Source: Bryobacteraceae bacterium (lineage in GTDB: Bacteria > Acidobacteriota > Terriglobia > Bryobacterales > Bryobacteraceae). From it: a stretch of DNA of 64,000 bases. Numbering within the stretch: the first letter of the stretch is position 1; each line of letters opens with the position of its first letter. Below the pieces are notes generated by a model. It saw only the letters and a program-made list of their open reading frames with translations. It ran no database searches and had not been told where the DNA came from. Below, piece by piece: positions 1 through 64,000 of this stretch. A program made the position numbers and the translations under genes. The stretch lies in contig JAHCHE010000004.1 of assembly GCA_026129905.1 (NCBI GenBank), forward strand, positions 62,001 to 126,000. The letters are read 5' to 3'.

Positions 1-669
1 GAAGACTGCGATTTCTTCGTCAGCGTGGCCAAAATGAAGAATCACGAAGAGCTGGGCATCACGCTGTCGATGAAAAACCTGTTTGGCATCACGCCCGAAC
101 TGCTGTACGGCGCCGCCCCCATTCCGGAAGGCGCGTCCAGGTCCGTCCGAGAGCGCGTGTTCCACTACGGGCAGGCGCAGCCGCCGGAGGGAGTGCCCGC
201 GGAAATCGACCCGAAATCGAGCCGGTACGAGGGCTGGCGCATGCCGCGCCTGCTGACCGATATCTGCGGCGCGCGGCCGATCGACCTCGCGGTGCTGGAC
301 GGAATCGAGGCCCTGATGGGCGGCGAGAGCCCCGGCATTCCCGGCACGAAACTCGGCAAGCCGCAATTGCTGATCGTAGGACAAAACTGCGTCTGTACCG
401 ACGCGGTGGCGATGGCGGCCATGGGCTACAATCCGCGGGCCTCCCGAAACGAAAAGCCGTTCATCCTCGTCAAAGCTGGACATTTCCATCCGCAGGAGCA
501 GGTGATCCCGGAGAGCGGGACCCACGCGTACTCCGATAACACCGTCATGACGGGCGAAGAGGCGGGAATCGGAACCGCGGATCTCAGTAAGATCGACATT
601 CGGGGAACGCCGCTCAAGAATGCCGTCTACAGCTACGAAGAGCACCGCAAAGGCGAGGCGCCGGCGTAA
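1..669 (+). CDS. DUF362 domain protein (5' truncated by window edge)
   Basis: The frame is open from base 1, so the N-terminus lies outside the window; the first internal start is GTG at 25 and should not be taken as the real one. The segment VAKMKNHEELGITLSMKNL followed by GITP, and the later stretch with CVCTDAVAMAAMGYNP, match the DUF362 family, proteins of unknown function often found with iron-sulfur or exported proteins in Acidobacteriota and Deltaproteobacteria. The stop at 667-669 lies about 50 bases inside the next gene, in another frame. Function is unknown; family assignment is by pattern. Confidence 0.72.
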   Translation, partial: EDCDFFVSVAKMKNHEELGITLSMKNLFGITPELLYGAAPIPEGASRSVRERVFHYGQAQPPEGVPAEIDPKSSRYEGWRMPRLLTDICGARPIDLAVLDGIEALMGGESPGIPGTKLGKPQLLIVGQNCVCTDAVAMAAMGYNPRASRNEKPFILVKAGHFHPQEQVIPESGTHAYSDNTVMTGEEAGIGTADLSKIDIRGTPLKNAVYSYEEHRKGEAPA

Positions 670-2971
670 CGCTGCGCTGGCCGCGGTCGCCTGTCTTCTG
701 ATGGGCGGACGCCTCCAGGCCCTGGACCTCGGCACGGCCGCCGTAGTCGCGCCGCCCGGCATGCCCGCGGTCGAGAAAAAGGCCATCGCGCTCCTGCTGG
801 ACGAGGTCGAGAAACGCTCCGGCATTCGGTGGACGATCGCGCCGGGCGCACTGGGTCAGGTGGTGCGCGTGTTGAACTCCGGCGGCGGCCCGCGCGAAGG
901 CTATGAGATCCGCTCGGACGCTAACGAGGTCCGCATCGCCGGGAACGATTCGCGCGGCGTGCTGTTCGGCGTGGGCCGCCTCCTGCGCGAACTGCGGATG
1001 CGGCCGGGAAGCGTCTCGCTCCCAGATGGGTTCCGGGCCGCCGGCGCGCCCAAGTACCCGCTACGTGGACACCAGCTTGGCTACCGGCCCAAGACCAATT
1101 CCTATGACGGCTGGACGCTCGCGATGTGGGAGCAGTACATCCGCGACCTGGCCGTGTTCGGAACGAACGCCATCGAACTGATCCCGCCTCGCTCGGACGA
1201 CGACGACCAGAGCCCGCACTTTCCGCTGCCGAAGATGGAGACGATGATTGGCATGTCGAGGATCTGCGACGACTACGGCCTCGATGTCTGGATCTGGTAT
1301 CCCGCCCTCGATGAAGACTACTCGAAACCGGAGACGATGGAGTTCGCGCTGAACGAGTGGGCCGAAGTCTTCCGCAAGCTGCCGCGGATTGACGCGGTGT
1401 TTGTGCCGGGCGGCGATCCGGGGCATACGCATCCGAAGCACCTGATGCCGTTGCTGGAGAAGCAGGCTGCCTCCCTGCGCCGCTACCACCCTAAGGCGCA
1501 ACTCTGGGTCGCGCCGCAGGGCTTTTCCGCCGAATGGCTGGAGGAGTTCTACGCCATCCTCCGCGGCGAACCGGAATGGCTGGCCGGCGTCGTCTTCGGC
1601 CCGCAGATTCGGGCGAGCCTTCCGGAACTGCGCGCGGCCGTGCCGAAAAAGTATCCCATTCGCCATTACCCGGACATCACGCACTCGCTGCATTGCCAGT
1701 ATCCCGTGCCCGATTGGGACCTGGCGTACGCCTGGACCCTCGGGCGGGAGCCGATCAATCCCCGGCCGGTCGATCAGTCGATCGTCTTCCGTTTGCTGCA
1801 ACCCTACACGATCGGCTTCATCGCCTACTCGGAAGGCTGCAACGACGACGTGAACAAGATCGTCTGGAGCGCGCTCGGCTGGGACCCCGACACCGACCTC
1901 GGCGCTACGTTGCGCGAGTACGGCCGGTATTTCATCGGTCCGGAGTTCGAGGAGGGCTTCGCGCAGGGGCTGTTCGCGCTGGAACGGAACTGGCGCGGCC
2001 CGCTGCTGACGAACGAAGGCGCGTTCGCGACGCTCCGGCAGTTTCAAGCCCTGGAGCGCCAGGCGGCGCCGCGCGACCTGCTCAACTGGCGGTTTCAGCA
2101 GGCCTTGTATCGCGCGTATTACGACGCGTATACGCGCAGCCGCCTCATCTACGAGACGGTGTTGGAAGACCGGGCGCTGGAGGCGCTCGAGCGCGGTGGC
2201 GCGGCGGCGCTGGACGAAGCGGAGCGGATTCTCTCGCGCGCGGAGACGGAGCCGGTAGCTCAGGCCTGGCGGTCCCGCGTCTTCGAACTGGCGGAGGCGC
2301 TGTTTCAGAGCATCCGGATGCAGTTGAGCGTGCCGCGTTACCAGGCGATCGGCCTTCGCCGCGGCGCCAATCTCGACGCGATCGACGCGCCGCTCAACAA
2401 TCGCGGATGGCTCGCCGCGCGGATCGCGGAAATCCGGCGCCTGCCTGGCGACGCCGAACGCCGGCGGGCGACCGATGAGATCGTGCGGTGGAGCGATCCC
2501 GCCCCCGGTGGCTTCTACGATGACTTGGGCAATCCTGCCGTACAGCCCCACGTCGTCCGGCGGAAAACCTACAGCGAAGACCCCGCGCATCTCGAGTCGC
2601 CCCTCGTGTCATTCGCCACGCAAGGGCAGTCCACTTCTCCGCTGCGGACTTCCTGGAAACGCCACCTTACCAGCCTCTACGATCAGCCGCTCGAAATGCG
2701 CTACGCCAACTTGTCGCCGTCCGCCCGTTACCGCGTCCGCATCACCTACGCGGGTGAACCGGCGCCGGCGCGCGTCCGCCTCGTCGCCGATGGGCGCTGG
2801 GAGGTCCACTCCTGGCGGCGGAAGGACTTTCCCATCCGGCCCGTTGAGTTCGCCATCCCGCCGGAAGCGACAGCCGACGGCGAACTCACGCTGACCTGGA
2901 CCAAAGAAGCCGGAGGCGGAGGCGCCGGACGCGGCCTCGAAGTCGCCGAAGTCTGGCTGTTTCCCGAATAG
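620..2971 (+). CDS. exported glycoside-hydrolase-like protein
   Basis: A 783-residue protein with a basic n-region (KARRRRN) and a hydrophobic Ala/Leu core ending near LQA, so it is probably Sec-exported. Residues about 50-120 resemble the small alpha/beta domain that precedes the catalytic barrel in GH67 and GH20 enzymes (the GNDSRGVLFGVGRLLRELR segment). A TIM-barrel-like part follows (about 140-450), rich in Trp, Tyr and Asp, then a helical region and a beta-rich C-terminus. Catalytic residues were not assigned with certainty, so substrate is unknown. The ATG at 620 overlaps the upstream DUF362 gene by 50 bases. Moving the start downstream would cut into the signal peptide, so 620 is preferred. 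Confidence 0.6.
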   Translation: MPSTATKSTAKARRRRNAALAAVACLLMGGRLQALDLGTAAVVAPPGMPAVEKKAIALLLDEVEKRSGIRWTIAPGALGQVVRVLNSGGGPREGYEIRSDANEVRIAGNDSRGVLFGVGRLLRELRMRPGSVSLPDGFRAAGAPKYPLRGHQLGYRPKTNSYDGWTLAMWEQYIRDLAVFGTNAIELIPPRSDDDDQSPHFPLPKMETMIGMSRICDDYGLDVWIWYPALDEDYSKPETMEFALNEWAEVFRKLPRIDAVFVPGGDPGHTHPKHLMPLLEKQAASLRRYHPKAQLWVAPQGFSAEWLEEFYAILRGEPEWLAGVVFGPQIRASLPELRAAVPKKYPIRHYPDITHSLHCQYPVPDWDLAYAWTLGREPINPRPVDQSIVFRLLQPYTIGFIAYSEGCNDDVNKIVWSALGWDPDTDLGATLREYGRYFIGPEFEEGFAQGLFALERNWRGPLLTNEGAFATLRQFQALERQAAPRDLLNWRFQQALYRAYYDAYTRSRLIYETVLEDRALEALERGGAAALDEAERILSRAETEPVAQAWRSRVFELAEALFQSIRMQLSVPRYQAIGLRRGANLDAIDAPLNNRGWLAARIAEIRRLPGDAERRRATDEIVRWSDPAPGGFYDDLGNPAVQPHVVRRKTYSEDPAHLESPLVSFATQGQSTSPLRTSWKRHLTSLYDQPLEMRYANLSPSARYRVRITYAGEPAPARVRLVADGRWEVHSWRRKDFPIRPVEFAIPPEATADGELTLTWTKEAGGGGAGRGLEVAEVWLFPE

Positions 2972-2997
2972 ACCGGACGACCTCCTGAGCGCGCCGC

Positions 2998-4539
2998 CTA
3001 CGGCCTCATGCCGAACAACTCCGCGGAAACCCGCTTGTACGTGAATCGCGTCGGATTGATCGCCGTCACGCCGCCCGTGTCCACTTCGATGATTCTCGCC
3101 GCCACCGGCTCGTAAGCCGCGCGAAACGCGATCGCCGCTTTCACCACCAGCACTTTCTGGCGTTCCGGATAGATACCACAACTTACTAACTGGTGAATGC
3201 TGAATGGCACCATCCTGCCCGTGGTCAGCATGACAAGGTTTTGTAAGTCGCGCGTGGAACCTTCGGCCTCGATCACGGCCGTCAGGCCCTGGTCGTAGTA
3301 ACGCTGTCCGCCGTGACGGATCTCCGTTTCCATGAACCGGCCATCGGTCAAAGCGCGAACACGGCCGCGAATGCGCACGGGGTCGCCGTGGAGCTTGTCG
3401 GTCTTGCCGCCCACCGGAGCGTCGAACGTTCCGCCGACTCCGGCGCGCGCGGCGAGTTTGACTGCCTCCGGGTCCGCGATGGCCGCGACCCAGCCCTGCG
3501 CCTTCTGTCGGACCAGTTCACCCAACAGGAACGTCGCGTCGCCCGCGGAGCCGCCGCCGATGTTATCGCCCATTTCGACGAGCACCACCGGGAACTTATC
3601 GCTTGCCATCGCCTGTTTCACCGCGGTCGCCGCGTCGGGCACGTCGAGCTTGAGTTTGTCCCGGGTGGCCCACAGCATGTCGGAGAGCCGTTGTGCGATC
3701 TCGCGGGCCTTCTCGGGCTGGTTGTCCGTCACCGCGATGACGCTGGCGCCCATTGCCGGAACGTCCGCGTACTGGTAACCGCCGGATACGCTCACCGCGA
3801 GCACGCCGGGTTCCTTCTCGAGTCGCCGGCTTTCCTCGGTGATCGGCGCCAGCGGCTCGATATTGGTGTTTTGGAACCGGATGTTGTACAGCATGCCCGG
3901 CTTGACGATCGCCTGCGTCGGTTTGACGCCGCCGCGGACGATGCCCGCCATAACTTCGGCCGCTTTCCGCCCGCGTTCCTTTTGATCGAGGTGGGGACAG
4001 GTCTTGTAAGTAATCAGCGCGGTCGACCGCTCGACGATCTCCGGCGAAACGTTGGCGTGAAAGTCATGAGTTACTACGATCGGTAAGTCGGGTCCCACCG
4101 CTTCCCGCACGCGCCGGACGATTTCGGCGTCGCCGTGCGGGTGGCTCTCGTTCACCATGGCCCCGTGAAGGGCCAGCAGCAGGCCGTCGAGTTTCGGCGC
4201 GAGGCGCAGCCGTTGGATCAGCTCTCCCGTGAGCCGGTCCAGCGCGTCGTTGGTGACCGGGCCGGACGGTACCGCAATGGCCACCAGCGTTGGGTACAGG
4301 TCGAGCCCGAGGCGGCGTCCCCCCTCGATGTAACCGGCGACCTCATCGTTGTTATCCGCCCAGTCGGCCAGCGCCTGCTCCTTGCGATCTCCATAAAGTC
4401 GCTGGAAATCCTCGTAGCGGGTCTTCACCGTGCTGAACGAGTTCGACTCGTGAAGGATGCCCCCGATGGCAATCAGCGGACGGCGTTCCTGCGCGGGAAG
4501 CAAGGCGGCAGCTAGCAGCAGCATTGGTATTAGTCTCAT
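2998..4539 (-). CDS. mlrC: MlrC-family M81 metallopeptidase, exported
   Basis: The 513-residue product begins with a short signal peptide (MRLIPMLLLAAALLPAQ). The MlrC N-terminal domain follows (IAIGGILHESNSFS, LLALHGAMVNE, VVTHDFHANVSPEIV) and then the MlrC C-terminal domain (VEMGDNIGGGSAGD, GGTFDAPVGGK). The family is named for the enzyme that removes the last peptide of microcystin LR, but most members have unknown substrates; His and Asp residues of HESNSF and THDFHAN are the likely zinc ligands. It is divergent from the gene at 4560 with only 20 bases between the two starts, and no Shine-Dalgarno is visible. The length is typical. Confidence 0.88.
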   Translation of the reverse strand: MRLIPMLLLAAALLPAQERRPLIAIGGILHESNSFSTVKTRYEDFQRLYGDRKEQALADWADNNDEVAGYIEGGRRLGLDLYPTLVAIAVPSGPVTNDALDRLTGELIQRLRLAPKLDGLLLALHGAMVNESHPHGDAEIVRRVREAVGPDLPIVVTHDFHANVSPEIVERSTALITYKTCPHLDQKERGRKAAEVMAGIVRGGVKPTQAIVKPGMLYNIRFQNTNIEPLAPITEESRRLEKEPGVLAVSVSGGYQYADVPAMGASVIAVTDNQPEKAREIAQRLSDMLWATRDKLKLDVPDAATAVKQAMASDKFPVVLVEMGDNIGGGSAGDATFLLGELVRQKAQGWVAAIADPEAVKLAARAGVGGTFDAPVGGKTDKLHGDPVRIRGRVRALTDGRFMETEIRHGGQRYYDQGLTAVIEAEGSTRDLQNLVMLTTGRMVPFSIHQLVSCGIYPERQKVLVVKAAIAFRAAYEPVAARIIEVDTGGVTAINPTRFTYKRVSAELFGMRP

Positions 4540-4553
4540 GGCGACACTAAAAT
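4524..4553 (+). promoter_or_regulatory. candidate sigma70 promoter for a leaderless transcript
   Basis: TTGGTA (4524-4529), an 18-base spacer and TAAAAT (4548-4553) precede the ATG at 4560 by six bases. Transcription would start at or next to the ATG, and no Shine-Dalgarno is present, so translation is probably leaderless. The element lies partly inside the divergent mlrC start. Prediction only. Confidence 0.45.
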
Positions 4554-4559
4554 AATTGC

Positions 4560-5783
4560 ATGTTGAACCGGCGGGAGCTACTCAAGGCGGCTGGATTGGC
4601 CGCGTTTCCCGTGTCCGCGGCGGGCAAAACCAATATCGCCGCGGTGATCACCGAGTACCGCAGGAACTCGCACGCCGATGTCATCGTCGGCCGCCTGCTG
4701 GAGGGTTACGAGTATTACGGCCGGCGCCGAGCGCCGCGGGTGAAGGTCGTTTCAATGTACACGGACCAGGTTCCGGCCAACGACATGAGCCGCGCGATGG
4801 CCGTCAGGCACGGTTTCCCGATCGCCCCCACGGTCCGTGAGGCGCTGACGCTCGGCGGGGACAAGCTCGCGGTAGAAGGCGTCGTGCTGATCGGCGAGCA
4901 CGGCAACTACCCGGAGAACGAGAAGGGACAGAAGCTCTATCCGCGCTACGAGCTGTACCGCCAGATCGTCGACGTGTTCCGCGCTTCCAACCGATCGGTT
5001 CCCGTCTTCACCGACAAGCATCTCTCGGTGGAGTGGGAGAAGGCCAAGTGGATGGTGGACCAGTCGCGCGAGCTGAAGTTCCCGCTGCTGGCCGGCTCTT
5101 CGCTTCCTGTATCGTGGCGCAAGCCTCCGCTCGAGCTCGATCTTGGCGCTCCCGTCGAGCGCGCCGTCGCCTGCTTCTACGGCGGCAAGGAATCCTACGG
5201 CTTTCACGCGCTCGAGGCCTTGCAGTGCATGGTCGAGCGGCGCAAGGGAGGTGAAACCGGCGTGGCGGCGGTCCAGTGCCTCGAAGGCGCCGAGATCTGG
5301 AAATGGACGGACGCCAATTCGTGGGCCGGCCGGCTGCTCGAGGAAGCGCTGAAGCGCTCGGAAACCCGCAAGCCGGGCGCGCCGCGCGACAACGTAAAAG
5401 AGCCCGTCCTGTTTCTTCTGGAGTATCGCAGCGGGCTGCCGGCCGCGGTGTACATGTTGAACGGCCATGTGTCGGATTGCACGTTCGCGGCCGACATCGA
5501 AGGAGCCAGGCAACCCGCCTCGACGCTGGTCTGGCTCCAGTCCGGACGGCCTTTCAGCCACTTCAGCAGCCTGTCGCATTACATCGAAGAGCTGATCGTC
5601 ACGGGGCGCTCCCCGTACCCGGTGGAGCGGACGCTCCTCACTACCGGGACGCTGGCGGCCCTGATGGACTCCTCCTTCCGCGGCCAGGCGCGCCTGGAAA
5701 CGCCGAGCCTGTCGGTGTCCTACAAGCCGCCGCAAGAATCGTTGTTCAATCGCGGAGCGGTACCCGCACTGGAGAAGACATGA
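4560..5783 (+). CDS. Tat-exported protein of unknown function
   Basis: The 407-residue protein starts with a twin-arginine signal (NRRELLKAAGLAAFPVSAAG). The mature part begins with an alpha/beta fold (TNIAAVITEYR, EGVVLIGEHGNYP) and is globular throughout, with no membrane segment. I do not recognise a characterised family; similar exported proteins are common in Acidobacteriota and Planctomycetes. Its stop overlaps the start of the M19 dipeptidase by ATGA, so the two are translationally coupled and the polysaccharide deacetylase follows, which suggests a small catabolic operon. The conserved Glu/His-rich stretch GEHGNYPENEKGQ could bind metal or ligand; this is speculation. Confidence 0.7.
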   Translation: MLNRRELLKAAGLAAFPVSAAGKTNIAAVITEYRRNSHADVIVGRLLEGYEYYGRRRAPRVKVVSMYTDQVPANDMSRAMAVRHGFPIAPTVREALTLGGDKLAVEGVVLIGEHGNYPENEKGQKLYPRYELYRQIVDVFRASNRSVPVFTDKHLSVEWEKAKWMVDQSRELKFPLLAGSSLPVSWRKPPLELDLGAPVERAVACFYGGKESYGFHALEALQCMVERRKGGETGVAAVQCLEGAEIWKWTDANSWAGRLLEEALKRSETRKPGAPRDNVKEPVLFLLEYRSGLPAAVYMLNGHVSDCTFAADIEGARQPASTLVWLQSGRPFSHFSSLSHYIEELIVTGRSPYPVERTLLTTGTLAALMDSSFRGQARLETPSLSVSYKPPQESLFNRGAVPALEKT

Positions 5784-6964
5784 AATTGTTACTGCTGTTT
5801 GCTGCCGCGCTCGCGCTGGAGGCTCAGGTCTCCGACCGCGCCAGGAAGTTGCACCAGGACGCATTCCTGTTCGACGGCCACGTGCACATGATCACCCGCC
5901 AGTTCTATCACGGCGGCGATATCGGCCGGCGCTATCCGGACGGACAGGTGGACCTGCCGCGGATCAGGGAGGGCGGCGTCGACGCCTTCATGTTCACGCT
6001 CTACGTAACGGAGAAGTACTACCCGCAGCGCTTTGAGACGAAACAGCTCATGCGGCTGATGGACCTTGCGCTGGCGCAGATCGAGCGGAACAAGGACACG
6101 ATTGAAGTCGCCTTGAACGCCGGCGACATCGCCCGGATCAACAAGGCCGGCAAGATGGCAGCCGTCCTTGACCTTGAAGGGAGCTTCGATCTCGACGGCG
6201 ATCTCGGAGTGCTGCGGAATTTTCACCGGCTCGGCTTGCGCGTGGTCCAACTCCCGGCGCACAACTGGACGAACAATTACGCGGATTCCTGCTGCGCCCC
6301 GGCGAAATGGAACGGACTCACCGAACACGGCCGCGAGGTTGTCCGGGAGATGAACCGCCTCGGCATTCTCATCAATGTCTCGCACGCTTCGGATGCAACC
6401 ATCGAGCAGACCCTCGAGGTCAGTGCCCATCCCATAGCGGCGACGCACCACGGCATGCGGGCATTGAACAATATTCCCCGCAACATGCCCGACGAGCTGA
6501 TGAAGAAGGTCGCCGCGAAAGGCGGCGTGATCGGCTTCCATATCGGAAACGATTTTCACAACCGCAAGGTCTTCGAGTGGCGCACGAAGCAGGAGGGCAA
6601 GACGTTCTGGGACACCAGCGAGATCGCCAGGAAGAAGGGCCTACGTACCATTTTCGAAATTGACAGACAGGTGGCGCCGATGTTTCCCATGGTCGGTCCC
6701 GAGGCTCCGGACGAACTGCTGTTCTCCGTCGACGAGTGGGTCGGCGTGGTCGACCGCGCGATCGGGATCGTCGGCGAGGACCACGTCGCGCTGGGCTCCG
6801 ATTTTGACGGCGGTCCCACGCCTCCCCGCGGCATGCGCGATATCCGCGACCTGGCGATGGTCACCGACGCCATGCTGCGGCGCGGCTACTCGGAGGAGCG
6901 CATCCGGAAGTTCCTGGGCGGCAATCTCCTCCGGGTGTTCCGGCAGGTGACGCAAGGCCGGTGA
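5780..6964 (+). CDS. membrane dipeptidase-type metallohydrolase (peptidase M19), exported
   Basis: The ATG at 5780 overlaps the previous stop by four bases and gives a signal peptide (MKLLLLFAAALALEAQ), so longer upstream readings of this frame are rejected. The 394-residue product has the renal dipeptidase signature set: a metal-binding DGHVH near residue 31, a bridging Glu in AAVLDLEGSF, NVSHASDATI with a metal His, HHGMRALNNIPRNMPDE for substrate binding, and HVALGSDFDGG with the C-terminal Asp. M19 enzymes hydrolyse dipeptides, often with a D-residue, in the periplasm. The DGHVH form is a slight variant of the usual DGHND. The exact substrate is unknown. Confidence 0.88.
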   Translation: MKLLLLFAAALALEAQVSDRARKLHQDAFLFDGHVHMITRQFYHGGDIGRRYPDGQVDLPRIREGGVDAFMFTLYVTEKYYPQRFETKQLMRLMDLALAQIERNKDTIEVALNAGDIARINKAGKMAAVLDLEGSFDLDGDLGVLRNFHRLGLRVVQLPAHNWTNNYADSCCAPAKWNGLTEHGREVVREMNRLGILINVSHASDATIEQTLEVSAHPIAATHHGMRALNNIPRNMPDELMKKVAAKGGVIGFHIGNDFHNRKVFEWRTKQEGKTFWDTSEIARKKGLRTIFEIDRQVAPMFPMVGPEAPDELLFSVDEWVGVVDRAIGIVGEDHVALGSDFDGGPTPPRGMRDIRDLAMVTDAMLRRGYSEERIRKFLGGNLLRVFRQVTQGR

Positions 6965-6978
6965 GATCATAGTCGCTT

Positions 6979-8411
6979 ATGCGTTTGTTCCTGCTGCTGC
7001 CGCTGGCGCTCTGTTTCGGGCTCCGGGCGGCATCCCCGCCGCCGGTGTACGTAACCGTCTGGTTCGACACCGAGGATTTCATCGATCCTCGCAGCGACGA
7101 CGCGGCGAAGGAGATCGCGGAACGGCTTCGCGCTCTCGGCGTCCGGGCAACCTTCAAGGTGGTGGGCGAGAAGGCGCGCTTCCTGGAACGGAACGGCCGC
7201 CGCGACGTCATCGAAGCGCTGCGCTTCCACGACATCGGCTATCACACCAACTATCACAGCGTGCCCCCCGCCCCGGCGGAGTATCTCGAGACGATGGACC
7301 TGGCCGAGGGCGCGGCCGAATTCTATGCGCGGGAAGCGGGAGGCGTGCGCGACCTGGTCCGGATTTTCGGACAGCGGCCAAGCTGCTACGGCCAGCCTGG
7401 CAATTCGTTCGCCCCGCACGTCTACCATGCGCTCGAACGGCTCGGCATCGGGCTTTACTTCGACGCCTTCACCCAGGTGCGGATCGACGACCAGCCGTTC
7501 TGGTACGAGGGCATCCTGACCATGGCCAGCCATGACGCCTTCACCGTCCGCGCGGAGCCCGACGCGCCGCCGGGGATCGCCGAGGCCCGCCAGGCGGTGG
7601 ACGCGGAATGGGCGAAGCTTCAGCAGCGCGGCGGCGGCTTCCTCAGCATCTACTATCACCCGACGGAATTCGTCAATGCCGAGTTCTGGGAGGCGCGAAC
7701 TTCTCCGGCGGCGCCAACCCTCCGCGAAGCGAGTGGCGGCTGCCGAAGCCGCGCGCTCCCGGCGAGGTCCGGCGCGCTTATGAGGCGCTCGAGGAATTCG
7801 TGCGATACGTGAAGCCGAAACCCGGGGCGCAGTTCATTACCGCGTCCGAATTTTCCCGAATTTACGAAGATCTATCGCCGCGGCAGCTTCTAAAACAAGA
7901 TGACATCGAAAAATTAGCCGGGGATTTTCAGACCACGATAACCTTCGCGACAGTGCGGAATTTCACTCTGTCCGCGGCGGAAATCGTGGACGCGCTTCTC
8001 CGGTGGACGCTGGCCGGCCCCGGGGACAGGGGCCGGGGCATCCCGGCGCGAAAGACGCTCGCCCCCCGCGAGCGCGGCCGGACAACCTGCACAGAACCGC
8101 ACCTGCCGCGCGAGGCCTGGCTCGAAAGGTGCCGCTGGGCGGCGTCGTTCATCGAGGAAAACGGCCGGCTGCCCGCCTCGGTCTGGTCTGGTGTCCAATC
8201 GATGGGAATCGAGGACTTTGCGGCGACGCTGGCGGGCGATATTGCCGCGGGCGCGCCGGATTCGGCGCAGGTCCCCCTTCGAAAGGCCCGATGCGGCTTC
8301 TGCGATTACGTAGCCGGCGACGACCGCGCGCCATTCGAATGGCCGATTCATCGCAAAGGCTTCCGGGCGCCGCGGATCGTCGAACTGACCGCCTGCTGGC
8401 CTGGTCGCTGA
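6979..8411 (+). pseudogene. polysaccharide deacetylase family protein interrupted by a frameshift
   Basis: The first frame (6979 to about 7691) encodes a signal peptide (FLLLPLALCFGLRAAS) and a NodB-like domain with the Asp pair WFDTED, the ATFKVVGEKA strand and the HxxxH metal motif in GYHTNYHS. After FVNAEFW the reading continues in the +2 frame as GANFSGGANP, EVRRAYEALEEFVRYV and FITASEFSRIYED, ending at 8411. Adding one base after position 7691 restores a continuous protein (EFW[D/E]GANFSGG). It is therefore a one-base deletion, either a real inactivating mutation or a sequencing error. The second half (about 240 codons) includes an uncharacterised helical C-terminal region (SFIEENGRLP, GIEDFAATLAGDI). 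Confidence 0.72.
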
Positions 8412-8451
8412 AGCCGGCCGCCGGCCTTTCCGGCAACCCGTTAAGGCGGGC

Positions 8452-8622
8452 TCAGCCGGAACCCCGCATGCGGACGTCGCGCACGGCCTTCAGCACGCCC
8501 ATGCCCACCACGACAAGCGTGCCCGCGACAATCCACCGCGGCGGTATGCCCATCAGAATCGATCCATAGATCAGGCCGGCGAGGACGAGCGCGTACCCGA
8601 GAAGATACAGCGCGGTGTTCAT
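8452..8622 (-). CDS. small two-helix membrane protein
   Basis: A 56-residue protein with two predicted membrane segments (ALYLLGYALVLAGLIYGSIL and WIVAGTLVVVGMGVLKAV) and a short basic C-terminal tail. The ATG at 8622 is chosen over an upstream start at 8658, which would overlap the YtxH gene. It lies 14 bases downstream of the YtxH-like gene and is probably cotranscribed with it. No family recognised. Confidence 0.55.
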   Translation of the reverse strand: MNTALYLLGYALVLAGLIYGSILMGIPPRWIVAGTLVVVGMGVLKAVRDVRMRGSG

Positions 8623-8636
8623 CGCGCGGGCGCGGA

Positions 8637-8909
8637 TTACCGGCCCAGCCGGCGCCACGCCCAGACGCCGGCGGGCGCGGCGACGCCGGACAGATAGTTC
8701 ATGCTCCGTTTGCAGGCGCCGTTCACCGCCGACCTCGTCGAATCATAGGCCTTGGCGGACTTGTCTTCGATGCGCCGGTAGAGGCGCTGGCTTTTGCGCC
8801 GCAGGTCGCGCCGCGAATGATATCCGGATTGCGGCGCGTACAGCAGCGCGGCGGCGGCCCCCGCGAGCGCGCCGGCCCCAAGCATCATCCAACCTGTTTT
8901 CGTGCTCAT
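8637..8909 (-). CDS. YtxH-like small membrane protein
   Basis: A 90-residue product with an N-terminal glycine/alanine-rich membrane segment (WMMLGAGALAGAAAALLYAP) followed by a basic helical tail (SRRDLRRKSQRLYRRIEDK). This is the usual build of YtxH/gas-vesicle-protein-like stress proteins of unknown function. It sits beside the DUF892 and SDR genes, a combination common in stress-response islands of soil bacteria. The function in that context is inferred. Confidence 0.68.
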   Translation of the reverse strand: MSTKTGWMMLGAGALAGAAAALLYAPQSGYHSRRDLRRKSQRLYRRIEDKSAKAYDSTRSAVNGACKRSMNYLSGVAAPAGVWAWRRLGR

Positions 8910-9014
8910 TCCGATTGTCTCCCTTCTATCGATTCCGCCGGCGGGAAACCTCGAGGACAGCGTACCTCAAGGCTCCCCCCGCCGGCGGTCCTCCGCTTCA
9001 CTCCAGGCGGAAAC

Positions 9015-9527
9015 TCACCAGGTCTTGGTGGCCTCTTGGTTGACCCCCGATGTGAACAGGCCGCCCTCGGCGATCTTGTTCAGTTTCTCGTCGGCCTTGC
9101 TTTCCTCGGTCAGGCTATCCTTCAGCAGGTCGGCCGCGTCGTCGAACTCGAGCAGTTTGGCGTGAGCGCGCGCCGATCCATAAGCGGAGATCTCGTAGTG
9201 CTCCACCCGCTGCGCGGCCGCGATCAGGGCCGCGTCCTTCACGTCCGGGTCCCCCGGGACCCGCACAATCTTCTCGCCCTCGGCGATGAGTCCCTCCATC
9301 GCTTCGCACCGCGTCCCGTTGGGCGGGATCCCAAGGGCTTGGAATACCCGGTTCAGACGGGCGATCTGGTTCGTCGTTTCTTGCAGATGAGTACGGAATG
9401 CTTCTTTCAAATCGAGATTCGTCGCCGCTTCGGCCATCTTCGGCAACGCCATCACAAGCTGGTTCTCGGCGTCGTAGAGATCCCGAAGTTCGTGAACGAG
9501 CAGAGTCTGCATGGAAGTGAGTTCCAT
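9015..9527 (-). CDS. YciE/DUF892 ferritin-like protein
   Basis: The start is ATG at 9527, preceded by an AGGAGGAGGAAAT Shine-Dalgarno; the longer open frame upstream is rejected. The 170-residue, all-helical product starts MELTSMQTLLVHELRDLYDAENQL, the DUF892 signature, and has the four-helix ferritin-like pattern with conserved Glu/His positions (RVEHYEISAYGSARAHAKLL). DUF892 proteins such as YciE are di-iron-fold proteins linked to stress survival; enzymatic activity is not established. It is divergent from the SDR gene at 9643. Confidence 0.87.
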   Translation of the reverse strand: MELTSMQTLLVHELRDLYDAENQLVMALPKMAEAATNLDLKEAFRTHLQETTNQIARLNRVFQALGIPPNGTRCEAMEGLIAEGEKIVRVPGDPDVKDAALIAAAQRVEHYEISAYGSARAHAKLLEFDDAADLLKDSLTEESKADEKLNKIAEGGLFTSGVNQEATKTW

Positions 9528-9642
9528 ATTTCCTCCTCCTCTCCTGCTTGACTCTCCGCCTCCTGTCTTTGTTTCATGCCGCTGTCCCGCTCCACGCGGT
9601 AACAGACCGTCCTCTCCGGGTTCTATTTTCAGGAGATAACGA

Positions 9643-10506
9643 ATGCCCACGAAGGAAGGTAAGACCAGGCCGCCGCAGGAACAGGAACTGCCGGGGATCG
9701 AATCCGAGATGCGGCCCCGGCCGGTTGCCGAGCGCGAAGATTATCCGGGCAGCGGCAAGCTGCGGGACCGCGTGGCGGTCATCACCGGAGGCGACAGCGG
9801 CATCGGCCGCGCGGTGGCCATCGCCTTTGCCCGCGAGGGCGCCGACGTCGCGATCGTCTACCTCGAGGAACACTCCGACGCCGCCGAAACCAAGGCGAGC
9901 GTGGAGAAATTCGGCCGCCATTGCGTCACAATTCCTGGGAATATTCAGGATGAAGCCTTCTGCAAGAGCGTCATTTCCCGAACCATCGAGACGTTCGGCC
10001 GCCTGGATATCCTGGTTAATAATGCCGCCGAGCAGCACGAGACCTCCAATTTCGAGGACCTCTCCGCGGAGCAACTGGAGCGGACGTTCCGCACCAACAT
10101 CTTCTCGATGTTCTACCTGACCCGCGCCGCCCTGCCGCACATGCCGCGCGGCGCCGCGATCGTCAACACGACCTCGGTGACCGCCTACCGCGGCAGCCCC
10201 CACCTGGTCGATTACGCCGCCACCAAAGGAGCGATCGTGGCGTTCACCCGCTCCCTGGCGATCGCTCTTGCCGACCGTGGCATCCGGGTCAACGCGGTGG
10301 CGCCCGGCCCCATCTGGACGCCCCTGATCCCTGCGTCGTTCAAAGCCGAGAAGGTGGAGGAGTTCGGAAAGGATACGCTCATGGGCAGGCCGGGAGAGCC
10401 CGCCGAGGTGGCGCCCAGCTACGTCTTCCTCGCCAGCGAGCTGGATTCCTCCTACATCACCGGACAGGTGCTTCACCCCAACGGCGGCGAGATCCATAAC
10501 ACGTAG
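9643..10506 (+). CDS. SDR family NAD(P)-dependent oxidoreductase
   Basis: The 287-residue protein has the classical short-chain dehydrogenase features: TGGDSGIGRA nucleotide-binding loop near residue 46, NNAAE, the catalytic Ser in NTTSVTAYRG, and Tyr-x3-Lys in DYAATKGAI. The roughly 35-residue N-terminal extension rich in Pro, Glu and Arg (RPPQEQELPGIESEMRPRP) is typical of the YhdF/YhxC-type general-stress SDRs, whose substrates are not firmly known. A good ribosome site (CAGGAGATAACG) precedes the ATG. The gene is divergent from the DUF892 gene, which supports a stress role. Confidence 0.86.
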   Translation: MPTKEGKTRPPQEQELPGIESEMRPRPVAEREDYPGSGKLRDRVAVITGGDSGIGRAVAIAFAREGADVAIVYLEEHSDAAETKASVEKFGRHCVTIPGNIQDEAFCKSVISRTIETFGRLDILVNNAAEQHETSNFEDLSAEQLERTFRTNIFSMFYLTRAALPHMPRGAAIVNTTSVTAYRGSPHLVDYAATKGAIVAFTRSLAIALADRGIRVNAVAPGPIWTPLIPASFKAEKVEEFGKDTLMGRPGEPAEVAPSYVFLASELDSSYITGQVLHPNGGEIHNT

Positions 10507-10582
10507 AGCTTCGGCCTACGCCTCACGGCGCGTCACGCCGAATCTGCGCTACCCTGAAAGCATTCGGGAGGCTTTCTTCGGG

Positions 10583-11293
10583 ATGCGATCCACGCCGCGC
10601 TGGAAGAAATGGGCGATCGCCGCCGCGGTTGCGCTTGGCGTTTACGCTGCGGCTTTCGTAGCCTTTTTCCAGGTGATGCGCCGGCCGCCGGATGAATTCG
10701 GCCGGATCATGGCCAGGCTGCCGATGCCGCTGATGATGGTCTTCCCGTTCCAGCCGATGTGGAACGTCGCCCGCGGCGGATCTCTCCAGGTCGGCCAACC
10801 CGCGCCGGATTTCGCGTTGCCCCGCCGCGACACCGGCGACACGGTCCGGCTCCGCGAGTTCCGCGGCCACCGTCCTGTCGTCCTGGTCTTCGGCAGCTAC
10901 ACTTGACCGCCCTTTCGCCGGGAGGTTCCCGAGCTAAACCGTCTGTACAGCGAGTACGGCGACCGCGCCGCGTTCTTCGTCGTGTACATCCAGGAAGCGC
11001 ATCCCACCGATCTGTGGCAGCTTCCCGTCAATGTCCGCGAGGAGGTGCTGTTCGCCAGCCCAAAGACTTCCGACGAGCGCGCCGGCGTCGCCGCGGCCTG
11101 CGTCCGGGATCTTGGCATTAAGCTGCCCGCCCTGCTCGACCAGATCGACGACTCGACCGAAAAGGCTTATACCGCCTGGCCGGACCGCCTCTACGTGATC
11201 GACCGCGAAGGCCGCGTGGCCTACAAGAGCCGGCCCGGGCCGTTCGGTTTCAAGCCCGCCGAGATGGAGCAGGCGCTCAAGGCTCTCCTGTAG
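10583..11293 (+). CDS. iodothyronine-deiodinase-like selenoprotein (TGA codon 108 read as Sec)
   Basis: Read through one in-frame TGA (10904-10906), this is a single 236-residue protein. Residues about 8-32 form an N-terminal membrane segment and about 70-236 a thioredoxin-like fold. Around the TGA the protein reads VVLVFGSYT-U-PPFRREVPEL, then FFVVYIQEAHPTDLW. Vertebrate deiodinases have FGSxTUPPF and VYIxEAHxSDGW at the same places, so the TGA falls exactly on the catalytic selenocysteine. Both halves are in the same frame, and neither half is a complete thioredoxin fold alone. The bacterial homologues are thiol/selenol redox proteins of unknown substrate; activity on iodinated compounds is not implied. 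It stands alone between an SDR and a convergent ABC operon. No Sec machinery gene is in the window. Confidence 0.92.
10917..10934 (+). promoter_or_regulatory. bacterial SECIS-like hairpin downstream of the Sec TGA
   Basis: CGGGA (10919-10923) pairs with TCCCG (10927-10931) around a GGT loop; the outer pairs G10917-C10934 and C10918-G10933 extend the stem past a bulged A at 10932. The loop begins 17 bases after the TGA, and its first two bases are G. This agrees with the known bacterial SECIS model (apical loop 16-37 bases after UGA, G within the first two loop bases). Confidence 0.8.
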
Positions 11294-11298
11294 CCCGG

Positions 11299-12324
11299 TC
11301 AGTCGCTCTTCACCGTTGCCTCCGCCAGCGCGTCCGGCGGGAACGACCAGCGCGCGCCGAGCCGGGCCCCGGCCCGCGGATCGACGACGAACTTCTTCGG
11401 CAGCTCGTAAACGATCGGCATCCGGTTCGGATCCTCGCCCGAAAGCACTCGCGCCGCCAGCTCGCCAAGCTGCCGGCCGATCCGGTAATAGTCCGCTCCG
11501 ATGGCGAACAACGCCCCGCGCCCAACCGCCACCGGAAGCGTCGAGAACACCGGGATGCGGCTCTGCGCGGCCGTCGCCAGCAGCGTGTCCATCGCCAGCG
11601 AAACCGTCAGGTCGCCCGTCAGCATGATCGCTTCGGCCCCCCGCCCCGCCAGCGAAGAAGTCACTTCGCCCACCATGGACGTGTTGTCCACGTTGCCTTC
11701 CAGCAGTTCGATCCCCATCGGCCCGGCCGCCTCCCGCGCCATGCGCGTGTAGGTCTCCGAGTTGGCTTGCGACGGATTCCACGGCAGGCCCACCCGCCGC
11801 AGTTGCGGGTTGATGCGCCGCGCCATCGCCAGCAGTTCTCCCACCGGCATCAGGCTGCCGATGCCCACCATGTTCTTCGGGTGATCCGACGGGTCGTTCG
11901 GATTGATGCCGATTCCCGCCTCGCGCGGGTTCGCCACCACCCCGAAAACGTGCTTGACGCGCCCTTCGCGGTTCGCTTTCGCCACCGCCTGCAGACAGTT
12001 CGTGCTCACCGTGAAGACGTAGCCGAACCGGCCGGAGACGAGTTCCCGCGCGATGGAGGCGGCGGTGGGCATGTCGTTTTCGCTGTTGAACCGCTCCACC
12101 AGCATCGTCTTGCCGTCCTCCCAGCCGCGGTCGCGGAGGGCGTCGTACATGCCCCGTAAACCCTCGTTCAGAATCTCCTGTGAATTGAACTGAAAGACCG
12201 CCACCCGCGGCGGCCCTTCGGGCGAAGGTCTGCGCCCCGTGTCCGATAGCAGCAGCGCCATGCCCGCCAGCACGATCATCGCGGCGCCGGGGCCGAGGCG
12301 GCGGAGCGGCTCCCCTAATCGCAT
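11299..12324 (-). CDS. ABC transporter substrate-binding protein (ABC_sub_bind type)
   Basis: The 341-residue protein has an N-terminal hydrophobic anchor or signal (AAMIVLAGMALLLSD) and a two-lobed binding fold of the ABC_sub_bind/TrpX-like family: RVAVFQFNSQEILNEGLRGM, FTVSTNCLQAVAKAN, GLPWNPSQANS and FSTLPVAVGRGALFAIGADY. The family binds tryptophan or other small solutes. It is the last gene of the long minus-strand run and follows its ATPase by 18 bases. It is clearly paralogous to the protein at 31135-32220 (shared ERFNSENDMPTA-like and IGADYYRIGRQLGELA-like blocks). Confidence 0.85.
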   Translation of the reverse strand: MRLGEPLRRLGPGAAMIVLAGMALLLSDTGRRPSPEGPPRVAVFQFNSQEILNEGLRGMYDALRDRGWEDGKTMLVERFNSENDMPTAASIARELVSGRFGYVFTVSTNCLQAVAKANREGRVKHVFGVVANPREAGIGINPNDPSDHPKNMVGIGSLMPVGELLAMARRINPQLRRVGLPWNPSQANSETYTRMAREAAGPMGIELLEGNVDNTSMVGEVTSSLAGRGAEAIMLTGDLTVSLAMDTLLATAAQSRIPVFSTLPVAVGRGALFAIGADYYRIGRQLGELAARVLSGEDPNRMPIVYELPKKFVVDPRAGARLGARWSFPPDALAEATVKSD

Positions 12325-12342
12325 CGCCGGCGTCTCCTCGCC

Positions 12343-13155
12343 TCAGACATACAGTTCGGCCAGCATCTCGGCCGCGCCTTCGTCCAGCAGTTCCAGCCGG
12401 CGCAGTTCCTCGAACCGCTCGAGCAGTTCCTCCGCCCGGATGCGCTTCTTGCGCTCCCCGTCCACGTCGAACAGGATCTGCCCGCGGTGCATCATGATCA
12501 GCCGGTCGCCGTAGCGCGCCGCCTGTTGCATCGAGTGCGTCACCATCAACGCCGCCAGCCGGTCCCTGGCGATAATCCGGTCGGTCAGTTGAATCACCTG
12601 GTCCGCGCTCTTAGGGTCGAGCGCGGCCGTATGCTCGTCCAGCAGCAGCAGCGCCGGCCGCTGCCACGTGGCCATCAACAGCGTCAGCGCCTGCCGCTGG
12701 CCTCCCGACAACGTCCCGATCGCCGTGTCGAGCCGGTCTTCCAGCCCCATGTTCAATTGCCGCACCATCTCGCGCGTACGCGCGCGCACCGTCCGGGATA
12801 CCGCCGGTCCCAGTCCCCGCGCCCGGCCCCGCTGCGCCGCCAGCGCGAAGTTTTCCGCGATGGAAAGCGAAGGCGATGTGCCGGTGAAGGGATTCTGAAA
12901 CACGCGGCCAATCTTGGAAGCCCGGCGATACTCCGCCCATCGGGTCACGTCCTCGCCGCCCAGCCGGATGGTCCCATCGTCGATCGGAAACACGCCGGCC
13001 ACCGCGTTCAGCAACGTGGTTTTGCCCGACCCATTGGTCCCGATGACCACCGTGAATGAACTCTCGCGGACCCGCAGATCCACCCCCCGCAGCCCGCGGA
13101 CCTCATTCACCGTGCCGGCGTTGAATGTCTTCGAAACGGAAATCAGCTCAAGCAT
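12343..13155 (-). CDS. ABC transporter ATP-binding protein
   Basis: The 270-residue ATPase shows Walker A GTNGSGKTTLLN (about residue 40), Q-loop FQNP, signature LSGGQRQAL, Walker B ALLLLDEHTAALD and switch His in VTHSMQQA. The order and sequence fit the ATPase partner of ABC_sub_bind importers (TrpZ type). It overlaps the permease gene by 8 bases and is followed by the binding protein. Cytoplasmic, driving import of an unknown solute. Confidence 0.9.
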   Translation of the reverse strand: MLELISVSKTFNAGTVNEVRGLRGVDLRVRESSFTVVIGTNGSGKTTLLNAVAGVFPIDDGTIRLGGEDVTRWAEYRRASKIGRVFQNPFTGTSPSLSIAENFALAAQRGRARGLGPAVSRTVRARTREMVRQLNMGLEDRLDTAIGTLSGGQRQALTLLMATWQRPALLLLDEHTAALDPKSADQVIQLTDRIIARDRLAALMVTHSMQQAARYGDRLIMMHRGQILFDVDGERKKRIRAEELLERFEELRRLELLDEGAAEMLAELYV

Positions 13156-14086
13156 GGGCCGCCCTCCACTTTCTTGCCCGCGCCGCCCGGGCCGTCAGCT
13201 TCGGCAGGATCAACGCCGCGAATACGAACGCCGCGGTGATGAGTTTCAGGTCGTTCGGATTCAAGCCCCACCGCAGCGCGATAGCCACCAGCAGCCGGAA
13301 CAGCACGGAACCGAGCACCGCTCCGGCGATGGCGTAGCCGAGTTGCCGCGTTCCCACCAGCGCCTCGCCGATGATGACGCTCGCCAAGCCCCACACCACC
13401 ATGCCGATTCCCATCTGCACGTCGGCGAAGCCCTGATACTGCGCCAGCAGCGCGCCGCTGAGAGCGATCAGCGCGTTGGAAAGCGCCAGGCCGAGGATCA
13501 CCATCCACCGGTCGTCGGCCCCCTGCGCCCGCACCATTTGCGAGTTGTCGCCGGTGGCCCGCATGGCCGTCCCCAACTGCGTGCGGAAGAACGCGAACAG
13601 AAGCAGGCATGCGATCACAATCAGCGCCGGGATCAGCAGCAGCGCCGACAGGTCCCGCACGCCGACTTCCCACCCCAGCGCCGACACCGTCTCTTTGCCG
13701 AAGAGTTGCCGCCCCAGCTCTTCGGCCTGCCCCATGGCGGTGCGCTCGTTCATCAGCGGGATGTTGCTCCGCCCCATGATGCGCAGGTTGATCGAATACA
13801 GCGCGGTCATGGTCAGAATCCCGGACAGCAGCCGGTTGATCTGGAATCTCATCGCCAGCACGCCCGTGACCGCGCCGGCCACCATACCCGCCAGCGCCCC
13901 CATCGCCGTCGCCGCCAGCGGCGGCCACCCGTTCACCAGCAGGATCGCCGCTACGGCCGCGCCCAGCGTGATCGAGCCTTCGGCCGTGATATCCGCGAAG
14001 TCGAAAATTTTGAAGCTCACGTACACGCCGAGGGCGAGCAGCGACAGAATGAATCCGATCGTCAATGCCCCGATCAGCAGGCTCAT
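13148..14086 (-). CDS. ABC transporter permease (branched-chain/TrpY-like)
   Basis: The start is ATG at 14086, preceded by a GGAGGTG Shine-Dalgarno and overlapping the previous stop; the longer reading to 14131 is rejected. The 312-residue product is very hydrophobic, with about 8-9 membrane helices (LLIGALTIGFILSLLALGVYV, AAVAAILLVNGW, LLLIPALIVIACLLLFAFF). It belongs to the BPD_transp_2 permease family used by ABC_sub_bind importers. It carries the conserved FDFADITAEGS segment typical of this permease type. Confidence 0.88.
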   Translation of the reverse strand: MSLLIGALTIGFILSLLALGVYVSFKIFDFADITAEGSITLGAAVAAILLVNGWPPLAATAMGALAGMVAGAVTGVLAMRFQINRLLSGILTMTALYSINLRIMGRSNIPLMNERTAMGQAEELGRQLFGKETVSALGWEVGVRDLSALLLIPALIVIACLLLFAFFRTQLGTAMRATGDNSQMVRAQGADDRWMVILGLALSNALIALSGALLAQYQGFADVQMGIGMVVWGLASVIIGEALVGTRQLGYAIAGAVLGSVLFRLLVAIALRWGLNPNDLKLITAAFVFAALILPKLTARAARARKWRAAHA

Positions 14087-15342
14087 GATTTCACCTCCGG
14101 CGCGGCGATCCGGTCGATGGGTCCGAACCAACAGGCGCCCCGCAGGAATTCGCTTTCTCCCGCGCCTCCGTTCGGCCGCCGGTCCGCGATCAGGTGCGTC
14201 ACGCCCCGCAGGCCGCCGGCTTCGAACAGCCGCGTCACGGTCGCCTCCAGCTCAATCCGTCCTTTCGGCAGCGGCCGGTAGCCGAATGACGCCGCGTGGA
14301 AATGTCCGGCGAGGGCGCCGCCCATCGGCCGAACAAACGGCGCGAGCGCCTCCGGCGGAGCCGTGGACGCGATGCCCGCGCCCGCGGTCACCGATCTCGG
14401 AAACAGCCGCTCGGGCGAATAGGAGATCCAGTCGCGGACGGCCGGGTAGCCGAAGGGGTCCTCTCCCGGCGTCGCGGCTGCCGGCGGCGAGCGCCGGAGC
14501 GACGCGCCGACCAGTCCCGACGATTCCGCCACAAATACCACCGCGACCGTCGCGGCCCCGGCCGCCTCCATGCATTCCGAAAGGATGCGGTCCAGTCCCG
14601 CCGGTCCGCCGGCCGCGGTCGTTTCAAACCGCAGGAAGCCCGGCAACGGTCCCTCGCACGTCAGGCCGTACAAGGCCGTCAGGCGCGGCACGTAGGTTCC
14701 GGAAGTCATCATGTAGTCCGGGTAGTTCGTTCCGTCGGTGGGCTGGCACGCGGCGTGCCCGGCCAGCGCGAGGAATTCCCCGAACCGGTCGCGGCATGCG
14801 CTCCAGTCCTCGCCAAACGCCCCCAGTCCCAGGCCGAACGTCGCGCGCCGCGCCTCGATGACGGAAACATCGGCTTCCCGCCATTCCGACGCGCGCAGCT
14901 TCTCGGGCCGCCCGGCCGTCCGGCAGACCGGTCCCCTCTCCACCGCCGCCTGGTAGATTTCGATGAGGCAGCCGTCCGCCTCGCGCCGTCTGACTTCCTC
15001 CCGCGGCGCCGCGGCTTCCCCGCCGCCCCCCTCGGCCAGCAGCATCGCCGCCAGCCCAACCAGACTCAGCACCTGCAACACCGCGGCCGAAGGTTCGATC
15101 ACGCGGAACGAACCATTCACGGAGGCGAACTGCTTGTAGGCCTGCATCAACACGCGCACGCCCGCCGAACTGACGTACGACGTCGCCGCGAGATTCAGAC
15201 ACAGCCGATGAATGCCCTCCCGCAATACCTCGTCGACCGCTTCGGCCAGGTGGTCGGCCCAGTAGCCGTCCAGCCGCCCGCTCACCGCCAGTTCCAGACC
15301 GTCGGACCGGCTGCGCCGCGCGATATTCAAAGTCGATGGCAC
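14083..15342 (-). CDS. STAS-domain protein with a large uncharacterised C-terminal region
   Basis: Residues 1-105 of 419 are a STAS domain (anti-sigma-factor-antagonist fold) with the serine pair in TSYVSSAGVRVLM (S58/S59), where partner-switch antagonists are phosphorylated. Residues about 140-419 form a globular region I cannot assign; it contains GLGLGAFGEDWSACRDRFGE, a Gly/Pro-rich middle and GALAGHFHAASFGYRPLP near the end. It lies 3 bases after the single-domain STAS gene and overlaps the ABC permease start. That places it between the partner switch and the transporter; it may be the switch's target or effector. That role is inference. Confidence 0.78.
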   Translation of the reverse strand: MPSTLNIARRSRSDGLELAVSGRLDGYWADHLAEAVDEVLREGIHRLCLNLAATSYVSSAGVRVLMQAYKQFASVNGSFRVIEPSAAVLQVLSLVGLAAMLLAEGGGGEAAAPREEVRRREADGCLIEIYQAAVERGPVCRTAGRPEKLRASEWREADVSVIEARRATFGLGLGAFGEDWSACRDRFGEFLALAGHAACQPTDGTNYPDYMMTSGTYVPRLTALYGLTCEGPLPGFLRFETTAAGGPAGLDRILSECMEAAGAATVAVVFVAESSGLVGASLRRSPPAAATPGEDPFGYPAVRDWISYSPERLFPRSVTAGAGIASTAPPEALAPFVRPMGGALAGHFHAASFGYRPLPKGRIELEATVTRLFEAGGLRGVTHLIADRRPNGGAGESEFLRGACWFGPIDRIAAPEVKS

Positions 15343-15345
15343 GAT

Positions 15346-15687
15346 TCACTCCCCTTTCAACGCCGCGGCCGCTTCCTCGGCGGTCGCGTACACGGGAAAA
15401 ATCTGGTGAAACTGCGTCATGGCGAAGACGTCGCCAAGGAACGCGCCGAGTCCCGAGAACGCCAGTTGCCCCCCGTGCGAGGCGGCGATTTTGCCGGCGA
15501 TCAGCAGCACCTGCAGGCCGGCGCTGCTGACGTATTCCAGGCGCGAACAATCCAGCACGGCGCGATACCGCTGCCGCCGCCAGTGTTCCTCCAGCGCGCT
15601 CTTCAACGCCGGCGCCGTCCGGCTGTCGAGCCGCCCATCCAGGCTCAGCACCGCGACGCTGTCGATTGAGGCGTCCGTCACCGTCAT
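15346..15687 (-). CDS. STAS domain anti-anti-sigma factor
   Basis: A 113-residue single STAS domain: VAVLSLDGRLDSRTAPAL, the phospho-acceptor segment LEYVSSAGLQVLL (S54/S55), and HGGQLAFSGLGAF. The known role of such proteins is to bind an RsbW-type kinase in the dephosphorylated state and to release that kinase's other partner. It overlaps the kinase gene by four bases, matching the usual RsbV-RsbW pairing, and the phosphatase gene lies just upstream. Confidence 0.88.
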   Translation of the reverse strand: MTVTDASIDSVAVLSLDGRLDSRTAPALKSALEEHWRRQRYRAVLDCSRLEYVSSAGLQVLLIAGKIAASHGGQLAFSGLGAFLGDVFAMTQFHQIFPVYATAEEAAAALKGE

Positions 15688-16115
15688 GGCGCGCCGCCTT
15701 CCACGCGCTTTGTCAGGAGCAGCCGGTTGCGGCCGTCCCGCCGCTCATAGTCGACCGAATCCATCAGACATCGCACCAGGTGAACGCCGAGGCCTCCGAT
15801 CGGCCGTTCTTTCAGACCGAGCGCCAGGTCCGGCGCCGGCGCTTGAAGCGGATCGAACGCGATGCCGCAATCCGACAGCTCAATCCGCAGGACGCCTCCA
15901 TCCAGAATCATGCTCAGCCGGATCGCCTCCTCGGCCGGTTGACACTGCCCGTGCTTGATCGCGTTGATCACCAGTTCCTCCAGCGCCACGTTCAGGTGGT
16001 AGTGGATGCTGTCGGGCAGGCCTTCGCGCGCCGCGAACTCGTCGATCCAGCTCTCGAGCCGCGGCAACTCGGCGAGGGCGCTGTCCAGAACCAGGGCTTG
16101 TTCGGTCACCGTCAT
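15684..16115 (-). CDS. RsbW-like serine kinase / anti-sigma regulatory ATPase
   Basis: A 143-residue HATPase_c_2 protein with N-box VALEELVINAIKHG, Asp box LSDCGIAFDP and G-box GGLGVHLVRCLMDS. These are the ATP-binding motifs of RsbW/SpoIIAB-like kinases, which phosphorylate STAS antagonists on serine. The ATG at 16115 is chosen; a TTG at 16130 would overlap the upstream gene. The gene lies directly between a SpoIIE-type phosphatase and its presumed STAS substrate. No sigma factor is encoded nearby, so the final target may not be a sigma factor. Confidence 0.86.
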   Translation of the reverse strand: MTVTEQALVLDSALAELPRLESWIDEFAAREGLPDSIHYHLNVALEELVINAIKHGQCQPAEEAIRLSMILDGGVLRIELSDCGIAFDPLQAPAPDLALGLKERPIGGLGVHLVRCLMDSVDYERRDGRNRLLLTKRVEGGAP

Positions 16116-16122
16116 CTCTCGC

Positions 16123-17322
16123 TCACGCAAACTCCAGCCGCAACAGGGAAAAGTCGTCGTCGAGCACGTCGCTCCCGTGGATCTGCTGGAGGTGGGCGTA
16201 AAGGCTGGCTAACTCGCCCCCTCCGTTGCCGGCCGCGCAATTCAGGTAGGCCTCCAGCTCGTCAAGCGTCCACATCGTCTCGTCCGGCTTGTCCACTTCG
16301 TACACGCCGTCGGAAAACACGTACAGCTTCGAGCCCGCCCCCACCTCCGTCTCAGCGGCCCCGTACGACGCCTTCGGAAAGCCGCCGATGAAGAAGTTAG
16401 GCGTACTGAGCCGCCGCGTCTCCCCGTTTCCCTCGAGCAGAAACGCGGGAGGGTGCCCGCCGCTCGAAAATCGGAGCCGCCGGCCTCCGGCGTCGTACAC
16501 CCCGTACCACAGCGTGAAGTACAGGTTATTGTGCTCGGCCATCTGAAATTTCTCGTTCATGCCGCCCAGCACCGCGGCCGGATCCCGGAAATCCACTCCC
16601 GGCAGCGCCTGCGACCGCAGAACGTTGAGCGCCGAAACCGACAGCAGCGCCGAACCCACCCCGTGGCCGCACACGTCCAGTAGGTACAGCGCGAACCGTT
16701 CCCGGTCGATCCAGTGATAGCCGAACGAATCGCCGCCAAGCTGCGTCGACGGCACGTAGCGCCAGTCCGTCCGGAGCGCGCCCTCGGCGATCGGCTTCGG
16801 CAGCAGCGATTCCACGTACTCGGCGGCGCGCGCCACTTCGTTCGCCAGTTCCTGCTGGCTCTTCAACAGCGCGTCGTACGCCTCATTGCGCTGGAGCAGG
16901 TTGATGTAGCCGCGCGAGTGGTAGCGGATGCGCGCCATCAACTCGATCCGGTCCGGCAGCTTCACCAGGTAGTCGTTGGCGCCGAGCGCGAACGCCTCGG
17001 CCTTGGTTACGGCCTCCTCCTTGGTGGACAGCACGATCAGCGGAACGTCTTTCAGCTTCGGGTGCGCGCGGTAGAAACGCACCAGCGACAGCCCGTCGAT
17101 GTCCGGCATCACCAGGTCCTGGAGAATCACCGTCGGCGCCCATTCGTCCGCCGTGGGAATGGCGCGCGCCGGATCCGCGCAGTACTCGAAGGCGACGTCC
17201 GGCTCCGGCGCCAGCATCCGCCGCACCACCTCGCCGATCATGGCCTGATCGTCCACCAGCAGCACGCGAATCCCGTATTCCTTGATCGGCGCGGAGAGCG
17301 CGCCCTGTTCGTTCCCGTTCAT
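16123..17322 (-). CDS. response regulator with SpoIIE/PP2C-type phosphatase output
   Basis: The start is ATG at 17322, with a GGAAAGGAAG ribosome site; the open frame continuing to 18255 is a shadow of cheB. The 399-residue protein has a REC domain (about 18-140; phospho-acceptor D69 in VILQDLVMPDIDG, K in NDYLVKLPD), a helical linker (about 145-195) and a SpoIIE/RsbU phosphatase domain (about 200-398). The phosphatase shows LGGDSFGYHWID, LLDVCGHGVGSALLS, FSSGGHPPAFLL and VFSDGVYEV. Such proteins dephosphorylate STAS antagonists when the receiver is phosphorylated. Here it follows cheB and occupies the place of the diguanylate cyclase WspR of the Pseudomonas Wsp pathway. Confidence 0.9.
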   Translation of the reverse strand: MNGNEQGALSAPIKEYGIRVLLVDDQAMIGEVVRRMLAPEPDVAFEYCADPARAIPTADEWAPTVILQDLVMPDIDGLSLVRFYRAHPKLKDVPLIVLSTKEEAVTKAEAFALGANDYLVKLPDRIELMARIRYHSRGYINLLQRNEAYDALLKSQQELANEVARAAEYVESLLPKPIAEGALRTDWRYVPSTQLGGDSFGYHWIDRERFALYLLDVCGHGVGSALLSVSALNVLRSQALPGVDFRDPAAVLGGMNEKFQMAEHNNLYFTLWYGVYDAGGRRLRFSSGGHPPAFLLEGNGETRRLSTPNFFIGGFPKASYGAAETEVGAGSKLYVFSDGVYEVDKPDETMWTLDELEAYLNCAAGNGGGELASLYAHLQQIHGSDVLDDDFSLLRLEFA

Positions 17323-17324
17323 CG

Positions 17325-18341
17325 TCAGCTTCCTTTCCGTATGTATTGGGCGATCGCTCCGCCGATGGCCCCCAGCGGCAGCACCTCGCACGCCGCGCCC
17401 AGCTCTACCGCCGCCCGCGGCATTCCGTAGATCACCGACGTCGCCTCGTCCTGCGCGATCGTCCGCCATCCGGCCCTGCGCAGCGCGAGCAGGCCGCGAG
17501 CCCCGTCCCGGCCCATTCCCGTCAGCAGCGCCGCCACGCCGGGTTCCTTCCCGTGGCGCGCAAGGCTCAGAAACAGTTCGTCCACCGAAGGCCGGTAGGG
17601 GTAGTCGAGCGGTTCCGCCTCGTAGCGGAGCGCGCCGTCGGCGCCCATCACCAGGTGATCGTTCGCCCCCGAGATCAGCGCCTTGCCCGCCGCGGGTTTC
17701 ATCCCGTCGCGCGCCAGCGCGACCTCGAGTTCGGTCTGCCCTCCGAGCCACTCCGCCAGGCCCGGCGAGAACTGCGCATCCAGGTGCTGCGCTACGACGA
17801 CCGCCGCTTTCGACGCCGCCGGCAGCCCCTGGAGGACGGCGGCCAGCGCCTTCGGCCCGCCGGTCGACGCACCGATCGCCACCAGCGTTTCGCGCCCGCC
17901 GCCCGGCCCGTTCCGCGGCGATGCCAGACCCGCCTGAGGCGCCGGATTGACGATCAACCGCCCGAGCACCGCGATCTTGCGGAGCAGATCCTCGGCCCCG
18001 TCGATCCGGCCCCCGCCGCCCCAGACCGGCGTCGCCACCGCATCCAGCGCTCCGCAGCCCATCGCCTCGAACACCTTCGACGCGTTCCCCCCAACCGACG
18101 CGGTGACCACCAGAATCGCGCACGGCGACCGCCGCATGATCTCCGCCGTGGCCTGCACGCCGTCCATCACCGGCATGATCAGGTCCATCAACACCAGGTC
18201 CGGACGGTCCTTCGCGCATTGGGCGACCGCTTCCGCGCCGTTGGCCGCCGTCCACGCCACCTCGCAGCCGGGGGCCGATTGCGTCACCCGCCGCAACACT
18301 TCAACCGCCAGCGGCAGATCGTTCACAATCCCTATCCGCAT
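17325..18341 (-). CDS. cheB: CheB/WspF-like chemoreceptor glutamate methylesterase
   Basis: The 338-residue protein starts at ATG 18341, overlapping cheA by 10 bases. It has an N-terminal REC domain (VLMDLIMPVMDGV with the phospho-acceptor Asp) and a C-terminal methylesterase domain with the triad segments GASTGGPKAL (Ser), VAQHLDAQFSPGLAEWL (His) and LTGMGRDGARGL (Asp). In Wsp pathways the CheB homologue WspF demethylates the receptor and resets signalling. It lies two bases before the response-regulator phosphatase. Confidence 0.92.
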   Translation of the reverse strand: MRIGIVNDLPLAVEVLRRVTQSAPGCEVAWTAANGAEAVAQCAKDRPDLVLMDLIMPVMDGVQATAEIMRRSPCAILVVTASVGGNASKVFEAMGCGALDAVATPVWGGGGRIDGAEDLLRKIAVLGRLIVNPAPQAGLASPRNGPGGGRETLVAIGASTGGPKALAAVLQGLPAASKAAVVVAQHLDAQFSPGLAEWLGGQTELEVALARDGMKPAAGKALISGANDHLVMGADGALRYEAEPLDYPYRPSVDELFLSLARHGKEPGVAALLTGMGRDGARGLLALRRAGWRTIAQDEATSVIYGMPRAAVELGAACEVLPLGAIGGAIAQYIRKGS

Positions 18342-20602
18342 TCTCCGACCGCCTCCCCGATCAGGTCCCGAACCGCTTCCGCCAGCGTCTCGTCGTGAAA
18401 GCTGCTCTTGGTCAGGTAGTGGCTCGCCCCGGCCTCCAGCCCGCGCAGGCGGTACTCTTCCTGCTCCTTGTAAGACACGATCATCACCGGAATCCGCGCC
18501 GTGTGCGCCGCGGACTTGATGCGTTTCACCAGTTCGATCCCGTCCATCCGCGGCATGTCGATGTCGGTCACCACCAGGTCGAACCGCGCCGTCTGCACGG
18601 TGTTCCACCCGTCCACGCCGTCGATCGCCACCGTCACCTCGTAGCCGCGGTTCTCAAGCAGCCGCCGTTCCACTTCCCGGACCGTGAGCGAGTCGTCCAC
18701 AACCAGAATTCGCTTCCGCGCGGCCGCGACGGCGCGTTTCTCGCGGCTGACTTTTTCCAGGCCGCCACGCGTCAGCAGGTTGTCGATCGAGCGCACCAGG
18801 TCCTCGGCGTCCAGGATCAGAACCGGCGCGCCGTCTTCGAGGATGGCCCCCGCGCTGACATTCGGGATCTTGCCCAGCCGCGCGTGAAGCGGCCTCACCA
18901 CCACGTCTCGCTGGCCGAGAAACCGGTCCACCACCAGCCCGTACCGGTTCAGCCGGTCGCTCAACGTCACCACGCACAGCGGACCCGGCGGGCGCGCGGC
19001 CGGCGGCGACCCAAGCGCCTGGCCCGCGTCGATCAGGCCGATCGTCGCGCCGTCGAGCCGGAAATACTGCCGGTCCTCCACCACCTCCACGTTCTTCGCC
19101 CCCACCCGCGCCACCCGGTCGATGCGCGTCAGCGGAATCGCGTACGCCTCGCCGCGGATCTCGAACAGCAGTGTCCGCAGCACCGAAAGCGTCAGCGGAA
19201 GTTGCAGCGTGAAACGCGTCCCGGCGCCCAGGCGCGTCTCCACCCGGATGTCGCCGCCCACCTGGCGCACCATCGACTGCACGACGTCCAGTCCCACCCC
19301 GCGGCCGGACACCTCGGTGACGTTCTCGGCCGTCGAGAAGCCCGGCAGAAACAGGAATTCCAACGCTTCGGACTCGCTCAAACGGTCCGCCATCTCGCGC
19401 GCCGCGTAACCCTTCTCGACGATGCGCGCGCGCAGCTTCCCGCCGTCGATGCCGCGCCCGTCGTCGGAGACGACCACTTCCAGCATCCCGGCCACGTGCC
19501 GCGCCGCCAGTTCGAGTCTTCCTTCCGGCGCCTTCCCCGCGCCCGCCCGTTCCTCCGGCGTTTCCAGCCCGTGATCCACGGCGTTCCGGACCAGGTGATT
19601 CAGCGGCGCCTCCAGCTTTTCCAGAATGTCCCGGTCCACGCGCGTCTCTTCGCCTTCGATGGCGAGCCGCGCGTTTTTGCCGAGGCTCATCGCCAGGTCG
19701 CGCGCCATCCGGGAAAAGCCGTGCAGCCCGTCGCCGAACGGCCGCATCCGGCTCGCCACCGCCTCGTCGTACAGCCGGTTCGCCAGCAGTTCCAGCTTCC
19801 GCGAGAAGCGGTCGAAGTCCGCGGCGTGAACCGGCAGCAGGCGATGAATGCTCTGGGCCTGCGCGAGCGCTTCCTCCAGCCGCGCCCGCGCCTCGAGCGC
19901 CGATTCCTGGCCCAGGGCATCGAGCGCCCGCCCGGCCAGCGCCTCCAGCCGCCCGTGCTGTTGCTTGATCCGCTCGAGCGCGGCTCCCAGCGGCCGCAAC
20001 GTCTTCGCCTCCACCAGGCATTCGCCGGCCAGCCCCGTCAGCCGGTTCAGATTGTCGACGAAAACCCGGACCGACGCCTCCTCCGGTTTCGCGGCCGGCG
20101 CGGGCGCAGCAGCGATGACGGCCTGCGCGGGCGCCGGAACAGAAACGGCGGGCGCGGCAACCGGCGACGCAGGCGGCGGAGCGGGCGCGGGCGCCGCCGG
20201 CGGCGACACCGATGCGCTCTGGTGTCCCGCGATCTGTTCCGCTAGCGACTGGATTTCCGCCGCCCGGCGCGACAGTTCTTCGGGGATCGACGCGGGCTCC
20301 AGCCGCGAAAGCCGCAGGAACTCGTCGTTGCCCTCCAGCAGCAGGTTGACGTCGGAGGTCTCCAGCCGCCGCGCGCCTTTCTGCGCCGCCGAGAGCACGT
20401 CTTCCATCGCGTGCGCGAGCTTCACCGCGATGTCCAGACCCGCGATCCGCGCCGCCCCTTTCAACGAGTGCGCGGCCCGCATCAGCGGCTCCATCCGGCC
20501 GGGCGACTGGTCCGCTTCCGCCGCCACCAGGCCCGCCTCCAGCACGCGGCTGTGCGTCTCCAGTTCCGTGCGCAGCAGGTCGAGAAGAAACAGGTCGCTC
20601 AC
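18332..20602 (-). CDS. cheA: CheA/WspE-like hybrid histidine kinase with C-terminal receiver
   Basis: The 756-residue kinase has an Hpt domain (about 1-115; phospho-acceptor H45 in RAAHSLKGAARI) and an Ala/Pro-rich linker (about 130-170). The dimerisation/HATPase core follows (about 180-450; NAVDHGLE, SDDGRGID, SGRGVGLDVV), then a CheW-like regulatory domain (about 455-590) and a C-terminal REC domain (about 630-756; D680 in VVTDIDMPRMDG). The CheA-REC fusion is the build of WspE. It should phosphorylate CheB and the REC-phosphatase, with its own receiver acting as a phosphate sink. It overlaps both neighbours, indicating coupled translation. Confidence 0.93.
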   Translation of the reverse strand: MSDLFLLDLLRTELETHSRVLEAGLVAAEADQSPGRMEPLMRAAHSLKGAARIAGLDIAVKLAHAMEDVLSAAQKGARRLETSDVNLLLEGNDEFLRLSRLEPASIPEELSRRAAEIQSLAEQIAGHQSASVSPPAAPAPAPPPASPVAAPAVSVPAPAQAVIAAAPAPAAKPEEASVRVFVDNLNRLTGLAGECLVEAKTLRPLGAALERIKQQHGRLEALAGRALDALGQESALEARARLEEALAQAQSIHRLLPVHAADFDRFSRKLELLANRLYDEAVASRMRPFGDGLHGFSRMARDLAMSLGKNARLAIEGEETRVDRDILEKLEAPLNHLVRNAVDHGLETPEERAGAGKAPEGRLELAARHVAGMLEVVVSDDGRGIDGGKLRARIVEKGYAAREMADRLSESEALEFLFLPGFSTAENVTEVSGRGVGLDVVQSMVRQVGGDIRVETRLGAGTRFTLQLPLTLSVLRTLLFEIRGEAYAIPLTRIDRVARVGAKNVEVVEDRQYFRLDGATIGLIDAGQALGSPPAARPPGPLCVVTLSDRLNRYGLVVDRFLGQRDVVVRPLHARLGKIPNVSAGAILEDGAPVLILDAEDLVRSIDNLLTRGGLEKVSREKRAVAAARKRILVVDDSLTVREVERRLLENRGYEVTVAIDGVDGWNTVQTARFDLVVTDIDMPRMDGIELVKRIKSAAHTARIPVMIVSYKEQEEYRLRGLEAGASHYLTKSSFHDETLAEAVRDLIGEAVGECG

Positions 20603-21255
20603 CAGGCCAAGCTCCTCTCGATGGCTTCGAACAGCCGCCCGTGATCGATCAGTCCCGCCGTCCTACCGTCCACCTCCACGCACGATTCCGTCAGGGTCGA
20701 CGGCGCCTTGGCCACCGTTGCCGGAACCGGGCGCGCCGACGCGGGATCCACTCGCCGCACGCCTAAAACCTCGTCCACGGAAAACGCGTACCGCCGCCGC
20801 TCGGCCTGGATCACGCAGCGCCGGCGTCTGCCTCCGTCCGGCGCCGCCTCCTCGCCCGCCCCAAAACCAAGGAGCGCCGGCAGCGACACCGATAGCACGA
20901 GTTCGCCGTCCACGTTCGTCAATCCTTCGAGCGCCGCGCCCGACCGGAACGGGATCGAATGGACCGGATGGACCTCGGAGATCTGTTCCAGGGCCACCGC
21001 CCGCAAGGCGAACCACTCCCGGCGGACCCGGAAGACCACCAGCGACAGCGCGGCCATGGATGCCGCGGCCTTCGGCGCCGCCAGAAGCTCCGCCGCCTCC
21101 CGCAGCAGCGCCTCGTTCGCCGTCCGCTCGAACAGCCTGCGGCCGGCCGACGAATACTCCGGGCAATTACGGCAATGGACGAACTCCGCCAGCCGCGCGC
21201 ACGACTTGTCGCCGCTCGCGCCGATCTCGCTCCAGCAGGTTCCCTCCGCTGTCAT
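20599..21255 (-). CDS. CheW/WspD-like coupling protein with N-terminal Cys cluster
   Basis: A 218-residue protein. The N-terminus carries four cysteines in CWSEIG, DKSCARLAEF and HCRNCPEY, ahead of a CheW domain (about 70-215; LVVFRVRREWFALRAVALEQI, GLTNVDGELVLSVSL). The same Cys arrangement before a CheW fold characterises WspD, so the locus is Wsp-like rather than a generic chemotaxis cluster. Four Cys could bind a metal; this is not shown. It starts three bases after cheR and overlaps cheA by four. Confidence 0.87.
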   Translation of the reverse strand: MTAEGTCWSEIGASGDKSCARLAEFVHCRNCPEYSSAGRRLFERTANEALLREAAELLAAPKAAASMAALSLVVFRVRREWFALRAVALEQISEVHPVHSIPFRSGAALEGLTNVDGELVLSVSLPALLGFGAGEEAAPDGGRRRRCVIQAERRRYAFSVDEVLGVRRVDPASARPVPATVAKAPSTLTESCVEVDGRTAGLIDHGRLFEAIERSLAW

Positions 21256-21258
21256 CGC

Positions 21259-22464
21259 CTACTCCCCGGCGCCCTCGCGCACGGCAGCCGCGCGGCGCCG
21301 GAAAACCCGGCTTCGTTCGCGCTCGCCCTTTTGCTCCAGCAGCAGGCTCATGTGAATGAGCGATTCGTAATGGCGCGGATTCAGGTACAGCGCGCGCTCG
21401 AAGAACTCAAAGGCGTTTTGCGCCCGCTCGGACGCCTGGCTCACCAGCCCCAACAGGTAGTACGCTTCCGCATCCGCTCGGCCCGCTCGGACGATCCGTT
21501 CGCACAAGGCCGCCGCCGCCTCGAACTCGCCCTGATCTGCCAGCAGCCTGGCCTTGGCGACCTCGCCGGCCAGGTCTCCGGCCTCCGGCCCCGGCGCCGC
21601 TTCGGCCTCCACGGCCCTCTTGCGCGGCCTCGGTGCGCGTTTCACCTTTTCCGGCGCCTTCGCCGCGGGACGCTCGCTTCCCGCCTTGCGGCAGGCGAAT
21701 GCCCCCGGATGGGCCGCCGGTTCAAAGCCTTCCCGCAGGAAGATCCCCATCTCGGAATGACCCGCGAACAGCACGCCGTCGCCGGCCAGCAACTCCCGCA
21801 GGTTGCCCACCACCCGCGCGCGCGCCTCCTCGCGCATGTAGATCAGCGCGTTTCGGCAGAACACCGCGTCGAACGGCGCCTCGTCCTGCAGAGCCCGCGG
21901 ATCCAGTATGTTGGCCTGCCGGAACGAAACCCGCGCCGCCGCCTCGGGCCGCACTTTCCACCCGGACTCGATCGGCGTGAAATGCCGCTCCAGCCGGTCG
22001 CCAAGCTCGCTTCGAAACGAGTTCCTGCCATACTCGCCGCGCCTCGCGGCCGCCAGCGCTCTTCCGCTCAGGTCCGCCCCGACCACCCGGAACGCCTCCG
22101 GATTCAATCCCGCGTCCAGCAGGGTCATCGCGATCGAGTAGGGCTCCTCGCCTGTCGAGCAGCACGCCGACAGCGCCCGGACCGACCGGTTCTCCCAGTG
22201 CCGCCGCGCATGCGCCTCGAGGTACGCGAACGCTTCGCGGTCCCGAAAGAACCACGTCTCCGGCACCACCACTTCGTCCACAAAGCGGTCCCATTCCGGA
22301 CCCGCCGCCGACAGCCGGCTCACGATCTCCTCGGCCGAGGCCAGGTCGTGCTCCCGCGCCACGGCCGCCGCGGCCCGCTCGAGCGACGCCACTCCCACCA
22401 ACTCGGCCGCAAGCCCCGCGCTTTCTTCCAGCTTCTTTGCCAGGACGGCCAGGCAGTTCGTCAT
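21259..22464 (-). CDS. cheR: CheR/WspC-like methyltransferase with TPR tail
   Basis: The 401-residue protein has a CheR catalytic domain (about 1-255) with VPETWFFRDREAF, the SAM-binding loop ALSACCSTGEEPYSIAM, VVGADLSGRAL and DAVFCRNALIYM. A charged Lys/Pro-rich linker (about 260-290) leads to a C-terminal TPR-like helical repeat (about 300-385; ARLLADQGEFEAAAALCERI). The CheR-TPR fusion is the WspC architecture; it methylates receptor glutamates. It overlaps the upstream cheW by four bases. Confidence 0.92.
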   Translation of the reverse strand: MTNCLAVLAKKLEESAGLAAELVGVASLERAAAAVAREHDLASAEEIVSRLSAAGPEWDRFVDEVVVPETWFFRDREAFAYLEAHARRHWENRSVRALSACCSTGEEPYSIAMTLLDAGLNPEAFRVVGADLSGRALAAARRGEYGRNSFRSELGDRLERHFTPIESGWKVRPEAAARVSFRQANILDPRALQDEAPFDAVFCRNALIYMREEARARVVGNLRELLAGDGVLFAGHSEMGIFLREGFEPAAHPGAFACRKAGSERPAAKAPEKVKRAPRPRKRAVEAEAAPGPEAGDLAGEVAKARLLADQGEFEAAAALCERIVRAGRADAEAYYLLGLVSQASERAQNAFEFFERALYLNPRHYESLIHMSLLLEQKGERERSRVFRRRAAAVREGAGE

Positions 22465-22919
22465 CCCGCCTCCCCGGCCGCGAACAGCATCGCCCGCAGC
22501 TCCTCGGGCAACAGGCCCTCCGCGGAAATGCAGTGGATCAGGCCTCCGCCCGCCGCCACCGCGCCGCGGAAGCGCGGCCCCCCGGCGATCGACAACGGCG
22601 CCGGCTTCATCTCCCGCTCGTCGCAGGAAACGGTTTCCACGGCTCTCTCCACCACCAGCCCCACCGCCCTCTGTCTCTCCCCACAGCGGCTGCGCACGAA
22701 AACCAGGCGCGTGCTGAGGAGCGCGCCCGCCGGCCCCCCCGTCAGCAACGCGGAGACGTCCACCACCGGCGTCGCCTCGCCGCGGTAGTTCACCAGGCCG
22801 AGCACGTACGGCGGCGTCCTCGGAACTTCACGGCATCCCGGAAACGCCGCCACTTCGAGAACGTCCCTTACGTCGAGGCCGTAGCGGCCCGCGCCCGCTT
22901 CGAATACCAGCAGCAGCAT
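22461..22919 (-). CDS. cheW: CheW/WspB-like coupling protein
   Basis: A 152-residue single CheW domain: LLLVFEAGAGRYGLDVRDVL, LGLVNYRGEATPVVDVSALL, and a C-terminal strand region. It couples receptors to CheA at the membrane array. It starts six bases after the second receptor gene and overlaps cheR. It lacks the Cys cluster of the second CheW in this cluster, matching the WspB/WspD pair. Confidence 0.88.
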   Translation of the reverse strand: MLLLVFEAGAGRYGLDVRDVLEVAAFPGCREVPRTPPYVLGLVNYRGEATPVVDVSALLTGGPAGALLSTRLVFVRSRCGERQRAVGLVVERAVETVSCDEREMKPAPLSIAGGPRFRGAVAAGGGLIHCISAEGLLPEELRAMLFAAGEAG

Positions 22920-22925
22920 CGCCTC

Positions 22926-24863
22926 TCAGTCGGCCGTCGCGAACCGGTCCGCCTCCTTCTCCAGCGCGCCGACGGCCGAGCGAAGCTCGTCGGCGACCAG
23001 CCGGCAGTCTTTCAGCGACGCGGTGGTCTGCTTCGCCGCCTCCGACAGGTTTCGCATCGATTCGGCGATCTGGCCGGCCGCCTGCGTCTGCGCCTGCATG
23101 CCTGCGTTGACTTCCTCGATCGGCGGCGCCAGCAGCCGAGCCGCCTCGATCACCTGCGTCAGCTCCCGGCCCAGAGCTTCGACCGCGGCGGAACTCGCCA
23201 TCGTCTGCCGCGCGTGCTGCTCCACCCCCGCCGCGCCGTCGGCGACCGCGGCTTGCGCTTCCCGGATCAGCCGCTCGATATCGAGCGTGGCGGCTGCCGT
23301 CTGGTCCGCCAGCCGCCGGATCTCGACCGCCACCACCGAGAAGCCCCCCGCTCGCTCCCCCGCCGTCTCCGCCTCGATCGCCGCGTTCAGCGACAGCAGG
23401 TTCGTGCGATTGGCGATCTTGGTGATGGCCTCGATGACGCCGTCGACGGTCCGCGTTTTGACGTTAATCTTCTGTAGCGCGCCGGCCAGCCGGTCGCTCG
23501 CGTCCACAAGCTGCCCGATCGCCGCTTGGATTCCCTGCACGCTGCCCAGGCCCCCCTGGGCCGCATCCGCCGCCTCAACCGCCTTGTGGGCCACCTGCGA
23601 TATCGTTCCGGACAGGTTTTCGGCGGTGGCGTAGATCTCCCGCGAAGCGGCGCCGGCCTGGCTGGTGGACGCTGCCTGCTCGGCCGCCGTCGCTTCCAGT
23701 TGTCGGACCGCTGCCGCCAGCGCGGACGCGCCGCCCGCCACCCGCTTGCCGGCTCGCCGAACCTCGGCCAGTACCGCGTTCAGGTTCGCCGTCATGTCCG
23801 CGAAGGCTTCCAGTAGCCGCCGGGCTTCGTCGCGGCTACTGCCCGAAACCCGAGCCGCGCCCACATCCGCCAGCCGCCGCTTGGCCTCCGCCAGCCGGCC
23901 CGCTGCGATATCTCCCGCCACCAGCACGGCTCGCTCGAGCTGCTTCGAGGCGCTCCGGGCGATCAGCGCCACCGCGAGCATCGCCGCCGCGGCCGCGGCC
24001 AGGCTCAGGATGAGCGATGCGGTCCGAAGCGCCCGGATGCGCCCGGCCCGGCGCTCCACCAGACGCCGCAGTTCGGTTACAGTCCACGTCCAGAACCCCG
24101 CGCCCTCTTCGACGGCGGCCCGCGTCCGCTCGGACGCCCGATCCGGCGCCGCGTCCGCGCCCAGCGCTTCGAGAGCTTCCCGGTATCGTCCAAAGCGCCT
24201 CTCCAACTCGCCGGCCGCCGCCAACCCGGCTTCGCTCTCTCTCCTCTCCTCGCGCGCGGCCGTCTCGACGGCGTGGCTCATCCGTGAGAGCAGCCCTTGT
24301 CCCAGCGCCTCGTTCCACTGCCCGGCGGCGGCCATCTCCTGCGCTTGCGGCGTCAGAATGACCGCAAGCTCCATCAGGTAGTACGAATGCAACTCCGGAT
24401 CCAGCACCAACCCGGACGAATCCCCCACGGCGCGAACGAACCGCGAAGCGGCCCGGCCCAACGCGCGGTACGCCTCGCCCGCCGGCCCGCCATCCGGCCG
24501 GTTCCTTATCTCCCGCCAGCGGCTCGCCAGCGTCTGGAGTTCGGCCGAGACTTCCGCCCCGGCGGCCGCCTCGAGTTCGGCGAGCGCCCGGTCCATGGCT
24601 GCCGCGGCCTCGCCTGCGCGGCCGTCCGGCGACCTCTCCGAGATCCACAACTGCCGGTACAGCTCCGGCGCGATCGCCAGCGCACGCGTCCCCGCAACCT
24701 CCCGCTCCGCCGTTTCGACGGACCGGTTGAAGCCCGAAACCGCGTAGAAGAGGAGCACCCCCACCGGCAGCGCGAACACGCCGCTCGCCGCCAGCAGTTT
24801 TTGCGCGATCGTTAGCCGGCGGGACCATCCCGCCATCGCGCCCGCGCTGGTCCGCAACGTCAT
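22926..24863 (-). CDS. methyl-accepting chemotaxis receptor with helical-bundle sensor
   Basis: The 645-residue receptor has a first membrane helix (about 20-42), a predicted helical periplasmic region (about 45-280) and a second membrane helix (about 283-305). A HAMP-like and signalling coiled coil follows, with the hairpin tip [32 protein letters not shown]. The tip and the adjacent IRRLADQTA segment are the canonical CheA/CheW-binding region. It overlaps the preceding receptor gene by ATGA. The ligand is unknown; the all-helical sensor differs from the Cache sensor of its neighbour, so the pathway may take two inputs. Confidence 0.88.
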
Positions 24864-27076
24864 GCGCCGATCCTGAACCGCGAAACCTGGCCCTGCAGCC
24901 CCTGCACCGCGGCGTTCAACTGCTCGGTCGCCTGCTTGAACTCGCGGAGCGACTCGCGCGTCTGGTCCGCCGTCATCGACAACTGGCTCATCGCTTCGCT
25001 GATCTGCTGCGCCGCCGACGTCTGCGCGTTCATGCCGTCCTTGGTGCTCTCGAATTCCGGTCCCAACTCCCGGACCCGGTCGATGATCAGGCCAAGCTGC
25101 CCGGCGATCTTGCTGACGTCCTCCACCCGCCGCCGCACCTCTTCGGAGAACTTGTCCATCTCCATCACGCCGCCGGACACCGAGGATTGCATCTCCTTCA
25201 CCACGTTCTCGATATCCTGCGTGGCCACCGCCGTCTGATCGGCCAGCCGGCTGATCTCCCGCGCCACCACCGAGAAGCCCTTTCCGTACTCGCCGGCCTT
25301 CTCCGCTTCAATCGCGGCGTTCAGCGCCAGCAGCGCCGTCTGGTCCGAAATCTTGTTGATCGTGGTGACCACGGTCGAGATCTTCGCCGCCCGGTCGTTG
25401 ATCACCCCCAGCCGCGACGAGATGGACGCTGTCGCCTTCACCAACAGGCGCATCTCCTCTTCCATCCGCCCCAGTTCGCCCCGCCCGGACTCGGCCCGGT
25501 CCGCCGCTTCCGAGACCGTCTCGTTGACCTCGTTCATCGTCCGCAGCAGGTCGTTCGCCGTGCTCGAGATCTCGGCCGTCGTCGCCGACACCTCGCGCGT
25601 CGAGGCCGCCTGTTCCGCCACCGTCGCCTCCAGTTGCCGCGCCGAGGCCGCGATCTCCGTCGCCGACGTCGTCACCTGAATCCCCGATCGCTGCACCTGC
25701 CCGATCAGCCCGTCCAGCGTTTCCGTCATCGTCCGGAACGACTCCAGCAGGTGCTCGCTCTCGTCGCCTCCGTTGCGCCGCCCCGCCGACGGCTCGCGGG
25801 CCGGCCGCGCCCGGCCCTCCAACGCCGCGAATTCCGTCTTCGCGCCGTGAACGTCGCCGCCGGCGATCTTCCGCGCCAGCCGCGTGACCAGCTCGATCGG
25901 CCGCGACAGCCGCCCGCCCATGTAGATCGCCGCCGCCACCGCCAGCGCCAGCGCGCAGACGCCCCCGGCCACCACCAGCCACTTCAGCTTCTCCAGCGTC
26001 CCGCTCAAACCGCGGATCGCGGCGTGAAACTCGTCCTCGTACGCGCTCGCGTTGATCAGCCAGTCCCACGGCTCGAAGTAGACCACCGCCGACAGCTTCC
26101 GGCGCGGCGCCGCTTCGCCCGGGTTCTGCCAGAGGTACGACGTCAGCTCCGTTTGCCCCTTTGGCAGGCTCATCGCTTTCTCGACGAGCTGTTGCACGAA
26201 AAGCTGTCCGGTGGCGTCCCGCGACTCCCAGATGCTCTCGCCGTCCCGCTTGCCGTCCTTGGAGATGACGTAGCGCCCCCGCTGCCGTCCCTTGCACCCG
26301 ATCACGACAATGTGGCCCGTCTGTCCGATGCCGATCTGCATGATCGTCCGCCGCAGCGGCTCGATGCCCGCCAGCCGCTCGCCGACGAACAGCATTCCCG
26401 CGATCCGCCCGGAGGCGTCCCGCAGCGGCTCGTACGCGGCGACGTACCACTCTTCCACCACGAACGCCGCCCCCCGGTATGTGTCGCCGCGAAGCACGGC
26501 GGCCACGACCGCGTTCGGCGACCCGTCCGGATTGCGCGCCGCGATATACGTTCCCGTCGCCCGCTGCCCGTCCCGCCCCGGGACCGTGGTCGCGATGCGC
26601 AGCATGTCGCCCTGTTCGTTCATTCGCTGGAACACCGAGACCGCGCTTCCCACCGCGCGAGCCACGTCGTCCACCACCGCGACCGGCGTCTCGAAACTGC
26701 GGTTCCTCGGAACCGGCCGCCCGCCCAGCAGCGCGCCCGGCAGCGACACCCGCTCCACCTTCCCGCTCAGTTGCTCCACCGCGTCCCAGTTGTCCGCGGC
26801 CCCGCCCGCCGACAGCCCGCCTTTCTGGGCCAGGATCAAGTGCGCCACCGCAAGGTTTTGGCTCACCTTGCGCTCCAGCAGCGCGTTCGTTGTCTCGCAC
26901 AGTCCGTACACGTCCCGCGCCGTTTGCGCGACGCTTGCTTGCGCCAGCCCCGTCAGTTCCCGTTCGGCTTCGCGGGAGACCCGGCGCTCGAAGCCCGCCA
27001 TCAGGCACAGCAGCGCCGCAACCGGCAGCAGCGCCGCCGCCCCGGCCAGGCAATAGATCTTGCGTCGCAGGTTCAT
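24860..27076 (-). CDS. methyl-accepting chemotaxis receptor with Cache-type sensor
   Basis: The 738-residue receptor has TM1 (about 8-30), a long periplasmic region (about 35-360) and TM2 (about 365-392). The periplasmic region resembles a Cache_3-Cache_2 fusion ([50 protein letters not shown]). A short HAMP follows ([20 protein letters not shown]), then a signalling domain with tip [31 protein letters not shown]. The [14 protein letters not shown] stretch resembles WspA-type receptors. Cache domains usually bind small organic ligands. It is the first receptor of the array genes, 22 bases after the metallopeptidase gene. Confidence 0.88.
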
Positions 27077-27098
27077 CTTCTATTCCTTCGGCGCCTCG

Positions 27099-30032
27099 TC
27101 ACAGCAGCTTCAGGGAGATCATCCACTCGCCCGAACTTTGCCCCGTTGTCGCGCGAGCCCGCGCGTACCCCGCCGAGAATGTCGAGTTCAGAAACGAGAA
27201 CGGCACGATCCGAAAATCCAGTTGCGCCCCCGCGTTCCCCCACGCCGCCCGGCGTCCGGTCCCCGTCCCGTCCGAGGCCAGCCCCGACGTGAACAGCGAC
27301 AACCGCATCCAGTTGCAGTACAGATACGTGGCGCCCAGCCGCTGGAACTTCACCGGCGGCAGGTTCCATTCCACCATCGTCCGGACGAACCGCTTGCCGC
27401 CGATCGAGTTCAGGTCCGCCCCCGGAAACGCATAGTATTCCCGGTAGCGGCTGGTCTCCAGCCGGTCCACCCAGTTGTTCCCGAACCCGCCGAAGTAGAA
27501 ATTGGCGAACGCCTCGTTGCGGTCCCCGAACGAAACTCCGGCCGCGTTGCGGATCCACACCGGCGAGTTGCGCAGCGGAAGAAGGAATCCCCGGTCGTAC
27601 GTTCCGTACACGCGCGGCAGCATTTTGCTTCCCGCGTAATTCGCCCGCCAGAACAGTTTCGCCTGGACCCCTTTTTCGTCGTCCACCGCGCCCAGCGACC
27701 GGTCTACATCGGTGTAGTTCAAGCCCACCTTTCCCGTGAGAAACCGGCTGTGCGTCGCCGACACGTTCTGGTAATCGGGCAGCCGGTCCAGCCCGCCGTA
27801 GCCGGCGACGCCCCATTCCAGGTCCAGCGTCCGGGGCGCGTCCCAGATCAGGTTCCTCGAGTGGTCCACCCGCAGCGCGTAGCCTTTCCGGCTCGCTTTC
27901 GTCGGCCCGAACAGGTCGTAGAAATCGGCGTTGTTGTAGTATCCGCTCACTTTCCAGCGCCAGTAGGAGAACGTCGCCGCCGCGTGCGCCTTCTCGGAAG
28001 CCGGCAGCCCGCCGCCGGGCGAAAACGTCAGCGTTCCGTCCAGCCGCGCCAAGCCGATGGCGTCGGAGGCGTTGAACCTCCATCCATACGCCGTCGCGTC
28101 CTTGTAGCCCTGCACAATCGGGTACGCCGACATCAGCGCGATCTCTCTTACCGGACGATATGGCCCCGAATACGTCGTGATGGCGTCCAGATCGACCTCG
28201 GACGGCGACCCCAGCTTCCACGTCTTCACCACTGGGTACTTCTCCACCACGCTCTGCCCCAGGTATTGGATCGCGCTCACGTCCTCGAGCGTCTTCGCCT
28301 CAACCTCCACCGGCACGAAGCCTTTCGCCGTGTACTCGAGCGCGAGCAGCCGCCCGTCCGGCAACGCCATCGGCCGGAACAGGCCGGTCTCGGCGTTGCT
28401 GAGGACATCCATCGCCGCGAGATCGAAGTCGTAGCGGAATATGTTCGATACGCCCGTGTAATAGGAAGACCCGTACAGATACCGCCCGTCGGGCGAGAAC
28501 GTGAAGTTCGACGGCGAGCTGAACTCGAAATCGTGCAGCGTCTCCGGTTCCGCGTTCCCCGCCAGCAGGTCCGCCACCCGAAACCGAACCAGCTTCTGCC
28601 TCCCGCTGAGATCCGTCTGCGCCGCCGTCAGCATGCTCCCGTCCGGCGAGATGTCGATGTCGAACAGGTCGCGGCCGTACGGGCACCGGTACGTCTCCGT
28701 CCAGTCCTGGAACGGCGCCTCCAGCCGGACCAGCAGCGAGATCCCGTCCGTGCGGCGGATGCCCCACAGCGAACGGTCCCGCGCGTTCACCGCCAGGTCC
28801 CCGATCCGTCCGTCCTGGATCAGCCGCCGGCTCCTGCCGGTTTCCAGGTCGTAGGCGTGCAGGTCCCGCCACTTCTTGTTATCGGTCGTGTAATACAGCC
28901 GCCGCGCCTCGGCGTCGAAGGCCAGCGAGCAGACGTAATACAGCGCGGCCCCCCGCAGGTCGCGCAGTTTCTGAATCCCACCCGTCTCGATGTCGATCGC
29001 GGCGAGATGAGCGATCTGCCCCGGGTACAGCACCGCCGCGTAGAGCCGGCGCGACCGCGCGTCCCAATACCCGCGGGAAATCGACCCCAGCGGCGTTCGC
29101 GTCAACGGACGCGTCGCCGTCACCGGATACTGCCGGATCAGCCGCAGGTTCTCGTCCTGCCATTCGCGCTCCGCCGTCGCCCAGCGGCTCCATTCCTCGT
29201 CCAGGCTGACGCCGTACACCTTGCGGAACTGGGCTGAGAAATACCGGCGCCCGCCGTCTTCCCGCCGCGCCCAGTCGAGCAGTTTATCCACTCCGTGGCG
29301 GCTGGCCAGGTACGTGACAAAACGGGTCCCGTACAGGTACGAATTGGCGCCCACCTGGAAATCGATGGTCGTCCCCTCCGACTCCAGCCCCACCGCGTGG
29401 TAGATGTGCGCCTTGTCCCGCGCCATCGCCCGGAACGCCATCTCGTCGTAGCCGCCCAGCGCCCGCCCGAGGCCGCCCGACATCCACGTCTCCATGAACA
29501 CCGCCAGCCCCTCGTGGTACCACCGCGGCGAATAGTGCCGCGGATTCGTCAGGTAGCTGTAGCCCATCGACAGCGGATCGTCGGCCACCGGCATCACTTT
29601 CCCGCCGAACACCCGCCGGAATCGCCGGTCGCCCCTGTCCGCCTGGTCGTTGGTCACGATGTGCGTCAGTTCGTGGTTCATCAGCAGGTTCATCCGGTCG
29701 TTCTCCGGCGCCGTCTCGAACACGAAATTGGGCGGCGCGATGCCGATATCCAGCAGGTTCATCGGCAGCGACGTCGCCCCCCCGTGGATGCTATCGCCGA
29801 AGTCCTCGAACAGGATCGATACCTTCTCCCGGCTCCGGTACCGGAACAGCCCCGAGTGGAACCGCATCGCGTTCTCGAAGCTCCGCATCAGGTGCGGCGT
29901 CAGGTAGGCATGCGTCGGGCTGTAGTACACCAGCCGGACGTTGTTCGTTTCTCTCGATTGCAGGCCCACTCCGGGACTTGCCGGCTGCGACAGCAGCGCC
30001 GCCGCAGCCGCCGTTACCCACGACCGTTTCAC
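27099..30032 (-). CDS. exported metallopeptidase-like protein with beta-propeller and beta-rich C-terminus
   Basis: The 977-residue protein has a signal peptide (WVTAAAAALLSQPASPG) and a peptidase-MA-like domain (about 30-300) with zinc motif HELTH (H120-H124) and the downstream helix WYHEGLAVFMETW, which carries the likely third ligand. A TolB/WD40-like propeller follows (about 320-600, with repeats such as SPDGSMLTAAQTD and SPDGRYLYGSSYY). The C-terminal third (about 640-977) is beta-rich with alternating patterns, possibly an outer-membrane barrel. Similar architectures occur in Acidobacteriota but have no known function. It lies 10 bases from the repeat protein and 22 from the first receptor, so it belongs to the chemosensory run. 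Confidence 0.75.
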   Translation of the reverse strand: MKRSWVTAAAAALLSQPASPGVGLQSRETNNVRLVYYSPTHAYLTPHLMRSFENAMRFHSGLFRYRSREKVSILFEDFGDSIHGGATSLPMNLLDIGIAPPNFVFETAPENDRMNLLMNHELTHIVTNDQADRGDRRFRRVFGGKVMPVADDPLSMGYSYLTNPRHYSPRWYHEGLAVFMETWMSGGLGRALGGYDEMAFRAMARDKAHIYHAVGLESEGTTIDFQVGANSYLYGTRFVTYLASRHGVDKLLDWARREDGGRRYFSAQFRKVYGVSLDEEWSRWATAEREWQDENLRLIRQYPVTATRPLTRTPLGSISRGYWDARSRRLYAAVLYPGQIAHLAAIDIETGGIQKLRDLRGAALYYVCSLAFDAEARRLYYTTDNKKWRDLHAYDLETGRSRRLIQDGRIGDLAVNARDRSLWGIRRTDGISLLVRLEAPFQDWTETYRCPYGRDLFDIDISPDGSMLTAAQTDLSGRQKLVRFRVADLLAGNAEPETLHDFEFSSPSNFTFSPDGRYLYGSSYYTGVSNIFRYDFDLAAMDVLSNAETGLFRPMALPDGRLLALEYTAKGFVPVEVEAKTLEDVSAIQYLGQSVVEKYPVVKTWKLGSPSEVDLDAITTYSGPYRPVREIALMSAYPIVQGYKDATAYGWRFNASDAIGLARLDGTLTFSPGGGLPASEKAHAAATFSYWRWKVSGYYNNADFYDLFGPTKASRKGYALRVDHSRNLIWDAPRTLDLEWGVAGYGGLDRLPDYQNVSATHSRFLTGKVGLNYTDVDRSLGAVDDEKGVQAKLFWRANYAGSKMLPRVYGTYDRGFLLPLRNSPVWIRNAAGVSFGDRNEAFANFYFGGFGNNWVDRLETSRYREYYAFPGADLNSIGGKRFVRTMVEWNLPPVKFQRLGATYLYCNWMRLSLFTSGLASDGTGTGRRAAWGNAGAQLDFRIVPFSFLNSTFSAGYARARATTGQSSGEWMISLKLL

Positions 30033-30042
30033 GCCCCGTTCG

Positions 30043-30963
30043 TTACGTCGCGTTCCCCATCACCGACTGGAAGAAGAACTGTTGAAACTGCGCGTCGTTG
30101 GCGAACTGCATAAGCTGGTTCTGCGCCGCCAGCGACTGAAACTGCTGCGTCCCCAGAAGGAACTGAAACGCATTGTTCGCGTGCAGGTTCTGAAAGTTTT
30201 GGTTGCCCAGCAGCGACGCGAACTGCGGCATCGCCAACAGCGCCATGAAGTTCGAGTCCGCGACGGCGTTGAGAAAGCTCGCGTTGTTCATCAGCGCGAC
30301 GAATTGCCCGTTGCGCAACAGGTTCATCAGCGCGGCGTTCTGCGCCAGGCTCTGATATTGCGGACTGTTCATCAGCCGCTGCAGCATCGCATCCTGGTTC
30401 AGCGCCTGCCCGCTGTTCTTAAGCTGGTTCTGAAACTGCGCGTCGTTTAGTAGGGCTTGAAAGCTCGCATTGGACAGTAACCTGGAGAGCGCCGCGCTCT
30501 GGCCCGCTCCCTGGAGATACACGATCGCCTGAAGCGCCCCGCTGCTCAGCAGCGACTGATATTGCGGACCCGACACCAACGACTGAAACGACGAATTGGC
30601 CGCCAGCGACTGAAACTCCGCGCTCTGGCACAGCGCCCGGAACGCCGGATCCTTCGCCAGTCGTTGGAGATCGTCTACCGTCACCGTCCCGCCGGCGGGC
30701 AAGCCGACATCGCTTTCGTTAAGCTGCGCCTCCCGGTAAACCGACCGCCTGCCGATCGCGCCTTGCGTCTGCTCGACCGGAACCGGCGGCCAGAAAAACG
30801 AGAAGTATATGATGGCGACCGCGGCCGTCACGCCGCCAATGGTCAAGTAGACGAACTTCGACTTTGTCTCTCTCCTTCGCGCCACGCGCGCCTCCTTGCT
30901 GGATCTGGGTCCGCGCGGCGTCCGCGCCGTGGACCCTCCTCCTCCCTTATCGGACGGCGCCAT
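30043..30963 (-). CDS. membrane-anchored protein built of 9-residue FQxL repeats
   Basis: A 306-residue protein (ATG at 30963; a GTG at 30975 is possible). Layout: a basic, Gly/Ser-rich cytoplasmic N-terminus, one membrane helix (FVYLTIGGVTAAVAIIYFSFFW, about 36-58), then an extracytoplasmic part. From about residue 105 to the end, units of nine residues repeat with the pattern [F/Y/L]-Q/M-x-L-five residues, for example FQSLAANSS, FQSLVSGPQ, YQSLLSSGA and FQALLNDAQ, with at least 15 units and two short insertions. The hydrophobic spacing suggests a solenoid or stacked helices. I recognise no family. It is the first gene of the 16-gene run. Confidence 0.75.
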   Translation of the reverse strand: MAPSDKGGGGSTARTPRGPRSSKEARVARRRETKSKFVYLTIGGVTAAVAIIYFSFFWPPVPVEQTQGAIGRRSVYREAQLNESDVGLPAGGTVTVDDLQRLAKDPAFRALCQSAEFQSLAANSSFQSLVSGPQYQSLLSSGALQAIVYLQGAGQSAALSRLLSNASFQALLNDAQFQNQLKNSGQALNQDAMLQRLMNSPQYQSLAQNAALMNLLRNGQFVALMNNASFLNAVADSNFMALLAMPQFASLLGNQNFQNLHANNAFQFLLGTQQFQSLAAQNQLMQFANDAQFQQFFFQSVMGNAT

Positions 30964-31134
30964 CTTTTTCTTCACCGTTTCGGCGCCGTGACCTGCGCCA
31001 AGCGGCGATCTCCTCGAGAAGCCTCCCCAGCGGCTCGGGCGCGGCTAAACCTCTCCCCGCCAATTGCCGATACGTAATTAGCCCGGCGCCTTGCCAGGGA
31101 CGCCGCTCGTAATGAGCCGCTGGGCGCGATTCCC

Positions 31135-32220
31135 ATGCGCGAGATTTGCAGACATTTGTGGCTTGCCGCGGCCCTGATCCTGCTGGCCTCCGGCTCGCTT
31201 CTCCTCTCGGACCTGCGTCACCGGCAGGCTCCCGACGACCGCCTCCGCCGCGTCGCCATCTTTCAGATCGCCAGCCGGCCCATCATGGACGACGGCGTCG
31301 ACGGCGTCCTCACAGGCCTCCGCGCCAAGGGTCACGCCGCCGGCGAAACGATCTCCATCCAGCGGTTCAACGCGGAAAACGACCTCCCCACCGCCAACAG
31401 CATTGCCCGCAACATCGTCGATCAAGGCTTCGACATGGCGATCACCGTCAGCACGCCGTGTCTGCAGGCGATGGCCGCCGCCAATGCCGAAGGCAAGGTC
31501 ATTCACGCCTTCGGACTGGTGACCGACCCGTTCAATTCCGGCGTCGGCCTCAACCGCGACGCCCCCGATCGCCACCCGCGGCATCTGGTCGGCATCGGTA
31601 CGTTTCAGCCGGTTCGCGAAGCCCTTCGCCTGACCCGCCAGTCGTACCCGGCTCTGCGCCGCGTCGGTTTGGTATGGAACCCCGCCGAGGCCTGCTCGGA
31701 AGCCTGCACCCGCATCGCCCGCGCCACGTGCGCCGAATTTGGCCTGAACCTGATGGAGGCCAACGCCGAAAATCCCACCGCCGTCGCCGAAGCCGCCAAC
31801 TCGCTGGTGGCGCGCGGCGCCGAGGTCCTCTTCGTCGGCGGCGACAACACGGTCGACATGGCGATCCGGTCCGTGATCCAGGCCGGCGCCCAGGGGCGCA
31901 TCCCGGTGGTGACCACGGTTCCAACGAACGCCGAGATTGGAGCCCTCATGGGCTTGGGCGCCGACTACTTCGAGGTCGGCAGGGCTCTCGGCGAGCTCGC
32001 CGGCGACGTCCTCAATGGACGCGACCCGGCATCGATCCCGATCGAGGACAAGCTGCCCAAGAGGCTGGGCGTCAACGCGCAGGTACAGCTTCGCCTGCGC
32101 GACCCCTGGCGCATGCCGCCCGACGTGCTTGCCGCCGCGGCCCTCGGCGTTGACGAGTCCGGCCGCCGCTGGGAAAAACAACGCGACGCCGCTTCACCGC
32201 CTCCAGCGAAAGCCGACTGA
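31135..32220 (+). CDS. ABC transporter substrate-binding protein (ABC_sub_bind type), orphan paralogue
   Basis: A 361-residue protein with an N-terminal hydrophobic segment (LWLAAALILLASGSLLLSDL) and the ABC_sub_bind fold: RVAIFQIASRPIMDDGVDGV, TVSTPCLQAMAAAN, GLVWNPAEACSEAC, VTTVPTNAEIGALMGLGADY. It has no ATPase or permease beside it. It is paralogous to the protein at 11299-12324 (shared phrases around ISIQRFNAENDLPTANSIAR and ADYFEVGRALGELAGDVL), so the two flank the chemosensory run. It may be a second binding protein for the same importer or a ligand-presenting protein for a receptor. Confidence 0.83.
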   Translation: MREICRHLWLAAALILLASGSLLLSDLRHRQAPDDRLRRVAIFQIASRPIMDDGVDGVLTGLRAKGHAAGETISIQRFNAENDLPTANSIARNIVDQGFDMAITVSTPCLQAMAAANAEGKVIHAFGLVTDPFNSGVGLNRDAPDRHPRHLVGIGTFQPVREALRLTRQSYPALRRVGLVWNPAEACSEACTRIARATCAEFGLNLMEANAENPTAVAEAANSLVARGAEVLFVGGDNTVDMAIRSVIQAGAQGRIPVVTTVPTNAEIGALMGLGADYFEVGRALGELAGDVLNGRDPASIPIEDKLPKRLGVNAQVQLRLRDPWRMPPDVLAAAALGVDESGRRWEKQRDAASPPPAKAD

Positions 32221-32242
32221 ACGCCGCTCCATTCCAGCTTCC

Positions 32243-32270
32243 GACTTCTGACTTCTGACTTCTGACTTCC
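32243..32270. repeat. heptanucleotide tandem repeat (GACTTCT)n
   Basis: Three exact copies of GACTTCT followed by GACTTCC (period 7) lie between the binding-protein gene and the next gene. It resembles short heptamer arrays seen in intergenic DNA of several bacterial phyla. No function is evident. Confidence 0.85.
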
Positions 32271-32320
32271 AGTTCCTCGTCCTCCCCCTCCTCCAGGTAG
32301 CATGGTCAAGGACATCCTCC

Positions 32321-33487
32321 ATGCCGCTCAACAGGCGCCGTTTCCTCCGCGCAAGCGCCGCGCTTCCATCCGCCGCCCCGGGCCTCTTCCCCTCGTCGCC
32401 TCCCGCAACCCGGTCCCGCCCGGAAGGCTTCTTCACCGTCGGTCAGAGCGTCGGCCGGTGGTGGCTTTTCAACCCAAAACGTGAGCGCGTGTTCTCGCTC
32501 GGCTTGAACCACGTCGATCCGGCGACTCTGCGCTACCCCGAGAACGCCGACATCTGGCGACGCAAGTACGGCAACAGCATGAAGCGTTGGCTGGAAACAA
32601 GCGTTCGGCCGAACCTCCTGTCGTGGGCATTCAATTGCGTCGGCTGGACGCAGGAAGTCGTCACCCGCGGCCCGACGAACCACCGCCATTCCCGAGCCTT
32701 CACCTTCGAAGAGTATCAATGGCTCGGACTGCCCTACTTTCACCTCGTCCCTGTCGCCCCCTTTCACCAGTGGGAGGCCGAGACCCGCCATCCGGACCTG
32801 TTCAGCCCCGAGTTCGCCGCCTGGTGCGACCACGTCGCGCGCGAGCACTGCGCCCCGCTCGCCGACGATCCCAAGCTGGTCGGCTACTTCTACGTCGACT
32901 GCCCCACCTGGACCCACACCACCGAATGGACCGCGTGGAAAGGTCCGCTGTTCGACCCCGCCCGCCTCGACGCCGAGTCGGGACGCAAGGAGCTTTCGAA
33001 CCTCGCCGCGCAGTACTACCGGACAGTCCACGACGCGGTCCGCCGCCACGACCCCAACCACCTCATCTTCGGAGACCGCTACGAGGCGCTCGCGCCCCTC
33101 CCGGCCGAAGTCGTTCTGGCCGCCAAACCGTACGTGGACGTTCTCAGCTTCCAGCACTTCGGCCCCCCGGACCGCATCGCCGCCGACTTCGCCCGCTGGC
33201 GCGAGCTTTCCGGCATGCCCATCCTGCTCGCCGATGGATGCGGCAGCCTGCCCGCCCCGGGAGGTTACCGTCGCCAGGATGGCCCGCGCTATCGCGAGAC
33301 GCTCGCCGTCCTGCGCGAGAATCCGGCCTGCCTCGGATATCACCTCTGCGGCGCCTACCTGGCGAACCGCACCCGCAAGCGCGGTCTGCTCGACGAACGG
33401 GAGCGCCCCGATCGCGACGCCCTCGAAATCATCGCCGCCGCCAACCGCGAAACGGCTCGCTGGGCGCGCGATGTTTTGTCGCCTTGA
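32321..33487 (+). CDS. Tat-exported glycoside-hydrolase-like (TIM-barrel) protein
   Basis: The 388-residue protein begins with a twin-arginine signal (NRRRFLRASAALPSAAPG). The body fits a (beta/alpha)8 hydrolase resembling agarase/GH5-GH86-type proteins: VFSLGLNHVDPATL, NLLSWAFNCVGW, VGYFYVDCPTW, HLIFGDRYEALAP, VDVLSFQHFGPP and LLADGCGSLP. The usual catalytic Glu pair is not obvious (the second-strand position reads ADGCG), so activity is uncertain. It is monocistronic, with a terminator-like hairpin just downstream. Confidence 0.6.
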   Translation: MPLNRRRFLRASAALPSAAPGLFPSSPPATRSRPEGFFTVGQSVGRWWLFNPKRERVFSLGLNHVDPATLRYPENADIWRRKYGNSMKRWLETSVRPNLLSWAFNCVGWTQEVVTRGPTNHRHSRAFTFEEYQWLGLPYFHLVPVAPFHQWEAETRHPDLFSPEFAAWCDHVAREHCAPLADDPKLVGYFYVDCPTWTHTTEWTAWKGPLFDPARLDAESGRKELSNLAAQYYRTVHDAVRRHDPNHLIFGDRYEALAPLPAEVVLAAKPYVDVLSFQHFGPPDRIAADFARWRELSGMPILLADGCGSLPAPGGYRRQDGPRYRETLAVLRENPACLGYHLCGAYLANRTRKRGLLDERERPDRDALEIIAAANRETARWARDVLSP

Positions 33488-33524
33488 CGGATCGCTGCCC
33501 GCCCGCCCCCCGCTCGTGAACTCT

Positions 33525-33554
33525 AGACCGGCATTTGCAACCGGCCGGTCTTTT
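33525..33554 (+). terminator. Rho-independent terminator
   Basis: AGACCGGC (33525-33532) pairs perfectly with GCCGGTCT (33544-33551) around an 11-base loop, and the 3' arm runs into TTTT (33551-33554). It lies 37 bases after the stop of the Tat-exported hydrolase-like gene. Confidence 0.72.
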
Positions 33555-33630
33555 CCGGTATCTTTACATCTAATACGGCCCCGACTGGGATTGGGGCGTA
33601 TTTCCGAGCTTCACTCACAGAGGAGGTCCA

Positions 33631-33948
33631 ATGAAGAGACTGACGTTCGTCATGGCCCTGGCCTTCACGCTGTTTGCCGTCTCCGCGATGGCCGGCGAGA
33701 TGACAGGCGCCATCTCCGACGCCAAGTGCGGGGCCGCGCACGCCGACGGGTCGGAGAAGTCGATCAAGTGCGTTCAGGGGTGCGTCAAGGGCGGGCAAAA
33801 GCCTGTATTCGTCACCTCCGACGGTAAGGTCCTGCAGATCGCGAATCCGGACAAAGTGATGGATCACCTGGGCCACAAGGTAACCGTGACTGGCAACGTG
33901 GATGGCGAGACCGTAACCATCGATTCGGTCAAGCACATCAGTTCGTAA
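33631..33948 (+). CDS. small secreted protein, DUF5818-like
   Basis: A 105-residue protein with a clear signal peptide (FVMALAFTLFAVSAMAGE) and a strong Shine-Dalgarno (AGAGGAGGTCC). The mature part begins MTGAISDAKCGAAHAD, has three Cys (KCGAAH, KCVQGCVKGG) and ends in a small OB-like beta region (HLGHKVTVTGNVDGETVTI). Such proteins are abundant in Acidobacteriota and resemble DUF5818; function is unknown. The Cys/His spacing could bind a metal. Confidence 0.75.
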   Translation: MKRLTFVMALAFTLFAVSAMAGEMTGAISDAKCGAAHADGSEKSIKCVQGCVKGGQKPVFVTSDGKVLQIANPDKVMDHLGHKVTVTGNVDGETVTIDSVKHISS

Positions 33949-33975
33949 GGCGGGTCTTCCGATTCGGGAGGCAGG

Positions 33976-35070
33976 CTACTGGAGCTTGCCTCTTCCTTCC
34001 ACCTTCCAGGTTGTCTCCACCGTATCCCCCCGCAGGCCGTAGATCCGCTCGTGCAGGTTCACCGCCACGCAAACGTGATTCGGAATCACCCGCAACCGGT
34101 CCCCCACCCGGAACCGCCCTTGCGTCTCGCCGAGGTCCACGTAGCCGTGCTCCTCGTTCATGTTGAAGAACCGCGCCTCGGGCGCTTCTCGGATCAGGCC
34201 GAACGTGTTCTGGCCGCCCGTCAGCAGCCGGTCCGACGAGAACGTCTTCGATCCTCCGTCGATGATAAACCCGTTCTTGCGCGCCGTCGAGACGATCGTC
34301 ACCATCACCGTCGCGGCGCAGTCCTCCCACTCGCACCCTCCGCACGCCACCGTGTTCCGGTCATTGAATATGTAGGTGCCGGGCCGGATCTCGTTCATGC
34401 CCTTGACGCGATGCGAATGATACAGCGCGGGCGTCGACCCGCCGCTCACAATACCCACTGGGAGGCCCGCCTTCTGAAACTCGCGGACGCCTTCCTCCAC
34501 CACCGCGCTCAACGCGTCGAGCGCCCGCATGCCTTCCTCGTTGGTCAGCCGTATGTGCCCCGGGTAGAAAGCGAAGCCCCGCAACTCCAGCCCCGCCAGC
34601 CGCGACAACCCGCATGCCAACTCCAGCAGCGGCTGACCCGGCGGCACGCCCACCCGGCCCATCCCGACGTCCGCCTCCGCCAGTACGCCGACCTTTATCC
34701 CCGCCCGCTGCGCCGCCGCCGACAACTCCCGCGCCGCTTCCAGGCTGTCCAGCGAAACCGTTAGGTCCGTCTGCTTCGCAACCCCCATTAGGCGTTCCAG
34801 CTTCCGCTGCCCTACCACGGGATACGCCAGCAGCATGTCGGGCGTGCCCGAGCCCGCCATCACTTCGGCCTCACCCACCTTCGCCACCGTCAGCCCCGCC
34901 GCGCCCGAGCGAAGCTGCCGCTTTCCCAACTCCGGCGTCTTGTGCGTCTTCGTATGCGGACGCAGGCGAAAACCGTTGGCCTTCGAGTAGGCGGCCACCC
35001 GTTCCAGGTTGCGCTCCATTACCTCGACATCGATCAGAAGCGCGGGCGTTTCCAATTCGCTGATGTGCAT
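33976..35070 (-). CDS. D-threonine aldolase-like PLP enzyme (DSD1 family)
   Basis: The 364-residue enzyme has an alanine-racemase-like N-terminal barrel with the PLP lysine motif RPHTKTHKTPELG and the phosphate-binding SGGSTPALYH. The C-terminal D-serine-dehydratase-like domain contributes the metal-binding pair in EEHGYVDL (His) and IPNHVCVAVN (His/Cys). The family cleaves or dehydrates D-3-hydroxy amino acids such as D-threonine or D-serine. It starts three bases after the 35074-35742 gene, so the two may be cotranscribed. Confidence 0.87.
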   Translation of the reverse strand: MHISELETPALLIDVEVMERNLERVAAYSKANGFRLRPHTKTHKTPELGKRQLRSGAAGLTVAKVGEAEVMAGSGTPDMLLAYPVVGQRKLERLMGVAKQTDLTVSLDSLEAARELSAAAQRAGIKVGVLAEADVGMGRVGVPPGQPLLELACGLSRLAGLELRGFAFYPGHIRLTNEEGMRALDALSAVVEEGVREFQKAGLPVGIVSGGSTPALYHSHRVKGMNEIRPGTYIFNDRNTVACGGCEWEDCAATVMVTIVSTARKNGFIIDGGSKTFSSDRLLTGGQNTFGLIREAPEARFFNMNEEHGYVDLGETQGRFRVGDRLRVIPNHVCVAVNLHERIYGLRGDTVETTWKVEGRGKLQ

Positions 35071-35073
35071 GCG

Positions 35074-35742
35074 CTATTTGTTCTTCTTCACGAACCGCAG
35101 GTCCAGCTTCGCCGCCTCGCCGCGATAGTGCAGCTCCAGTTGCTTCACCTTGTGCTTGCCTTCCATCGGGAAGTACAGCAGCCCCGTCACCGGTTCGGAG
35201 ATCTCCCCCTCCGGCAACACCTTCTCGTTCAGAAGGGCCAGCAGTTTCTTCTGCTCCTCGCTCGAGTTTTCGCCCACCTGCGTATCGGTTCGCTCCACGC
35301 CGATGGTGGCGTTGCCGAACCCGCCTCCCTGCCCCGGCAGCCGGCGCGGCGCCCCGCCGACGCCGCCCCACACCGGACCCTGATCCTGCACCATCACCGG
35401 CGCGCCTTCCTGCCCTCTCGTCAGCGTGATGACGCTCGCGCCTGCGATCTGGCTCGGCTCATACGGCTCCGACTTCTGACCGTCTTTGTCCGAGCGCAGG
35501 AAAAAATCCTCTCGCCAGATCTTCATCGGCTCGTCGGCCTTCGGCGTCACCCGGACCTGTACCACGATGATGCCGTCGCCCAGGTCCTGTCCGATCAGAT
35601 TTCGGATGGCTGCCTTATCGTTGTACAAGGTGGCTTGAACTTCCAGCTTCTTGCTCGCGGCCTCTCCGGTCGGCGGCGCGACATCGGCCGCGATCCCCGC
35701 CGTCACCGCCGCTAACGAGCACGCGATCAGTTGCAACTTCAT
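35074..35742 (-). CDS. exported protein of unknown function
   Basis: A 222-residue product with a signal peptide (LQLIACSLAAVTAGIAA). The mature part is beta-rich: LEVQATLYNDKAAIRNLIG, GIIVVQVRVTPKADEPMKI, then a Gly-rich loop near the middle (GGVGGAPRRLPGQGGGFG) and a C-terminal YFPMEGKHKVKQLELHY strand pair. This resembles small exported proteins of Acidobacteriota with an immunoglobulin-like or DUF4352-like fold, not assigned with confidence. ATG 35742 is chosen over TTG 35748. Confidence 0.6.
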   Translation of the reverse strand: MKLQLIACSLAAVTAGIAADVAPPTGEAASKKLEVQATLYNDKAAIRNLIGQDLGDGIIVVQVRVTPKADEPMKIWREDFFLRSDKDGQKSEPYEPSQIAGASVITLTRGQEGAPVMVQDQGPVWGGVGGAPRRLPGQGGGFGNATIGVERTDTQVGENSSEEQKKLLALLNEKVLPEGEISEPVTGLLYFPMEGKHKVKQLELHYRGEAAKLDLRFVKKNK

Positions 35743-35823
35743 GCGCAACCCCCTGCCGCATTATAAACCCGCGGCCCGCCAGGCGCTGCGTTTCCGCGCC
35801 TCCTCCACGCTTTTTACACGCCC

Positions 35824-36636
35824 TCATCGCTCGCCGCGCTCCCGCGCCAGCCGCTCCCGGAACAGCCGCTCGTATTCCTCCACCGCCTCCTTGTACCCCT
35901 GCGGGTCCACGAACGAACCGGCCTTATATTTCTCCTGCATCCGGTACTGCGACGCGTGCCCGGCCACCCAGATGTCGGGCGTCATCGCCTTCTGCGCCTC
36001 AAACGACCGCGCGAAATCCTCGGCGATCTCCGGATACGCGGCGTTCCCCGCCAGCGGCATCACCACGCTGCCCATATTGGCGATCAAGGCCTTATAGGTC
36101 TTGCCCTTCTCTTCCACTTTCGATGAATAGGACGCGCTGCCCTTCGAATGCCCCGGCGTCAGATGCGTCACCAGTTCCACGCCGCCCAGCCGGATGACAT
36201 CGCCATCCTTCAGCTTCCGGTCCACCCGGATCGGCGCGAAGCGGTTCCCCTTAAGCGCCGTATCGCTTTTTCCCCCGTCCTCGAGCGCGGGCGCATCCGG
36301 CTCGGTGGCGTACATCTTCGCGCCCGTGATCTTCTGGATCTCCGCCAGCGCCGCCACGTGGTCGAAGTGCGCCTGCATCGTGAGCAGAATCTTGACGTCT
36401 TCCAGCTTGAACCCCAGCTTCCCCATGCTCTCCCGAATCAGCGGCGTCGAATCGGCGAGCCCGCTGTTGATGAGGATATGGCCCTCCGGCGTCGCGATCA
36501 CGAAGCACGCCAGGTCTTCCGTACCCACGTAGTACAGGTTGCCGGCGATCTTGTGCGCCGGGAACGGCTTTCTCCAGTTCTCCGGCTGCGCGAACGCCGC
36601 AACCCCAGCCAACACGAACACCAGAGCTCGAAACAT
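35824..36636 (-). CDS. subclass B3 metallo-beta-lactamase-like hydrolase with Gln in place of the first zinc His
   Basis: The 270-residue exported protein (signal MFRALVFVLAGVAAFAQ) carries the metallo-beta-lactamase fold. The zinc motif reads Q-A-H-F-D-H (Q88, H90, D92, H93) in LLTMQAHFDHVAAL, with further ligands H163 (TPGHSKGS) and H227 (VAGHASQY). B3 enzymes normally have His at the first position; GOB-type enzymes have Gln there and are active carbapenemases. Whether this one hydrolyses beta-lactams or another substrate cannot be told from sequence. Promoter not identified. Confidence 0.82.
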   Translation of the reverse strand: MFRALVFVLAGVAAFAQPENWRKPFPAHKIAGNLYYVGTEDLACFVIATPEGHILINSGLADSTPLIRESMGKLGFKLEDVKILLTMQAHFDHVAALAEIQKITGAKMYATEPDAPALEDGGKSDTALKGNRFAPIRVDRKLKDGDVIRLGGVELVTHLTPGHSKGSASYSSKVEEKGKTYKALIANMGSVVMPLAGNAAYPEIAEDFARSFEAQKAMTPDIWVAGHASQYRMQEKYKAGSFVDPQGYKEAVEEYERLFRERLARERGER

Positions 36637-36787
36637 ACAGCAAGATTACCCTCCCCCGGACCTCCCTTGCGCTGGGCTTGCGCCCGGACCCCGTACGGCC
36701 CGCGACGAGGCGCCGGTTGGCTCTCCCCGGCAATCTGTTCGGGCTGGCGCACACGCCGGCGATCCTCGTCGCCCAGGTCCAAGGAGC

Positions 36788-36816
36788 TTACCAAAGCTAC
36801 CCTGATCTGTTATAGT
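36788..36816 (+). promoter_or_regulatory. candidate sigma70 promoter of the SIR2-STAND gene
   Basis: TTACCA (36788-36793), a 17-base spacer and TATAGT (36811-36816) lie 64 bases before the ATG at 36881. The match is 4/6 and 5/6 to consensus with ideal spacing. Confidence 0.5.
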
Positions 36817-36821
36817 GTTGA

Positions 36822-36840
36822 TCGCCCGGCGGGCGGGCGA
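36822..36840 (+). promoter_or_regulatory. 5'-leader hairpin
   Basis: TCGCCCG (36822-36828) pairs with CGGGCGA (36834-36840) around GCGGG, placing a strong stem at the very start of the predicted SIR2-STAND transcript. Next to it AATTC-CTGG-GAATT (36840-36853) followed by TTT could be an operator or weak attenuator. Role unknown. Confidence 0.4.
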
Positions 36841-36880
36841 ATTCCTGGGAATTTTTCCGAAACCTCAAATCGGAGGCAGT

Positions 36881-39800
36881 ATGACCGAGCCCGAGATCCT
36901 CCAATACCTCGGCAATTTGCCGAATAACGACGTGTATTTGCCGAGGCTGGTGGAGCAGTTGAAAAGCCCCATCGGGATTGTTCCTTTCATCGGCGCCGGC
37001 ATGTCCGCCCCATTCCAATTCCCGCAGTGGACGGCCTTCTTACGCGACCTGGCCGGGCGCGCCCGCGTCGCCGATGCCGTCAATCGGCGTCTCTCTGCCG
37101 GCCAGTACGAAGAGGCGGCCGACGAGGTGATTTCGGCGCTGGGCCAGACGCAGTTCCAGGACCTTCTCGAGCACCACTTTGGCGACCACGTGCTCGGCGG
37201 CAAACAACTCACCGGCGCCATCGCCGTGGCGCCGCGCCTCGCCACCGGTCTGGTCATCACCACCAACTTCGACTCCGTGGTCGAGAAGGTGTTCGCCGCC
37301 GCCGGTTTCCCCTTCCACCGCGTCGTATGGCACGACAAGGTCCACCTCGCCGTTCGCGCGCTGGAAACGGGGACCCCGCTGTTGCTGAAGATCCACGGCT
37401 CCTGGGACGACCCCAATCACCGCGTCCTCACCCTGGCTGAATACGAAAAACACTATGGCGCCGCGAGCGACGCCGTGGATTTTAATCTGCCTCTGCCGCA
37501 ACTGTTCAAGCTGCTGGCGACGCGCCCGCTCCTGTTCCTTGGCTGTAGCCTCAACCAGGACCGCACCGTCGCCATTCTGCGCCGCGTCGCCGGTGATTTG
37601 CCGACCAGCCGCCACTACGCCGTTCTCCAGATGCCTGCTAGCGACGAAGAGTTCCAGCGCCGCGCCCGGCGCCTGGGCGATCACAACATCCGCCCGATCT
37701 GGTATCCAACCGGCCGCCACGAGAAGGTTGAAGGTTTGCTCGAATACCTCGCCGGGCAGATCCCGGCCAAGCTCCGCCGTCCCGCAAAAGCCCGGGCGCG
37801 GACCGTCGGCATGATTCCGACGCCGCGCACCTCGTTCATTGGCCGGGAACGGGAACGCGACGATCTCGGCAGGCTGCTTCGCCAGCACAGGCTGCTCACC
37901 ATTGTCGGACCACCCGGCGTGGGCAAGACAAGGATGGCCATTGAGCTGGCCCGCGCGGCCGAGGGCGGCTTCGACGATGTCTGGTTCATTCAGCTCTCGC
38001 AACTGCGGGATGCGGACTACGTCCCTCAGCGCGTCGCCGCCGTGCTCGGGATCGGCGAGAAGGGCCGGGACATCCGGGAGGGGCTGGCGGAGTTCTTCCA
38101 GTCAGGGAGGCATCTGCTGATCCTCGACAACTGCGAGCACGTCGTGGAGGCTTGCTCGGCCCTCGCCGACCAGCTACTGGATCGATGCCCCGATCTGAAG
38201 ATTCTGACCACCAGCCGCGCCATCCTCAACGTCTCCGGCGAGGAGGTGTTTTCCATCCAGCCGCTCGAGCTCCCCGACCTCGACCGACTCCCCGCGTTGG
38301 ATCGACTGAAGCTCATCGACTCCATCGAGCTCCTCATCGCGCGCGCCCCGAGCCCGCCATTCGAGTTCAGCCAGAACAATGCCCGCGCAGTGGCCGAACT
38401 GTGCCTCGGGCTCGAGGGCATCCCGCTCGCGATCGAGCTGGCCGCGGCGCGACTGAAAACGCGCAGCGTCGAACAGGTGCGCGACGACCTCCACCGGTTG
38501 CTCAACCTGTCGATAGGGCCGCGCGAGCGGAGCGCCGAACGGCGCTGGGACACGCTGCGGGCGGCGATTCAGTGGAGCTATGGGCTGTTGAATGCCGGCC
38601 AGAGCGCCTTCTTCCGCCGGCTGGCCATTTTCCACCGCGGTTGGACTCTCGACGCGGCTGCCGCCGTCTGCCGGGAAGCCGGCCAGGACGAATTCCGGAT
38701 TGAGACTCTGCTCGACGAGTTGTACGACATGTCGCTGCTCGTCATCGATGACGCCGGCCGGCAACGGCGTTTTCGTCTGCTGGATTCGATTCGCGAATTC
38801 GCCCATAATGAACTGGCCATCTCGGGCGAGGAGCCGAAACTCGCCGAGGCCCATGCAACCTGGTTCCTCCAACTGGCTGAGCAGGCCGAGCCCGAACTGC
38901 TGAAGAAAGACCAGGCCCAATGGCTGGAGCGATTGAGCGCGGAAGCGGACAACCTGCGCGCGGCCATCGCCTGGGCGGTCGCCAACCGGCGCGCGGAAAC
39001 CGCGTTGCGGCTGACCGCTTCGTTGTGGCGCCTCATGGAGATTCGCGGCTTCTATACCGAGGGCATCAGGCGCCTCAGGACCGTGCTCGATATGCCCGAT
39101 GCGACTGCTTACCCGGCGCTGCGGGCGAAGGCGCTCAGCGGCCTCGGCATGCTCGCTTACCGGCAAGGCGATTGCGATGCCGCCGGCGGTTACTTCCAGC
39201 AGAGCCTCGACATCGAGCGCGAGGCCGGCAACTTGTCCGGCGTCGCCAACGCCCTCAACGATCTGGGCAATGTCGCCAACATGGGAGGCGATTTCGAGAC
39301 CGCCCGCGCCCGCTATCGCGACAGTCTGGAGATCGAGCGCAAGACGGGCAACGAACGCGGCGTCGCGGTAGGGCTGTTCAACCTTGGCAATACGGACCGA
39401 AAGCTGGAGCGGTTCGACGAAGCCGCCGGCCACCTCCAGGAGAGCCGCCGGCGCTTCGAGGACGCTGGCAACATGCGGGAGGCGGCGTTCCCGCTCAACG
39501 CTCTCGCGCTCGTAGCCCTGGCCCGCGGTGATTGCAACACCGCCGAACAGCACGCGCGGAAGAGCCTCGGCATCCGGCAGGAGCTGAAAGACCAGAGGGG
39601 CGTCGGCGAGAGCATGCGAACGCTGTCCGCGATTCAAATGCGGCAGGGCCATCTCGACCGGGCGTACGCGCTGCTGTCGGAAAGCCACGAGCTGGCCCGG
39701 TCGGTCGACGACAAACGCGGGATCGTGGAAACCTTGGAAGGGTTCGCCGCGCTGGCAGGCTTCCGCAAGCAATTCGGTGTGTGCGTGGCGCTTCACGCGG

Positions 39801-40009
39801 TCACCGACAACCTGCGCGGGCCGATGCGCATGCCGCTGGCCCCGGTCGACCGCCGCGAGCGCGACGCTCGCCTCAGCGCCGCGCGCGACAACCTGAGCGC
39901 GGCCGACTTCGCCCAATGGCAGGAGACAGGCCGATGCTGGAGCGCGGCCGACGCGGTCCGCGAGGCGGCCAGCCTCCGCGCCGGCGCCGGCGCCGCCGCC
40001 CCCGGATGA
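36881..40009 (+). CDS. SIR2-STAND-TPR protein, candidate Avs5-like antiphage NADase
   Basis: The start is ATG 36881, behind CGGAGGCAGT. The 1042-residue protein has an N-terminal SIR2-like domain (about 30-290): nucleotide loop GAG (38-40), TTNFD with N129, and IHG with H172, so the NADase catalytic pair is intact. A STAND NTPase follows (about 315-560): Walker A GPPGVGKT (343-350), Walker B LLILD (412-416), TTSR (443-446) and EGIPLAIELAAAR. Then come a winged-helix part and about eight TPRs (about 680-1000; ALNDLGNVANMGGDFETARARY). Bacterial STAND proteins with SIR2 effectors sense phage proteins and deplete NAD+. It could instead be a regulator, but the effector argues for defence. Confidence 0.85.
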   Translation: MTEPEILQYLGNLPNNDVYLPRLVEQLKSPIGIVPFIGAGMSAPFQFPQWTAFLRDLAGRARVADAVNRRLSAGQYEEAADEVISALGQTQFQDLLEHHFGDHVLGGKQLTGAIAVAPRLATGLVITTNFDSVVEKVFAAAGFPFHRVVWHDKVHLAVRALETGTPLLLKIHGSWDDPNHRVLTLAEYEKHYGAASDAVDFNLPLPQLFKLLATRPLLFLGCSLNQDRTVAILRRVAGDLPTSRHYAVLQMPASDEEFQRRARRLGDHNIRPIWYPTGRHEKVEGLLEYLAGQIPAKLRRPAKARARTVGMIPTPRTSFIGRERERDDLGRLLRQHRLLTIVGPPGVGKTRMAIELARAAEGGFDDVWFIQLSQLRDADYVPQRVAAVLGIGEKGRDIREGLAEFFQSGRHLLILDNCEHVVEACSALADQLLDRCPDLKILTTSRAILNVSGEEVFSIQPLELPDLDRLPALDRLKLIDSIELLIARAPSPPFEFSQNNARAVAELCLGLEGIPLAIELAAARLKTRSVEQVRDDLHRLLNLSIGPRERSAERRWDTLRAAIQWSYGLLNAGQSAFFRRLAIFHRGWTLDAAAAVCREAGQDEFRIETLLDELYDMSLLVIDDAGRQRRFRLLDSIREFAHNELAISGEEPKLAEAHATWFLQLAEQAEPELLKKDQAQWLERLSAEADNLRAAIAWAVANRRAETALRLTASLWRLMEIRGFYTEGIRRLRTVLDMPDATAYPALRAKALSGLGMLAYRQGDCDAAGGYFQQSLDIEREAGNLSGVANALNDLGNVANMGGDFETARARYRDSLEIERKTGNERGVAVGLFNLGNTDRKLERFDEAAGHLQESRRRFEDAGNMREAAFPLNALALVALARGDCNTAEQHARKSLGIRQELKDQRGVGESMRTLSAIQMRQGHLDRAYALLSESHELARSVDDKRGIVETLEGFAALAGFRKQFGVCVALHAVTDNLRGPMRMPLAPVDRRERDARLSAARDNLSAADFAQWQETGRCWSAADAVREAASLRAGAGAAAPG

Positions 40010-40611
40010 ACCGGCCTCGTTACACTACCAACATGTCCCGCCCTGGCAATTCCGTCGTCAAGCTCGGTCCGGGTGAGTCCGCCATTTTTGGCTACGGCTC
40101 ACTGCTCTCCATCGCCAGCCTCGAACGCACGCTCGGGCGGAAATATGGCGGGCCATTCCTCCCATGTACCCTTGTCGGCTGGCGCCGCAGTTGGGACATC
40201 GCCATTCCCAACAGCAGCTTCTACACGGAAACCGAGGACGGCAGAATGGTGCCCGAGATGATCCTTTACCTCAACGTGCGGCGCGATCCCGCCACGCGCA
40301 TGAACGGCATTCTGTTCGTCGTCAACCAGGCGGAGCTCGCGAAATACGACGAGCGCGAATGGGTCTACGATCGCGAGGACGTCACCGCGGGCATTGACCT
40401 CGTGGTCGAAGGCGGATCGGCCTACGCCTACGTGGGCAAAGACGAATACGTTCGCCGCAACGTCTCCTCCCCCCGCCAGGCCGCCATCCGCGCCACCTAC
40501 ATCCAGATCGTCGAGAACGGCCTGGCCGGCCTCGGAGACGACTTCCGCTCCACTTATCTCCAATCCTCCGACCCCGTCCCCCAGCACCTGGTGATCCAGG
40601 ACCAGCGGTAG
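40006..40611 (+). CDS. gamma-glutamylcyclotransferase-fold protein
   Basis: The ATG at 40006 overlaps the STAND stop by ATGA, indicating coupled translation; ATG 40033 is an alternative. The 201-residue product has the GGCT-like signature FGYGSLLS at the N-terminus and the likely catalytic acid in AKYDEREWVYDREDV. The family turns gamma-glutamyl amino compounds into 5-oxoproline, and many members have unknown substrates. It is coupled to the SIR2-STAND gene and could modify or detoxify a product, or be an unrelated passenger; the latter cannot be excluded. Confidence 0.75.
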   Translation: MNRPRYTTNMSRPGNSVVKLGPGESAIFGYGSLLSIASLERTLGRKYGGPFLPCTLVGWRRSWDIAIPNSSFYTETEDGRMVPEMILYLNVRRDPATRMNGILFVVNQAELAKYDEREWVYDREDVTAGIDLVVEGGSAYAYVGKDEYVRRNVSSPRQAAIRATYIQIVENGLAGLGDDFRSTYLQSSDPVPQHLVIQDQR

Positions 40612-41622
40612 CCCTGAAGCGGCAGGTCTGCTCCAGCAACGCAACAGCCGGGAAAGCCCCACGCGCAGGAGACTTGCCGCAGCCCCGATGCGAGCCGAGG
40701 TGCGCTTCTCCGAGCAGGGCGTGATACGGGAGCAATCCGGACAGACACTCTCCCAGATGACGACACGGTCAAGTGGATTTTGGCTGGCGAATCTCAGCCC
40801 AGTACCTGGCCCGTTGGTCAATTGCGATTACCGATCCTAACAATCGACCTCGGCCGGAGCGAACGGCTCGTGCCGCCGCAGCGTATGTTCTTGACCTTGG
40901 ATTCAGTTCTGATTTCCTGCATCCCTGGTTGCTTGTTCCTTTCCCCGCGCCCCGGAAACGTCGAACTCACGCCGAGAACATCGATCGTGACCGGAGTATC
41001 CGCCGGGATCGCGGGCAGACCTTGCTGTCGGCAACCGTTGCCGAAATACGATTTGAGAGGCACAGAGAGGCACGATGCTTATGCTACTTGCTAGTCTATC
41101 CATACGGAGGAGAAAGCAACAGCGGACTACGGCCAAGGCGGGAGCCGGGAGCTGGCCATAGCGTTGGAGAACGCCAGGCGCGTTGAGTTGTTGGACGGCC
41201 CTGGCAGCCAGAACCCTACGCGCGCCAGTGTTGACTGGCATCCGAACTCCCGTGGATCGAATCGGCTCAGATTCCGGCTCATTGCCTGGATTGAACTCAA
41301 TTGCGGCCAAAGATCGTGAAATCGTTCCTCTGTTTGCCTCGGCAGTTTTTCACGGTGGGCCAGGTAAAGCGTTTTCAGACCCAATCGGCGGCATCTTGCA
41401 GCCTGCCTCAACCACTCCGGAACCAACAAACACATGTTGGGCACGGAATTTCGGATAGCGCATCGGTGTTGGCGGGCGTGATACAGATCGACAATCTGCA
41501 CCGCGCCGGGAAAATGTTGCGCCGCCCGGTTCCAGATTCACTCCGCCCCGTCGCCCATGACGACCTTGCGCACCCAGGAGAGTGGGGGTCCGCCGGAGTC
41601 TCTGCGATAATCGGTAACTTGG
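40612..41622. other. decayed intergenic region without an intact gene
   Basis: About 1 kb with no convincing gene. Base composition is visibly less GC-rich than the flanks from about 40900 to 41600. The only recognisable content is the minus-strand transposase relic listed separately. The stretch 40612-40900 shows nothing I can assign. Confidence 0.7.
41340..41590 (-). pseudogene. ISKra4-like transposase relic
   Basis: On the minus strand one frame reads VRKVVMGDGAE-stop-IWN then FPGAVQIVDLYHARQH. The adjacent frame continues MRYPKFRAQHVFVGSGVVEAGCK. These are the conserved catalytic and C-terminal segments of ISKra4-type transposases (MGDGAxWIW, IVDLYHAREHL, SGVVEAGCK) brought together by an internal deletion, with a Trp-to-stop change and a frameshift. 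No terminal inverted repeats were recognised. Confidence 0.72.
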
Positions 41623-43200
41623 ATGCCTCTACCGTCCGAGTTGCTCGGGTTGGCCCGCATGGCAACAGGGTTGCGGCCATTTGCGCGCAGTTTTCTTTGT
41701 CCCGCGGAGTGCCGGCGCCGCGTGCTGGAGCGCATGCGGACCCGCGAGACGCGCTTTGTGGAAATCCTGCATCGGGCGTTGCGCTCATCGCCGAACAATC
41801 CGTACCGCCGCCTGCTCGGGTGCGCCGGCGCGGAGGAGGGCGACGTCCGGTCGGTGGCGCTGAAGGACGGGTTGGAGGCGGCGCTGGAGAAGCTGCACCA
41901 GGCGGGCGTCTTCATCACGTGGGAGGAGTTCAAGGGCCGGGCTCCAGCCCGGCGCGGAGGGCAGACGTTCCAGTTTCAGGAGAGCCAGTTCGATAATCCG
42001 CTGACGCGGATCCACTTCGTCGGATCGTCGGGAGGCTCGTCGGGCCAGCCGGTGCGGGTGAAGGTGGACCTGGAGTTCCAGGCGGAGTCGGCGGCGAACT
42101 GGGGCGTGTGGTTCGACGAGCAGGGGTGGGCCGGGCGCCCGCTGGTCTTCTGGACTCCGACGCACACGGGCCTGGCGAACCGGTATTTGATGTGCGCCAA
42201 GATCGGCTACCGGTACGTGAAATGGTTCGCGATGGCGGACATGCGGACGCCGATGGACCGTCTTCGCTCCGGCGCGGTGCACTGGCTGTCGCAGCTTGTG
42301 CTGGGCTTTCCGCCCGCCGAACCGGCCGACCTCGAACACGCCGACCGCGTGCTGGCGTACCTGGCCGGAATGGTCGAGCAAGGAGAGAAGCCGCTGATCA
42401 ACACCTCGCCGAGCGCCGCGGCGCGGCTGTGCCAGCGGGCCGTGGAACTGGGGCGGCCGCTTGAAGGCGCGTCGTTCCTGCTGGGCGCCGAACCGGTGAC
42501 GCCGGAGCGGCGAGCTTCGATGGAGGCGTCGGGGGCGCGCTGCTGCCCCACCTATGGCACTTCGGAAACCGGATGGGTGGGCGCGCAGTTCGAGGGCGCG
42601 CAAGAGCATGACGAGGTCCACGTGTTCCGCGATTCCTACGCGGTTCTGCCGCGGGCTCTCCACGGCGACGGCGCGGCGGGGCCGCGCGCAATTCTGTTCA
42701 CATCGCTGGTGCGGGCGGCGCCGAAGGTCCTGATCAACGTGGAACTCGGCGATTCGGCTTACCTGCAGCGGGTGGACGGAACCCGGCCGGCGCGGGCATT
42801 CGGGTACGACCTGACGCTGCATACGATCCGCAGCTTTCGGAAGCTGACAGCGTTCGGGGTGACGCTGGCGGTGGCCGATCTCTATCCGATTCTCGAGAGC
42901 GAGCTGCCGAGCCGTTTCGGGGGACAGGTCGGCGACTACCAGTTGGTGGAGACGCAGGACGGGAACGGCGAGTCGAGCCTGGAACTGCGAGTCGATCCCC
43001 GGCTGGGGAAGCTGAATGAAGCGGCGATCACGGAGGCGCTTTTTCGGGCGATTTCCGAAAAGAGGAGTTATTACGGTTTCATGACGGAGATGATCCGGAC
43101 GGCGGGCGCGCTGAAAGTGGAGCGTAAGCCGCCCGAATGCACGGCGGCCGGCAAGGCGCTGCCAGTGATGCCGGCGCCCGCGCGGACGAAGACGGGATGA
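41623..43200 (+). CDS. PaaK-like adenylate-forming enzyme
   Basis: The 525-residue protein resembles phenylacetate-CoA-ligase-type adenylating proteins: phosphate-binding FVGSSGGSSGQPVRVKV, the YGTSETGWVGAQF segment near the middle, and a beta-rich C-terminal region. The expected A8 and Lys regions are not clear, so it may be a divergent or CoA-independent member. Start could be ATG 41623 or 41659. It overlaps the glycosyltransferase gene by ATGA, so both probably work in one surface-polysaccharide or natural-product step. The region just upstream is decayed DNA. Confidence 0.7.
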   Translation: MPLPSELLGLARMATGLRPFARSFLCPAECRRRVLERMRTRETRFVEILHRALRSSPNNPYRRLLGCAGAEEGDVRSVALKDGLEAALEKLHQAGVFITWEEFKGRAPARRGGQTFQFQESQFDNPLTRIHFVGSSGGSSGQPVRVKVDLEFQAESAANWGVWFDEQGWAGRPLVFWTPTHTGLANRYLMCAKIGYRYVKWFAMADMRTPMDRLRSGAVHWLSQLVLGFPPAEPADLEHADRVLAYLAGMVEQGEKPLINTSPSAAARLCQRAVELGRPLEGASFLLGAEPVTPERRASMEASGARCCPTYGTSETGWVGAQFEGAQEHDEVHVFRDSYAVLPRALHGDGAAGPRAILFTSLVRAAPKVLINVELGDSAYLQRVDGTRPARAFGYDLTLHTIRSFRKLTAFGVTLAVADLYPILESELPSRFGGQVGDYQLVETQDGNGESSLELRVDPRLGKLNEAAITEALFRAISEKRSYYGFMTEMIRTAGALKVERKPPECTAAGKALPVMPAPARTKTG

Positions 43201-44408
43201 GCGGGCAAGCGGCGGGCACGCTGAAGCTTCTCGCGGTGACGCACTATCCGCCGATGGCGGGAGGATCGGCGCAGTCGTGCGCGCTACTGTGGCGCGGCAT
43301 CGCGCGGCGCGGGCATTGCGTGCACGCGCACGCATCCATTACGCCGGGCACGCGCGATTTCGACCGGCGGCAGCAGGCGGACCGGCCCGCGGCGATGACC
43401 ATTTCGCGATACGAATTGCCGTATTTTCACCTTAAATTGTCAGATTTTGACGAGTATCTGCGATACCAGGCCATCGAGCACGATGAAATTCGCCGGACAT
43501 TACCGGCGCTCATCGACCGTTATCGTCCGGATGTCGTTGTTTCGGGCCACGAGACCCTGGCCGGCGCGGTGATCGACCCGGCGCACGCCAAGGGTCTGCC
43601 CTGCGCCCTGCTGCTGCGGGGCAGCCCGACGTGGCAGATCGTCACCGGCGTCTATCCCGAGCGCCTGACGGCCCGGTACCTGGAGTTGTTCCGCCGGGCG
43701 GACGTTGTCATCGCGGTAGGCGATTACATGCGGACCCGGCTCGCGGGACTGGGCGTCCCCGGCGTGGTCCACATTCCGAATTTTCTGGACCTGGAGATGT
43801 TCTCGCCGGGACCGCGCGATCCCGACCTGGCGGCGCGGTACGGAATCGACGCGGACAGGGTGGTGGTCCTTCACGCGTCGGTGATGACGCCGCGCAAGCG
43901 GCCGGAGGACGTACTGCGGTCGGCGGCGCTCACGCTTCCCCGGGCGCCGAAACTCGTTTACCTGTTCCTCGGCGGGGAAGAGCGCGCGTCCGAACTCGAA
44001 GAAGCGTGCCGGCGCGAAGGGCTGGCGGACCGCGTGCGATTCATCGCGCGAGTCCCTTACGAAAAGATGCCGGATCACATCCGGCTGGCGGACATGGTTG
44101 TGCTTGCGTCGGAAGGCGAAGGTCTCGCGCGGGTTTATCTGGAGGCCCAGGCCGGTGGCCGCATGCCGATCGCGAGCGACATTCCCGCGGCCCGCGAGGT
44201 GATCGAGGACGGCGAAACGGGGCTGCTTTTCAAAGTGGGGGACGCCGCCGGCTTGGCCGCGCGGATCATGGAAGCTTACGGCAACACCCCGCTGCGCGAG
44301 AGGATCGGACAAGCGGCGCGGCGGCGCGTGGCGCAACACGAGATCGGGCGCGTCATCGATAACTACATTGAGACCTTATCGGCGCTGGCGGGTGAGAAAT
44401 CGGGTTAG
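43197..44408 (+). CDS. glycosyltransferase family 4
   Basis: The 403-residue enzyme starts at ATG 43197, overlapping the adenylating-enzyme stop. It has a GT-B fold: N-terminal LLAVTHYPPMAGGSAQSCALL, linker region HIPNFLDLEMFSPG, and the C-terminal donor-binding domain with VVLHASVMTPRKRPEDVL, EGEGLARVYLEAQAGGRMP (E-x7-E type) and EDGETGLLFKVGD. GT4 enzymes are retaining, using nucleotide sugars at the cytoplasmic face of the membrane. Acceptor unknown. Confidence 0.88.
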   Translation: MSGQAAGTLKLLAVTHYPPMAGGSAQSCALLWRGIARRGHCVHAHASITPGTRDFDRRQQADRPAAMTISRYELPYFHLKLSDFDEYLRYQAIEHDEIRRTLPALIDRYRPDVVVSGHETLAGAVIDPAHAKGLPCALLLRGSPTWQIVTGVYPERLTARYLELFRRADVVIAVGDYMRTRLAGLGVPGVVHIPNFLDLEMFSPGPRDPDLAARYGIDADRVVVLHASVMTPRKRPEDVLRSAALTLPRAPKLVYLFLGGEERASELEEACRREGLADRVRFIARVPYEKMPDHIRLADMVVLASEGEGLARVYLEAQAGGRMPIASDIPAAREVIEDGETGLLFKVGDAAGLAARIMEAYGNTPLRERIGQAARRRVAQHEIGRVIDNYIETLSALAGEKSG

Positions 44409-44451
44409 GCGACGTCTCCCTCGGACTGCTCACTGGTTTGCCGGAGCACAA

Positions 44452-44491
44452 GAGTCCACACGAGTGTGGACTCGGCACGCTGAGAGCGTGC
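44452..44491. repeat. tandem double hairpin between convergent genes
   Basis: GAGTCCACA-CGAG-TGTGGACTC (44452-44473, 9 bp stem) is followed immediately by GCACGCT-GAG-AGCGTGC (44475-44491, 7 bp stem). It lies between the convergent genes ending at 44408 and 44533. It may be a REP-like palindromic unit or a bidirectional terminator; no T-tract follows. Confidence 0.7.
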
Positions 44492-44532
44492 GCCACGGTT
44501 CGCGCAAACTCCAGGGCTGAAACGGCGGCGAT

Positions 44533-46080
44533 TCAGCGCGCCGCTTCGTGCGCGCCGATCGAGGGATTCTTCCCGTCCGGAACTTTGTTGCCCCAGAAAT
44601 CACGGCCGCCATTGTTTTTTGCGGGGCGACCGGCGCCGATAGCCGGCGAATCCTTGCTCAACTTATAGCCGTCGAGAGACGCGAAGCCGTCACCGCCGCT
44701 GCCCGGCGACATCAGCTTGGGATCGACGACCATTTTCTTCCAGTCCGCCGGCACGTCCTGGAAGTTGCCGTACATAACGTTCCGCTCGAACGTGATGTTC
44801 GTCGCGCCGCCGAAGCCGGGCCGGCTGATGAAAGTCCCGTCGTCAATGGGTTTGCGCTTTTCGCCGCTGCTGTTCCGCCCAACGCCCTCGATGTAGAAAA
44901 TGTTGTTGAAGATCCGGGCATCGCGCGTCCACCCGTTGCGTCCGCCGGTCCACAGGAACAGGTGGATGTCGATACCCTTGCCAACGTAGAAAACGTTGTT
45001 GTAAATATCGACGTTGTCGTTGGAGCCTGCCATGTGGAAAAGACGCTCGCGGTCGTTGCGGCTGATGTTATAGCGGATGACGGTGCCCGAGTTCTCATAG
45101 CAGCACACCAGCATGAAGCCGCCCTCGTTGTCGTGGGTGTAGTTGTACTGAAAGATGGTGTTGGTGGTATGGGCGTCGGAATCGAATGCCTGACCGTCTT
45201 TCATGCCCTTAACGCCGCTCACTTCGTTGAACTGGATGAGGGTGTCGTCGGACGCCCACGGCCAGATGCCCGCGGCGTAATCGTCGCACCGCGTGCGCGA
45301 GCCGCGCACCACGTTGTGCTCGACCAGCGCGCCCTTGGCGCCCCAGACCTTGATGGCGTCACCGCCGATGTCCTCCAGCAGGTTCTTGCGAATCACGAGG
45401 TTCAAGCTGGGCAGCGCGCGGGCCTTTTCCGGTTCGTAGGTCACGAAGCCGCAAATGCCGTTGCGGTCGGTGCGCACGAGATGGCAGCCTTCAATCAGCA
45501 GGCCGTCGAAGCGGCTCTGCACTTTGTCGCCGCCGTTTTCCCAGGTGATGCCGTGGCCCTCGCCCTTGTCCTTCTTCACAAGCGAGCCGTTCACGTCGCG
45601 CACGAAAAGGTTCTTGAGGTGGATGTGGCGCATCGTCCCGTAATCCCAGGCGCGAACCCGGACGCCGTAACGGAAAGGCTCGCGCTTGGCGCCGGTATTG
45701 GTCAACTGGAGGTTGCTAATCTCCCAGAAGTCCTGGTTCTCGACCAGCAGCGCCTCCCGGAACTTGCCCTCGGCGGCGATGAGCGGCTTTTCGCCGGTTC
45801 CAAACATATCGACGACAATCGGGCTGCCCTCGCGGCCCGATCCTTTCGCGCGCAGTTGGCCGGTGAAACTGGTCCCCGCCTTGAAGAGGATGCGATCGCC
45901 GGGCTCGAACGCGGCGCGGTTCACTTTCTCGAGGCTCTTCCACGCTTTGGCCTCCGAAAGGCCGTCGTTGGCGTCGTTGCCTGCGGCGCCGTCGACGTAG
46001 TACGTCTTGCCGGCGGCCGAAGCGAGTAAAACAAAGGCGGCCAGGAGCATACGCATGAGTGCGGACATTGCGATCTTCAT
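44533..46080 (-). CDS. exported right-handed beta-helix protein
   Basis: The 515-residue protein has a signal peptide (MRMLLAAFVLLASAAGKTYY) and the pectate-lyase-like start YYVDGAAGNDANDGLSEAKAWKSLEKV. Many short beta-helix turns follow (FWEISNLQLTNTGAK, GLLIEGCHLVRTDRNG, TIFQYNYTHDNEGGFML, FNNIFYIEGVG). The PbH1 repeats indicate a polysaccharide lyase or hydrolase fold; catalytic residues cannot be picked out. ATG 46080 is used, but ATGs at 46068 and 46056 are possible since no clear ribosome site is seen. Confidence 0.78.
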   Translation of the reverse strand: MKIAMSALMRMLLAAFVLLASAAGKTYYVDGAAGNDANDGLSEAKAWKSLEKVNRAAFEPGDRILFKAGTSFTGQLRAKGSGREGSPIVVDMFGTGEKPLIAAEGKFREALLVENQDFWEISNLQLTNTGAKREPFRYGVRVRAWDYGTMRHIHLKNLFVRDVNGSLVKKDKGEGHGITWENGGDKVQSRFDGLLIEGCHLVRTDRNGICGFVTYEPEKARALPSLNLVIRKNLLEDIGGDAIKVWGAKGALVEHNVVRGSRTRCDDYAAGIWPWASDDTLIQFNEVSGVKGMKDGQAFDSDAHTTNTIFQYNYTHDNEGGFMLVCCYENSGTVIRYNISRNDRERLFHMAGSNDNVDIYNNVFYVGKGIDIHLFLWTGGRNGWTRDARIFNNIFYIEGVGRNSSGEKRKPIDDGTFISRPGFGGATNITFERNVMYGNFQDVPADWKKMVVDPKLMSPGSGGDGFASLDGYKLSKDSPAIGAGRPAKNNGGRDFWGNKVPDGKNPSIGAHEAAR

Positions 46081-46201
46081 ATCATCATCATCTTAACCGC
46101 GCCGGCCCCGCCTCGGGGCAAGACGACAGAAGAGGGGTCGCGTCGTCGTCCGAACCGGAGTTGGGAGCCTGATAATCTGGTGGGGCTGAAAGGAGACCTT
46201 C

Positions 46202-47572
46202 ATGCCGATGCGGAAACGAAACAGAAATCTGAGCCGCCGCAAGATGCTGCGTCGCGCGGCGGCAGCGTCCCTGTTCGGGCCGCTGTTCCAGGCCACAAGC
46301 GGCACGGTGAGCGCCCAGTCGGCGGTAAGCCGAAACTCCGCTCCCAGCGAGCTGAAGATCACCGACATGCGCGCCTGCCGGGTGGCGGCCAATTACGACT
46401 ATCCGATCATCAAGCTGTACACGAATCAGGACGTCTACGGCCTCGGCGAAGTGCGGGACGCCGGCGTGGAAGGCATCGCGCTCATCTTGAAGGCGCACAT
46501 CGTCGGCCGCAATCCGCTGGAGATCGACAACGTGCTGCGCCGTATTCGCCAGTTTTCCGGGCACGGGCGGATGGGCGGAGGATTCAGCGCGGTGGACATG
46601 GCGCTGCACGACATCGCCGGAAAGGTCTACGGGGTCCCGGCCTACCGCCTCATCGGCAACAAAGCGCGCGACCGCATTCGGATTTACGCCGACACCACCG
46701 ATCACAAGGATCCGAAAATCTACGCCGAACGAATGCGCCGGCGCAAAGCGATGGGGTTCACGTTTTTCAAAATGGACCTGCACACCAACCTCGTGGACGA
46801 CCGCCCGGGTGCGGTACTGGAAAGCGGCGCGGCTACCGAAAAAGGATTGCAGTACCTGTGCGAGTACATCGCCGCGATTCGCGACGTCGTCGGCTGGGGG
46901 ACGCCGCTGGCCGCCGATCACTTCGGGCGGCTGACGGTGGACGACGCGATCCGATACGCCAAGGCGTTCGAGAAATACCAGCTTGCGTGGGCGGAAGACT
47001 TCGTGCCGTGGCGGAACTGGCAAGGTCTAAAAACCATCAAGGAGAACACGCTGACGCCGATCCTTTCCGGCGAGGACATCTTTGGCCTTTCGGAAGGTTT
47101 CAAAGTCCACATCGACAACAAGGCTGTCGACATCATCCATCCCGACATCGAGACTTCCGGCGGTCTGCTGGAAACGAAACGGATCGCCGACTACGCGGAG
47201 GAGGCCGGCATTCGCGTGGCGATGCACCACGCCGGGTCTCCGATCGGCGCCTACGCCAGCATCCACACCGCGGCCACGCTGCGGAACTTCATCGCGGTGG
47301 AGAATCACGCGTTGGACATGCCATGGTGGCAGGACCTGGTCACCGGCGTCGACAAGCCGATCGTCAAAGACGGCTATTACACGGTTCCGGAGCGGCCGGG
47401 CCTCGGCATCGAACTCAACGACGACGTTGTGAAGGAGCACCTGCGACGGCCCGGCTACTTCGAGCCGACGCCAATGTACGACGACCTGATCGTATCGGGA
47501 TTCGCGCCGGGCGGCGCGTGGCCTCATTTCGACGAAGACGGCAACTGGTGCAACTGCGTCAGCTACCAGTAG
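46202..47572 (+). CDS. enolase-superfamily (mandelate racemase/muconate lactonizing) enzyme, Tat-type leader
   Basis: The 456-residue protein has an Arg-rich leader (RKRNRNLSRRKMLRRAAAAS) consistent with Tat export. The N-terminal capping domain is followed by the barrel with acid/base Lys in FTFFKMDLH, metal ligands Asp in PLAADHFGR, Glu in LAWAEDFVPW and Glu in PILSGEDIFG, and the Asp/His pair DIIHPDIETSGG and AMHHAGSP. This set matches the mandelate-racemase subgroup, which dehydrates or racemises sugar acids. A good Shine-Dalgarno (AAAGGAGACC) precedes it. Substrate unknown. Confidence 0.87.
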   Translation: MPMRKRNRNLSRRKMLRRAAAASLFGPLFQATSGTVSAQSAVSRNSAPSELKITDMRACRVAANYDYPIIKLYTNQDVYGLGEVRDAGVEGIALILKAHIVGRNPLEIDNVLRRIRQFSGHGRMGGGFSAVDMALHDIAGKVYGVPAYRLIGNKARDRIRIYADTTDHKDPKIYAERMRRRKAMGFTFFKMDLHTNLVDDRPGAVLESGAATEKGLQYLCEYIAAIRDVVGWGTPLAADHFGRLTVDDAIRYAKAFEKYQLAWAEDFVPWRNWQGLKTIKENTLTPILSGEDIFGLSEGFKVHIDNKAVDIIHPDIETSGGLLETKRIADYAEEAGIRVAMHHAGSPIGAYASIHTAATLRNFIAVENHALDMPWWQDLVTGVDKPIVKDGYYTVPERPGLGIELNDDVVKEHLRRPGYFEPTPMYDDLIVSGFAPGGAWPHFDEDGNWCNCVSYQ

Positions 47573-47579
47573 GCGGAAC

Positions 47580-48959
47580 CTATGGCGGGAAGTGCTCCGC
47601 CAGGTATGCGGCCAGAGTTTTCTTGTCGCCCGCCGACAGTTGGGCGCCCATGCCTTCCATCCGCTCGATATCGCGCGTCCAGCCGTTGACGTCGTGCCGC
47701 TGGTTAAAGACAACAGAAGCGTCGTGGCAGACGGCGCACGACCGGTCCCAGATCTGTTTGCCCGGGCCCTCCGGCAAAGCGGTCAAACGCGGACGTTGAT
47801 CCTGTTCGGCGTCCAGTGAGACGGGCTCCACCGTGTTGCCGAGATAGCCGCCCGGATTCCAGGACGGCGTCATCGGCTGCGTGTTGCCCTGGCTGTCGGT
47901 GGCGCGCGACATGAGGACGCCGGCAGCGCCCGGCGGTCTCCACTTGTAGCGGAACTCCCGCCAGGCGTAAGGCGCGCGGTCGGACCCGAGGTCGGCTGTA
48001 TTCCAGGTCCGGCCGCCGTCGGTGGAGACCTCCACCTTGACCGCTTGGTTCTCGCCCGCCCAGGCAAAGCCGCGGATCAGGCCGGCGCGCGCCTCGGCGG
48101 CGGAACGGGGATGGACGATTACCGACTTCACCGCCAGCGACGTGATCACGCGCGTGTCCTTCGGATCGACAGCCGTCCCAGGCTCAACCGGCCGCACGGG
48201 AATCCGGTAGGCGCGTTTCATGAACGGACCGTCGAACTCTTCGGCCGCCGCCGTGATGGTGGTCAGCCACTTGACGGAGGCGGCGCCCTCCCACCCCGGC
48301 GTGATCAGCCGCAGCGGAAAGCCGTGCGCCGTCTCGAGCGGCTTGCCGTTCATCTGGTAGGCGAGGATGGTGTCCGGCTGGAGACACTTCTCCACGGGAA
48401 CGCTGCGGATGAAATCGGCGGCCTTCATAATGCCGGTATCGGCGCCGTCGAAGACGATGTGCTTCGCCGCCGGCTTCAGGCGCGCCCGTTCGAGCACGTC
48501 CCGCAGCCGGACTCCGCGCCAGCGCGCCGTGCCGACCGCGCCGCGGACCCACTGCGTGCCGAGCGGACGCGGGCGGAACGCGGCCCGCCCGTTTCCCGCG
48601 CATTCCAGCGTGACCGGCGCTTCCACCGCCGGCATGTTGCGAAGATCGTCCAGCGTCAACGCGAGCGGATTATCCAGCAGCCCCCGCACCTCGCAACGCC
48701 ACGTTGCCGCGTCCACCGCCGGCGTGTACAGGTGCGACCGGACGTAGAATCGATCCACCGGCGTAATCCAGGCGTCCAGCAATTCCACCGGCGTCTCGAT
48801 ATTCGCCGGACGCCGCGAATGCACGATCATTTTCGGGTGCTTGGACTCGATGATCGCGTCTTCGGGCGTTTTCGCGAAGATCCTGGCGGGCGCCAACAGG
48901 CCTCCGGCGGCCATTCCCAGCCATGTTCGACGGGACGAAAACGACTGCCTCTCACGCAT
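47580..48959 (-). CDS. sulfite oxidase-type molybdopterin enzyme fused to cytochrome c
   Basis: The 459-residue protein has a Tat leader (SRRTWLGMAAGGLLAPA), the oxidoreductase molybdopterin domain (about 55-250; Mo-ligand C120 in VTLECAGNGR, HGFPLRLITPGWEGAASVKWL) and the Mo-co dimerisation domain (about 265-385). A short C-terminal cytochrome c segment carries C408-x2-C411-H412 (CAVCHD). Such enzymes oxidise sulfite or related compounds in the periplasm; the fused heme would be the first electron acceptor. A GAGGAGA ribosome site precedes the ATG. Confidence 0.85.
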   Translation of the reverse strand: MRERQSFSSRRTWLGMAAGGLLAPARIFAKTPEDAIIESKHPKMIVHSRRPANIETPVELLDAWITPVDRFYVRSHLYTPAVDAATWRCEVRGLLDNPLALTLDDLRNMPAVEAPVTLECAGNGRAAFRPRPLGTQWVRGAVGTARWRGVRLRDVLERARLKPAAKHIVFDGADTGIMKAADFIRSVPVEKCLQPDTILAYQMNGKPLETAHGFPLRLITPGWEGAASVKWLTTITAAAEEFDGPFMKRAYRIPVRPVEPGTAVDPKDTRVITSLAVKSVIVHPRSAAEARAGLIRGFAWAGENQAVKVEVSTDGGRTWNTADLGSDRAPYAWREFRYKWRPPGAAGVLMSRATDSQGNTQPMTPSWNPGGYLGNTVEPVSLDAEQDQRPRLTALPEGPGKQIWDRSCAVCHDASVVFNQRHDVNGWTRDIERMEGMGAQLSAGDKKTLAAYLAEHFPP

Positions 48960-49008
48960 TCCCCTGTTCTCCTCGCCGTCGCCGCGCCGCTCGCATCCGC
49001 TTTCCGCG

Positions 49009-50391
49009 TCAGCGCAGCTTGAACTTCTTCATCTTATAGCGAAGCGTGTCGCGCGTGACTTGAAGGAGCTTGGCGGCCTGGGTCTGGTTCCCATTGGTTT
49101 TCTCCAAGGCGCGCAAGATGAGTTGCTTCTCGTTGTCTTCGAGCGACAGACCTACCTCAGGCGGGCGCGGGGAGACAACAGGTATCGGGATGGACGCACC
49201 GCCCGCCACCATCGCCGACGCCGGTACGCGCCCAATCGCCAACGGTAGACTGAGTGGAGTAATAAAGCTTGATTCCTCAAGGATCATGGCCCGCTCGATG
49301 GCGTTCCGCAACTCGCGGACGTTGCCTGGCCAACTGTGCGACAGCAGCATGCGCTGCGCTTCCGGTTCGATGCCTTCGATCTGGCGCTTGAACTTGCGGT
49401 TGTAATGGTCCAGGAAGAAGTCGGCCATCGGCAGGATGTCCTCGGGACGCTCGCGCAATGGCGGAATGGTGATGTGAATCACGTTCAGCCGAAAATACAG
49501 GTCCTGCCGGAAGGCGCCTTCCTGGACCGCCTCACGCAGGTTCTTGTTGGTGGCCGCGACCACCCTTAGGTCGAGCTTGATGTCTTTCAACCCACCGAGG
49601 CGGCGAAAGCTCTGATCTTCCAGGACGCGAAGCAGCTTCGCCTGGAGCATCAGCGGAATTTCGCCGATCTCATCCAGAAAGAGCGTGCCTCGGTCGGCCA
49701 GTTCGAATATGCCCCGTTTCTGCGCGCGCGCGTCGGTGAACGCGCCCTTCTCGTAGCCGAACAGTTCGCTTTCCAGCAGCGTCTCGGGGATAGCCGCGCA
49801 GTTGATGGCGATGAACGGCTCGGTCTGGCGGAGACTCTGATGGTGGAGGGTCTTTGCGATCAGGTCTTTACCGGTTCCGTTCTCGCCCTCGATGAGCACG
49901 GTCGCCGCTTCGCTGGCCGCGACGCGCCGGACGAAGTGCAGGACGTCCCGCATCGAGGCGGATTCGGCAATCACTTCCCGCTTCCGGGGCTCCACTTCTT
50001 CGGTGACGTCTTTCACCGTCATCAGAATCGCGTCGATGGTCCCCTGGGAATTGTAGATGGGCGAGGTACGAATCAACGCCATCCGTTCGCGTCCGCTGCC
50101 CGTATGCAGCCGCACGGTTCCGTTGGGCGCGCCGTTGAGGTGCGTGAGCCCCTGCTGCATGCCGCAGTTGGCGTCGCAGACCCCGCAGCGGAATACTTCG
50201 CCGCACTCATGTCCGATCATTTCCTCGGCTGACATGCCGAAGAGCTTCTCCGCCGCCTGGTTCACGCCCCGGATCACGCGATTCGAGTCGTAGATTAGCA
50301 GCGCGTCGGCAAGCTGATCGAACACCGCCTCCAGGAGGTTGCTGTCGCGCCATTCCGGCGCCAGTCGTTGCAGGGAGACAATATTCGCCAC
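49009..50391 (-). CDS. PAS-domain sigma54-dependent transcriptional activator
   Basis: A 460-residue protein (GTG start). The N-terminal PAS domain (about 15-130) contains a four-Cys cluster, HECGEVFRCGVCDANCGMQ. The AAA+ domain (about 145-385) has Walker A GENGTGKDLI, ESELFGYEKGAFTDA (sigma54-contacting loop, with Asp in place of the usual second Gly of GAFTGA) and GTLFLDEIGEI. The C-terminal Fis-type helix-turn-helix reads ALEKTNGNQTQAAKLLQV. No receiver domain is present, so activity is controlled by the PAS input. Targets are not evident; no convincing sigma54 promoter was found nearby. Confidence 0.9.
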   Translation of the reverse strand: MANIVSLQRLAPEWRDSNLLEAVFDQLADALLIYDSNRVIRGVNQAAEKLFGMSAEEMIGHECGEVFRCGVCDANCGMQQGLTHLNGAPNGTVRLHTGSGRERMALIRTSPIYNSQGTIDAILMTVKDVTEEVEPRKREVIAESASMRDVLHFVRRVAASEAATVLIEGENGTGKDLIAKTLHHQSLRQTEPFIAINCAAIPETLLESELFGYEKGAFTDARAQKRGIFELADRGTLFLDEIGEIPLMLQAKLLRVLEDQSFRRLGGLKDIKLDLRVVAATNKNLREAVQEGAFRQDLYFRLNVIHITIPPLRERPEDILPMADFFLDHYNRKFKRQIEGIEPEAQRMLLSHSWPGNVRELRNAIERAMILEESSFITPLSLPLAIGRVPASAMVAGGASIPIPVVSPRPPEVGLSLEDNEKQLILRALEKTNGNQTQAAKLLQVTRDTLRYKMKKFKLR

Positions 50392-50418
50392 TGTACCAGT
50401 TCCCCAGTCGCTACCGTA

Positions 50419-50447
50419 AGTATATCAGCAGGTCTTCCGGACGCCAA
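50419..50447 (-). promoter_or_regulatory. candidate sigma70 promoter of the PAS-sigma54 activator
   Basis: On the minus strand TTGGCG (50447-50442), a 17-base spacer and TATACT (50424-50419) lie 28 bases upstream of the GTG at 50391. The rest of the 264-base gap 50392-50655 shows only the ribosome site of the next plus-strand gene. Confidence 0.5.
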
Positions 50448-50655
50448 GGTTTTTTGCGTGTTTTGCCCCACCTTGTCCACCGAGACCGTCTCGGCCCGCC
50501 CATCCGTGATGGGGAAGCGGCCGCGAGCGAAACCACACAAAAAAAGCAGACCACCGCATCCGATCCACCGAATTCGTGGTATCTTGATCTTTTCGGGAGG
50601 CTTGGCGGGAATTCACCTTTCCGACCCGCCTCTCGCTATTACAAAGGAGGTTGCA

Positions 50656-50937
50656 ATGAACCTGTTGCCTCATCTCATCATATTGGCCGTTATCACACTC
50701 ATCGTCGCCTTCCTGGCGCTGTACCGCAATCGCGTCACGCGTGGCGAGGACGATACCATTCATGTACTCGATGGAGACCAGCGATACGTCGCGGACCAGG
50801 CAAAGCTCGCCCAGCGGGTCGCAGTCATCGACAGGTGGGGAAAGATCCTGACCGTGATCGCTGTCGTGTACGCCGTTGCCCTCGCCGGTCTGTACATGTA
50901 TAGCCTCTTCTCCAGCAACGAAATCCGGATGGGTTGA
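50656..50937 (+). CDS. small two-helix membrane protein
   Basis: The start is ATG 50656, behind an AAAGGAGG Shine-Dalgarno; longer readings of the frame lack this. The 93-residue protein has two membrane helices (LIILAVITLIVAFLALY and ILTVIAVVYAVALAGLYMYSLF) joined by a charged loop of about 40 residues. No family recognised. It is divergent from the PAS-sigma54 activator. Confidence 0.72.
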   Translation: MNLLPHLIILAVITLIVAFLALYRNRVTRGEDDTIHVLDGDQRYVADQAKLAQRVAVIDRWGKILTVIAVVYAVALAGLYMYSLFSSNEIRMG

Positions 50938-51111
50938 GCGCCCGAGGACGGAACGGGCCCCGCCGGGCCATTTGGCGCAGTCGCCCAGGGGCCTCCCTTG
51001 CATTCTGTTGCGGTTGCCGACGGCCGCACTGTCCCCACGGCGCTTCCCTCGTGTAGTACAGTTCAATGCGGAGCTTGCACGGGGCGCGCCGGCGCGCCCG
51101 AAAGGAATCCT

Positions 51112-52566
51112 ATGCCTGACATCGCTGAACGCGCTCATCCCGCGGCGATTACCGTGCTCATCGCGATCCTGGTTACCGGCTGCGCGACCGTCCGGGAGGA
51201 AAAGGCGGAAGGCGGCTACCCCCCGAATTGGGAATCCATCCAGTCGCACAAAGCGCCCGATTGGTATCACGACGCCAAGTTCGGCATCTTCATTCACTGG
51301 GGGCTGTATTCCGTCCCCGCCTGGGCCGTTCCGTCCGGCGAACTCGGAAAGGTGGACTGGAAGGTCTGGTTCCGGAACAACCCTTACGCCGAATGGTACA
51401 TGAACACGCTGCGGATCGAGGGTTCCCCGACCCAGGAACATCATTTCAAGACCTACGGGAAGAACTTCGATTACGTCGACTTCGCCCCGCAATTCAACCA
51501 AGCCATCGCCAAGTGGGACCCCGACGCCATGGCCGCGCTGTTCGCCGAGGTCGGCGCCAGGTACGTCGTCCTCACCAGCAAACATCACGACGGCTTCACG
51601 CTCTGGCCCAGCAAGGTGAACAATCCGAACCGCCCGCCCGACAGGCAGCACGCCGCGCGCGACTTGGTCGGCGAACTCACCAAGGCCGTCCGGGCCAAGG
51701 GCATGCGTATGGCCCTGTACTACTCCGGCGGGCTCGACTGGAGTTTCACAAAGGAGCCGGTCCTGATGCCGGACGATGTGCGGGGCACGATCATTCATAC
51801 GGACGAATACGCCCGCTACGCCGACGCGCACTGGCGCGAGTTGATTGAGTTGTACCAACCGGTGATTCTCTGGAACGATATCGGCTATCCCAAGCCCGGC
51901 GACCTGGAGCATATCTTCGCCGACTTCTACAACCGCTTTCCCGACGGCCTGGTAAACGACCGGTTTGAGATCGGGATACCCGGCAGCCCCCGCCGGCACC
52001 ACGACTTCGTTACGCCGGAATACGCGAAGATGGACACCATCACGGACTACAAGTGGGAAACCTGCCGGGGCCTTGGCTTCTCGTTCGGCTACAACCAGGT
52101 GGAAGGCGACAAGCAGACCATCCCCGAGCGCGACCTCATCCATCTGCTGGTGGACATCGTGAGCAAGAACGGCAACCTGTTGCTGAACGTCGGCCCCAAG
52201 GCGGACGGAAGCATCCCGGAGATCCAGGCGCAGCGCTTGCGGGCGCTGGGGCGTTGGCTCGATGTGAACGGGGAAGCCATCTTCGAAACCCGTCCCTGGC
52301 AGCGCGCCGACGGCAAGACGGCCGACGGCGGCGACGTCCGGTTCACGCGCAAGGGCGACGTGGTCTACGCGATTCTGATGTCGAAGCCCAAGAGCGCGGC
52401 CGTGACGATCAAGTCGATCGATCCGCCGGCCAGCTCGCAGGTGACGCTGCTCGGCGCCGAGGGCAAGCTCGAGTCGAAGTCCGAGGGAGGCGACCTGGTG
52501 GTGAGGCTGCCGGCGAAGCTGCCCGAGTCGCACGCCTATACGCTGAAGATCGCGCCCGCCGCGTAA
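51112..52566 (+). CDS. alpha-L-fucosidase, GH29, lipoprotein
   Basis: The ATG at 51112 gives a lipoprotein signal with lipobox LVTGC. The 484-residue enzyme has the GH29 signature WYHDAKFGIFIHWGLYSVPAW, HHDGFTLWPSKV, YYSGGLDWSF, the nucleophile region VILWNDIGYP, and a C-terminal beta-sandwich from about residue 400. GH29 enzymes remove alpha-linked L-fucose with retention. The lipid anchor puts it on the periplasmic or outer membrane face. Monocistronic. Confidence 0.9.
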   Translation: MPDIAERAHPAAITVLIAILVTGCATVREEKAEGGYPPNWESIQSHKAPDWYHDAKFGIFIHWGLYSVPAWAVPSGELGKVDWKVWFRNNPYAEWYMNTLRIEGSPTQEHHFKTYGKNFDYVDFAPQFNQAIAKWDPDAMAALFAEVGARYVVLTSKHHDGFTLWPSKVNNPNRPPDRQHAARDLVGELTKAVRAKGMRMALYYSGGLDWSFTKEPVLMPDDVRGTIIHTDEYARYADAHWRELIELYQPVILWNDIGYPKPGDLEHIFADFYNRFPDGLVNDRFEIGIPGSPRRHHDFVTPEYAKMDTITDYKWETCRGLGFSFGYNQVEGDKQTIPERDLIHLLVDIVSKNGNLLLNVGPKADGSIPEIQAQRLRALGRWLDVNGEAIFETRPWQRADGKTADGGDVRFTRKGDVVYAILMSKPKSAAVTIKSIDPPASSQVTLLGAEGKLESKSEGGDLVVRLPAKLPESHAYTLKIAPAA

Positions 52567-52626
52567 GACCGCAGCCGGGAAGCGCCGGCGCGCCCGCCGG
52601 ATGGCGTTGGTAAACTCGATTATCAG

Positions 52627-53832
52627 GTGAAGGCGGGCAATTGCATCGCAGCGCTGTCATGGGCGCTCTGGATGTGCGTCTCGCCGGCCGCGGCGAGCCA
52701 GGCTTCCGCCGCCGCGGACCGGGCAACCGTCATCGAGAAAGCGCGCGAGTCGATCGCCAACGGTTCGGCCGCTGAAGCCGTGCGCATCCTGAAGCCCCTG
52801 ACCGCCGCCGACCCCGGAGACGCCGACGCTCACCTCCTGCTGGGCGCCGCGCTGGCCCTGATTCCCCGGCGATCGGAATCGCTCGATGCGTTGCGGAAGG
52901 CGGTCGAGCTTCGCCCCGATTCCGCGCAGGCGCAGCTCACGCTCGGCATGGCGCTGGCGCGTTTCAGCGAACCGGACGCCGCGCGGCAGGCGTACGAGAA
53001 GGCCGTGTCTCTCGATCCGTCGCTGGTGATGGCCCACGTGAATCTCGGCGTCATCCTGGCGGCCAAAGACGACCTGCCGTCGGCGGTGGAGCACTTCACG
53101 CGGGCCATCGAGCTCGACGGGGACACGCCGGCCGCTGCCCGCTACTATTACCTCCGGGGGAAAGCGCGGCGGCAGCAGGATCGGCAGGCGCAAGCCGCCA
53201 GGGACTTCGAGCGCGCCGCGCAACTGGATCCGGCAAACGGCCAAGCTTACCTGGAACTCGGCGTCACGCGGGCGGACCTGGAGGATCAAGCCGGCGCACT
53301 GGCGGCGTTGGAAAAGGCCGCGGCGCTGGCGCCGAACGACGCCGAGGCGCGCTACCAGCTCGGCGCCCTGCAACTCCGCACGGGACAGGCGGCGGATGCC
53401 GTCAAGAACCTCCAGCACGCCTCCGGTCTCCGGGCGGACGACCGCAACATACTGTATGCTCTCGCCCGCGCCCTGCGCGCCACCGGACGGATGGAGGAGG
53501 CGAAGCCCCTGATGGAACGCCTGTCCCAATCCGCCCGCAGCCAGACGCTCCACGATCCCGACGTGTTGAAGGCCGGCGAGTTAAATAACGAAGGCGTGAC
53601 TCTCGAAAAGGAGGGCAGGTTCGCTGAGGCGATGGAGAAGTATCGCGCCGCAGTAGCGATCAGCCCGCGGGAAATCAGCTTCCGGCGGAACCTGGCCCTG
53701 GCGCTCTGCCGGCTGGAGCGGTGGAAGGAAGCTGTCGTCGAGCTGAAGCAAATCCTGCGCGTGACGCCCGGGGACGCGGATGCGACCAAGGCGTACTATA
53801 TCGCCCTGGAGCACGTCGATGAAAAACCATAG
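52627..53832 (+). CDS. exported TPR protein
   Basis: A 401-residue protein (GTG start) with a signal peptide (IAALSWALWMCVSPAAAS) and about ten TPR units, for example ALRKAVELRPDSAQAQLTLG, AYEKAVSLDPSLVMAHVNLG and ALEKAAALAPNDAEARYQLG. It overlaps the next TPR gene by 14 bases. TPR arrays mediate protein contacts; the partner may be the following protein or the exporter genes further on, which is inferred from position. Confidence 0.8.
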   Translation: MKAGNCIAALSWALWMCVSPAAASQASAAADRATVIEKARESIANGSAAEAVRILKPLTAADPGDADAHLLLGAALALIPRRSESLDALRKAVELRPDSAQAQLTLGMALARFSEPDAARQAYEKAVSLDPSLVMAHVNLGVILAAKDDLPSAVEHFTRAIELDGDTPAAARYYYLRGKARRQQDRQAQAARDFERAAQLDPANGQAYLELGVTRADLEDQAGALAALEKAAALAPNDAEARYQLGALQLRTGQAADAVKNLQHASGLRADDRNILYALARALRATGRMEEAKPLMERLSQSARSQTLHDPDVLKAGELNNEGVTLEKEGRFAEAMEKYRAAVAISPREISFRRNLALALCRLERWKEAVVELKQILRVTPGDADATKAYYIALEHVDEKP

Positions 53833-54565
53833 CCCGCTCGTCGTTCTGTGCCTGGCGGCGGCATTCGCCGTCCCGGTTCTCGCCGCCGACCCGTGCCAAG
53901 GCGCGGAAGGTCGGTTTGCCGTGGCCGAAGGCCTGCTCCAGCGCGGCGAGGCCACCGCGGCGGAAAGCGAGTACCTGGCCATTCAGGCCTCGCATCCGGC
54001 GTGCGCTCGCGCCTGGTTCGAACTTGGCATGCTCTACGATCGCCGCCAACAGAGCGCCAAAGCCGCCGAACAATTCGAGAGGGCGACGAAGCTGACGCCC
54101 GGCAATCCCCGCGCCTGGGACTACCTCGCTCTCAGCCTCGAGCCGCTGGGGCAGTTCGACAACGTGGAACGGGCCTACAAGAAGGGCCTGGAAGTGAACC
54201 AAGGTCCGCTGTTCGATGCCTTCCTCGACTACAACTACGGCCGCTTTCTGATGAAGCAGAACCGGCTTCAAGAGGCGACTGCGCACTTGGACCGAGCCGT
54301 CCAGCTTGCGCCGAACACCCGGGCGGTCTACTACGAGCGAGCCAAGCTCCACGAGAAGGCGGGGCGCTACGCGCCTGCCCGGGCGGACGCCGAGCGGGCG
54401 CTGGCGTTGCCGGACCCTGCTGGAGTGATCCTCGATCTGCAGGTGTACTACCAGCTCACGCGCATCTACACGCGCCTGGGCGAAAAGGACCTGGCGCTCA
54501 AATACAGGGAGATGGCCGAGGCCGCCAAGGTGCCCATTTCGTCCCGCATGCGCGGCGGCCGCTGA
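53819..54565 (+). CDS. exported TPR protein
   Basis: A 248-residue protein starting at ATG 53819, inside the preceding gene's end. Signal peptide (LVVLCLAAAFAVPVLAAD) followed by about five TPR-like repeats (LLQRGEATAAESEYLAI, AEQFERATKLTPGNPRAWDYL, HLDRAVQLAPNTRAVYYERA). It is cotranscribed with the first TPR gene; 91 bases separate it from the ABC exporter genes. Confidence 0.78.
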   Translation: MKNHSPLVVLCLAAAFAVPVLAADPCQGAEGRFAVAEGLLQRGEATAAESEYLAIQASHPACARAWFELGMLYDRRQQSAKAAEQFERATKLTPGNPRAWDYLALSLEPLGQFDNVERAYKKGLEVNQGPLFDAFLDYNYGRFLMKQNRLQEATAHLDRAVQLAPNTRAVYYERAKLHEKAGRYAPARADAERALALPDPAGVILDLQVYYQLTRIYTRLGEKDLALKYREMAEAAKVPISSRMRGGR

Positions 54566-54656
54566 ACGGCGGCTTGAACAGCCGCACCGTGCAGGCCCGA
54601 TCGCGCGTGCCTTATCCTGGTTTCTTAACCCTGCTTTCTTCTAATCGCCATTGACG

Positions 54657-55487
54657 ATGGTCGATACGATAAACGGCTTTCCCATGATTGAAGCCGTAGG
54701 CTTGAGCAAGTTCTACGGCGACTTCGCGGCAGTCCGGGATGTCACGTTCAGCGTGCCGCGCGGGCAAGTGGCCGCTTTTCTCGGTCCAAATGGGGCAGGA
54801 AAGTCGACAACGATGAAACTGCTGACCGGTTACCTGGCGCCGACGGCGGGGCGAAGCCGCATCGCGGGGTACGACGTCGCCGCCGACCGGATCGAGAGCG
54901 CCGCTCGTCTTGGGTATCTCCCCGAGAACGGCCCGCTATATGCCGACATGACGCCGCTGGCGCTGCTGAAATTCTTCGGCGAAGCGAGAGGACTCGCGGG
55001 CGGCCGGCTGCGGAAACGGATCGACTCGGTCGTCGCGCAATGCGCGCTCGGGCAGGTGCTGGAGAAGAGCATTTCGAAGCTGTCGAAAGGCTACCGGCAG
55101 CGCGTGGGAATGGCCCAGGTGCTTCTGCACGAGCCCGACGTGCTCATCATGGACGAGCCCACCAGCGGGCTCGACCCGAACCAGATCCGCGAGGTGCGCG
55201 CCTTGATTCGCGAACTCGGGCGGACCAAGACGATATTGCTGTCCACTCACATCCTCCAGGAAGTGGAGGCGGTCGCGGGGCGAGTGCTCCTCATCAACGA
55301 AGGGCGCATCGTGTTCGACGGCCTGCCCGAGGAGATGCAGGCCGCCTACGGCTCGATGGAACAGGCCTTTTATGCGCTCACCGGCGCGGCCCCGGCAATG
55401 GCGCCCGCTCCGCCGGAACCCGTTCCGCCGGTCCTGGAAGAGCCTCCGACGCAGGATACCTCATGCGAAGCTCCGCGGGTCGAGTAA
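54657..55487 (+). CDS. ABC exporter ATP-binding protein, GldA/NatA-like
   Basis: The product of about 276 residues has Walker A GPNGAGKSTTMKLL, signature LSKGYRQRVGMAQ, Walker B VLIMDEPTSGLD and the switch His in STHILQEVEAV. The LSKGYRQRVG form of the signature motif is typical of ATPases paired with GldF-like permeases. The C-terminal tail is Pro-rich. The start is uncertain (TTG 54651, ATG 54657 or ATG 54684; no clear ribosome site). It overlaps the permease gene by 25 bases. Confidence 0.87.
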   Translation: MVDTINGFPMIEAVGLSKFYGDFAAVRDVTFSVPRGQVAAFLGPNGAGKSTTMKLLTGYLAPTAGRSRIAGYDVAADRIESAARLGYLPENGPLYADMTPLALLKFFGEARGLAGGRLRKRIDSVVAQCALGQVLEKSISKLSKGYRQRVGMAQVLLHEPDVLIMDEPTSGLDPNQIREVRALIRELGRTKTILLSTHILQEVEAVAGRVLLINEGRIVFDGLPEEMQAAYGSMEQAFYALTGAAPAMAPAPPEPVPPVLEEPPTQDTSCEAPRVE

Positions 55488-58096
55488 TATTCGCCGTATT
55501 CAAGCGGGAATTCGTCAGTTATTTCCGCAATCCGACCGGCTACGTCTTTATTACGATCTTCGTTTTCCTGAGCGCGGTGGCCGCCTTCTGGCAGGACGCC
55601 TTCTTTCTGAACAACCTGGCCAATCTCGACCAGCTCAACCGCTATTTCCCGTACCTGCTCATCTTCCTTGCGCCCGCCATCACGATGGGGCTTTGGGCGG
55701 AGGAGAAAAAGCAGGGGACGGAGGAACTGCTGCTCACGCTCCCGGCCCGCGACGGCGCGATCCTGCTCGGGAAATACTTCGCCGCGCTCGGCATCTACAC
55801 GGTGGCCTTGCTGTTTTCGCTGAGCCACGTCCTCGTTCTGCTGTCGCTGGGCAAACCCGACCCCGGAATGCTCGTGGCGACGTACGTCGGTTACTGGCTG
55901 ATAGGCGCGGCGCTGCTGTCGCTGGGACTGCTGGCCAGCCAGATGACGGACAATCTCACCGTCGCGTTTATTCTGGGGGCCGTCTTCTGCGCCATACCCG
56001 TTTTTCTGCGGCACGCCGGCAACCTGCTGAGCGGCCGCGCGCAGCGTTTGGCCGAGCAACTCTCCGTGGTCGAACAATTCCGCGATCTCTCTTCGGGCGT
56101 GGTTACCGCCTCGGCCATCACGTACTTCGTGGCTCTGCCCGCCGCGGTGCTCTATTTATGCGTGAAACTCGCGGGGCGGCGGCGGTGGCCGGCCTTTGCG
56201 GGCGCGCCTCGCATGACGGCCCACGTGCTCCTGCGAGCGCTGGCGCTGCTGGCGGCCGTTGCCTCGGCCACCGTCCTGGCGGCGCAACTGGGCGGACGGC
56301 TGGACGTTACGTCGGAACAGATCCACTCGCTGTCGGCCGAGACGAAATCCCTCATCGACAGCATCGACCCGAACCGTCCGGTTTTCATTCAGGCGTATCT
56401 CAGCCCGGAGGTCCCGCGCACCTACCTGCAGACTCGTTCGAACCTGGTCGCGTTCCTGCGCGAGTTCAGCGCGCAGAGCAAAGGCCACATTCATGCTCGG
56501 ATTGTGGAGACGGTGAAATACTCCGAGCAGGCGCGGGAAGCGCGCGAACGTTACGGCATCGAGCCGTATCGCGTGCCCGCCACGGAGGAAAGCGCTTCCG
56601 TGTCCAACGATATCTTCATGGGCCTGGTCTTTTCGTGTGGGCCGGAGGAATCGGTAACGGGCTTTTTCGACCGCGGGCTGCCGGTCGAGTACGAGCTGAT
56701 GCGCTCGATTCGCGTTGTCTCCCGCACCGGTCGGCGGAACATCGGCGTCCTCGACACCGGCGCAAAACTCTTCGGCGGCTTCGATTTCGAGACCAAGCGG
56801 CAGACCAACGACTGGTCGATCGTCCCGGAACTGCGGAAGCAGTACGAAGTGGTCCGCGTCTCGCCGGACGACAACTATCCAGAGAACCTCAACGTCCTCA
56901 TCGCCGCATTGCCGCACACGCTCAACCGGCAGCAGCTTGAACGATTGGTGGCGTACGTTCAGCAGGGGAACCCGGTCCTGGTTCTTCTCGATCCGCTGCC
57001 CGCGTTCAATATGAACCTTTCCCCGGCGGCCGACTCCGAGCCTCCGGCTTCTCCGTTTGAGCAACCTCCTCCCGCCGCGCCCAAGGTGAATCTGCAACCG
57101 CTGCTAGCCGCACTCGGGGTGGAGTTTCAGGCCGACCGCATCGTCTGGGATTCCTACAACCCTCATCCGCAATTCCGCCAGTTGCCCCAGGAAGTTGTTT
57201 TTGTCGGCAAAGGCAACCAGGCGCCCATGCCGTTCCAGGAAGGAGACGAAATCTCTTCCGGCTTGCAAGAAGTGGTGCTCCTGTATCCGGGAGCGCTGAA
57301 GCCGGCGGCGGGGGCGAAAGACAGCTTCGTCCCGCTGATGACCACCGGCGCCAACTCCGGAACGCTGCGCTGGAACCAGCTTGTCCAGCGGTCGATTTTC
57401 GGAACCGGAATCGTCCAGGGTCTTCCACACAAACCGGACGAAGAGGTACACACGCTCGCCGCCCGGGTCACCGGAAAAGCGAACGCCGTGGTGGTGGCGG
57501 ACGCCGACATGATGAGCGAGCAGTTTTTCGAGCTTCGCCGGCGCGGCGTCGAGCAGCTCAACTTCGACAACGTCACGTTCCTGTTGAACGCCGTGGACGA
57601 ACTGGCGGGCGACCGGTCGTTCATCGCGCTGCGCAAGCGCCGGCCGCGGCACCGGACGCTGGAGACGCTCGAAGCGCGGACGCGTGTGTACGAGGAACAG
57701 CGCACGAAGGAAACCGAAGAAGCCCAGGCCGCCGCGGAGCGCCGTCTTGCGGAGGCCCAGGCGCGCCTGGACGCCGCGGTGGCGGAGCTTCGCAATCGGT
57801 CCGACCTCGACGACCAGACCCGGCAGATTATGATTCAGAACCTGCGCTCCGCGGAAGAACGCCGCCTCCAGGTGGCGCGCGCTAATGTCGAGGACGAACG
57901 CGACCGGCTGATCGAGAACGCCCGCGTTTCGATGGAGGGCTCCGTGCGCGCCATCCAGAACACGATCAAGCTGTCGGCCGTCGGCCTGCCGCCGATCCCC
58001 GCGTTCGCGCTGTTCCTCTTCGTCTCGCTGCGCAAGCTGGCGCGCGAACGCGGCAGGATTTCCACCGACCGGCTCGTAAGGAGGCAGGCGGCATGA
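55463..58096 (+). CDS. fused GldF-like permease and GldG-like auxiliary protein
   Basis: The 877-residue product starts at ATG 55463. Residues about 1-240 are a GldF/ABC-2-type permease with six membrane helices (YVFITIFVFLSAVAAFWQDAF, YLLIFLAPAITMGLWAEEKKQ, TEELLLTLP). Residues about 255-860 are GldG-like (ABC_transp_aux): one helix, LDVTSEQIHSLSAETK, and a periplasmic domain. A long coiled coil (about 715-830) leads to a final membrane helix. GldF and GldG are usually separate genes. In Bacteroidota the complex supports gliding; elsewhere its cargo is unknown. Confidence 0.86.
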   Translation: MRSSAGRVIFAVFKREFVSYFRNPTGYVFITIFVFLSAVAAFWQDAFFLNNLANLDQLNRYFPYLLIFLAPAITMGLWAEEKKQGTEELLLTLPARDGAILLGKYFAALGIYTVALLFSLSHVLVLLSLGKPDPGMLVATYVGYWLIGAALLSLGLLASQMTDNLTVAFILGAVFCAIPVFLRHAGNLLSGRAQRLAEQLSVVEQFRDLSSGVVTASAITYFVALPAAVLYLCVKLAGRRRWPAFAGAPRMTAHVLLRALALLAAVASATVLAAQLGGRLDVTSEQIHSLSAETKSLIDSIDPNRPVFIQAYLSPEVPRTYLQTRSNLVAFLREFSAQSKGHIHARIVETVKYSEQAREARERYGIEPYRVPATEESASVSNDIFMGLVFSCGPEESVTGFFDRGLPVEYELMRSIRVVSRTGRRNIGVLDTGAKLFGGFDFETKRQTNDWSIVPELRKQYEVVRVSPDDNYPENLNVLIAALPHTLNRQQLERLVAYVQQGNPVLVLLDPLPAFNMNLSPAADSEPPASPFEQPPPAAPKVNLQPLLAALGVEFQADRIVWDSYNPHPQFRQLPQEVVFVGKGNQAPMPFQEGDEISSGLQEVVLLYPGALKPAAGAKDSFVPLMTTGANSGTLRWNQLVQRSIFGTGIVQGLPHKPDEEVHTLAARVTGKANAVVVADADMMSEQFFELRRRGVEQLNFDNVTFLLNAVDELAGDRSFIALRKRRPRHRTLETLEARTRVYEEQRTKETEEAQAAAERRLAEAQARLDAAVAELRNRSDLDDQTRQIMIQNLRSAEERRLQVARANVEDERDRLIENARVSMEGSVRAIQNTIKLSAVGLPPIPAFALFLFVSLRKLARERGRISTDRLVRRQAA

Positions 58097-59301
58097 GGAG
58101 TGAAGCCGCAAAGACGGGCCTGTTTATCGTCGCGGGGCTGACGCTGGCAATCGCCGCCGCGTGGGTGGAGCCCGAAGCCGCGCGGCCTCAGATTTTCAGC
58201 GACCAGGGCGAACCGCTGTTTCCACGCTTCCGCGAAGTGGACGCCGTAAAGGCGATCGAAGTGGTGGATTACGACGACCAGGAGGCGGTGGCCCGCCCGT
58301 TGAAAGTCGAGTTCCGGCGAGGCCGCTGGATCCTGCCGTCGCACGACGACTATCCGGCCGAGGCCGGCGATCGGCTCGCGAAAACCGCCGCGGCTCTGCT
58401 GGACCTGAAGAAGGATATCGTCGTTTCCGACCGGATGGACGATCATGCGACGTATGGCGTCATCGATCCGATGGACCAGGAAGTTGCGAGTCTGACGGGC
58501 CGCGGCAAACGAGTCACGCTGCGGGACGCCCAGGGCGAAGCGCTGGCCGAAGCCGTCCTGGGAAAGCCCGACCCCGCACACAACGGTTATCGCTACGTGC
58601 GGCTGCCCCCACAGAAACGGACCTATAGCGTCAAGACCGACGCCGAGCCTTCCGCGCGGTTCGAAGACTGGGTGGAAAGCAACCTGCTGCGCGTTTCGAC
58701 GGCTGACATCCGCCGCATCACGATTAACAGCTACGTGATCGACGAGGCGATGGGCCGGCTGGCCAACGTCGAGCGGACGGTGCTTACCAAGGAGGGCAGC
58801 CAATGGAAAGCCGAGGGGAAAAGGGCTTCGCAGAGCGCAATGCAAAGCGCCGTCAATACGCTCGGCGCGCTGCACGTGGTAGGGGCGCGGCCGAAGCCGA
58901 AGCCGCTGGCGGACCAGTTGCGTAGCGGTTCGCTCGAGATGACGCTCGAAACGGTGATGTCGCTCCGCCAGCGCGGATTCTTCATCACGCCCAGCGGGCA
59001 ACTGCTGGCCAATGAGGGCGAAGTCTCCGTCGAGACCAGCAGGGGCTTGCTGTACACGATCCGCATCGGGTCCATCGTGCGCGGCGCGTCCGCCGCGGCG
59101 GCCGCCGCCAATGCCGACAAGGGCGCCACGGCGGACCAGCCTCGCTACGCGTTCGTAACGGTCAGCCACAGCGCGGAGCGCCAGGACAAGTACGGCGGCT
59201 CCGGCGGAGGCGAACAACTCGCCCGCTCGCTCAATCAAAGATTCGCGGACTGGTACTACGTCGTCTCGGGCGCGGACCTGGACAAGCTCAAACTCAAATA
59301 G
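58093..59301 (+). CDS. DUF4340 domain protein
   Basis: The 402-residue protein overlaps the fused permease stop by ATGA. It has an N-terminal membrane anchor (LFIVAGLTLAIAAAWVEP) and a periplasmic part of repeated DUF4340-type blocks (FRRGRWILPSHDDYPAEAG, GLLYTIRIGSIVRG, RFADWYYVVSGADLDKL). DUF4340 genes regularly follow GldF/GldG-type permeases, as here, suggesting a third component of that complex. Its role is unknown. Confidence 0.82.
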   Translation: MRSEAAKTGLFIVAGLTLAIAAAWVEPEAARPQIFSDQGEPLFPRFREVDAVKAIEVVDYDDQEAVARPLKVEFRRGRWILPSHDDYPAEAGDRLAKTAAALLDLKKDIVVSDRMDDHATYGVIDPMDQEVASLTGRGKRVTLRDAQGEALAEAVLGKPDPAHNGYRYVRLPPQKRTYSVKTDAEPSARFEDWVESNLLRVSTADIRRITINSYVIDEAMGRLANVERTVLTKEGSQWKAEGKRASQSAMQSAVNTLGALHVVGARPKPKPLADQLRSGSLEMTLETVMSLRQRGFFITPSGQLLANEGEVSVETSRGLLYTIRIGSIVRGASAAAAAANADKGATADQPRYAFVTVSHSAERQDKYGGSGGGEQLARSLNQRFADWYYVVSGADLDKLKLK

Positions 59302-59316
59302 AAAGAAGCCTCCCTC

Positions 59317-60594
59317 CTACACGTAGCTGTACTTGCGGGCTTTGTCGTCCCAGAGGATCTTCTTGCCGTTGCGGAACGACAGCGTCGCCATGTGCCCGGA
59401 AATCGCCGCCTGCTGGCCGACCTCGACTGGCGCGATGGCCTTCTCTTCGCCCCGCACGGCGGCCAAGAAGTTGCGGATGTGCGCCTCCACGGCGGGGTTG
59501 TCGTTGCCGGGCAGGTACATCTCCAGCGGCTTCCGCGCCGCCACGTGCGCCGGCGCCTTGCCGCGGAACGCCTCGGGATAGAAGTTCAGGTACTGCCGGT
59601 TAAGCACCTCGATGGTGCCTTCGTTGCCCATGAACTGTTCGCCATAGCCGTAGTGATCGTTGCCGAAATAGCAACTGTAGTTGATGTGGAACTTGTCGGG
59701 ATACTCGTAGACGGCGCTCAGCGTGTCGGGCACTTCGCGGTCATCTTCGGGATCGGTCCACCGGTAGATGCCCCCGGACGCCATGCACGACAGCGGCACT
59801 TTCTTTCCGCACACGAAGTTGGTGATGTCGGTCTGGTGCACCAGCAGGTCCGTCGAGATGCCGCCGGAATAATCCCAATACAGCCGCCACTGGTAGAAGC
59901 GGCGCTTGTCGAACTCGCGCTTGCGCGCCGAACCCAGGAAGCGGTTCCAATCTGTGTTCTCCGGTCCGGCGTCGGCCGGGATGGCGTATCGCCACGCCGG
60001 ATCGTTCGGCAGGGAATTCCGGTACCAGAAGGCGCGCACGTAATGGATCTCGCCTACCATGCCTTGCGCGATCATGTCCTTGGCCAGCTTGTAGAGCGAG
60101 TTACTGCGGTTCTGCGTACCTACCTGCACCACTTTGCCGGAGGCGTTTGCCACCTTCACGATCTCTTCGCCTTCCTCGATCGTGTGCGCCAGCGGCTTCT
60201 CGAGGTAAATGTTCTTGCCGGCTTTGAGGGCGGCGATCGCCATCTCGTAGTGGAGATGCTCCGGCGTCGCGATGATGACGGCGTCGATCGAGGAATCCGC
60301 AAGAATCTCCTTATAGTCCTTGGTGGTCTTCGGCGAGTTGCCGCCCATCGTCTGGACGCGGTCCTTGGCTCGCGCGACGTTCCCGTCGTAGGCGTCGCAG
60401 ACAGCCTGAACCTGCGCCGCGCGATCGCTCTTGCCGACGTAAAAGCGCTCTAAGAGGTAGTTCCCGCGGCTTCCGGTTCCAATCCATCCGACGGCGACCT
60501 TATCGTTGGCGCCGAGGACCGGCAAGGCGGAAGCCGACGCGAGAGCGGCGGTCGTCGATTTGACGAAGTTCCGGCGGGTAAAATCGTTCGACAT
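59317..60594 (-). CDS. Gfo/Idh/MocA family oxidoreductase, Tat-type leader
   Basis: The ATG at 60594 gives a Tat leader (FTRRNFVKSTTAALASASAL) and an AAGGAGA ribosome site; the longer frame is rejected. The 425-residue enzyme shows the NAD-binding VGWIGTGSRGN, the catalytic-Lys motif YLEKPLAHTIEEG and a C-terminal beta-sheet domain with GGISTDLLVHQTDITNF. It likely oxidises or reduces a sugar or inositol-like substrate with bound NAD(P). Divergent from the bicupin gene. Confidence 0.88.
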   Translation of the reverse strand: MSNDFTRRNFVKSTTAALASASALPVLGANDKVAVGWIGTGSRGNYLLERFYVGKSDRAAQVQAVCDAYDGNVARAKDRVQTMGGNSPKTTKDYKEILADSSIDAVIIATPEHLHYEMAIAALKAGKNIYLEKPLAHTIEEGEEIVKVANASGKVVQVGTQNRSNSLYKLAKDMIAQGMVGEIHYVRAFWYRNSLPNDPAWRYAIPADAGPENTDWNRFLGSARKREFDKRRFYQWRLYWDYSGGISTDLLVHQTDITNFVCGKKVPLSCMASGGIYRWTDPEDDREVPDTLSAVYEYPDKFHINYSCYFGNDHYGYGEQFMGNEGTIEVLNRQYLNFYPEAFRGKAPAHVAARKPLEMYLPGNDNPAVEAHIRNFLAAVRGEEKAIAPVEVGQQAAISGHMATLSFRNGKKILWDDKARKYSYV

Positions 60595-60681
60595 GAGTCT
60601 GCGGTCTCCTTGCGTGAATTCCCTAATCAGGATATCAATAGTGACTGCGGGTTTTGAAGGAACCACGATCGGAGGACGGGG

Positions 60682-61554
60682 ATGAGAATGAGGCTGCCGT
60701 TATGCTTGCTGCTGGGCGCCGCGCTGGCGGCGGCTCACGGACCGCTGGCCGAGCGGATTGCGCATAAAGACCCTTCCAAGTACCGTAAGGCGAAACAGGT
60801 CCACGCGGGGGCAGGGGAACTGCATTACATGGATATGTTCGGGTGGCGGGATTTCGGCACGAACCTGCTGTTCCTCCACCGGGGCGTGCTGCCTCCGAAC
60901 GGCGGCATCGGTCACCACTTCCACAACCAGATGGAGGAGATGTTCGTCATCTTTGACGGCGAGGCGGAGTTCACCATCGATGGCCGCACGTCCCGGCTCC
61001 AGGGTCCGGCCGGGGCGCCATGCCGCATGACGCACTCGCACGCCATCTACAATCACACGGACAAGCCGGTGGAGTGGATGAACATCGCCATCACCATGCG
61101 GAAGGGAATCTACGATGCGTTCGACCTTGGCGATTCGCGTGTTGGAGCGGCCCTTGACAAGATTCCGATCTTCATCACCATGCGGCTGGACCGCGAGCGT
61201 CTCCAGCCGGTGGAAAGCATGAACGGCGGCAAAAGGACCGCCCGCTACCGCCGCGCGTTGACGCCGGAGGTCTTCACTTCCAACTGGGCCTACGTCGACC
61301 ACGTCGTGCTGCCTCCGGGCGCCTCCATCGGCCGGCACATGCACCGAGGCGTCGAGGAGTTCTATTACGTGATGAACGGCGAAGGAACGGCGCGCGTTGG
61401 CGACGAATCCGCGCCCATCCGCAAGGACGACGCCGTGCCCGTCCTGCTGAGCGAGCCGCATTCGTTCGAGAACACCGGTAGCGCCGACCTGGAGTTCATG
61501 ATCGTCGGCATCGCCGCGCAGAAGGGCGCGCTGGATACGACGGACCTCAAATAG
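60682..61554 (+). CDS. exported bicupin protein
   Basis: A 290-residue protein with a signal peptide (LPLCLLLGAALAAAHG) and a good ribosome site (CGGAGGACGGGG). It contains two cupin domains: residues about 50-135 (GIGHHFHNQMEEMFVIFDGE) and about 190-285 (GASIGRHMHRGVEEFYYVMNGE). Each has the His-x-His and Glu metal ligands, so both barrels may bind a metal. Substrate unknown; it may act as a dioxygenase or an isomerase. Confidence 0.82.
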   Translation: MRMRLPLCLLLGAALAAAHGPLAERIAHKDPSKYRKAKQVHAGAGELHYMDMFGWRDFGTNLLFLHRGVLPPNGGIGHHFHNQMEEMFVIFDGEAEFTIDGRTSRLQGPAGAPCRMTHSHAIYNHTDKPVEWMNIAITMRKGIYDAFDLGDSRVGAALDKIPIFITMRLDRERLQPVESMNGGKRTARYRRALTPEVFTSNWAYVDHVVLPPGASIGRHMHRGVEEFYYVMNGEGTARVGDESAPIRKDDAVPVLLSEPHSFENTGSADLEFMIVGIAAQKGALDTTDLK

Positions 61555-61697
61555 CCCGGACGGATCGTGGGTCGGCTTCATCCCGCGCAGGCGCGCCAGG
61601 ACGAAGCGCGCGCCTGGAATATCACCAAGATTCTCTACTGTGGCAAGCGCCGCGGGCTCCGTTGTAACGAGGTCGCGCCGCTCTGTTGGGGGGGAGG

Positions 61698-61812
61698 CTG
61701 CTCACCACCGACCTGACCTGAAGAGCTCGCCCAGGCAGTTGTTGCTGCAGATCTGTTTCGACCGCTGGCAGATTGAAGTCAGCCACCGCGACGAGAAGGA
61801 CACGCTGGGTGT
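61698..61812 (+). pseudogene. transposase fragment (IS4/IS701-like DDE)
   Basis: The sequence encodes LLTTDLT then, after a one-base shift, SSPRQLLLQICFDRWQIEV and SHRDEKDTLGV. The DRWQIEVNHREEKDTLGV block is the conserved C-terminal part of DDE transposases of this group. Only about 38 codons remain, with a frameshift. The rest of the 61555-61848 gap holds nothing recognisable. Confidence 0.68.
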
Positions 61813-61848
61813 GGAACTCCAGGGCAAGGGCAAAGCCCTGCCCCTTCC

Positions 61849-63000
61849 CTATTTGAACCTGTCCTCTTTCAGCGACCGCACGATGGTTCGCTTAAGTTCG
61901 AGCGAGTCGATCGGGCCCTGCACTTTGTACAGGTACTCGCCGGCCGGACCGATCAGGACCGTGTAGGGAAGCGCCGCGTTCCAGCCGGCGTCAAACGCCT
62001 CCATCAGCTTGTATTTGTCCGCGTCCGCGAACATCAGGTTCTTGTTCGAGGCCTGCTGCTTCGTCAGGAACCCGATCACTTCCTTCCGCTCGTCCGGGTA
62101 GTGCGCCGCCACGGTCACCATCTCGAATGCGCGTTGACGGTACATGCGGTTGATCTCCACCAGGTCCGGGAATTCGGTGATGCAGGGCCCGCACCACGTG
62201 GCCCAGAAGTTCACCAGCCGCAGCTTGCCCGAGTCGTTCTTACGTAGCGCCCGCAGCGCGGCCGCGTCGGCCGGCTCCACCGAGACAGGCTCCGCCGCCA
62301 GCTTGGCCATGAAGCGTTTGACCGAGTCCGCCTTGCCGGCCCACTTGATGGAGCAGCCGAAGGCTCTCGTTTGCGCCACCGGGACCTCGCGTCCGGCGAG
62401 CAGCGCGTCGAGCGCGTTTCGCAGGTCGCGCACCTTCACGAACTCCTCGCGCTCGCTGTCATCAATGCGCCCCTGGTAGCGCAACTTCCGTTCTGCGTCA
62501 AACAGGAAAACGTGCGGCGTGGCCGTCGGACCGTAGGCCCGCGAGGAGCCCGTCCGGTCTCCCTCATAAAGGTAGGGGAAGTTGAACTTCTTGTACTCGG
62601 CCCGGATCTTCATCTCCTCGAAAGAATCGTTGAGGTCGGTGTAGCCCAGTTCATCCAGCCGCACCGAATGCTCATCGTTGGGAGAAATCGCCACAAACGC
62701 CGCGCCTTTCGGCTTGTATTCGGAAACCAACGTCTTCAGCCGCTCCTCGTAATACTGCGCCGTCGGGCAGTGGTTGCACGTGAAGACCACGGCCAGCAGT
62801 TTTGCCTTCGAGAAATCGGAGAGCGAATAGGTCTTTCCGTCCACGCCCTGCAACTTGAAATCGGGCGCTTTGGCGCCGATGGCCAGAGGCCGGATCGATT
62901 CTTCGTCCGCGCCCCGGAGGAAAGGGCCCGCTTGTGAAAGACAAAGGGCCAGCACGAATAGGGTTCGCCCAGCACGGCCGCCGACGGATTCGTTACGCAT
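61849..63000 (-). CDS. double thioredoxin-fold redox protein, exported
   Basis: The 383-residue protein has a signal peptide (TLFVLALCLSQAGPFLRG). A first thioredoxin/peroxiredoxin-like domain (about 40-200) has LAVVFTCNHCPTAQYYEERL with a CxxC-type CNHC. A second, TlpA-like domain (about 245-383) has NFWATWCGPCITEFPDLVEI. Two thioredoxin folds in one chain suggest an exported thiol reductase, perhaps with the first domain as an AhpC/TSA-like partner. No selenocysteine replaces either Cys. It is divergent from the final gene. Confidence 0.83.
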   Translation of the reverse strand: MRNESVGGRAGRTLFVLALCLSQAGPFLRGADEESIRPLAIGAKAPDFKLQGVDGKTYSLSDFSKAKLLAVVFTCNHCPTAQYYEERLKTLVSEYKPKGAAFVAISPNDEHSVRLDELGYTDLNDSFEEMKIRAEYKKFNFPYLYEGDRTGSSRAYGPTATPHVFLFDAERKLRYQGRIDDSEREEFVKVRDLRNALDALLAGREVPVAQTRAFGCSIKWAGKADSVKRFMAKLAAEPVSVEPADAAALRALRKNDSGKLRLVNFWATWCGPCITEFPDLVEINRMYRQRAFEMVTVAAHYPDERKEVIGFLTKQQASNKNLMFADADKYKLMEAFDAGWNAALPYTVLIGPAGEYLYKVQGPIDSLELKRTIVRSLKEDRFK

Positions 63001-63087
63001 TACCTGTCAGCTTACAGCACCGGCCGAGCGGCGCGCGGCCTCCGGCCGTTACGGTTGCGTGAAACGAATCGATCGGAATTGTGGACC

Positions 63088-63117
63088 TTGACCTGAATTT
63101 GAACCCGCCATTACAAT
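63088..63117 (+). promoter_or_regulatory. candidate sigma70 promoter
   Basis: TTGACC (63088-63093), an 18-base spacer and TACAAT (63112-63117) lie 42 bases before the ATG at 63160 of the last gene; each hexamer matches consensus in five of six bases. Confidence 0.6.
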
Positions 63118-63159
63118 CGACAGACGATTCCGGCACAAACGCCGGAAACAGGAGGGTGG

Positions 63160-63945
63160 ATGCGCAACAGAGTTCGATGGGCGGGTCTTTCGCTGCTCGC
63201 CGTGGGCATGCTCGCAGGGCAGGAGCCAAAGCCGTTGACGGCCATTTCCATGTTCAAGGTGAAAGTGGATAAGGCGGCGCCGTGGCTGGAGACGATGAAG
63301 AAGGTATATGAGCCGGTGATGAAGAACCTGCTCAGCGATGGCGCCGTACTGGCTTACGGCATCGACTTCGAGGTCTTGCACCGCGCGGGTCGCACGAACG
63401 CCGCGGCTTGGTTCGACGCGCCGAACTTCGCCGCCTATGGTAAGGCGATCGCCGCGATCGATGAGGCGCAGGAAAATCATGCGGCCGACTTCCAGCGCCT
63501 GTTGGAGTGGCAGGATATCGAAGCGCACGAAGACCTGCTGTTGCAGACGATCGACGCGAACTTTAAGCCCGTGAAGTCCGGCGCCCGGCCTTACGCGATG
63601 CTCAGCGTATTCAAAGTGCGAGAGGGCCTCGACCAGGAGTTCATGGACGGCTTCAAGAAGGTCGTCAAGCCGGGCTGGGATCGGCTGGTGGCCGACGGGG
63701 CGATCAACGGCTACTCCGTGATGAAAGAAGCCGTACACAGTTCCGATATGGGGCATACATGGTTCGCCATATCGATGAACGACCTGAGCGGAATGGACAA
63801 GATCGTCGCCGCCGACGAGGAAGCGATGAAAAGCCGCTCTCCCGAAGACCAGAGAATGATGACGGAGGGTCTGCGCAAGGTGGCGGACCTGAGCGCGCAC
63901 CGCGACTGGCTGTTACAGTCGGCGGTGTTCGCGATGAAGGAGTAG
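63160..63945 (+). CDS. exported protein of unknown function with two ferredoxin-like (ABM-type) halves
   Basis: The 261-residue product has a signal peptide (WAGLSLLAVGMLAGQ) and an ACAGGAGGGTGG ribosome site. The mature part seems to contain two related halves, each starting with a strand and long helix (TAISMFKVKVDKAAPWLETM; AMLSVFKVREGLDQEFMDGF), followed by a strand such as GHTWFAISMNDL. This resembles dimeric alpha/beta-barrel (ABM/EthD-like) domains. I cannot assign a function. It carries a strong predicted promoter. Confidence 0.7.
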   Translation: MRNRVRWAGLSLLAVGMLAGQEPKPLTAISMFKVKVDKAAPWLETMKKVYEPVMKNLLSDGAVLAYGIDFEVLHRAGRTNAAAWFDAPNFAAYGKAIAAIDEAQENHAADFQRLLEWQDIEAHEDLLLQTIDANFKPVKSGARPYAMLSVFKVREGLDQEFMDGFKKVVKPGWDRLVADGAINGYSVMKEAVHSSDMGHTWFAISMNDLSGMDKIVAADEEAMKSRSPEDQRMMTEGLRKVADLSAHRDWLLQSAVFAMKE

Positions 63946-64000
63946 CGGTCCCCGCGTGCGCCTGACGCAGCGGGGCTGGCTTATGCCCGGGTCAGGAACA

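Follow-up and report, generated by a model that had tools for sequence, protein, structure and literature searches.

The window analysed here is a stretch of 64,000 nucleotides from a Bryobacteraceae bacterium (GCA_026129905.1, contig JAHCHE010000004.1, positions 62,001 to 126,000). It carries a putative deiodinase-like selenoprotein gene, the features of which are listed in Table 1. A single TGA codon is the sole interruption of its reading frame. With the standard code, the region yields a 107-aa ORF followed by a 103-aa ORF from GTG 10982, and gene finders would split the gene in two at the Sec codon. The initial annotation had described these two products and had noticed that the joined frame contains the deiodinase signatures FGSYT-U-PPF and VVYIQEAHPTDLW, with the TGA at the catalytic Sec position. 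Both observations were reproduced. The host assembly consists of 71 contigs with a total length of 8.57 Mb and an estimated contamination of 4.38%, and the gene is its only PF00837 match at E ≤ 0.001. The comparisons described below confirm, at the level of sequence, that 10583-11293 in this soil-type bacterium is a real selenoprotein gene related to the animal thyroid-hormone enzymes.

Table 1. Features of the deiodinase-like selenoprotein locus (positions in the window).
Feature	Position	Strand	Remark
Deiodinase-like selenoprotein gene	10583..11293	+	ATG at 10583; 236 aa, Sec at 108; stop codon 11291-11293 within the span
Shine-Dalgarno-like GGGAGG	10566..10571	+	11 nt 5′ of the ATG; read directly
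Presumed N-terminal membrane helix, codons 10-32	10610..10678	+	Helical at 6-32 in the AlphaFold2 model and hydrophobic on inspection
TGA codon 108, read as selenocysteine	10904..10906	+	Matches the Sec of Dio3 in the alignment; the crystallised Dio3 construct has Cys there
SECIS hairpin	10917..10934	+	7 pairs with a single bulged base at 10932; the loop is GGU (10924-10926)
Deiodinase-type loop YIQEAHPTDLW	10985..11017	+	Codons 135-145: Y135, E138, H140, W145
Invariant Cys173 codon	11099..11101	+	Proposed partner of Sec108

The same order was searched with the protein. Among 257 genomes, 101 gave a match at E ≤ 1e-10, and in 78 of these the match contained an in-frame TGA. Such genes are easily lost in annotation. 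The TGA was found at codon 108 in 76 of these 78 genomes; the remaining two are G065, a fragment that ends before the codon, and G208, whose sequence was not fetched. A scan of named records revealed further TGA-bearing relatives in Chloroflexi and Planctomycetota. The nucleotides 3′ of the TGA were then compared side by side at 90 Sec-type places, some of them beyond the order. Sixty-six of these places were used for the alignments A1 (protein) and A2, from which near-duplicates, short or broken genes (including L183 and L185) and some further members were dropped. Codon 108 is fixed by choice in the 66-row alignment because its members were hand-picked for carrying the TGA. The residues that follow are kept as well: P109 in 66/66, P110 in 65/66 and F111 in 65/66. 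The relatives thus continue as the same protein past the TGA, and the unrelated downstream sequence that the initial annotation had named as a reason to abandon the Sec reading was not seen in them.

Cys takes the place of Sec at position 108 in 31 other aligned homologues; the set comprised 37 sequences for the hairpin test, and the short ones were dropped from the Sec/Cys alignment. In one close relative (L145, G234:C284) GGA stands in place of TGA, with the hairpin sequence 3′ of it retained, which is explained by a mutation or by faulty assembly. Two more relatives, G054/L169 and G149/L183, have a frame shift soon after the TGA. All three alterations come from draft assemblies, so they reflect either sequence error or decay. 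The Gly form and the frame-shifted L169 form part of neither the 90-place nor the 65-gene hairpin counts given below.

A hairpin with a GGT loop had been proposed as a bacterial SECIS element. The distance from the TGA to the loop is 17 nt, the loop has 3 nt, and the upper stem has 5 bp. The folding energy is -11.1 kcal/mol (MFE) or -9.2 kcal/mol for the hairpin-only centroid. The rules printed in PMC13188914 ask for a loop of 3-9 nt, an upper stem of 4-16 bp, a spacing of 16-37 nt, G in the first two loop positions and an MFE ≤ -7.5 kcal/mol. The hairpin agrees with that model on every one of these points, and it covaries in the relatives, which bears out the proposal. By single-sequence folding its stability is not unusual (z=+0.94), since 167 of the 200 shuffled sequences reach the same or a better energy. 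As this kind of folding is uninformative here, it is the comparative tests that decide.

The covariation test was performed on 66 aligned sequences, 65 of them distinct, with 500 shuffles. It showed that 94.3% of the hairpin cells are paired, compared with a shuffled mean of 72.7% that no shuffle raised to the observed value; versions of the hairpin slid along the alignment reached at most 64.4%. The covariation score was 0.474 versus 0.117 in the shuffles (reached by 0/500), and 67 cells were changed on both sides versus 15.3. Both-sided change was seen in 6 pairs, a less telling count because 52 of 500 shuffles also reach 6. The pair of synonymous sites at +12/+27 is C-G in 50, G-C in 14 and G-U in 1 of the genes that encode R-R-E-V-P, so that it pairs in 65/65. 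The hairpin codons are nearly frozen in these genes: CGG for R113 in 65, GAG in 65, GTT for V115 in 64 and CCC in 64, counts that omit 23 places with other residues there as well as L183 and L185. Elsewhere in the same 65 genes, the respective codons are used at 24.9%, 59.8%, 13% and 35.4%. In the relatives encoding R-S-Q-V-G, the loop is unchanged but commonly enclosed by a flipped core stem, CCC/GGG in place of GGG/CCC.

The five core positions are paired in 83, 85, 89, 90 and 79 of the 90 Sec forms, which include the frame-shifted L183 and the divergent L185, and in 9, 18, 15, 26 and 16 of the 37 Cys homologues. The mean folding energy is -10.4 kcal/mol for the Sec forms and -5.9 kcal/mol for the Cys homologues. 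The hairpin is mostly absent from the 37 Cys homologues; this is not a contrast of RNA alone, because the peptide differs too. A search of the host genome with the SECIS sequence as the pattern, allowing ≤3 mismatches, gave 59 places versus 13 for the reversed pattern. Among the best 7 of the 58 places other than the gene itself, no further selenoprotein was found, as none has a TGA ≤24 nt upstream in a long frame.

The look-up of the selenocysteine machinery, which the initial annotation had made decisive for its reading, revealed all four genes in the same genome: selA (481.8 bits), selB (348.3 bits), selC (78.7 bits) and selD (374.4 bits). ARAGORN calls selC as a tRNA-Sec with a TCA anticodon. 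The selenoprotein gene and the sel genes lie on separate contigs of the assembly. The host selD (L100, G000:C10, minus strand) has an in-frame TGA of its own in AAG-U-ASKLSP, the place where Sec-type SelD proteins usually have Sec, and for this reason it is probably a second selenoprotein. Among the 78 genomes of the order whose match contains the TGA, 69 have SelB at E ≤ 1e-70 and the other nine have SelA above the cut-off; SelB is also present in 135 of the 179 genomes without such a match (Fisher p=0.019). The association is modest because 204 of the 257 genomes have SelB. Taken alone, the recoding of UGA 10904 as Sec by SelB and Sec-tRNA, guided by the hairpin, can be predicted with near certainty.

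As had been suggested, the joined translation was searched against the T4_deiodinase family. It matched PF00837 over residues 69-232 with 103.5 bits (cut-off 27), and weaker matches were obtained with AhpC-TSA (PF00578; 52.7 bits, cut-off 26) and Redoxin (48.9 bits). All 66 members of A1, the window protein included, match PF00837 at E ≤ 1e-5. The NCBIfam model NF038285 (deiodinase_rel, deiodinase family protein) was matched by residues 69-233 at profile positions 177-341 with 217.3 bits, which is below its cut-off of 250; the first half of this 347-position model is unmatched, and the window protein has a short membrane-anchor region there. AlphaFold2, run from the 66-row alignment, gave a model with pTM 0.90 and a long N-terminal helix (6-32). 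In a structure search with this model, the best PDB chains were Dio2 (Z 21.9, rmsd 2.7, 168 aligned) and Dio3 (Z 21.1, rmsd 2.4, 164 aligned), followed by AhpE (Z 18.2, rmsd 1.9, 142 aligned). A profile search of PDB sequences likewise placed Dio3 (1.8e-32) and Dio2 (4.4e-30) far before the next entry (3.5e-8). Taken together, these matches are best read as those of a selenoprotein with a thioredoxin/peroxiredoxin fold, from the deiodinase-like (PF00837) branch. R or K occupies position 8, before the N-terminal helix, in 48/66 Sec forms, and these basic residues suggest that the topology is probably N-in/C-out, so that the catalytic domain would face outward.

The protein shares with mouse Dio2 (9h48) and Dio3 (4tr3) the FGSxT-Sec-PPF motif, the Y..EAHPxDxW loop and the Trx/Prx fold, at 27-30% identity and Z 21-22. 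The deiodinase site, according to passages of PMC7506546, PMC11592359 and PMC9141512, consists of Ser167-Cys168-Thr169-Sec170, Tyr197, Glu200, His202 and Trp207, together with His219, Arg275 and the distal Cys239. Alignment with Dio3 showed that Y135, E138, H140 and W145 correspond to Tyr197, Glu200, His202 and Trp207. The residues invariant in the 66 aligned Sec forms are F103, S105, T107, P109, R112, Y135, E138, H140, W145 and C173; position 143 is Asp in 63/66 and Asn in 3/66.

The cysteines are arranged differently from those of the animal deiodinases, as the window clade lacks both the proximal and the distal one and has an invariant Cys173 of its own. The proximal position, two before Sec (Dio1 Cys124, Dio3 Cys168), is Tyr106 here, and Tyr 61/66, Phe 3, His 1 and Leu 1 in the Sec forms. 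Dio2 normally has no proximal Cys either, as stated in a passage of PMC11592359. At the distal position (Dio3 Cys239; near Pro182), no conserved Cys was found around 181-182 in the Sec forms. Cys173 lies about nine residues upstream of that position in the alignment, on helix 163-177 of the AlphaFold2 model. It is the sole invariant Cys besides position 108 and is present in 66/66 Sec forms and 30/31 Cys forms. The third residue after Sec is Phe in 65/66 and Tyr in 1/66, so there is no CxxC/UxxC pair. With the peroxiredoxins (AhpC-TSA, e.g., AhpE) the protein has in common the PF00578 match and the similarity to AhpE; it differs from them in its deiodinase-type loop. The classical peroxiredoxin active-site signature is P-x-x-x-T/S-x-x-C. 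Here, Ser105 is present at -3, but -7 is Leu101 (invariant in A1) and not Pro.

Judged by its conserved residues, the protein is more likely a redox enzyme anchored in the membrane than one that acts on a hormone. According to the mechanism that we propose, SelB and Sec-tRNA would insert selenocysteine at UGA 10904 under the guidance of hairpin 10917-10934, and the N-terminal helix would anchor the protein in the membrane with its catalytic domain probably extracytoplasmic. Surrounded by Thr107, Tyr135, Glu138 and His140, an arrangement known from deiodinases, the selenolate of Sec108 would attack a substrate that is oxidised or electrophilic; a peroxide or disulfide is the most likely target, a carbon-halogen bond a less likely one. 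Cys173 could then resolve the oxidised Sec108 to give a selenenylsulfide, which a thiol donor would reduce. We hold this whole statement, a membrane-anchored and probably extracytoplasmic Sec108/Cys173 oxidoreductase or peroxidase including the recoding, to be rather probable. The neighbourhoods of 87 loci (up to about 7-8 kb per side, shorter at contig ends) contained no conserved neighbours pointing to a substrate. Besides the clusters of the gene itself, the largest recurring neighbour family occurs at 14/87 loci with scattered position and strand, and smaller ones occur at 5-11 loci. The gene context therefore gives no function.

Other readings of the locus were weighed against these data. 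The TGA could be a genuine stop or an assembly error. The locus would then be a Cys gene that has decayed or been split, with its downstream part beginning at GTG 10982. The two ORFs of the standard code would fit such a gene, as would the three relatives of the same order altered at or near the TGA. This reading is contradicted by the same TGA at codon 108 in the 76 same-order genomes and in the Chloroflexi and Planctomycetota records, by the nearly fixed synonymous codons and the covarying hairpin, and by the modelling of the protein across the TGA as one fold with a mean pLDDT of 96.2; we regard it as extremely improbable. Alternatively, the protein could be a true reductive dehalogenase, in which Sec108 strips I, Br or Cl from halogenated phenolics of the soil, as the animal deiodinases do with thyroxine. 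Dio3 and Dio2 are indeed the top sequence and structure matches, and the protein retains the deiodinase-site residues Ser, Thr-Sec, Tyr, Glu, His and Trp. The argument turns on His219 and Arg275 of Dio3, which are linked to the substrate pocket in a passage of PMC7506546. The corresponding positions are both Pro in the window protein (P160 and P218), and each is Pro or Ala in 63/66 Sec forms, with His at 160 in 3/66 and Arg at 218 in 1/66. In Dio1, according to the same passage, an Arg stands one residue earlier than Arg275, and Dio1 and Dio2 have no Arg at the same position as Dio3. Residue 217 of the window protein is likewise Arg (R/K in 16/66, this protein included), which weakens a simple reading that the clamp is missing. 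The authors of the Sargasso Sea report (PMC1088965) expected a function unlike that of the animal deiodinases. The neighbour genes, for lack of conservation, speak neither for nor against dehalogenation. Dehalogenation as the true activity thus appears unlikely to us.

Assignment as a ResA/TlpA-type thiol:disulfide reductase, with a role in the maturation of cytochrome c or envelope proteins, is in our opinion unlikely too. The structure search did place ResA and DsbE chains high (Z ~17-18), and the membrane-anchored layout would be similar. Against this, the CxxC/UxxC pair is missing, and the Pfam and PDB sequence scores favour deiodinase. The initial description of the product as a candidate redox or dehalogenating enzyme can be retained; the Sec108/Cys173 redox enzyme is the side to which it would lean, because the clade mostly has no His219/Arg275 residues of the Dio3 type and has its own invariant Cys173, with dehalogenation the less likely activity.

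Bacterial deiodinase-like selenoproteins were reported from the Sargasso Sea in 2005 (PMC1088965); that study described four Sec sequences and raised a redox role as a possibility. They share with the window protein PF00837, a UGA at the catalytic position, a bacterial SECIS and the occurrence of Sec and Cys forms. From this report, the reviews PMC9312934 (2022) and PMC13188914 (2026) and the related model NF038285, it follows that the gene belongs to a class known since 2005. Both reviews give the family motif as UxxC, and the window clade, with U-P-P-F, differs from that description. No substrate is named for these proteins in the accessible portions of PMC1088965, PMC13188914 and PMC9312934. 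Titles and abstract beginnings in the open PMC literature yielded no paper on the Acidobacteria-type clade or on Cys173 pairing. What the present comparison adds is a large clade, the covariation of its SECIS, and a putative Sec108/Cys173 pair replacing the deiodinase cysteines. The family makes a good test case: the protein is short, its SECIS is strongly supported, Sec108 and Cys173 are both conserved redox residues, and sister forms with Cys are available for comparison.

In a tree of Sec and Cys forms with the mouse Dio2 and Dio3 stretches, the Cys forms did not form a single clade, and both Dio sequences stood on a long branch. As the tree covers ~160 residues and has no outgroup, it is not used to infer where the animal deiodinases came from. 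One may speculate that a deiodinase-like selenoenzyme spread through a bacterial order, and present in Chloroflexi and Planctomycetota records, which acts extracytoplasmically on halogenated aromatics or on some oxidised compound so far unrecognised as its substrate, with a relocated resolving Cys (Sec108-Cys173), represents the chemistry ancestral to the animal deiodinases; we give this idea a low probability.

Some relatives have a different architecture. The Cys-form loci (L055, L066/L186, L087, L193 and others) are mostly the later part of longer frames, often of ~480-600 residues, and in L087 TPR-like repeats precede the domain (by eye). A Planctomycetota record (L061) contains tandem deiodinase-like stretches at ~4621-5298 and 5782-7638, both with a TGA, the second of which continues as part of a far longer frame. 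A tblastn search against plasmids gave 5 weak matches with 25-39% identity. A distant gene annotated as 'deiodinase-like protein' on the Mycolicibacterium vanbaalenii plasmid NZ_CP126902.1 (L214; 25.3% identity over the matched part) adjoins a carboxymuconolactone decarboxylase and a glutaredoxin-domain gene.
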